Shown here: positions 1 through 34,341 of the stretch, one piece after another
Numbering within the stretch: the first letter of the stretch is position 1
Layout: every line of letters starts with the position of its first letter
From: an uncultured Bacilli bacterium
Lineage (GTDB): Bacteria; Bacillota_I; Bacilli_A; RF39; UBA660
Reading direction: 5' to 3'
Assembly: GCA_947630105.1 (NCBI GenBank)
Contig: CANRGD010000007.1
Coordinates: 1-34,341, forward strand
Length of the DNA: 34,341 nt
Program-made: the position numbers and the translations under genes
The notes under the pieces: generated by a model
Databases searched by the model: none
The model's input: the letters and a program-made list of their open reading frames with translations, nothing else
Told to the model about the DNA's origin: nothing

Positions 1-129
1 AAATGGGATCAAGTTGCAAGTTATAACGAATTCAAAAATATTTCCAAAGTTGATATATCTAATCAAAATATAAAAGAAGCTACTCAAACAGTTTATGATT
101 ATTTAAAGAAAAATAGTATATTAAAATAA
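1..129 (+). CDS. C-terminal fragment of an unidentified CDS (truncated by window start)
   Basis: Frame 1 open from base 1 to TAA at 127-129: KWDQVASYNEFKNISKVDISNQNIKEATQTVYDYLKKNSILK*. Not in the ORF track because it lacks a start. Confidence 0.6.
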   Translation, partial: KWDQVASYNEFKNISKVDISNQNIKEATQTVYDYLKKNSILK

Positions 130-223
130 TGGTTAATGGTAGAATAACTAACTTATGAGATAATTATTATGTAACAAATATATAATTTGCTATAAAAAAT
201 TAATAAAATTAAATACACATTGA

Positions 224-394
224 CTATCGCCAGGTCCAGAGAGTGCATATTCTGGAAAATCAGCGATAAATATAACAGAAAGTCAAGTTGGTACTAGCCA
301 CGCAATACGACCGGTTATTGCTTTAACTAGAGGTATTACTTATAGTTCTGGAAATGGATATCCTTATTCGCCTTATGTTATCATGGAAAACTAG
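224..394 (+). pseudogene. Remnant of the C-terminus of a repetitive surface/secreted-type protein
   Basis: Translates as LSPGPESAYSGKSAINITESQVGTSHAIRPVIALTRGITYSSGNGYPYSPYVIMEN* with no start codon; resembles the 'RPVISL...sGnGt..dPYvI' type of C-terminal ending. Confidence 0.55.
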
Positions 395-511
395 CGATAA
401 TTATATATGAGAGTTAAGCATTCAATATGACCAGTTATTGATTTTACTAAAAGCATTACTTATGCTTTTGGAAATGAATATTCTAATAATCCTTATGTTA
501 TAAAGACATGA
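395..511 (+). pseudogene. Second, more decayed copy of the same C-terminal remnant
   Basis: Frame reads ...I*PVIDFTKSITYAFGNEYSNNPYVIKT*; the CGA (Arg) of copy 1 is TGA here, and DNA-level similarity to 260-381 is clear. Confidence 0.5.
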
Positions 512-646
512 TGATAATAAAGAAGTTAAAAACAAATTAACTTTTTTATTTTTTTGTTTATTTTAAAAAGTAATTTATATATGTATTTTCTGAAATGAGT
601 AGAATATATGCGACTTTTAATTATATTATAGGTTTTAAATTAAATC

Positions 647-663
647 TTTAATGTTTCTTTAAT
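647..663 (+). promoter_or_regulatory. Direct-repeat box TTTAAT-GTTTC-TTTAAT (site 1)
   Basis: 11-bp periodic direct repeat upstream of the 754 gene; the 29-bp context 640-668 is identical to 6110-6138. A -10-like TATTAT lies at 674-679. Confidence 0.6.
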
Positions 664-753
664 ATTTAGTTGTTATTATTTTTATAATTTCTATTTTTAA
701 TTATCATAGAAAGGTTTTTAGCTAAAGTAAAAAATAGTAAATGGAGGAGCAAA

Positions 754-2421
754 ATGAAAAAGAAAAAAATAAGAGAAATTCTGAAAGTTATATTATTTAT
801 AATAGTTATAATAGTATTAATAATATTAATTATTATATTAAATAAAAAGATTATGAGTGAAAATTTGAAAGATATAAATTGGATTAAGCAAAATGTATCA
901 ATAGAAATTGATGATGCCTTAGGTGAAAATATTTATAGAGTCTTTAAAAATAAAAATATTTCAATTTATGATATGAATTTTCAAACAGTGGTAGATGATA
1001 AAATTGACGAACTAATTACTTCATTAAAATCGGAATATGTAGTAATTTATAATCCTTATGGAACAAATGAACTTAGTTTTAATGTTTATTTTAAAAATAG
1101 TGAAGATTTTAATGATATAAAATATACTATTACATCAGCAGATAAAAATATAAATGTTTTTAGTAAGACTTTAGTAGCAAAAGAAAATAAAAGTGCTTAT
1201 CAAATGATAGGATTAACAGCAAAAAATAAGAATAAAGTTGAAATTGAAATTTCGATGGATGATGATTCTAAAACATATGAGTTTGATATTGATTTAAGTG
1301 ATGTTAAAGTAACAGGAGAAGAAAAATTAAAAGTAACAGAGGAAAGTAGTGAAAAAGAACTAGATAATGGGCTATATGCGATGCTTGGAAATGATTCTGA
1401 TGAACAAGATTATTTGGCACTATATGATAATGAAGGAATCATGAGAAGTGAAATACCGATTATTGGATATAGGGCTCATGCCATCCTTTTTGATAATGAT
1501 AAAATGTATTTTAGTATTTCTCAAACTAAAATTGCCGAAGTAAACAATTTAGGTCAAGTTACTAGAATTTATCGTACTGGTAATTATCAACTTCATCATG
1601 ATTATACGTTTGATGAAAATGGTGATTTACTTGTTTTAGCTAATAATACAAAGAAAGATACAGAAGAAGATTGTATAATCAAAATTGATAGAGAAACAGG
1701 AAAAGTTACAGAGTTAGTTGATTTTGAGGATATTTTTAAAGAGTATGTAGAAACTTGCAAGTTAGATACTAAGAGTCAAAGAGATGAAGGAGAAGATGGA
1801 TTAGATTGGTTGCATTTAAATTCTATTGAATATGTAAATGGAGATGTGTTTTTAAGCAGTAGAGAAACATCTTCTATATTAAAAGTATCTAATTTATTAA
1901 CAGATCCTAAAATTGAATTTATTTTAAGTAATAATGAATTTTGGAAAGATACGGATTTTGAAAATTTAGTGTTTACTCAATTAGGTGATTTTAAAATTCA
2001 TGCCGGTCAACATAGTGTAAGATATGAAGCAGGTGAAGAAGATGGAATTTATTATTTGAAATTCTTTAATAACAATTATGGAGTTTCTAATAGTCAACCA
2101 AGTTTTGATTATGAAAAAATAGGAATTACAAATCATAATCCTTTTCAAGGAGATAACTCATATTATTATGTGTATAAAGTAAATGAAAATAATAAGACTT
2201 TTCAACTTGTAGATAGTTTTGCTGTTGAATATTCAGGAATTGTTAGTAGTATTCAAAGTTTATCTAATGGAAATATTTTAGTTGATTCAGGAACAGCAGG
2301 AATATTTGCGGAATATGATGAAGATCATAATTTAATTAAAAAGTATCAAGCAAAAATGAATAAGTATATGGTATATAGAGTATTGAAATATGATTTTAAT
2401 AATTTCTGGTTTAAAATTTAA
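754..2421 (+). CDS. Aryl-sulfate sulfotransferase (AssT/ASST) family protein, membrane-anchored
   Basis: ORF 555 aa; N-terminal TM; HHDYTFDENGDLLVLAN, DWLHLNSIEYVNGDVFLSSRETSSILKV and QHSVRY segments typical of the ASST beta-propeller. Confidence 0.75.
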   Translation: MKKKKIREILKVILFIIVIIVLIILIIILNKKIMSENLKDINWIKQNVSIEIDDALGENIYRVFKNKNISIYDMNFQTVVDDKIDELITSLKSEYVVIYNPYGTNELSFNVYFKNSEDFNDIKYTITSADKNINVFSKTLVAKENKSAYQMIGLTAKNKNKVEIEISMDDDSKTYEFDIDLSDVKVTGEEKLKVTEESSEKELDNGLYAMLGNDSDEQDYLALYDNEGIMRSEIPIIGYRAHAILFDNDKMYFSISQTKIAEVNNLGQVTRIYRTGNYQLHHDYTFDENGDLLVLANNTKKDTEEDCIIKIDRETGKVTELVDFEDIFKEYVETCKLDTKSQRDEGEDGLDWLHLNSIEYVNGDVFLSSRETSSILKVSNLLTDPKIEFILSNNEFWKDTDFENLVFTQLGDFKIHAGQHSVRYEAGEEDGIYYLKFFNNNYGVSNSQPSFDYEKIGITNHNPFQGDNSYYYVYKVNENNKTFQLVDSFAVEYSGIVSSIQSLSNGNILVDSGTAGIFAEYDEDHNLIKKYQAKMNKYMVYRVLKYDFNNFWFKI

Positions 2422-2458
2422 AAATATTATATAATATAGGCAAATTGGAGGTGGTAAA

Positions 2459-3136
2459 ATGAGAATTTTAGTTGTTGAAGATGAAGAGACAATTGCGGAT
2501 ATTATTGCTACAAAACTTCGTTGTGAAAAATATGAAGTTGATACAAGTTTTGATGGCGAAGAAGGACTATATAATGCTATGTCTAATATCTATGATTTAA
2601 TTATTCTTGATATTATGCTTCCTAAAATGAATGGAATAGAGATTCTAAAAGAACTAAAAGAAAATAATATAAATGCTAAAGTAATCATGCTTACTGCCAA
2701 ATCGGGATTAGATGATAAATTAAAGGGGTTTGAGACAGGAGCAAATGATTATGTAACCAAGCCTTTTCATATTGAAGAACTAATTGCTAGGGTAAATGTT
2801 CAATTAAGAGCAAAAGGAAATAACAATGTGAAAGATATACTAGAATATAGTGATTTATCATTAAATATTAGAACTTCTACTTTAACTTGTATAAGTACAA
2901 ATGAGTCAATCAACATTCCCTATAGAGAGTTCCTACTGCTTGAATATTTTATGAATAATCGTGAACAGATTATATCAAAAGAGCAGATTTATGATAAGAT
3001 TTGGGGAATAGATAATGACTATGAATCGAATAATTTAGAGGCATATTTATCGTTTTTAAGAAAAAAGTTAAAAGTTATCGGCTCAAAAGTAAATATCAAA
3101 GCAGTTCGTAATCTGGGCTATAAAATGGAGGGGTAA
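2459..3136 (+). CDS. OmpR/PhoB-family DNA-binding response regulator
   Basis: Receiver (MRILVVEDEE, LIILDIMLPKMNG, VIMLTAK, DYVTKPF) and C-terminal winged helix; RBS ggaggtggt upstream. Confidence 0.95.
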   Translation: MRILVVEDEETIADIIATKLRCEKYEVDTSFDGEEGLYNAMSNIYDLIILDIMLPKMNGIEILKELKENNINAKVIMLTAKSGLDDKLKGFETGANDYVTKPFHIEELIARVNVQLRAKGNNNVKDILEYSDLSLNIRTSTLTCISTNESINIPYREFLLLEYFMNNREQIISKEQIYDKIWGIDNDYESNNLEAYLSFLRKKLKVIGSKVNIKAVRNLGYKMEG

Positions 3137-3142
3137 AGGGAT

Positions 3143-4369
3143 ATGGAAAATTTAAGGAAAAAAACATTTTTTACAATTTTTATTATAATTTCTTTCTTTG
3201 CTATTTTTTTTGCTACTTTCTTTAATGCTCAAACTTATCATAAAGAATATACTAATATATTAAATAATTTAACTAGAATGAAAAATTTGACTTTAGGAAA
3301 ACCTAATTTTCCTGATAAGGGACCTAACAGTGATGATAGACTTCGTAATCGAAAAGTTATGGATTATGAAGTATATACATTTATTTTGGATGAAAATAAC
3401 AATATAATTGATAAAATAAGTCATAGTGATAATAGCATTAGTCAAAAAATAATGCTTCAGGCACAAAATATTATTAATAAAAATAATACTAGTAATATAA
3501 AGATAGGTTTTTTATATGTAAGAAATTATGCTTATAATTTTGAACAAGGAAAATATTTAACAATTATAAATACAGCTAATATTAAAGGTACATTACTTAC
3601 AAGTTTTTTTCTTTCCTTTCTTTTAATTATAATGGGAGAAATATTGATTTATATTATTTCTAAAAAAATAACAGAATGGATTACAAAACCAGTAATGATG
3701 AGTTTTAGTCGAGAAAAAGAATTTGTTGCGAATGCTTCCCATGAACTTAAAACACCATTAGCAGTTATGATGGCAAGTATCGATTGCTTGGATGTGAATA
3801 AGAAAAATGAAAAATGGATAAACAATTTAAAAAGTGAATCTGACAGGATGAATAATTTGATAACAAAATTACTTGATTTATCCAAATCAGAATATTTAAA
3901 ATCCGAAAATTTTAGTAATAATAATCTTTCTATGATTGTAGAAAAAAGAGCATTAACATTTGAAAGTTTAGCCTATGAAAAAAATATTACTATAGAAACG
4001 AATATCACCGAAAAAATAAATTATTTTTGTCATAAAGAAAGTATTGATGAGCTTGTTTCTATTTTGGTAGATAATGCAATTAATCATGCTAAAGAAAATA
4101 GTAAAATAGAAATTGATTTATCTAGTAATAAAAATGAAATAAATTTAAAAGTAATGAATAAGGGGGATCCTATTCCTTTAGAAGAATGTGAAAAAATATT
4201 TGAAAGATTTTATCGAAATGATAAAAGTCATAATCGCAAAAGTGGAAGATATGGATTAGGATTATCGATTGCTAAAAATATTGTATTAGCTCATCATGGT
4301 AATATTAGAGCTTATTCTAAAGATGGATATACTATTTTTGAGGTTAAATTTAAAAAAAATGAACATTAA
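3143..4369 (+). CDS. Sensor histidine kinase
   Basis: EFVANASHELKTPLAVMMASID H-box, DNAINHAKE N-box, RYGLGLSIAKNIVLAHHG G-box; two TM segments. Confidence 0.95.
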   Translation: MENLRKKTFFTIFIIISFFAIFFATFFNAQTYHKEYTNILNNLTRMKNLTLGKPNFPDKGPNSDDRLRNRKVMDYEVYTFILDENNNIIDKISHSDNSISQKIMLQAQNIINKNNTSNIKIGFLYVRNYAYNFEQGKYLTIINTANIKGTLLTSFFLSFLLIIMGEILIYIISKKITEWITKPVMMSFSREKEFVANASHELKTPLAVMMASIDCLDVNKKNEKWINNLKSESDRMNNLITKLLDLSKSEYLKSENFSNNNLSMIVEKRALTFESLAYEKNITIETNITEKINYFCHKESIDELVSILVDNAINHAKENSKIEIDLSSNKNEINLKVMNKGDPIPLEECEKIFERFYRNDKSHNRKSGRYGLGLSIAKNIVLAHHGNIRAYSKDGYTIFEVKFKKNEH

Positions 4370-4390
4370 CGAAAAAAGTTAATGTTTTTT
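4362..4390 (+). terminator. Intrinsic terminator at the 3' end of the histidine kinase gene
   Basis: AACATTAAC-gaaaaaa-GTTAATGTT followed by a T run. Confidence 0.65.
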
Positions 4391-4404
4391 AATGTTTTTT
4401 TAAT
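4388..4404 (+). promoter_or_regulatory. Direct-repeat box TTTAAT-GTTTT-TTTAAT (site 2)
   Basis: Same 11-bp periodic motif as sites 1 and 3; -10-like TACGAT at 4415-4420. Confidence 0.55.
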
Positions 4405-4505
4405 ATTCATATATTACGATTGTTTCATAAGGAAGGTGATATATGATTAAAAAGTAATTTGTATAATTAGGGTAATTTTCTATTTAATAGAAGGGAGATG
4501 CATAA

Positions 4506-4745
4506 ATGGAAATCAAAATTATTGGAAAAAATTCTAGTAATAGAATGAAATTATTAAGAAATGTTGAAAAAGCATTAGAAACGAAAGAAAATGTTTGTAA
4601 TCTTCAAATTTTAGAAAATGATAAATATAAACAAATTTATCATGTAGTAAATACTCCTGCTCTTTTAATAGATGGGAAAGTAATTAGTCAAGGTAAAATC
4701 TTAACGGAAAGAGAAATAAAAAGATTTATTCTTGTTAATAACTAG
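4506..4745 (+). CDS. Thioredoxin-fold (MTH895-like small redox protein) lacking the CxxC
   Basis: MEIKIIGKNSSNRMKLLRNVEKALE...VNTPALLIDGKVISQGKILTEREIKRFI; cis-Pro region conserved, active-site Cys positions replaced by Ser and Arg. Confidence 0.7.
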   Translation: MEIKIIGKNSSNRMKLLRNVEKALETKENVCNLQILENDKYKQIYHVVNTPALLIDGKVISQGKILTEREIKRFILVNN

Positions 4746-4771
4746 ATAGATTTAAAATGAGGTGATAATAA

Positions 4772-6043
4772 ATGTCTAAAGATTTAGAAGAACAAGAAGA
4801 AAAAATACAAAATAAAGAAACATCGTTAAATGAAAGCATGATTTTAGAGGATAATAAAAAAGAAAAGAGAAAAAAGTCAAAAAGTAGTCAGAAAATTTGG
4901 ATTTTTATATGTATATTTATTTTCATTATTGTTCTTTCAGTGATTATTTTTTTTAAGTTCTTTTATCCAAAACTAAATTCTTATTTAGAAACCAAAGCAA
5001 AAAATAATATTGAATTAAAATATACTGAAACTACTAGTACAAAAAATGATGGTATATATATTACTGATGTTTCAGAAGTTGTTGAAAATGTAATGCCCTC
5101 TATTGTTGCAATTACGAGTAAAACTTTAATTTCAGCTGGAAGATTTGGACCAAACTTTTTTGGAGAAGAACAATATGCAGAAGGTGCAGGTTCTGGAATC
5201 ATTATTAGTAAATCAGATGCTGAACTCATGATTTTAACAAATAATCATGTGGTTGAAGGAGCTAATGAACTATCTGTTCAATTTATAAATGAAAAAAGTT
5301 TTGATGCTAAAATTGTTGGTACATCTGAAAGAAAAGATATAGCAGTTATATCTGTATCATTAAATGATATTGATAGTGAAACATTAGAAGCAATAAAAAT
5401 AGCTACAATGGGTGATTCAACTAAATTAAAAGTTGGAAATGGAATTATTGCCATTGGTAATGCTTTAGGTTATGGACAGTCAGTTACTACAGGAGTAGTA
5501 AGTGCTTTAGATAGAGAAGTATCAATTGATAATTATTCAAATAAAATGATTCAATTAGATGCTGCTATTAATGGTGGAAATAGTGGAGGAGCTTTATTAA
5601 ATAGTAATGGTGAAGTAGTTGGAATAAATTCTGCTAAATATTCATCAAATGCAATGGATTCTTCTGCAAGTATAGAAGGAATGGGATTTGCTATTCCAAT
5701 ATCAGATGTTAGTGATCTAATAACGACTCTTATGAATGGAGAAAATGATGAAGGCGTAACATTAGGTGTAGAAGGATACATCATAAGTGATAATAATAGT
5801 TACTATTATAATATGCCATCTGGATTTTATATTTCTAAAATTACGTCGGGAAGTAGTGCTGACAAATCAGAACTAGAAATAGGCAATATTATCACTAAAA
5901 TAGAGGATAATGAAGTTGCCAGTTTAAGTGACATACAAGATGTTTTAAATAAATTAAATAAAGGGGATAAAGTAGATTTAACGATTAGTTATATAAATGG
6001 TCGTGAATATAAAGAAAAAGATATTACAGTTACTTTATCCTAA
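4772..6043 (+). CDS. HtrA/DegP-like S1C serine protease with PDZ domain, membrane-anchored
   Basis: His (TNNHVVEGA), Asp (ERKDIAVISV) and Ser (NGGNSGGALL) triad; C-terminal PDZ. Confidence 0.93.
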   Translation: MSKDLEEQEEKIQNKETSLNESMILEDNKKEKRKKSKSSQKIWIFICIFIFIIVLSVIIFFKFFYPKLNSYLETKAKNNIELKYTETTSTKNDGIYITDVSEVVENVMPSIVAITSKTLISAGRFGPNFFGEEQYAEGAGSGIIISKSDAELMILTNNHVVEGANELSVQFINEKSFDAKIVGTSERKDIAVISVSLNDIDSETLEAIKIATMGDSTKLKVGNGIIAIGNALGYGQSVTTGVVSALDREVSIDNYSNKMIQLDAAINGGNSGGALLNSNGEVVGINSAKYSSNAMDSSASIEGMGFAIPISDVSDLITTLMNGENDEGVTLGVEGYIISDNNSYYYNMPSGFYISKITSGSSADKSELEIGNIITKIEDNEVASLSDIQDVLNKLNKGDKVDLTISYINGREYKEKDITVTLS

Positions 6044-6066
6044 AAAACACTCCTTAACTTGACTTA

Positions 6067-6101
6067 AAGGAAATGGACACCTCACCATTTTCTTTTTTTT
6101 T
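6067..6101 (+). terminator. Probable intrinsic terminator downstream of htrA-like gene
   Basis: AAGGAAATGG-acacctca-CCATTTTCTT followed by a T run. Confidence 0.55.
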
Positions 6102-6116
6102 CAAAAAATTTAAATC

Positions 6117-6133
6117 TTTAATGTTTCTTTAAT
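6117..6133 (+). promoter_or_regulatory. Direct-repeat box TTTAAT-GTTTC-TTTAAT (site 3)
   Basis: 29 bp identical to site 1 context; -10-like TAAAAT at 6144-6149, upstream of ABC permease gene. Confidence 0.6.
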
Positions 6134-6175
6134 ATTTACATCATAAAATGATATTGTTTTAAAGGAGGAATAAAT

Positions 6176-7624
6176 ATGTTTATACTAAAAAATGCATGGA
6201 TTTCAATTAAAAGAAATAAAGGGAGAAATATTTTAATAGGAATCATTATTTTAATTATTGCTTGTGCTTGTACGATAACACTGGCAATTAAAAATACGGC
6301 AGTGGATTTGATAAATTCCTATAAAAGTGCTTATGACAAGGAAGTAACCATTGGCTTTAACAGAGAAAATATGATGAAAGACTTTGATCCATCCCAGGAA
6401 GAGGGAAGAGAAAGCGCAAGAGAGAAGTTTGAGAATATTGCAAGCTATACAATTAGTGATGTCGAGAAATTTGCAGATAGTGATTATATTGAAAGTTATT
6501 ATTATACTTATGGTGTTGGACTAAATGGAAATAGTATAAAAAAAGCAGAAATTGAATCAAATAGCAATATGCCAAATGGCTTTGGTCATGGAAAAGAAAA
6601 TAATATGTCCGAAACTGATTTCACGTTAACAGGGTATAGTTCAGAGGATGCAATGAGTGAATTTATTAGTGGAGCTTATACTATGAGCGAAATAACTGAT
6701 AATGCATGGGATATTGCCTTTAATGGTAATTATGTGTTTATCAATGAAGAACTTGCTAGTTATAATAATTTAAAACTAAATGACAAAATAAAACTAGAAG
6801 ATGAAGATGGAAATGTATATGAATTTGAAATTATTGGTATTTTTAAAGAAAATGAAGATGATAATCAAGGGGCAATGTCTATGTTTTCTAATTCAGTAAA
6901 TACAATAATAACTAATAGTGATGCAGTTGTTAACCTTACAAACGGAAATGAAAACTTAAAAGCTTCAATTTATCCTACTTTTATTATAGATTCTTATGAT
7001 AATGTGGAGAAACTTCAAGATGAATTTTATGAAAAAGGATTAGATGAAAACTTCATCTTACAAACGAATGAAGAACTTGCTGAAAGTGGAGTAGCAAGTG
7101 TTAAAAATATTTTATCATTTTCAACTACTTTCTTAGTTATTACACTTATTATTGGTGGAATTGTCTTGTTTGTAATTAATATGATTAATATTCGTGAAAG
7201 AAAATATGAAATCGGTGTTTTAAGAACAATTGGTATTAGTAAATTAAAATTAACTATGCAATTTGTAGCAGAACTTGTTATTGTTTCAGTAGTTGCTCTT
7301 ACACTTGGTACAGGAATTGGTGCAGTAAGTTCTAAGGGAGTTAGTAATTCATTACTTGCAAATGAAATAAATAGTAGTAATGAAAAAACAGAAGAAGTAA
7401 ATAAAAACTTTGGTGGAATGAATCGTGGTGGTGAAAAAGGAACTATGCATGGCAAAGGTATGCCTGTTGTTCAAGCCTATGATTCTATTGATGCAGTAGT
7501 AGATATTAAAGTTCTACTAGAATTACTTAGTATTGGAATTTCATTAGTATTAGTAAGTTCAATTGCATCGATGGTTAGTATTCAAAGATTTTCACCACTT
7601 ACAATATTGAAAGAGAGGTCTTAA
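6176..7624 (+). CDS. ABC transporter permease, FtsX/MacB-like
   Basis: N-terminal TM plus large extracytoplasmic domain, C-terminal FtsX core (NIRERKYEIGVLRTIGISK). Confidence 0.88.
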   Translation: MFILKNAWISIKRNKGRNILIGIIILIIACACTITLAIKNTAVDLINSYKSAYDKEVTIGFNRENMMKDFDPSQEEGRESAREKFENIASYTISDVEKFADSDYIESYYYTYGVGLNGNSIKKAEIESNSNMPNGFGHGKENNMSETDFTLTGYSSEDAMSEFISGAYTMSEITDNAWDIAFNGNYVFINEELASYNNLKLNDKIKLEDEDGNVYEFEIIGIFKENEDDNQGAMSMFSNSVNTIITNSDAVVNLTNGNENLKASIYPTFIIDSYDNVEKLQDEFYEKGLDENFILQTNEELAESGVASVKNILSFSTTFLVITLIIGGIVLFVINMINIRERKYEIGVLRTIGISKLKLTMQFVAELVIVSVVALTLGTGIGAVSSKGVSNSLLANEINSSNEKTEEVNKNFGGMNRGGEKGTMHGKGMPVVQAYDSIDAVVDIKVLLELLSIGISLVLVSSIASMVSIQRFSPLTILKERS

Positions 7625-7626
7625 TA

Positions 7627-8442
7627 ATGGCGAATATGAAAAAAAATAACTATGGTTCAAAAGATAGCCTTGGAAAGAATGTTTCTTCAAAAGAAATAAA
7701 GATTAAGAATAAAGTAAATAAGGATATTTCAAAGAAAAAAGAAAAAAAAGAGGTTAAAGAAAAAAATACTTCTCCAAAAGATATTATTCTAAGTATTAAA
7801 AATGCTAGTTATCGATATAGCGATGCAGAAGAAGATGATTATGCCTTAAAAAATGTTAGCTTTGATTTTGAATGTGGAAAGTTATATGCCATAAGGGGTC
7901 GAAGTGGAAGTGGCAAAACAACATTATTATCGCTTATAAGTGGACTTGAAAAATGTACTGAAGGTGAAATTATATTTGACGGTAAAAGTTTAAAAGATAT
8001 GAATTTAGATAAATATCGTAATAGTGATATTGGTATTGTCTTTCAAAGTTATAATTTGCTTCCATTTATGACAGCCGTTGAAAATATAATTCTTTCGATG
8101 GACGTTAATGGATTAAAAATAAAAAATAAAAAAGAAAAAGCAATTGAACTTATGGAAAAAGTAGGATTAAAAGCAAGTTATGCTAATCGTAAAGTATTAA
8201 GATTATCTGGTGGAGAGCAGCAAAGAGTTGCTATTGCGAGAAGTCTATCATATAATCCTAAAATGATAATTGCGGATGAACCAACTGGAAATCTTGATAA
8301 GCAAACAGAAACTGAAATTTTAGAAATATTTAAAAAGTTAGCTCATGAAGAAAACAAATGTGTTATTATTGTGACTCATTCACAAAATGTTTGTGATACT
8401 GTTGATAAAATATATGACTTAAAAAAAGTTAAGGAAAAATAA
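7627..8442 (+). CDS. ABC transporter ATP-binding protein (LolD/MacB type) with Lys-rich N-terminal extension
   Basis: Walker A GRSGSGKTT, signature LSGGEQQRVAIARSL, Walker B MIIADEPTGNLD. Confidence 0.95.
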   Translation: MANMKKNNYGSKDSLGKNVSSKEIKIKNKVNKDISKKKEKKEVKEKNTSPKDIILSIKNASYRYSDAEEDDYALKNVSFDFECGKLYAIRGRSGSGKTTLLSLISGLEKCTEGEIIFDGKSLKDMNLDKYRNSDIGIVFQSYNLLPFMTAVENIILSMDVNGLKIKNKKEKAIELMEKVGLKASYANRKVLRLSGGEQQRVAIARSLSYNPKMIIADEPTGNLDKQTETEILEIFKKLAHEENKCVIIVTHSQNVCDTVDKIYDLKKVKEK

Positions 8443-8634
8443 ACATTCATTATCTATATTGTTTAATTAAGCTATTTTTAATTTTAGAATTACAAGTAGT
8501 AATGATAATAAAAAATTATAAAATCTTTTGGCATCTTATTTTCTATCTTAAGTTAGCAAGTACTAACTATATACTTTTCCCTTGTTTAATATAGAAAATA
8601 ACTTATAATAGAATAAGAGGTGAAGTAATTTAAT

Positions 8635-9177
8635 ATGGAAGATAAATATGAAGAATTTGAAACAAATAGATTAATACTTAGGAAGATAACAGACGAAGAT
8701 GCATTAATGCTCTATAAAAATATATTTAGTAACTTTGAATGGTACAAATTTTATTATCAATTACCATTTAAAGATTTTGAGGAATATAAACATTTAGTGG
8801 AAAAATATAAACAATGGTATGCTAATGGAAATCATTTTAGATGGGGAATTGTTGAAAAACAAAGTGGTAATATGATTGGAGCTATACAATTACATACTAA
8901 AGATTTATTAAATAATAATTGTAAAATAGGATATGTAATTGGATATAAATATACTAAAAAAGGTTATATTAAAGAAGCGGCTAATAGAGTTATTGATTTT
9001 GCTTTCAATAAGCTTAAATTTCATAGAATAGAAGCTAATGTTGTTGAAGAGAATATTGCATCTATAAATTTGGCAAAAAGTATTGGTATGCAATTTGAAG
9101 GGATTAGGAAAGATGGATATAAGTTAGGTGAAAAATACTATAATCAAAAAGTTTATGTCTTATTGAATAAAAAATAA
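8635..9177 (+). CDS. GNAT N-acetyltransferase (RimJ/RimL-like)
   Basis: ETNRLILRKITDEDA...IGYVIGYKYTKKGYIKEAANRVIDFAF...NIASINLAKSIGMQFEGIRKD. Confidence 0.9.
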   Translation: MEDKYEEFETNRLILRKITDEDALMLYKNIFSNFEWYKFYYQLPFKDFEEYKHLVEKYKQWYANGNHFRWGIVEKQSGNMIGAIQLHTKDLLNNNCKIGYVIGYKYTKKGYIKEAANRVIDFAFNKLKFHRIEANVVEENIASINLAKSIGMQFEGIRKDGYKLGEKYYNQKVYVLLNKK

Positions 9178-9264
9178 AAAACTATCAGGTCAAGAAAGTA
9201 ATTGAATTGCCATTATAAAGAAAGATTGTATTGTATATATTTTTAAGATAAGTAAATAATAATT

Positions 9265-10023
9265 ATGGTGAGTGTTATGCCTAATTTACATAGTAATATT
9301 TCTTTTGGATTAGTAAATATACCTGTTGTTATGAACCCGTTAATAAAAAATAATGATACTTCATTTAATCAACTACACAAAAAGTGTATGCATAGAATAA
9401 AATATATTAAATATTGTGATTATTGTAAAAGTGAAGTATTAGAAAAAGATATTATTAAAGGATTTGAATATGAAAAAAATAATTATTTAACTTTTCCAAA
9501 AGATGAATTAGATAAATTAAAACCAGAAAATGAAAGAGAAATTGAAATAATTTCTTTTGTAGATATTAAAGAGATAGATCCTGCTTATTTTGAAAAAAGT
9601 TATATTTTACAGACAGAAAAAACTTCCAAAGCTTATGATTTATTTTGTGAAGCTTTAAAAAAGGTAAATAAAGTGGCATTAGCTAAAACAGTTTTAGGTA
9701 GTAAATTTTATTATTGTATTTTAAGATTTACAAAATTTGGTATTATTATGACAACTTTATTTTTTAAAGAAGAGGTTATTTTTCCAGATAGTAATAAAGA
9801 ACTGGAAGTAAATAATAAAGAATTAGATTTAGCTATAAAATTAATTGAAGAGAGATCTGGAAAATTTGAACCAGAGAAATATCAAGATGAATATCAAGAA
9901 AATATAAAAGAGGCAATTGAAGCTAAAATTAATGGTAAAACTGTTAAAAAAGTGAAAAAGCATCAAAAAGAGCAAGTTAGTGATTTGTTTGAAGCTTTGG
10001 AAAAGAGTCTTAAAAGAAAATGA
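9265..10023 (+). CDS. ku: Ku protein (bacterial NHEJ)
   Basis: NISFGLVNIPVVMNP, FNQLHKKCMHRIKY and GFEYEKNNYLTFPKDELDKLKPE motifs of bacterial Ku. Confidence 0.93.
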   Translation: MVSVMPNLHSNISFGLVNIPVVMNPLIKNNDTSFNQLHKKCMHRIKYIKYCDYCKSEVLEKDIIKGFEYEKNNYLTFPKDELDKLKPENEREIEIISFVDIKEIDPAYFEKSYILQTEKTSKAYDLFCEALKKVNKVALAKTVLGSKFYYCILRFTKFGIIMTTLFFKEEVIFPDSNKELEVNNKELDLAIKLIEERSGKFEPEKYQDEYQENIKEAIEAKINGKTVKKVKKHQKEQVSDLFEALEKSLKRK

Positions 10024-10910
10024 TAGATTTATGGAAAAATAGAAATTGGGAACCAATGTTATTAAAAGAAGAAGATAAAGTTTTTGATTCAGCAGATTTT
10101 TTGTATGAGTTAAAATTTGATGGACAAAGAGCTATTATTTTTGTTGATCCTAAAAATGTGAAAATAGTTAATAGGCATGCTAAAGATATTTCTTATTTAT
10201 TTCCTGAATTACAAAAATTAAAAACTATGGTAAAAGATAATGTTATTTTTGATGGAGAAATTGTTGCTTTTGAAAATAATATGCCTTCATTTACTAAATT
10301 ACAAGAAAGAACACATTTGAAAGATAAAATGAAAATTAAATATTATAGTGAAAGTAGACCTATTATTTTTGTGTGTTTTGATATTTTATATTGGGAGAAA
10401 AATTTAATTGATTTATCATTATGGGAAAGAAAAAAAATATTGAATAAATTTGCAGATAATGAATATTTTATAAAAAATAAGTTTGTTTTAGAGAAGGGTA
10501 AAGAATTATTTGAAAAAGTAAAAAAACTTAAGTTAGAAGGAATTGTTGCAAAAAATAAAAATAGTTTATATTATACAAATACAAGAACAGATAATTGGAT
10601 AAAAATAAAAAATTTAAAGAGGGAGTCTTTTTTTATAGGAGGATATGTAGATAATAAGAGTAATGTAGGCTCACTTTGTTTAGGAGAGTATCAAAATGGA
10701 GTATTTAATTTTGTAGGAAAGGTAAGTGTAGCAAAGAAATATAAAGGTTGGCAACAAGTGAAGGTAGCAAAAAAATTAATAAAATCACCTTTTAGTAACT
10801 TTGATGAAAAGGTAAATTTTGTGATGCCTAAATATAAATGTATTGTTAAGTATTTAGAAAGAACAAAAAATGGTCATCTTCGACAACCTATTTTTGAAGA
10901 AATGAATTAA
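10020..10910 (+). CDS. ATP-dependent DNA ligase, LigD ligase-domain type (stand-alone)
   Basis: Nucleotidyltransferase motif YELKFDGQRAIIF, FDGEIVAF, EGIVAKNKNSLY; ATGA overlap with ku. Confidence 0.92.
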   Translation: MIDLWKNRNWEPMLLKEEDKVFDSADFLYELKFDGQRAIIFVDPKNVKIVNRHAKDISYLFPELQKLKTMVKDNVIFDGEIVAFENNMPSFTKLQERTHLKDKMKIKYYSESRPIIFVCFDILYWEKNLIDLSLWERKKILNKFADNEYFIKNKFVLEKGKELFEKVKKLKLEGIVAKNKNSLYYTNTRTDNWIKIKNLKRESFFIGGYVDNKSNVGSLCLGEYQNGVFNFVGKVSVAKKYKGWQQVKVAKKLIKSPFSNFDEKVNFVMPKYKCIVKYLERTKNGHLRQPIFEEMN

Positions 10911-10917
10911 AATTTTC

Positions 10918-10946
10918 TTGACTTGCTTAGAAATTAGTGGTAATAT
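10918..10946 (+). promoter_or_regulatory. Sigma-70-type promoter for the tRNA pair
   Basis: TTGACT (10918-10923), 17-bp spacer, TAATAT (10941-10946), just upstream of the tRNAs. Confidence 0.65.
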
Positions 10947-10979
10947 TATAAGTGCCTTGGAAAAGATAGCTAGTAGCTT

Positions 10980-11056
10980 GCGCTCGTAGCTCAGTTGGAT
11001 AGAGTGTTTGGCTACGAACCAAAAGGTCAGGGGTTCGAATCCCTTCGAGCGCACCA
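10980..11056 (+). tRNA. tRNA-Arg (ACG)
   Basis: GCGCTCG/CGAGCGC acceptor stem, anticodon loop CTACGAA, GGTTCGAAT T-loop, encoded CCA. Confidence 0.95.
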
Positions 11057-11059
11057 CTT

Positions 11060-11136
11060 CGGGAAGTGGCTCAACTTGGTAGAGCACTTGGTTTGGGACC
11101 AAGGGGTTGCAGGTTCAAATCCTGTCTTCCCGACCA
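11060..11136 (+). tRNA. tRNA-Pro (TGG)
   Basis: CGGGAAG/CTTCCCG acceptor stem, anticodon loop TTTGGGA, GGTTCAAAT T-loop, encoded CCA. Confidence 0.95.
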
Positions 11137-11147
11137 TTTTGATTGTG

Positions 11148-11173
11148 AAGCCTTATATTAAAGGCTTTTTTTT
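11148..11173 (+). terminator. Intrinsic terminator after tRNA pair
   Basis: AAGCCTT-atatta-AAGGCTT followed by T8. Confidence 0.75.
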
Positions 11174-11181
11174 ATATTTAG

Positions 11182-11214
11182 GATGCATAAATGTATTTCT
11201 TTATGCATCTTTTT
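11182..11214 (+). terminator. Second hairpin terminator
   Basis: GATGCATAAA-tgtatttc-TTTATGCATC followed by T5. Confidence 0.65.
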
Positions 11215-11360
11215 AGTTTTTGACATATTATAAGTTTTATTTTAAAATTAATAGTGAAGATGAAAATTTTAGATTTAACTCAATAGGCAAATAAGAAAAT
11301 TATTTTTTTTATAAAAAAATATAGGTAAAACTAATTTGATGATTATATGGAGGCAGGCTT

Positions 11361-13319
11361 ATGTATAATGAAAAATATATAAGAGATTTTGATGAAGAAA
11401 CTTATCTTAAGTATTTAAGTAATAGGAATGCATTAAAAGAAATTGCTGATGCTTATATTAATCAATATCATAATCCTACATATGATTGTACCATTGCCTT
11501 TAAAGAATCATTAGATCATTATATTTTAAAACAAATAAAAAGTAATCCTAATTTTATAAAAACAGTCCAGTTTAAAAACTATAGAGATTATCTAAATTAT
11601 ATCTTTTCAAATAGAATAAGTAGTGGAAATAATCAATTAGAGTATAATACTAATATTCTTTTTTCAGATGAAAAAGCAAAAAAATTAATACTTTCTTATT
11701 ATAATCAAAATGCACAAAATAAAATAAAAGAAATTATTGCACATAATGAAAATAGAGTTAAAGTTATTTCTAATAAATTAGTAAAAAGAGAAAAATTGTC
11801 ACAAATAGAGTTTGATTTTATAGGGGATTATTTATATACAAAGAAAGATTTTAATTTGCCTGTTTATAAAAATTATATTGAATATATATTAAATGAAATG
11901 CAGTATAATCCTCAATTAGCTAATTCACCTCAAGTTATTGCAGGATATATTGCGTATTTACCTAATTTTTTTAAAGATGGTTGTGAAAATAGTAGAATAC
12001 TTTTAACAAATGGATATTCAAGTGATTATAATTATATATTACCTAGTGTTTTAAATAATATAGTTAAACAAGAAAAAGCAAAAAACGGATATGATAAAAC
12101 AATAAAGTATTTGGGGTTGTATTCATCAGGAGATAAATATATTTCTATTTCAAAAAGTGAAGTTGAATCTCTTTCTTTAACTTCATCAGAATCATTAGAT
12201 ATTTCTAGAACCATGAAAAATAAGGATTTATATTGGATAAGTATGGTTTGTTTTCATGAATTATCTCATCAATATCAAGCTAGACATATGAAAGATGCAA
12301 AATTTAATAGTAGTGGTTTTTCTATGTTATTAAAAAGATTAATGATAAATAAAGTAGATTATAGTAATAATCATGATAGTTATGAGATGGAGATTGAAGC
12401 AGATGAAATTTCTTGGAAAAAAATGTATGACTATATAAGAAAATTTAGACTTGGAAAAACTAAAGCTACTGATAAGCCTTATATTTTAGAACAATTGAAA
12501 AAGTGTCAAAAAAATCAAAAAGCTGTTTATTCTAGAAGAACATTTTTAACAAAAAAAACTAGTTCAAAAGCTAACTATTTTGAAGAAGATATGGAAATAA
12601 TTAATAATAATTTTAAAGTAATAAATAATTATTCTCTTTATTTTAAAAAAATGCGAGAACATTATCCAATGTTACAAAGATTATTTACAGAAAATGGACA
12701 AATAAAAACAAGTATTATTTTAAATGAAAATATTACAAGTAAAAATATGGTAGGATTAGAAAACAACATAATGAGTAGTGAAATATCTAACTATATTTTA
12801 ACGAATGGGTATGATACATTAAAAAAACATGTACTAGAAGATAATTTAATAAAAAACCAAATTCGTAATTTAATGATTAATATTTATAATACATATCATT
12901 TAGATAAAATGTACATAGAAGCATTAAATAAAGTTGATTTAAATCAATTTAGGGAAACAAAGCATAATTTTGATTTAACTAACATCAGGGAAAAATATTT
13001 AGAAAGATTTATAAGAATTGCTCAATTAGTATATAAAGAAAGGGAATTGGTTCAAATAATAAAAAGAAGGTATCCTAATTTTGATATAGAACAATTTGCT
13101 AATCCAAAATACGCAATTTGGAATTATGAGGATATGTTTAATTATTTATATAATGCTTCTAAGGGAATAATATATGAAAGTGAATTAGAAGATATATTAA
13201 AAAAATATGAAAACTCAAAAGATGAAGTTTTAATGAATCTTGCTAGTAAAACTAGAAAAGCATTAATTTCTAGTCAAATGGATAATTTATCAGATTCAAA
13301 ACAAAAAGCAAGCAATTAA
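11361..13319 (+). CDS. Uncharacterised large protein with HExxH gluzincin-like motif
   Basis: 652 aa; CFHELSHQYQARHM followed about 45 aa later by EIEADEISW, a zinc-metallopeptidase-like arrangement. No signal peptide evident. Confidence 0.6.
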   Translation: MYNEKYIRDFDEETYLKYLSNRNALKEIADAYINQYHNPTYDCTIAFKESLDHYILKQIKSNPNFIKTVQFKNYRDYLNYIFSNRISSGNNQLEYNTNILFSDEKAKKLILSYYNQNAQNKIKEIIAHNENRVKVISNKLVKREKLSQIEFDFIGDYLYTKKDFNLPVYKNYIEYILNEMQYNPQLANSPQVIAGYIAYLPNFFKDGCENSRILLTNGYSSDYNYILPSVLNNIVKQEKAKNGYDKTIKYLGLYSSGDKYISISKSEVESLSLTSSESLDISRTMKNKDLYWISMVCFHELSHQYQARHMKDAKFNSSGFSMLLKRLMINKVDYSNNHDSYEMEIEADEISWKKMYDYIRKFRLGKTKATDKPYILEQLKKCQKNQKAVYSRRTFLTKKTSSKANYFEEDMEIINNNFKVINNYSLYFKKMREHYPMLQRLFTENGQIKTSIILNENITSKNMVGLENNIMSSEISNYILTNGYDTLKKHVLEDNLIKNQIRNLMINIYNTYHLDKMYIEALNKVDLNQFRETKHNFDLTNIREKYLERFIRIAQLVYKERELVQIIKRRYPNFDIEQFANPKYAIWNYEDMFNYLYNASKGIIYESELEDILKKYENSKDEVLMNLASKTRKALISSQMDNLSDSKQKASN

Positions 13320-13370
13320 GATATAGTTTATTTGTTTAAAAAATTAGCTAATTTAATGAAAAGTAAAAAA

Positions 13371-13419
13371 ATAAAAAGAGTTTATATTATTAGTTGATAA
13401 TACTCTTTTTATTTTTTTG
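13371..13419. terminator. Bidirectional terminator between convergent genes
   Basis: ATAAAAAGAGT ... ACTCTTTTTAT followed by T7, between + gene ending 13319 and - gene ending 13436. Confidence 0.65.
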
Positions 13420-13435
13420 CAAAATTATTTTTAAA

Positions 13436-14206
13436 TTAATTAAAAGTTACACTTTCTAAAATAGTTTTGATTAAATCATCATTAAAATATTCAAGATTAA
13501 AGAATTGTAAATTATATTGGAGATCATCTTTTAAAATATTAACTTGTTTAAAATTGCCAATTTTAAGAATATAACCATTTAAATCTCCAGTAATTATTGT
13601 TACTTCTTCAGCTGTTGGTAAAACAACTGATAAAAACATATTGTAGGAGTAATTTTGTTTCATTGTTTTGGTAGATGAAAATAAATTACTTTTTAAAATT
13701 CCATTTTCTTTAATAAATTTTATTAAATCTACGTCATCATTAATATTATTCTTTTTTAAGAACTCTTGGCGATAATTTTGAGTGGTAAACTTTTGAGGAG
13801 TATTAGTAGTGATGGTATTAGTTCCATTATAAAAAGTAATTTCATCATTACTATAGGAAAATAATTTATGAAAAGAATCAAAACTGTCAATGATAAAAGT
13901 AGCTTGAATGTTATTTTTATCAAGTTGATATTGAGTATAAGGATCTTTATCTTTAATGAGGTTAAAATCTTGAAAAACGTTAATAAAATTGATGTTTTTA
14001 TGTGTTATGTAATCAAAAGTTAGATTTTTTTCAGTCTTTATTTCCAGTGTTTTTAAATTTTTAAATTGATTAAAAATTTTTAAGTCATCTTGAGTAGGAT
14101 GAAATTCATAATATTTTAAAGTAAACAATTTGTATCCTAAAATAGAAATTAAAATAATAAATAAACTAAACAAAATAATTTTTCTTTTTTTCTTTTCCTT
14201 TTTCAT
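13436..14206 (-). CDS. Hypothetical membrane-anchored protein
   Basis: 256 aa with N-terminal KKEKKKRKIILFSLFIILISILGYKLF TM anchor. Confidence 0.65.
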   Translation of the reverse strand: MKKEKKKRKIILFSLFIILISILGYKLFTLKYYEFHPTQDDLKIFNQFKNLKTLEIKTEKNLTFDYITHKNINFINVFQDFNLIKDKDPYTQYQLDKNNIQATFIIDSFDSFHKLFSYSNDEITFYNGTNTITTNTPQKFTTQNYRQEFLKKNNINDDVDLIKFIKENGILKSNLFSSTKTMKQNYSYNMFLSVVLPTAEEVTIITGDLNGYILKIGNFKQVNILKDDLQYNLQFFNLEYFNDDLIKTILESVTFN

Positions 14207-14302
14207 AAATTATACTTCCTTCCTTTTAATATTATTATAATTTGATCATTTTATATTACAAGTTATTAGAAAAAACTTTACAAAAATTACCAATTAATTT
14301 TA

Positions 14303-14316
14303 CGAACAAATGTTTT
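14303..14316. promoter_or_regulatory. LexA/DinR-like SOS box
   Basis: CGAACAAATGTTTT matches 13 of 14 positions of the Bacillus-type CGAACRNRYGTTYG; TATAAT lies at 14336-14341. Confidence 0.5.
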
Positions 14317-14357
14317 CTTTTTGTCTTTTTTTTAGTATAATATATTTGGTGATAAAA

Positions 14358-15578
14358 ATGGATATTAAAGAAAAGTTAATAATATTAGCTGATAGTGCTA
14401 AATATGATGCATCTTGTTCTTCTAGTGGGAGTAATAGAAAAACAAAGAATGGATTAGGGACTACTTCCATAGCAGGAATATGTCATTCTTTTGCGAGTGA
14501 TGGGAGATGTATTTCTTTATTAAAAATTTTAATGACTAATTGTTGCTGCTATGACTGTAAATATTGTTTAAATAGAAAAAGTAATAATATAAAAAGAGCT
14601 ATATTTACAAAAGAAGAAATTTGTGAAATTACGCTAAATTTTTATCGACGAAATTATATAGAAGGATTATTTCTTAGTTCGGGGATTATAAAGAATCCCG
14701 ATTATACAATGAATTTGATGATTGAGGCCATTTCTTTTTTACGAAAAAAATATCATTTTGGAGGATATATACATGCTAAAGCAATACCGGGAGCAAGCGA
14801 ATATTTAATTAAAAAATTAGGCCAACTTGTTGATAGGATGAGTGCAAATATAGAACTACCTACCGAAAATGGATTAAAACTTTTAGCACCAAATAAAGAA
14901 TCAACAAAAGTAACAAAAATTATGAAATATGTTGATAATAATAGAAATGCAAGATTTGTACCTGCAGGACAAAGTACACAAATGATTATAGGAGCTACTA
15001 ATGAATCAGACTTAGAAATAATGAGTAAAAGTGCCTCTTTATATAATAGTTATAAATTAAAAAGAGTTTTTTATTCAGCATATATTCCTGTTAATAATGA
15101 TAAATTATTACCTAGTTTAAAATTACCACCTTTAAAAAGAGAAAATAGATTGTATCAAGCAGATTTTTTACTTAGATTCTATAAGTTTAAAGTTCCAGAT
15201 ATTTTAGATGAAAAAAATCCTAATTTCAATTTATTAATAGATCCGAAAGCTGATTGGGCATTACGACATTTAGAAGAATTTCCTAAAGAAATAAATTCAG
15301 CTTCTTATGATGAGTTGTTGAAAATACCAGGAGTAGGAGTAAAATCTGCCAAAAGAATAATTTCAGCTAGAAAATATTTTAAGTTAACTTTTAATGATTT
15401 AAGTAAGTTAGGTATTGTATTAAAAAGAGCTAAATATTTTATATTATGTGGAGGAAAATATTTTATAGATGGTAATAATTTTAAAAGAAATTTTATTGAA
15501 AAAAATTTGATTTTAGAAGATAAAATTTATGAAACTACTTCTAATGAACAATTAAAACTGTCTTTATTTGATGAGTAA
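14358..15578 (+). CDS. Putative DNA modification/repair radical SAM protein (TIGR03916-like) with C-terminal helix-hairpin-helix
   Basis: CxxxCxxC-type cluster (CCCYDCKYCLNR), LFLSSGI, ELLKIPGVGVKSAKRI HhH. ATG at 14358 preferred over the ORF-track start at 14310, which lies upstream of the TATAAT. Confidence 0.85.
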   Translation: MDIKEKLIILADSAKYDASCSSSGSNRKTKNGLGTTSIAGICHSFASDGRCISLLKILMTNCCCYDCKYCLNRKSNNIKRAIFTKEEICEITLNFYRRNYIEGLFLSSGIIKNPDYTMNLMIEAISFLRKKYHFGGYIHAKAIPGASEYLIKKLGQLVDRMSANIELPTENGLKLLAPNKESTKVTKIMKYVDNNRNARFVPAGQSTQMIIGATNESDLEIMSKSASLYNSYKLKRVFYSAYIPVNNDKLLPSLKLPPLKRENRLYQADFLLRFYKFKVPDILDEKNPNFNLLIDPKADWALRHLEEFPKEINSASYDELLKIPGVGVKSAKRIISARKYFKLTFNDLSKLGIVLKRAKYFILCGGKYFIDGNNFKRNFIEKNLILEDKIYETTSNEQLKLSLFDE

Positions 15579-16326
15579 AAGTAATTATATATATTTATAT
15601 GATGGTAGTTTTATAAATCTTTTAAATCTTATTAAAATTTTGTTAAAGAAAAAAATAATTCCTCAAAATATAAAAGATGATACTTATTTACCTAATTTAT
15701 TAGAGCAAAGTTTTAAATTTAAAATTGAAGATGATGAGAAAGTAATTCAAGAAATTATTAATGGGACTAGTAAAAATATCTTAACAACAATTTATTATTT
15801 ATTTTTATCAAATGAGGAGAATAAAGAGTTGTTGATTTATTATTTTTTAGTTCATAGTTTAAAGTTTAAAAATAAGGTTTATTATATGCGAAATTTAAAG
15901 AGTGTGGATAAAGCTTTAAAAGTAGTTATGTATGTAAGTCATGAAAATCATAAATTTAAAGGTTTTGTTCGTTTTAAAGAGTTAGCTAATAATATTTTGT
16001 ATGCAGAAATATCTCCAGTGAACAATATTTTGCCAATTTTATCAAATTATTTTAAAAAGAGATTAAAAAATGAATTTTTTATTATTAAAGATGTAAAGAG
16101 AAATATTGTTAGTGTATATGATAAGAAAGATTTTTACATACTAGATGGTGAAGAGTTTAAATTAATAGGAAATAAGGAAAGTTCTTCAGAAAAATTAATT
16201 CAAGATATGTGGATAGCATTTTATAAAACAATTGGAATAAAGGAACGAAAAAATGATCGCTGTCGCAGGAATTTTATGCCAAAAAAATATTGGAAAAATA
16301 TTATTGAAATGAGGGATGAATTATGA
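15571..16326 (+). CDS. TIGR03915-like putative DNA repair partner of the radical SAM protein
   Basis: Directly follows and overlaps the radical SAM gene; N-term YLYDGSFINLLN and C-term RRNFMPKKYWKNIIE are typical. ATG at 15571 (TTG at 15568 is an alternative). Confidence 0.8.
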   Translation: MSKSNYIYLYDGSFINLLNLIKILLKKKIIPQNIKDDTYLPNLLEQSFKFKIEDDEKVIQEIINGTSKNILTTIYYLFLSNEENKELLIYYFLVHSLKFKNKVYYMRNLKSVDKALKVVMYVSHENHKFKGFVRFKELANNILYAEISPVNNILPILSNYFKKRLKNEFFIIKDVKRNIVSVYDKKDFYILDGEEFKLIGNKESSSEKLIQDMWIAFYKTIGIKERKNDRCRRNFMPKKYWKNIIEMRDEL

Positions 16327-17873
16327 AAAAAGTAGTTGCGGGAAAAGAGTTAAATGATAAGATGGATCAAGCAATTGAATTACTTTGTAATACGGTAAAA
16401 ACAACTTTAGGGCCTAAGGGAAGTAATATTATAATTGATCATTCAGCATTTAATCCTTTTATAACTAATGATGGTGTAACAATTGCTGAAAATATTGAAA
16501 GTGATGATGCTATTATTAATACAATTTTACAATTAGCAAAAGAAGCATCTATTAATACAAATTCTACGGTTGGGGATGGAACTACTACGACACTTGTGTT
16601 ACTACAAAGTATTTATAATTTAGGTAAAAAAATGATAAATGATGGTATGAATCCAATACTTTTAAAAAAAGAATTAGCTAGGTCTACAAAAGAAATAATT
16701 AAATTAATAACTCAATATAGTCATATTCCATCAGAAGAAGAATTATTAAATATTATAGTAACATCAGCAAATTCAAAAGAAATAGGAAAAGATATATATC
16801 AAGCTTATACTTTAACAACTGATTCAAGAACAATATATTTAAAAGAAAGTAATAATGAGAAAACAGAAATTATATATAAAAAAGGTTATGTTATTGATAC
16901 TTTAATTGCTTCTACATTTTTCTTTAAAGATGAAAAAGAAATTAATATTACTTATCCTTATATACTTATATTAAATAATACAGTGGATAATATGGAAGAT
17001 ATAGCTAGAGTAATTAATGAAGTTATAAGTACAAATAGATCTTTAATAATTATGGCAGAAGATTATAGTGACTTTTTTGTTAAACAAGTAATTAATTTAT
17101 TTCTGGAAAATAATTTATTGATTTATTTATTAAAAGTTCCGGAATATGGAAGTAGAAAATTAGATATATTTAATGATTTAGCACTTATTAGTAATGCAAA
17201 AATTGTAGATGATGTTTTAAATATTAATTTTAATTCTTTAGGACAAGTAGAAAGTGTAAAAATAAATAGTGAGGAAACTACTTTTTCTTTTGTTACTACA
17301 GAAAAAATAAAAAGTAAAATTAAAAGACTTGAAGATTTAATAAATGAAAGTAATGAAGGCGAAAAAGAATTTTTATTAAGACGAATAACAATGTTTAAAA
17401 AAGGAGTAGTGGATATTTGTATAGGAGCGCCTACTAAAACAGAAAGAAGAGAAAGAAAAATGCGTTATGATGATGCCTTGTGTTCATTACGTTCAGCTAG
17501 TAAAGGAGTTTTACCAGGAGGTGGAGTTATTCTTTATAAATTGGGATTTAATATTAAAGAAACTACAAGAGGAGAAAGTATTTTAAAAGAAGCATTAAAA
17601 ACACCTTTAAAACAAATTTTAATTAATTCAGGTTTAGATTATGAAAAAATAATTAATGAGTTAAAAAAAGATGATTTTAATAAAATATTTAATGTTAAAA
17701 CTAATAATTATGAGAGTATGGATAAGAGTGAAATATTAGATTCTACTTCTGTATTATGTAATAGTATTAGTAATGCAGTTTCAATTTCAAGTATGTTGTT
17801 AACGACAACTTCTTTAATTATTAATGAATATATAAATAATACAGAAAAAATTAGTGAATTTGCTGAATTATAA
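16323..17873 (+). CDS. Divergent GroEL/Cpn60 chaperonin paralog
   Basis: TVKTTLGPKGSNIII, TNDGVTIA, NSTVGDGTTTTLVL, RYDDALCSLRSASKGVLPGGGVILY; no C-terminal GGM tail; ATGA overlap with the upstream gene. Confidence 0.9.
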   Translation: MKKVVAGKELNDKMDQAIELLCNTVKTTLGPKGSNIIIDHSAFNPFITNDGVTIAENIESDDAIINTILQLAKEASINTNSTVGDGTTTTLVLLQSIYNLGKKMINDGMNPILLKKELARSTKEIIKLITQYSHIPSEEELLNIIVTSANSKEIGKDIYQAYTLTTDSRTIYLKESNNEKTEIIYKKGYVIDTLIASTFFFKDEKEINITYPYILILNNTVDNMEDIARVINEVISTNRSLIIMAEDYSDFFVKQVINLFLENNLLIYLLKVPEYGSRKLDIFNDLALISNAKIVDDVLNINFNSLGQVESVKINSEETTFSFVTTEKIKSKIKRLEDLINESNEGEKEFLLRRITMFKKGVVDICIGAPTKTERRERKMRYDDALCSLRSASKGVLPGGGVILYKLGFNIKETTRGESILKEALKTPLKQILINSGLDYEKIINELKKDDFNKIFNVKTNNYESMDKSEILDSTSVLCNSISNAVSISSMLLTTTSLIINEYINNTEKISEFAEL

Positions 17874-17936
17874 GGTAAAAATAAAAAAATATGATATAAT
17901 AGATATGGAGTTATATAAGAAAGAAGAAGGTTTATT

Positions 17937-18473
17937 ATGAAATTTGATTATGACTTAAGTTCTAATTATTTAAAATATCATAATATTGCTCAAGGAATAT
18001 CCATTAATAAGAAAAGAATAAAGAAAAAAAGAAAGAAAAAAATAGTTGGATTTTTAGAGTTTATTTTAACTGATTTTTTAAGTTTATTTTTAATATTAAT
18101 TATAGGAACAGTAATATGTTTATTTATAGATAATAATTTTATAATTAGTATATTTACTTTAATAATATCTATTTTATTTACTACTTTAATAGCAGCTAGT
18201 TTACTTTTTGTTAGTATTTATTTTATAAATAAAAAAGAAGAAATTAAAGGAAGTATAATAATAGATAAAGATGGAATAAGTGATATTGATAGTTCTACTT
18301 TAATGAAATTTAATTGGAGTAAAATAGATTTTGTAGTTTTAAAAAAAGATGTAATGGTGGTTATTTTAAAACATCCTTATTTAATAATTGTTGCGAATAA
18401 TGTTGATAAGGAAAAAGTAAAACAAGTAATTAGAGCTTTTGATGATAAATTATTAATAATTGAAAGTAATTAA
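17937..18473 (+). CDS. Small membrane protein, possibly YcxB-like C-terminus
   Basis: Two TM segments and a C-terminal PH-like segment (IIIDKDGISDIDSSTLMKFNWSKIDFVVLKKD). Confidence 0.55.
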   Translation: MKFDYDLSSNYLKYHNIAQGISINKKRIKKKRKKKIVGFLEFILTDFLSLFLILIIGTVICLFIDNNFIISIFTLIISILFTTLIAASLLFVSIYFINKKEEIKGSIIIDKDGISDIDSSTLMKFNWSKIDFVVLKKDVMVVILKHPYLIIVANNVDKEKVKQVIRAFDDKLLIIESN

Positions 18474-18484
18474 GGAGGATAAGT

Positions 18485-19363
18485 ATGGAAAAAGCTAAAG
18501 TATATTTTATAAGAGAGTTAACACCTCAGAATGTAGTAAAAGTATTTAAAGAATTAGGGGTAGAATTAAAGGGTAATGTGGCAGTTAAAGTACATTCAGG
18601 AGAGGAAGGTAATCAAAATTATTTACGACCAGAATTTATGAAGCCTATGATTGAGTATGTTAATGGTACAGTTGTTGAATGTAATACTGCCTATGATGGA
18701 GCTAGAGATACAACTGAAAAACATACAAAATTAATGGAAAAACATGGTTGGAGTAAAATATTTAAGGTTGATATAATGGATGCAACTGAAGATGAAGTAT
18801 TAGAAATACCTAATGGAAAAGTAATTAAGAAAAATTATGTAGGTAAAAATTTATTTAATTATGATTCAATGTTAGTATTATCTCATTTTAAAGGTCATCC
18901 AATGGGTGGATATGGTGGAGCATTAAAACAATTATCCATAGGAATAGCTTCAGGAAAAGGAAAAAGATATATTCATTGTGCTGGTAAAGAAGGTGGCTCA
19001 TATGATGATATGTTTAAGACAGATCAAATAAAATTCTTAGAGGCCATGGCAGATGCAGCTTCTAGTGTTGTAAAACATTTTGGAGATAATATTGTTTATA
19101 TTAATGTTATGGCTAATATGAGTGTAGATTGTGATTGTTGTAATGTAGCAGAAGATCCATGTATGAAAGATATTGGTATTCTTGCCTCAACTGATCCAGT
19201 AGCAATTGATCAAGCTTGTATTGACTTAGTTGTTAATTCAGATGATCCAGGTAAAGAACATTTATTAGAAAGAATTAATTCAAGAAAGGGTACACATACA
19301 ATAGATGCAGCTAATGAACTAGGTATTGGTTCAAAAGAATATGAGTTAATAGAAATAAAATAG
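18485..19363 (+). CDS. DUF362 domain protein
   Basis: VAVKVHSGEEGNQNYLRPEFMKPM, LSHFKGHPMGGYGGALKQLSIG, CDCCNVAEDPCMKDIGILASTDPVAIDQA. Confidence 0.88.
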   Translation: MEKAKVYFIRELTPQNVVKVFKELGVELKGNVAVKVHSGEEGNQNYLRPEFMKPMIEYVNGTVVECNTAYDGARDTTEKHTKLMEKHGWSKIFKVDIMDATEDEVLEIPNGKVIKKNYVGKNLFNYDSMLVLSHFKGHPMGGYGGALKQLSIGIASGKGKRYIHCAGKEGGSYDDMFKTDQIKFLEAMADAASSVVKHFGDNIVYINVMANMSVDCDCCNVAEDPCMKDIGILASTDPVAIDQACIDLVVNSDDPGKEHLLERINSRKGTHTIDAANELGIGSKEYELIEIK

Positions 19364-19400
19364 ATATAACTGATATTCTTTTTTTTTAAGAGGTGAAAAC

Positions 19401-20339
19401 ATGAAGATTTTACTATTTACACATGAACAAGATATTGACGGAATGGGTAGTATTTTATTATGTCAAAAAGCTAATTTTACTTTTGATTTTATAACATGTA
19501 AAACATTTGAAATTAATAATAAAGTTCAACAAACAATTGATAATAAAGAAATTTATAAATATGATTATATATATGTTACTGATTTGTGTATAAAAGAACC
19601 CTTATTAACTTTTATAAATAATGATTTAATATTAAGAAAAAAGCTTATTATTTTTGATCATCATAAATCAGAAATTGATGAAGGTAATAATAAATATGAT
19701 TTTGTTAATATAGTAGTAGAAAATGCAAAAGGAAAAGTTTCGGGTACTAGTTTATTTTATGAATTTTTATTAAAAAATAATTTAATAAAAGAAACTAAAT
19801 CTTTAGATTTATTAGTAGAGTGGACTAGGCAATATGATACTTGGGAATGGAAAAAATATAATAATGTAAAAGCCCGGATGTTACATATTTTATTTGAAAC
19901 CCAAGGGTATAAAAAATATTTAGAGTTAATTGGACAAATGCTTGAAAATGAAGATGAGTTAATATTTACAGCTGAGGAAATGAAAATAATAGATGAATTT
20001 AATAAAAAATTAGATGAAGATATTGATGCTATATTAAAAGGGATGCATATTGTTCAACTACCAATTGATAATTTTACTTTTAAAATTGGGTTTGTTAGGG
20101 GTCCTTATAAATATCGAAATGATATAAATGAAAAAATTAAAGAAAACAATATCTTTGACATAGATACAGTAGGTATTATTATGGAAGATATGGAAACTGT
20201 TTCTTATCGTGGAGTTAAGGATATAGATGTTTCAATGATTGCGACATATTTTGGTGGTAAGGGACATAAAAATGCGGCTAGTAATTTACAAAGTAATGAG
20301 AAATTTAAAGTATTGTTAAAACAAATATCAGCAAAATAA
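19401..20339 (+). CDS. DHH/DHHA1 family phosphoesterase
   Basis: HEQDIDGMGS, IIFDHHKSE and C-terminal GGKGHKNAAS. Confidence 0.88.
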   Translation: MKILLFTHEQDIDGMGSILLCQKANFTFDFITCKTFEINNKVQQTIDNKEIYKYDYIYVTDLCIKEPLLTFINNDLILRKKLIIFDHHKSEIDEGNNKYDFVNIVVENAKGKVSGTSLFYEFLLKNNLIKETKSLDLLVEWTRQYDTWEWKKYNNVKARMLHILFETQGYKKYLELIGQMLENEDELIFTAEEMKIIDEFNKKLDEDIDAILKGMHIVQLPIDNFTFKIGFVRGPYKYRNDINEKIKENNIFDIDTVGIIMEDMETVSYRGVKDIDVSMIATYFGGKGHKNAASNLQSNEKFKVLLKQISAK

Positions 20340-20369
20340 ATATAACAATGATAATACGAGGTGATATTT

Positions 20370-21689
20370 TTGACTAATTTATTTGAAGATATAAATAATT
20401 ATGATTTTAAACCTTTAGCTGAAAAAATGCGACCTAATAGTTTAGATGAATTTTATGGACAAGAAGAAATTGTAGGTAAAAATTCACCTATTAGAAAAAT
20501 GATTGAGAATGATACAATTACTTCTTTGATATTTTATGGTCCTCCTGGAGTAGGAAAGACTACTCTTGCTAAAATTATTGCTAAACAGACTAATTCTTCA
20601 TTTCATGAATTAAGTGCTGTTACAGCGGGAGTTAAAGATATAAAAGAATTAATTGAAATAGCTAAGTTTAATAAAGCTAATGGTAAAAAAACTATTGTTT
20701 TTGTTGATGAAATTCATCGCTTTAATAAAGCTCAACAAGATGCATTTTTGCCCCATGTAGAAAATGGAAATATAATTTTAATAGGTGCTACTACTGAAAA
20801 TCCTTCATTCGAAGTTAATTCAGCGTTACTTTCTAGAACTAAGGTATATGTATTAAAAAGTTTAACTATAAAAGAACTAACTAAAATTATTAAGAGGGCA
20901 TTAGAAAAGAATGAAGCTTATCATAATGTAAAAATAGATGAAGAATGTATAAATATAATTGCTAATATAAGTAATGGGGATGCTAGAGGAGCATTAAATA
21001 CTTTAGAAAATGTTATTAATATTACAAAACCTATAAAAAAGCAAATAATTATTACTAAAGAAAGTTTAGAAAAAATTTTGCAAAGTAAAACTTTTTTATA
21101 TGATAAAAAAGGAGAAGAACATTATAATTTAATATCAGCATTACATAAATCTATGCGTAATAGTGATCCTGATGCAGCAGTTTATTATTTGGCAAGAATG
21201 TTAGAAGCAGGAGAGAATCCTTTGTATGTTGCACGTCGGTTAATTAGATTTGCATCAGAAGATATTGGACTTGCGAATAGTAATGCTTTGGTGCAAGCAA
21301 TTTCCGCTTATCAAGCAGCTCATTTTTTAGGAATGCCAGAATGCAATGTCAATTTAACTCAAGCAGTAGTTTATTTAAGTGTTTCCCCAAAATCAAATTC
21401 TTTATATCAAGCGTATGAAAAAGCAAAAGTTGAAGCAATACAAACAGCTAATGAAAAAGTACCCATGCATTTGAGAAATGCTGTAACAAAACTAGATCAA
21501 GATATGGGTTATGGTAAAGGATATAAGTATGCTCATGAATATGAAAATAAAGTAACTAATATGCAATGTTTACCTGATAGATTAAAAGGACATAAATATT
21601 ATTATCCAACAAATAGTGGGAAAGAAAAAAATGTTAAAATGACACTTGATAATATTAATAAATTAAAAAGTAATTTTTCTAATAAATAA
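20370..21689 (+). CDS. rarA: Replication-associated recombination protein A (RarA/MgsA AAA+ ATPase)
   Basis: [71 protein letters not shown] at 20370 preferred (RBS acgaggtgat). Confidence 0.93.
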
Positions 21690-21791
21690 AATAAATTTAT
21701 TTTTAAATATATAACTATGTTTTAATATTTTAATGATATATCTAAAATAACAAACGTAGACTAAACTTTTTTATTAAAAAAATTTTTTTGA

Positions 21792-21818
21792 GTAGAGTTT
21801 GAAACTACTTTTTTTAAT
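21792..21818 (+). terminator. Hairpin terminator region downstream of rarA
   Basis: AGTAG-agtttgaaa-CTACT followed by T7; a second hairpin AAATTGATaCC-tttta-GGaTCAATTT follows. Confidence 0.45.
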
Positions 21819-22034
21819 TGATAAATAAAAAATTGATACCTTTTAGGATCAATTTAAAATAATTTATTTTTTTCACATTAATTTATTTGTGAAAAATGCT
21901 TTAAATAATTTTAATATATAAATCTTTTCTGTCCACTTCAATTTTTTCATTAATACACTTCTTAAAAATTTTAATTTTGTCTTCTTCTATTACATCATAT
22001 TTGGAAATTCATTAAATTTTAATATTTATCACTT

Positions 22035-22856
22035 CTATACAGATACAATATTAATATTATTAAAGTATTCTATGACATTGCTAATTACTTTTTCTATTGG
22101 AATGTTTAACCAATTAACTTTTGGATTATTTAGCATTGTTAGATATCTTTTAGAACTTAAAATTTTATTTAGTCTTGAAATAATATCTGAAATATTATTT
22201 TCTTTCATATTAGAATCATTAAATATTAAAATTTTCAAACATATTTCTAATTTTGATTTATCAATTCCAGCAATGTTAATTAAATAGTAAAAATCAAATA
22301 AATCTTTGTATCTTGTAGATCTAAAACCAAGTTTTAATAATGCCTTCAATTTTTCAGTTAAAATTTGTTCTTTAGAATTTATTAATAGGTTAACATTTCG
22401 ATTAAATATATCTAAACTAAAACAATATTCATCTTGTTCAATTTCAAATTGTTTATGAACACCTATATCTAACTTTGTATTTATACTATTACCAAAAGAA
22501 TCTGAAAGTTGTATATTTACTCTTTTTCCATCATAATCTTGATGATGCAATTTCTTTATTGAACCATTAATTTTAATTTCTATATTATCATTAACATTAT
22601 TCAATTTATCAATAAAATTCTTAATTGAATCATCATCTAAAGAATATTTAATAAAGTCTAAATCAAGGTCGCGAGTTGCACGACGAATATCTTTAGATAT
22701 AGAGTGCATAACAACACCACCTTTAATAGTAATATGACTTTTGAAATTACTATTAGATATTTTAAAAAGTATTATATCTTGACATACTTTAGAACTTGCA
22801 TCAGTATATTCATAACCAGTATTTATATATTCTAGAGTTAATTCTTCTAAATTCAT
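22035..22856 (-). CDS. AbiEii-type nucleotidyltransferase toxin
   Basis: KGGVVMHSISKDIRRATRDLDLDFIKY; downstream of an AbiEi-like gene. Confidence 0.85.
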   Translation of the reverse strand: MNLEELTLEYINTGYEYTDASSKVCQDIILFKISNSNFKSHITIKGGVVMHSISKDIRRATRDLDLDFIKYSLDDDSIKNFIDKLNNVNDNIEIKINGSIKKLHHQDYDGKRVNIQLSDSFGNSINTKLDIGVHKQFEIEQDEYCFSLDIFNRNVNLLINSKEQILTEKLKALLKLGFRSTRYKDLFDFYYLINIAGIDKSKLEICLKILIFNDSNMKENNISDIISRLNKILSSKRYLTMLNNPKVNWLNIPIEKVISNVIEYFNNINIVSV

Positions 22857-23408
22857 TTAAAATACCTCTCTTTGTAATGCTTCTGATAAGTTAAGGTCAT
22901 TTTTAAAAAGTGACAAATATTCTTCAATTTTTTGCATGTCTAGTTCATCAACTATTTCCCTATAATTAGATATAATCTCTTTGTAATAATCAAAAGGTAT
23001 TTGTTTTCTTTTTCTGATAAGTTCTACAAGTAGTCTTTCTTTGTTATAAATATTTATAGTACATTCATTAACTTCAATGCTTTCTTTTCCAGCATTTAAT
23101 ATATTTTTATCAGTAAATATTTGAACAATTTTTTCATTTTTGAGAGTACGATAATTACTTGGTGTTGCAAGATATACTTTATTTGGTATTACATCAGTTA
23201 AATCATAAAAGTAAAAAGCAGAATCCATTGTTATAACACATGATGGATATTTTTTAGAATAAAGAATTATTGGATCAACTATTTTTTTATTTGAATAAAT
23301 TCCTTTTTCAATTTTATATATTTCTTTATTATTAATTGCTTTTTTAATATTATATCTAGTACCATATTTTTCTAAAAGTTCTTTGTGTGAATAAATCATT
23401 TTTTCCAC
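22857..23408 (-). CDS. AbiEi-type antitoxin / transcriptional regulator
   Basis: N-terminal winged-helix-like segment (YNIKKAINNKEIYKIEKGIYSNKK) and AbiEi-like body; start adjacent to AbiEii on same strand. Confidence 0.8.
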   Translation of the reverse strand: MEKMIYSHKELLEKYGTRYNIKKAINNKEIYKIEKGIYSNKKIVDPIILYSKKYPSCVITMDSAFYFYDLTDVIPNKVYLATPSNYRTLKNEKIVQIFTDKNILNAGKESIEVNECTINIYNKERLLVELIRKRKQIPFDYYKEIISNYREIVDELDMQKIEEYLSLFKNDLNLSEALQREVF

Positions 23409-23417
23409 CTCTTTATC

Positions 23418-23456
23418 ATTTTAACATAATGTAGGGTAAAATTCAATAAAATACCC
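23418..23456 (-). promoter_or_regulatory. abiE promoter with overlapping inverted repeat
   Basis: On - strand TTGAAT-17 bp-TAAAAT; GGGTA (23434-23438) and TACCC (23452-23456) form a dyad around the -35. Confidence 0.5.
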
Positions 23457-23495
23457 GACAAAATGAAAAAAATTTTAAACCATGTAATTTAAAAA

Positions 23496-23740
23496 ATGAA
23501 GTGCACAATTGTTGTGCAATTAGTTTTAGAATTTATTCATAAGCAATTCATTTACAATAGGCAGTGATAATTTGTCATACTTGTTGTAATATCTTATTTT
23601 TAAGATATTACAGTTTTAATTAGAATTATCACTGGGTTCCTATTGTCAATGAGGAATTATAAATAAATTAATTGACTTTTTTCATTTTTATAGTACAGTA
23701 ATTAAAAGTTACTAAGAATATAGGAATTGTGCACTTACAT
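23496..23740. repeat. Long nested imperfect inverted repeat (structured RNA or MITE-like element)
   Basis: ATGAAGTGCACAATT/AATTGTGCACTTACAT outer arms, ACAATAGG/CCTATTGT, CAGTGATAATT/AATTATCACTG, and inner perfect TGTAATATCTTA-TTTT-TAAGATATTACA hairpin (23585-23612). Confidence 0.75.
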
Positions 23741-23975
23741 TTAAAAATATTACTCCTATATGTTTTTGTTGTGTTTTACCTTATATTTTTGTATACCTTT
23801 TTTAATGATTTTTGTTAATTTTTTATTTAAAATATGTGCATTTTCTTTTGAATATACAATTTTTCGACTCAATTGCACTTAATTGTGCACTTTAGATTGA
23901 TTCAACGAAATTTTAAACCAGTCACTAACTTGTTATTAACAAAACTTAATTTAATTTACTAATCATTATTATACG

Positions 23976-23984
23976 TGTTATAAT
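23976..23984 (+). promoter_or_regulatory. Extended -10 promoter for mnmA
   Basis: TGTTATAAT 24 bp upstream of the mnmA start. Confidence 0.5.
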
Positions 23985-24007
23985 AAGCTTGACTTAAGAG
24001 GTGAAAT

Positions 24008-25117
24008 ATGAAAAAGAAAAAAGTAGTTATTGGTATGAGTGGAGGAGTAGATTCTTCAGTAGCCGCTATTATTTTGCAACAACAAGGCTATGAAGTTATA
24101 GGCTTATTTATGCGAAATTGGGATTCATTAGCAGATGGAGAATTTGATGGGGCGCCAACTACTGAAGAAGGAATATGTCCTCAAGAAGTAGATTACAATG
24201 ATGCCAAAAAAGTTTGTGAAAAATTAAATATACCTCTTTATAGAAAAGATTTTGTAAAAGAATATTGGGATTATGTGTTTACTTATTTTTTAGAGGAATT
24301 AAAAAATGGAAGAACACCAAATCCAGATATTATGTGTAATAAATATATTAAATTTGATATGTTTGCTAAAGAAGCTTGGAAATTAGGAGCAGATTATATT
24401 GCGACTGGTCATTATGCTAGATTAGAAAACGGTAAGTTGTTAAAAGCAAGTGATAAGAATAAAGATCAGACCTATTTTTTATCTCAAGTTAGTAAAGAGC
24501 AATTTAAAAATGTATTGTTTCCTATAGGAGATATGCTAAAACCTGATGTTAGAAAGATAGCTTTAGAGTATAATTTAATAACAGCTAATAAGAAAGATTC
24601 AACAGGTATTTGTTTTATTGGAGAACGTAATTTTACTAATTTTTTAAAAAATTATTTGCCTAATCAACCTGGAAACATTGTAAATATTGATACTAATGAG
24701 GTAATTGGAAAACATATTGGATTAATGAATTATACGATAGGGCAACGAAGAGGACTAAATATAGGTGGAACAGATGAAAGAATGTTTGTTGTAGGTAAAG
24801 ATTTAGCTAAAAATATTTTATATATTTGTATTGGTGAAGATAATGATTATTTAATAACTGATTCTTGTCTTGTGGATAATATAAATTATTTAGGAGAAAA
24901 TAGAGTTAGTAAATGTATGGCTAAATTTAGATATCGACAAGAAGATATTCCTGTAGAATTAGAATGGCTAGATAACGAAGTTTTAGTTAAATATCCACAA
25001 GGACAAAAAGCTGTTACTCCGGGCCAAGCATGCGTTTTTTATGATGGTGATATTTGTCTAGGTGGGGGTATTATAAAAGAAGTAAGAAAAAATAATAAAA
25101 AGTTGTGGTATTTATAA
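24008..25117 (+). CDS. mnmA: tRNA-specific 2-thiouridylase MnmA
   Basis: VVIGMSGGVDSSVAA, NPDIMCNKYIKF, GATGHYAR-like ADYIATGHYAR, STGICFIGERNFTNFL. Confidence 0.97.
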   Translation: MKKKKVVIGMSGGVDSSVAAIILQQQGYEVIGLFMRNWDSLADGEFDGAPTTEEGICPQEVDYNDAKKVCEKLNIPLYRKDFVKEYWDYVFTYFLEELKNGRTPNPDIMCNKYIKFDMFAKEAWKLGADYIATGHYARLENGKLLKASDKNKDQTYFLSQVSKEQFKNVLFPIGDMLKPDVRKIALEYNLITANKKDSTGICFIGERNFTNFLKNYLPNQPGNIVNIDTNEVIGKHIGLMNYTIGQRRGLNIGGTDERMFVVGKDLAKNILYICIGEDNDYLITDSCLVDNINYLGENRVSKCMAKFRYRQEDIPVELEWLDNEVLVKYPQGQKAVTPGQACVFYDGDICLGGGIIKEVRKNNKKLWYL

Positions 25118-25140
25118 AATATAAAAAGGGAGGTAAAAAA

Positions 25141-25407
25141 ATGAAATATGTTTATCAAACTCATAATGTTTGTCCTAAAAAAATAGAATTTGATATCGAA
25201 GGAGATATTATTAAAAATGTTACTTTTTTAGGAGGAGGTTGTCCTGGTAATTTACAGGCTTTACCTCGTTTAGTAGAAGGAATGAGTGTTTTTGAAATTT
25301 CAAAAAAATTAAAAGGAATAGATTGTGCAGGAAAGAAAACTTCATGTGCTGATCAGTTAGCTAAAGCTGTAGTTGAAGCATATGAAGAACAACTTCAAAA
25401 AGTTTAA
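25141..25407 (+). CDS. TSCPD domain protein (TIGR03905-like)
   Basis: YQTHNVCPKKIEFDIEGDIIKNVTFLGGGCPGNLQALPRLVEG...KTSCADQLAKAV; RBS gggagg precedes ATG 25141. Confidence 0.85.
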   Translation: MKYVYQTHNVCPKKIEFDIEGDIIKNVTFLGGGCPGNLQALPRLVEGMSVFEISKKLKGIDCAGKKTSCADQLAKAVVEAYEEQLQKV

Positions 25408-25423
25408 TAAAAGGAGATTTCTT

Positions 25424-25945
25424 ATGGAAGATGTAGTAGAAATTTTAAAAAAAAGAAGAAGTATTAGAAAATATAAAGATGAAATGGTACCAGATGAGAT
25501 ACTTGATAAAATTATAGAAGCTGGAACTTATGCTCCAACAGGAATGGATAAGCAATCACCAATTATTATTAAAATTACTAATAAAGAAGTACGTGATAAA
25601 TTGGCAAAGTTAAACGCTAAGATTTTAGGAAATGAAAAGATAGATACTTTTTATGGAGCACCTGTTGTATTAGTAGTGCTTGCTGATAAAAATATTCCTA
25701 CATATATTTATGATGGTAGTCTAGTAATGGGGAATATGATGAATGCTGCTTTTGCCTTAGGTATAGGTAGTTGTTGGATTCATAGAGCTAAAGAGGAATT
25801 TGAATTACCTGAGGGTAAGGAAATTTTAAGAAAACTTGGAATTACAGGTAATTATGAAGGTATTGGCAATTGTATAATTGGCTATCCGGCTGAAGAAAGA
25901 CAAGCAACGCCAAGAAAAGATTCATATGTTTATGAAATAAAATAA
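25424..25945 (+). CDS. Nitroreductase family protein
   Basis: EILKKRRSIRKYKDEMVPDEILDKIIEAGTYAPTGMDKQ; ATG at 25424 with RBS ggag. Confidence 0.92.
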   Translation: MEDVVEILKKRRSIRKYKDEMVPDEILDKIIEAGTYAPTGMDKQSPIIIKITNKEVRDKLAKLNAKILGNEKIDTFYGAPVVLVVLADKNIPTYIYDGSLVMGNMMNAAFALGIGSCWIHRAKEEFELPEGKEILRKLGITGNYEGIGNCIIGYPAEERQATPRKDSYVYEIK

Positions 25946-25959
25946 AAAGGAGTGTAGTT

Positions 25960-26703
25960 ATGATTGATGTTGCAGGGAAAGTTACAATAGTAACTGGTGG
26001 AACAAGAGGAATTGGGCTAGAAGTAGTTAAAGCTTTTGCAAAAGCTAAGGCAAAAGTTATTCTTTTTGGATCAAGAAAAGAAACTGTTGATAAAGCAGTT
26101 AAAGAATTAATGAGTGAAGGATATGATGTTTTAGGATATTATCCTAATTTAAATGAATTAACCGAAGTGGAAAAAGTTATTAGTGATATTTATAATAAAT
26201 TTGGAAAAATTGATATTTTAATTAATAATGCAGGAATGTCAGCTAATAAAAAAATAGAAGAAACTACTACAGAAGAATTTATGAAAATAATGAATTTAAA
26301 TGTATTAGGTATGTTTAATATGATTAAGGCTGTTGTTCCTTATATGAAAAAGCAAGCAGCGGGAGTAATTTTAAATACTAGTTCAATGGTAAGTATTTAT
26401 GGTCAACCTTCAGGGGCTATTTATCCTGCTAGTAAATTTGCAGTCAATGGCTTAACTAAGTCTTTGGCTTTAGAATTAGCTGCAAATAATATTAGAGTAA
26501 ATGCTGTTGCACCTGGAATAATTAATACAGATATGGTAGCTGCACTTCCTAAAGAAGTTATAGAACCTTTAATAAAAACAATTCCTTTAGGTAGAATAGG
26601 AGAGCCAAAGGATATTGCGAATGCTTTTTTGTTCTTAGCAAGTGATATGGCAAGTTATATTACAGGGGTTATTCTTCAAGTTGATGGGGCAGCTAAAAAT
26701 TGA
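25960..26703 (+). CDS. SDR family oxidoreductase (FabG-like)
   Basis: TVTGGTRGIG Rossmann motif, NNAGMS, YPASKFAV, VNAVAPGIINTDM. Confidence 0.93.
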   Translation: MIDVAGKVTIVTGGTRGIGLEVVKAFAKAKAKVILFGSRKETVDKAVKELMSEGYDVLGYYPNLNELTEVEKVISDIYNKFGKIDILINNAGMSANKKIEETTTEEFMKIMNLNVLGMFNMIKAVVPYMKKQAAGVILNTSSMVSIYGQPSGAIYPASKFAVNGLTKSLALELAANNIRVNAVAPGIINTDMVAALPKEVIEPLIKTIPLGRIGEPKDIANAFLFLASDMASYITGVILQVDGAAKN

Positions 26704-26729
26704 TATTTATATTAAAGTAGGTAGAAAAA

Positions 26730-27626
26730 ATGTATGATTTAATTATAGTTGGTGCGGGACCGGCTGGTCTTACAAGTGCCCTTTATGCTTTAAGAGCAAA
26801 TAAAAAGGTTTTAATGTTGGAAGCAGTTTGCTATGGTGGACAAATTGTCAATGCAAATAAAGTTGAAAATTATCCAGGGATAGAAGAAATTTCTGGGTAT
26901 GAGTTAGCAACTAAAATGTATAATCAAGTAAAAAAAATAGGCGTCGAAATTAAGTATGAAAAAGTAATTAAGATAGATGAAAATAAGATTGTTCATACAA
27001 AAAATAATGAATATCAAAGTAAAGCTATAATAATCGCAACAGGTGTTAAAAAAAGAAAATTGAATGTTGCAAATGAAGAAAAATTTGTAGGTAAGGGATT
27101 ATCTTATTGTGCTACTTGTGATGGTAATTTTTATAAAGGAAAAGAAGTAGCTGTAAATGGTGGAGGAAATACAGCCTTGGAAGATGCTCTTTATTTAGCT
27201 AATTTAGCAAGTAAAGTCTATCTTATTCATCGAAGAGAAACATTTAAGGGAGAAGAAAAATATGTAAAAGAATTACACCAAAAGAAAAATGTAGAATTTG
27301 TTTTAAATTCTTCTATAAATTCCTTAAATGGAGATGAAGAGTTAGAATATATTGAAGTAATAGATAAGAACCAAAATATAAAAAGAATAAATGTGGCAGC
27401 TCTTTTTGTTGCTATTGGACAAGTGCCAGATAATGATATTTTTCAAAATGTAGTGGAAATAGATGAAAATGGTTATATCAAGACAAGTGATGGAGTTCAT
27501 ACTAAGACTAAAGGAATATATATTGCTGGGGATTGTAAGAAAAAAGAATTACGACAGTTGACAACGGCTGTAGGTGATGGCAGTATTGCGGCAACTGTTG
27601 CGATTAAAGAAATGAGGGAAATATAA
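26730..27626 (+). CDS. trxB: Thioredoxin reductase
   Basis: [51 protein letters not shown]. Confidence 0.95.
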
Positions 27627-27628
27627 GT

Positions 27629-27934
27629 ATGGAAGTTATAGAAATAAAGGAAAAAGAGTTAGATAAAAATTTAAAAGCAAATAAGAAAGTAGTAATTGAT
27701 TGCTATGCTCCATGGTGTGGACCTTGTAGAATGTTAGCTCCTATAATAGATGAATTAGCTGATAAATTAAAAGATATAAAATTTTATAAAATAAATATTG
27801 ATGAAGCTTTTGATTTAGCTAAAAAATATAGTATAATGTCTATTCCAACAATATTAGTTTTTGAAGAAGGTAAGTTAAAAAATAAAATTATTGGATTACA
27901 AGAAAAAGAAGAATTAGAACAATTAATACAATAA
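27629..27934 (+). CDS. trxA: Thioredoxin
   Basis: [33 protein letters not shown]. Confidence 0.96.
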
Positions 27935-27955
27935 AAAATGAAATAGGAGGTAAAA

Positions 27956-28327
27956 ATGAGTAAAAATTTAATTATAAAACAATGTGAGGATTGTAAGACA
28001 GTAGTAAAAGTAATTAAGGAAGAAGACTCTAAATTATTTTGTTGTGAAAAACAAATGCAAGAATTAAGTCCTAATTCTGTGGATGCTAGTTATGAAAAAC
28101 ATATTCCCAATTATGAAATAAAGGGGGATAAAATAAGTGTAAAAGTTAATCATGTTATGGAAAATGATCATTATATTGAATGGATTAGTATGTGTTCTGA
28201 TAATAAAGAATTTACAGTATATTTTAAACCAGGTGATGTAGCGATGGTAGAATTTGAATATATACCTGGAGCAATACTTTATGCTTATTGTAACAAACAT
28301 GCCTTATGGAAAAAGGAAGTAGAGTAA
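27956..28327 (+). CDS. Desulfoferrodoxin (superoxide reductase, two iron centres)
   Basis: N-term CEDC...FCCE (center I); center II ligands EKHIP, DHYIEWI, YCNKHALWK. Confidence 0.93.
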   Translation: MSKNLIIKQCEDCKTVVKVIKEEDSKLFCCEKQMQELSPNSVDASYEKHIPNYEIKGDKISVKVNHVMENDHYIEWISMCSDNKEFTVYFKPGDVAMVEFEYIPGAILYAYCNKHALWKKEVE

Positions 28328-28350
28328 GCAGATATTTTTAAATTATTTTA

Positions 28351-28382
28351 ACAAATAAGCAAAAACTTATTTGTTTTTTTTA
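28351..28382 (+). terminator. Intrinsic terminator after desulfoferrodoxin gene
   Basis: ACAAATAAG-caaaaa-CTTATTTGT followed by T run. Confidence 0.8.
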
Positions 28383-28411
28383 TTTTTTTAATAATATTAA
28401 GCATAATAAAA

Positions 28412-28435
28412 AAGAATAAAGTTTAAGACTTTATC
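28412..28435. repeat. Left arm of 24-bp perfect inverted repeat (IRL)
   Basis: AAGAATAAAGTTTAAGACTTTATC; exact reverse complement at 29748-29771. Contains dyad ATAAAGT-TTAAG-ACTTTAT. Confidence 0.97.
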
Positions 28436-28453
28436 TTAATTTATAAAAATAAC

Positions 28454-28481
28454 AAAAAAAGCCAAAAACTTTATTTTTGAC
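28454..28481 (-). terminator. Terminator of the recombinase gene
   Basis: On - strand GTCAAAAA-taaag-TTTTTGGC followed by T7, immediately after the stop codon. Confidence 0.75.
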
Positions 28482-28484
28482 TTT

Positions 28485-29588
28485 TTAATAAGACTGCGAT
28501 AAATTTAGAAATGTTAATTTATTAATTTGGAATAATTTTTCACTATCAGTTACATGAACATATAAATCAAGGGTAGTTTTTACACTTGAATGTCCTAATA
28601 TTTCACTTAATGATTTAATATCTACACCACATAATAAAGATCTAGTAGCAAAAGTATGACGTAAAATATGGAATTTATATTTTCTAATTGATAAAGATTT
28701 AAGAAAATCAAGATAAAATAGGTAATATTTTTTAGTTGTTATAAAAGTATTTTTACCAGTTAAAAAATAACAATTTTCATTTTTTTGAAATTTTTTTAAA
28801 TATGGTAATATTGCATTATTTATTGGAATATTTCTAATAGAATTTTGTGTTTTTGGAGAATCTATTATTATTTTTGTTTTATTTTTATTAGTAGTGTCTT
28901 TATTTTTAACCCTGATTAAAGTTTTATTAATATGAATTATTTTATTTTTAATATCAATATCTTTCCACTGTAAAGCACATAATTCTCCAATTCTAAGCCC
29001 AGAAAATAAAACAAATAAAATAGCAAAAACTTTAATATCATTACTATTTTTAGCTGCTTTTTCAATAGTTTTTATTTCATAATCATTTAAAGTAATAATT
29101 TTCTTGGGTATAAATTTCGGCATTTCTATTTTTATATTAATATTTTTATAGTTTAAGAATTGTTTTAATACTAATAATATATCTTTAATTCTCTTATTAC
29201 CTAAGTTTTCTTCTTTTAAGTAATTAGTAAATTCAATAACATTTTTTTCAGTTAAGTTTTTAATTTTTATATTTTTAAAATAAGGGATAATTTTGGAATT
29301 TACTATAGAATAATAGTTAGTATAACTAGAATCCTTAAGTAAAACTTTACTATTAAGCTAGCAATTAATTGAATCAGAAAAACTATCTTTTTCAGATATT
29401 GATTTTTTTAAATTTTCTTGGGTAAAAGTTTTTAATTTTTCTTCTCTTTTTTGTTTTACTTCAAGATAACTTCTTGCATAAACAAAACCATATTTTTTTA
29501 TTCTTCCAAATTCATCTCTTTCTTTTACATATCTTGCTTCATATCTGCCATCTTTTCTTTTAGTTATATTTTCTCCTTTTTTTGGCAT
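28485..29588 (-). pseudogene. Tyrosine recombinase/integrase interrupted by one in-frame TAG (29358-29360)
   Basis: ORFs 29358..29588 (N-terminal arm domain, MPKKGENITKRKDGRYEARYVKERDEFGRIKKYG) and 28485..29123 (catalytic: GLRIGELCALQW, HILRHTFATR, LGHSSVKTTLDLYVH) share a reading frame; the 78 codons between are open and encode a SAM-like core-binding domain (LNSKVLLKDSSYTNYYSIVNSKIIPYFKNIKIKNLTEKNVIEFTNYLKEENLGNKRIKDILLVLKQFLNYKNINIKIE). Confidence 0.9.
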
Positions 29589-29710
29589 ATTACTCCTCCT
29601 TTTTTTTATTTTAAGACTTGATTTTTGACTGCTATTAAAATTTTTTTGAAGTATAAGTTTTACAATATTTTATTATTTTAAGAAAAATAGTGTAAAAATT
29701 TGTCAGATTA

Positions 29711-29719
29711 TGTTATAAT
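29711..29719 (+). promoter_or_regulatory. Outward-facing extended -10 promoter inside the invertible segment
   Basis: TGTTATAAT between the recombinase start and IRR, reading toward the SipW-type gene at 29789. Confidence 0.6.
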
Positions 29720-29747
29720 TCTAATTGATAATAGCAAAAGGTTTTAG

Positions 29748-29771
29748 GATAAAGTCTTAAACTTTATTCTT
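29748..29771. repeat. Right arm of 24-bp perfect inverted repeat (IRR)
   Basis: GATAAAGTCTTAAACTTTATTCTT, exact reverse complement of 28412-28435. Confidence 0.97.
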
Positions 29772-29788
29772 GTTAAGGAGGAGGTATT

Positions 29789-30433
29789 ATGGACACTATT
29801 AAACAAGATAAAAAGGGAATTGTTGGTAAAATATTTAAAACTATCTTTTTTTTGATAGCTTTTATTATTTTAGTAATAGCTGGAATTATTATGTTTAAAG
29901 CAAATACTGATCCAGATAAAGTGCCAGATGTATTTGGATATAAACCTATGATAGTATTATCAGGATCTATGGAAACTTCAATTCATACAGGGGATTTAGT
30001 GTTTGTAAAAATGGTAGATACAACTATTTTGAAAAAAGGTGATGTAATTGCTTTTAGAAATGAAGAAGATACTGTTACTACACATAGAATTGTAGAAATT
30101 GTTTTTGAAGATGGAAAACAATATTTTAAAACTAAAGGAGACGCTAATAATGCTGAAGATACTAACTTGGTAGCTATGGAAGATGTTGAAGGATTATATG
30201 TCGGAAGAATAGCTAAAGCGGGTAATTTCTTAATGTTTATGCAAAAACCTATGGGGTTGTTTATAGTTTTATTAGTAATTTTAGTAGTTGGGTTATTATG
30301 GCTATATATTATTAGTAAAAGAGATGATAAGAAATATAGTAAAGAAGAAGAAAAAGATAGATTAGAGTTTGAAGAATTTAAAAGAAAAAGAGAATTAGAA
30401 CGTCAAAATAATGAAAAAAAAGAAGATAAATAA
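29789..30433 (+). CDS. SipW-type signal peptidase I (ER-type Ser/His)
   Basis: MIVLSGSMETSIHTGDLVFVK, GDVIAF, TVTTHRIVEI, YFKTKGDANNAEDTNLV; TM at both ends. Confidence 0.9.
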   Translation: MDTIKQDKKGIVGKIFKTIFFLIAFIILVIAGIIMFKANTDPDKVPDVFGYKPMIVLSGSMETSIHTGDLVFVKMVDTTILKKGDVIAFRNEEDTVTTHRIVEIVFEDGKQYFKTKGDANNAEDTNLVAMEDVEGLYVGRIAKAGNFLMFMQKPMGLFIVLLVILVVGLLWLYIISKRDDKKYSKEEEKDRLEFEEFKRKRELERQNNEKKEDK

Positions 30434-30437
30434 GGAG

Positions 30438-30491
30438 ATATAAAAGGTGAGAATCCTTTTATATATAGAAATAATATTCTAGAATATTATT
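30438..30491 (+). other. Two tandem RNA hairpins between the SipW-type gene and first substrate gene
   Basis: ATATAAAAGG-tgagaat-CCTTTTATAT, then perfect palindrome AATAATATTCT/AGAATATTATT; no terminal T run. Confidence 0.65.
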
Positions 30492-30520
30492 CTCAAAATT
30501 GTTGTAAGGAGGTGAAAAAA

Positions 30521-31198
30521 TTGAAAAAGAAAACTGTATATTCAGCAATGGTAGTAGTTATGTTGCTAGCAATTTCTTTATACTTTATAGGTGGAACATA
30601 CGCTAGATATGTTAGTGAATTTGATGGTAGCGGAAATGTTGATATAGCAAAATGGGCAGTTGCTTTGAAAAGTGGTGAACAACCATTAAATAAAAATTTT
30701 GAATTGACATTAAAACCTGTTGCTAATGAGCATGTTGTTACTGGTAAAATTGCTCCATCAGTTACAGCTACTGGAGAAATAGATGTTGAATTAAATGGTA
30801 CAGAAGTATCTGTTGATGTTATTTCTACTATTTCAGAAGACGCAGTTAAAAATGCTTTAACTACACTTGGTGCAGCTGATGTAGATGATAGTGGTATAGA
30901 TGTAAAAGTTACTGTTACTAAAGATGAAGGTGCTGAAAATATAAAGGACATAAGTGGTAGTGGTACTTCAGATTCACCTTATCTAGTTGCATTAAATAGT
31001 ACTGAAAGTGGATTTGGGGAAACTGATAAAATAAAAGTTACTGTGAAAGTTACTTGGACAAATGATGATGCCAAGAGTACAGCTCATACAAAGATTGGTG
31101 AAGCTGCAGCAACAGCTTCCGCAGCAACTTTAAAAGTTCCTTTTAAATTACAAATTGTTCAACATATTCAAGATCAAAAATATACACCAGGAACTTAA
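30521..31198 (+). CDS. TasA/camelysin-like SipW-dependent secreted protein
   Basis: N-term TM ending GGTYARYVSEFDGSGNVDIAKWAVAL; TTG at 30521 with RBS aaggagg (GTG at 30512 overlaps the RBS). Confidence 0.7.
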   Translation: MKKKTVYSAMVVVMLLAISLYFIGGTYARYVSEFDGSGNVDIAKWAVALKSGEQPLNKNFELTLKPVANEHVVTGKIAPSVTATGEIDVELNGTEVSVDVISTISEDAVKNALTTLGAADVDDSGIDVKVTVTKDEGAENIKDISGSGTSDSPYLVALNSTESGFGETDKIKVTVKVTWTNDDAKSTAHTKIGEAAATASAATLKVPFKLQIVQHIQDQKYTPGT

Positions 31199-31201
31199 TA
31201 G

Positions 31202-31251
31202 ATTGGAAGTTAAAACTTCCAATAAGGGCTATAAGTTTTATAACCCTTATT
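31202..31251 (+). other. Two tandem RNA hairpins after the first substrate gene
   Basis: ATTGGAAGTT-aa-AACTTCCAAT, then AATAAGGGcTATAA-gtt-TTATAaCCCTTATT; no T run. Confidence 0.65.
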
Positions 31252-31290
31252 GAAGGCTTTAAGGACATAGAAAAGTGGTGATAAATATAG

Positions 31291-32073
31291 ATGAGTACAC
31301 AAAAGAAAAAAGAGAAAACTAATGAAAAAAACTTTGTGGTAATGATACTTATTCTAATTGCTTTAATTATAATTATCTTTTTACTTGTTGGAAATCTAGG
31401 ATTTATTGACCATAGACCTCGAATCCCAACGGGAAACGTAGATATTTTTGATATAATTTTTCAAAAAAATTGTGATACTACCTGCACTTGCAACTGTATT
31501 TGCAATAATGGTAATTGTAATAATTGTAATAATACTACGGGTGGTAATGCAAATACTAACAATAATACTGGAAGTAATACGGAAAATACTGGTGAATCAA
31601 GTGGTAGTGTTAAGCCAAATATTCCAACTTCACCAGAAGATAAAGATGGTATAGAAGTTTTTGATGAGGAAACAGAATATTTTCAAAATACACAACTTCA
31701 TATATTTACTAATACAGCTTATTATGTTGTTGATGATAAAATTGCTCCTACAAGTGAAAATACATACCAATTTGTAATAAGAAATAATAATGAATTTAAT
31801 ATAAAATATGATTTAGATTTATTTGAAGATAATAAATTTAATATTAATATGAAATATCGTTTAAAATTAAATAATGTATATGTTGCAGGAAATGATGATG
31901 AATGGTTGACTTATAAAGAATTACAACAAAAAGATATTGAACTTGCAGCCAATACTTATGATGTGTATACATTAGACTGGAAGTGGTTTGAATCAAGTAA
32001 TGATACAGAAGTAGGTACAAAAATAAATTCTAATTATAAATTGGAATTAAAAATTACAGCTTCTGGGTATTAA
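31291..32073 (+). CDS. Membrane-anchored surface protein with Cys-rich and Asn-rich juxtamembrane segment
   Basis: Single TM, then CDTTCTCNCICNNGNCNNCNNTTGGNANTNNNTGSN, then TasA-like beta domain. Confidence 0.65.
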   Translation: MSTQKKKEKTNEKNFVVMILILIALIIIIFLLVGNLGFIDHRPRIPTGNVDIFDIIFQKNCDTTCTCNCICNNGNCNNCNNTTGGNANTNNNTGSNTENTGESSGSVKPNIPTSPEDKDGIEVFDEETEYFQNTQLHIFTNTAYYVVDDKIAPTSENTYQFVIRNNNEFNIKYDLDLFEDNKFNINMKYRLKLNNVYVAGNDDEWLTYKELQQKDIELAANTYDVYTLDWKWFESSNDTEVGTKINSNYKLELKITASGY

Positions 32074-32092
32074 AAAGAAAGAAGGTGTAACG

Positions 32093-32674
32093 ATGTCTAC
32101 AAGAAAAAAATATAAATTAAAAAGAATAAAAAATTTCTTAATATTTTATATGTTTGTGTGTATTTTATTTGTAGCTAGTTACACTTTATCTAGATATGTA
32201 GAAACAACAGAAGGTACAAGTGGATTAGGAATAGCTAAATTTAGTGTTACTGTAAATGGTATAAAAGTTACTGAGGGGAATCCTTTTATATTAAATTATA
32301 AAGATATTACAAATACTTCAGAAAAAATAGCTCCTAATACAAGAGGATATTTTGAATTTGAAATAAATCCAAAGGGAACAGAGGTAAGTTTAGAATATGA
32401 ATTTAATTTTGATTTAAAAGAAATACCTGAAGAGTTTAAATTAGCATATTTTACTATAAATGATGGGGAAGAACAGTATGATATTACTGATACTAATATT
32501 ATAAAAAATGAGTTACTTCTTTCTAATAAAGAAGAGGGATTTACGGAAGATGAGAAAATAAATATAAAAGTTTATTGGACTTGGGATGTTGCTGAAGAAA
32601 TTACTAATCCAGATGTTAGTACTATAGATAATAAAAATATTAGTATTATAGCTGTAATAAGACAAAAGCTATAA
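32093..32674 (+). CDS. TasA/camelysin-like secreted protein
   Basis: N-term TM ending SYTLSRYVETTEGTSGLGIAKFSVTVNG. Confidence 0.7.
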   Translation: MSTRKKYKLKRIKNFLIFYMFVCILFVASYTLSRYVETTEGTSGLGIAKFSVTVNGIKVTEGNPFILNYKDITNTSEKIAPNTRGYFEFEINPKGTEVSLEYEFNFDLKEIPEEFKLAYFTINDGEEQYDITDTNIIKNELLLSNKEEGFTEDEKINIKVYWTWDVAEEITNPDVSTIDNKNISIIAVIRQKL

Positions 32675-32691
32675 TAAGACAGGAGGTAGCA

Positions 32692-33210
32692 ATGGAAAGG
32701 TATGGACTAAAAAAAGAATTAGTTATTACACTTACTTTTTTTGTATGTGTTTTATTTGTCTTTACTTTTAATGCTACATCTAGTAGATATAGGGGAGAAA
32801 TTCAAGGTCGAGCAAATGATGTTTTAGCTGTTCCAGTTATTGGATTAGAAAATCCTACTTTTACATATACAGCACAAAATGTATTACCAGGATTTACTGA
32901 TGAAGCTGATTTTTATGTTACTAATTATGATAATACAAAAAATAATGAAATTTTAATGAAGTATTATTTAAAAATTCAGTTAAATACTATTATACCAATA
33001 AAAGTTACTTTAACAGATGCTAATGAGTTAGAGTTGCCATTATTAGAAGATGGAAAAACTGAAGAGTTTATTTTACCTTATGATAAAACGATGAGAACAA
33101 AATTTCATCTAAAAATAGAATGGGATAAAAAAGATAACAGTTATGAATATGCTGGTAAAGATATAAGTTTAAAAATAGATTTAATAGCGACACAAGTAGT
33201 TGAGGGATAA
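32692..33210 (+). CDS. TasA/camelysin-like secreted protein
   Basis: N-term TM ending NATSSRYRGEIQGRANDVLAVPVIGL; beta-rich body. Confidence 0.6.
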   Translation: MERYGLKKELVITLTFFVCVLFVFTFNATSSRYRGEIQGRANDVLAVPVIGLENPTFTYTAQNVLPGFTDEADFYVTNYDNTKNNEILMKYYLKIQLNTIIPIKVTLTDANELELPLLEDGKTEEFILPYDKTMRTKFHLKIEWDKKDNSYEYAGKDISLKIDLIATQVVEG

Positions 33211-33211
33211 A

Positions 33212-33724
33212 ATGGAAATAGTAAAAAAAATAGGAAAAATATTATTTTATATAGTTTTAGTAATTATGGCTTTATATAGTACATTTATAATTATGCAAAA
33301 AATAATTTGGAGAGATAAGACTCCTGAGTTTATGGGATATAAAAATTTTATTATTTTAACAGGAAGTATGAAGCCAACGCTTAACAGCGGAGATATTGTT
33401 GTGGTAAAAGAAAGTAAGGATATTAAAGAAAATGATATAATTTCTTTTAAAGTAGATAATTCTGTAATTACGCATAGAGTATATGATATTTATAAAGAAA
33501 ATGGAAAAATATATTATATTACTAAAGGAGATGCCAATACTGGAACAGATACCGAGTTAATAAGCATAGAAGATATAGAAGGTAAATATTGTTTTAGAAT
33601 TCCTTTTTTAGGTAATGTCATTTTATTTTTACAAAAACCTAGTGGAATTGTTCTTTTATTTGGAATATTAGGAATTTATTTATTAGTTAGTTTTTTAAAA
33701 TCAACTAAAAGTCAAGAAAAATAA
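33212..33724 (+). CDS. Second SipW-type signal peptidase I
   Basis: FIILTGSMKPTLNSGDIVVVKE, SVITHRVYDIY, YYITKGDANTGTDTELI. ATG 33212 preferred over ORF-track start 33200. Confidence 0.88.
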   Translation: MEIVKKIGKILFYIVLVIMALYSTFIIMQKIIWRDKTPEFMGYKNFIILTGSMKPTLNSGDIVVVKESKDIKENDIISFKVDNSVITHRVYDIYKENGKIYYITKGDANTGTDTELISIEDIEGKYCFRIPFLGNVILFLQKPSGIVLLFGILGIYLLVSFLKSTKSQEK

Positions 33725-33740
33725 TGGGGAAGTGGTGAAA

Positions 33741-34341
33741 ATGAAAAAGAAGGAGATTGCTAAGATTTTAATACTGGCAGTTATTACTGTTGGATATGTC
33801 TTTTCTTGTGGAAAATCTTATGCAAGATATGTTTTAACTAAGCAATCTGAAACTACATTTTCAGCAGAGCCTTTTTATTTTGAAGTAGAAGATATAACAA
33901 AAGATCATATTTATGCAAGGAAAAATCAAGTTGTTAGTTTAAAGATAATGAATTATGTTGATGATCAATCAAATGAATTTGATACTGAATATACTATTTA
34001 CTTAGAAGATAATGACATTTTTACTTTAGAGCAAGGGCAAGTAGAAGGAACAATTGGTGCATCAAAAAGCGAAAAAACAGAAGAATTAAAATTAGAGTTA
34101 AAACCAAATTTTAAAACAGGTGGAAGTATTACTTTTGTGGTAAAGACGACAGAACCATATACAAAAGAAGTTAAAATAGTAGTACCTGTAAATAAATTAG
34201 GCGATTATGTATTAGAACTTGGTGAAGGTAAAACATGTTATTATTATAATGAAACATGGGGTGGATCTTATCAAAATATAATACAAACTGATGCACCTTG
34301 TAATGGTGATAATGGATTTAATGATATACCACCTTATCATA
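33741..34341 (+). CDS. TasA/SipW-substrate-like protein, truncated by window end
   Basis: ATG at 33741, open to the last base: MKKKEIAKILILAVITVGYVFSCGKSYARYVLTKQSETTFSAEPFYFEVED...; absent from the ORF track. Confidence 0.75.
   Translation, partial: MKKKEIAKILILAVITVGYVFSCGKSYARYVLTKQSETTFSAEPFYFEVEDITKDHIYARKNQVVSLKIMNYVDDQSNEFDTEYTIYLEDNDIFTLEQGQVEGTIGASKSEKTEELKLELKPNFKTGGSITFVVKTTEPYTKEVKIVVPVNKLGDYVLELGEGKTCYYYNETWGGSYQNIIQTDAPCNGDNGFNDIPPYH

Follow-up and report, generated by a model that had tools for sequence, protein, structure and literature searches.

The locus described here raises the question of what becomes of a phase switch when the gene for its own recombinase carries an early stop codon. 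In the window (the whole stretch of DNA analysed, 34,341 nucleotides), the recombinase gene is enclosed by an inverted pair of repeats, i.e. it lies inside the segment that its product should invert. An earlier note, made from the sequence alone, had proposed that a single TAG splits this gene into two open reading frames and that the switch is possibly locked in the ON state. The reading that we consider likely is that of a promoter inversion switch whose own recombinase carries a nonsense mutation (Trp77 to amber) that is recent and private to this copy, with flipping now achievable only via an intact paralogue on another contig of the genome (C36) or via trace readthrough. The features of the locus are collected in Table 1.

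Table 1. Features of the recombinase cassette and the adjoining operon, in window coordinates
Feature	Position	Strand	Basis or detail
Left inverted repeat	28412..28439	+	core TAAAGT-TTAAG-ACTTTA at 28417-28433, exact
Direct repeats (GTC...GTC) on both sides of the recombinase stop codon, putatively arm-type	28472..28499	-	
Tyrosine recombinase frame, 367 codons, broken at codon 77	28485..29588	-	translation, homology; Pfam PF00589 and PF14659
212-aa ORF after the TAG, beginning with the first ATG at codon 156; has the catalytic but not the core-binding domain, and no Shine-Dalgarno	28485..29123	-	
76-aa product upstream of the TAG, arm-binding domain only (predicted three strands plus helix)	29358..29588	-	secondary structure of the model
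In-frame TAG (CTA on the + strand), codon 77, replacing an invariant Trp codon	29358..29360	-	homologue alignments
Putative regulatory motif or set of arm-type repeats, upstream of the recombinase start	29610..29636	.	TTTTAAGACTT...TTTTTGACTGCTAT
Putative extended -10 promoter element TGTTATAAT, directed outward to the sipW operon	29711..29719	+	sequence conservation
Right inverted repeat	29744..29771	+	crossover core at 29750-29766
SipW-like signal peptidase, first gene under the switch	29789..30433	+	PF10502
TasA-like surface protein genes (30512, 31291, 32093, 32692)	within 30512..33724	+	mutual similarity of some, conserved gene order
Second signal peptidase	33200-33724	+	

Translation of the minus strand across the recombinase frame gave 76 amino acids, the TAG, 290 amino acids and a terminal TAA, with neither a frameshift nor a second stop besides the TAG; this agrees with the earlier note on the coordinates of both ORFs, on their common frame and on there being a single TAG. 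On the read-through frame, the Pfam search returned PF00589 with an E value of 1.2e-23, and the catalytic residues that mark a tyrosine recombinase (R199, H307-x-x-R310, H333 and Y343) were all kept, as had been claimed for the restored 367-aa protein. What this member of the family lacks is a complete coding frame, with the TAG at codon 77 and no restart that retains the core-binding domain. When the TAG was read as Trp, AlphaFold2 modelled the frame with a mean pLDDT of 84, with three strands and a helix in residues 8-66, after which residues 70-84 form the first helix of the core-binding domain. In this model, the TAG (residue 77) cuts within that helix, the first after the arm domain, in agreement with the earlier placement of the stop at the start of the core-binding domain.

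The closest solved structure, both by sequence (E 1.1e-21) and by fold (E 5.3e-12), was the Tn1549 integrase Int (6emy), although the structural match has an identity of 21%. The model shares with the Tn916/Tn1549 group the predicted succession of an arm-binding N-terminal domain, a core-binding domain and a catalytic domain; Pfam gave no hit for the arm-binding domain itself. Unlike the sites of that group, those in the window form an inverted pair around the gene, which would invert the DNA between them and not excise it, and no transposon genes were found around the recombinase in the window.

Alignments to intact homologues from protein searches spanned all 367 codons and ran uninterrupted across the TAG. 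The best identity to the frame was 78% (G093), followed by 76% (L091 and L090), 69% (G029 and the same-genome paralogue) and 63% (G094); further named metagenome-assembled genomes, with few exceptions recorded as uncultured Bacilli, ranged from 76 to 67%, and viral contigs held only distant relatives at 36% identity or less. In two overlapping sets of 12 and 22 aligned homologues (about 30 distinct), every sequence that covers the TAG column has Trp there, followed by Leu, Phe or Met, and no close homologue has an early stop. W77 was likewise invariant in a 19-row recombinase alignment. Stop codons seen in the top homologues were considered as a shared in-frame stop and rejected, being natural C-terminal stops overrun by the alignment. 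The stop is therefore shared by no relative, and the residue proposed as lost, Trp, is the one that the alignments identify; a single base change (TGG to TAG) accounts for it.

The window copy departs at three columns, the TAG included, that are invariant among 13 other close homologues, whereas the intact copies show 0 to 8 such departures. Since there are only three private changes, of which one is the TAG, and no other decay in the frame, the lesion appears to be recent or tolerated, or else not real, i.e. an assembly or strain-mixture error. We regard it as unlikely that the TAG is an artefact of assembly, sequencing or strain mixture and that the living population carries TGG with an ordinary working switch. 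Such an error would suit a lone substitution in an otherwise undecayed frame with all close homologues intact, and the assembly consists of 60 contigs with an estimated contamination of 4.3%; the close named relatives are metagenome-assembled genomes. However, a single substitution away from a homopolymer would be an unusual consensus error, and the TAG is some 5 kb away from the end of its 34-kb contig.

The possibility that the organism reads TAG as an amino acid was assessed from stop codon usage and the genes of termination. Among the 36 open reading frames in the window, 29 end in TAA, four in TAG (one of them at the recombinase TAG) and three in TGA. The TAG terminators at 4745 and 19363, on which the earlier note had based its view that recoding is unlikely, were confirmed, and a third was found at 22035 (minus strand). 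The genome carries a canonical release factor 1 (RF1) gene (502.9 bits against a cut-off of 423.25), and the C36 paralogue ends in a tandem TAG TAG. A suppressor tRNA, which might permit readthrough, was sought as well: a CUA tRNA was absent among the tRNA genes detected, which carries little weight because only nine were detected in an assembly estimated to be 87% complete. Reassignment has nothing in its favour beyond the in-frame TAG, and recoding was rejected on the grounds of Trp in the homologues, the RF1 gene and the TAG terminators elsewhere in the window; we give it hardly any credence. Given the same three lines of evidence, a Trp-to-amber change private to the window copy is the simplest reading of the TAG.

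A shortened but working product was also considered. Between the TAG and codon 156 there is no ATG, GTG or TTG, the first start-type codon being codon 156 itself, past the core-binding domain, and no Shine-Dalgarno sequence was found at codon 156 or at any near-cognate codon before it. A downstream restart yielding a minimal recombinase was rejected for want of both signals. Under readthrough, whether programmed or tolerated, or with a split enzyme, the arm domain and the rest would be made separately, or weak suppression would yield little enzyme and slow switching. As this would predict, the frame shows no decay before or after the TAG and is open downstream to its natural end; but the stop is not conserved among the homologues, TAG serves as a terminator, the RF1 gene is present, and a downstream product with a core-binding domain would have neither start codon nor Shine-Dalgarno sequence. 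We consider this explanation quite improbable. We infer instead that the activity of the resident enzyme is lost, and this loss is probable because the TAG sits where every sampled relative has Trp.

The crossover sites themselves are intact, as the earlier note had held: the left and right inverted repeats are complementary at 27 of 28 positions, and the core is exact. In the whole assembly, TAAAGT-N5-ACTTTA has four exact matches, namely the two window sites and the two sites of the C36 cassette; the 27 places with at most one mismatch do not exceed the 30 found for a control pattern. GTC repeats similar to those near the recombinase end occur in most of the 16 cassette loci inspected (the window, L035 on C36, L036, L090-L101 and L104), and the TTTTAAGACTT...TTTTTGACTGCTAT motif upstream of the gene is conserved in most of them, its TGAC core in nearly all. 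The N-terminal domain may bind the repeats near both gene ends as arm-type sites.

An element of the TGTTATAAT type lies just inside the nearer site, in the interval that separates it from the recombinase start; it is conserved across most loci and may act as a promoter. A generic promoter scan did not list it; that scan gave fewer matches than in shuffled sequences and was uninformative. By sequence, the layout is that of a promoter inversion switch, with inverted crossover sites flanking a putative promoter that faces a target gene. SipW orthologues that are 78-86% identical adjoin the cassette in seven related loci. No Pfam match was obtained for the four TasA-like proteins, and the label is therefore based on the neighbouring SipW gene and on what their N-termini look like. 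Elsewhere in the window, adjacent Ku-like and ATP-dependent DNA ligase-like genes (9265-10910), a putative non-homologous end joining pair, and a GroEL-like chaperonin of 516 aa directly after an uncharacterised gene (16323-17873) were recognised by eye.

In the assembled window, the putative promoter points toward the SipW/TasA-like operon beside the recombinase 5' end, i.e. the cassette is in the ON orientation, as the earlier note had read it. Among the eight loci with this sipW-led operon, the window included, four are ON, with the operon at the recombinase 5' end (the window, G093, L091 and L093), and four are OFF, with the operon at the 3' end (L090, G029/L096, L099 and L101). At least two changes of state are needed on the recombinase tree. 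From the presence of both orientations at the same operon among different species, we infer inversion. The switch in the window is in the ON orientation and probably no longer has an enzyme of its own.

The proposed mechanism is as follows. The cassette would consist of two inverted TAAAGT-N5-ACTTTA crossover sites with the recombinase gene and the outward promoter between them. Recombination from site to site would flip the segment, joining the promoter to the SipW/TasA-like operon or cutting it off. With the TAG, a 76-aa arm-binding fragment and no complete enzyme would be made, and inversion by the resident enzyme would cease. Any continued inversion would have to come from the C36 paralogue, which has the same half-sites, or from trace readthrough.

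A search of the genome for related recombinases, as the earlier note had advised, found four PF00589 genes by profile. One of them is the intact 69% identical paralogue (G000:C36:9953-11044), which lies inside a cassette of its own. Its sites share the half-sites TAAAGT...ACTTTA with the window, while the spacers (TTAAG in the window, TTTTT on C36) and the outer flanks differ; its cassette shows GTC motifs similar to those of the window. The C36 enzyme clusters with the recombinases of L099 and L101 (support 100/99), which are the residents of the sipW switch in their own genomes, of other species. Rescue in trans by the C36 enzyme is plausible, because its close kin run the sipW switch elsewhere and because switches with similar half-sites share recombinases in uropathogenic E. 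coli, where the distant recombinases FimX and IpuA flip fimS and ipuS is flipped by four of five recombinases (PMC6083910). We place such rescue slightly ahead of a complete freeze.

The earlier expectation that the switch is frozen unless a trans-acting recombinase works on it therefore stands as far as the broken gene is concerned; the frozen state was not established, since a paralogue with the same half-sites exists, and 'locked ON' is not to be given as a result. A full lock, in which the resident enzyme is dead, no other acts and the operon is constitutive, perhaps selected for constant surface display, is a serious contender that we nevertheless rate well below an even chance. The stop precedes the catalytic domain without a usable restart, the promoter-like element faces the operon, and loss of RecV makes C. 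difficile strains phase-locked (PMC7446863). Against a lock speak the intact paralogue with its half-sites and similar GTC motifs, and the exact match between the two core sites of the window; a disused switch could dispense with this match, but after a recent loss of the enzyme no such drift would have appeared so far.

Several further observations concern the C36 cassette. The presence of C36-clade recombinases at the sipW switch of L099 and L101 means that a given recombinase type is not tied to a given target operon. The C36 cassette adjoins the gene for a 611-aa TasA-like protein (L035:7975-9810), from which its promoter apparently points away (OFF), toward a GC-rich hairpin at the contig end. 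The contig break was considered as a sign of mixed orientations and set aside, because a stretch of 32-36 nt at the right end of C36 also occurs in C35 and C48, and a repeat may explain it.

The architecture is the same in the 16 loci, with a near-constant half-site TAAAGT...ACTTTA. The two spacers of a pair are identical within each locus (16 of 16), ten different spacers occur across loci, and the bases outside the core vary even within a site pair. Matched spacers with variable outer bases are the pattern expected for live crossover sites. Spacers that match within cassettes and often differ between them may serve as an address code preventing recombination between cassettes. More distant recombinases, 42-46% identical, are enclosed by TAAAG...CTTTA inverted repeats at L045:4813-6205 and L039:8864-10259, and the cassette plan is therefore wider than the close family. 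Perfect inverted site pairs about 290 bp apart, too short for a recombinase gene, were seen at G076:C71:8542-8843 and G057:C47:10775-11065 and are candidate promoter-only switches served in trans.

We tentatively propose, at somewhat less than even confidence, a family of self-contained tyrosine-recombinase flip cassettes of uncultured gut Bacilli with one half-site and locus-specific spacers, in which enzymes would act across cassettes, spacer mismatch would bar recombination between loci, and the window's own enzyme would be dispensable, its switch now run by the distant paralogue. In the literature covered, which excludes most subscription journals, we found no description of such a one-half-site family and nothing relevant joining TasA, SipW and phase variation. 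The surrounding family is the more interesting part of this case; it forms a tidy comparative set of one half-site with many spacers, always matched within a pair. The analysis also suggests that these gut bacteria express an operon for SipW/TasA-like surface proteins in a phase-variable manner. The window itself offers a natural case of a phase switch minus its own enzyme, with sites intact and a related enzyme with compatible sites still in the genome, and it is therefore testable whether loss of a local recombinase freezes a switch or hands it to a shared enzyme.

The operon resembles the SipW/TasA secretion operons of Bacilli in having a SipW-type signal peptidase gene ahead of genes for small proteins that carry a hydrophobic segment at the N-terminus, and differs from them in standing under an inversion cassette. 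With fimS (FimB/FimE/FimX/IpuA) and the C. difficile RecV switches, the cassette has in common an invertible segment between short inverted repeats, a tyrosine recombinase, a surface-structure target and possible enzyme sharing between switches; unlike in those systems, the segment that inverts contains the recombinase gene itself, whose product is predicted to have an arm-binding domain at its N-terminus. Invertible regions that contain the gene of their own recombinase are already known, namely the Hin-type cassettes of Salmonella (PMC5903667), although Hin is a serine recombinase, and the pneumococcal hsdS inverton with psrA (PMC12324116), which shuffles coding sequence whereas the window cassette would flip a promoter. 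Loss of a local switch recombinase is likewise an ordinary kind of event, and the system in the window, well formed as it is, belongs to a known kind: in E. coli ST131 clade C, the switch recombinase gene fimB is naturally broken by ISEc55 (PMC7671891) while the strain's other recombinases remain (PMC7671891, PMC6083910), with the differences that an insertion sequence takes the place of a point nonsense mutation and that the fim recombinase genes lie outside their switch.
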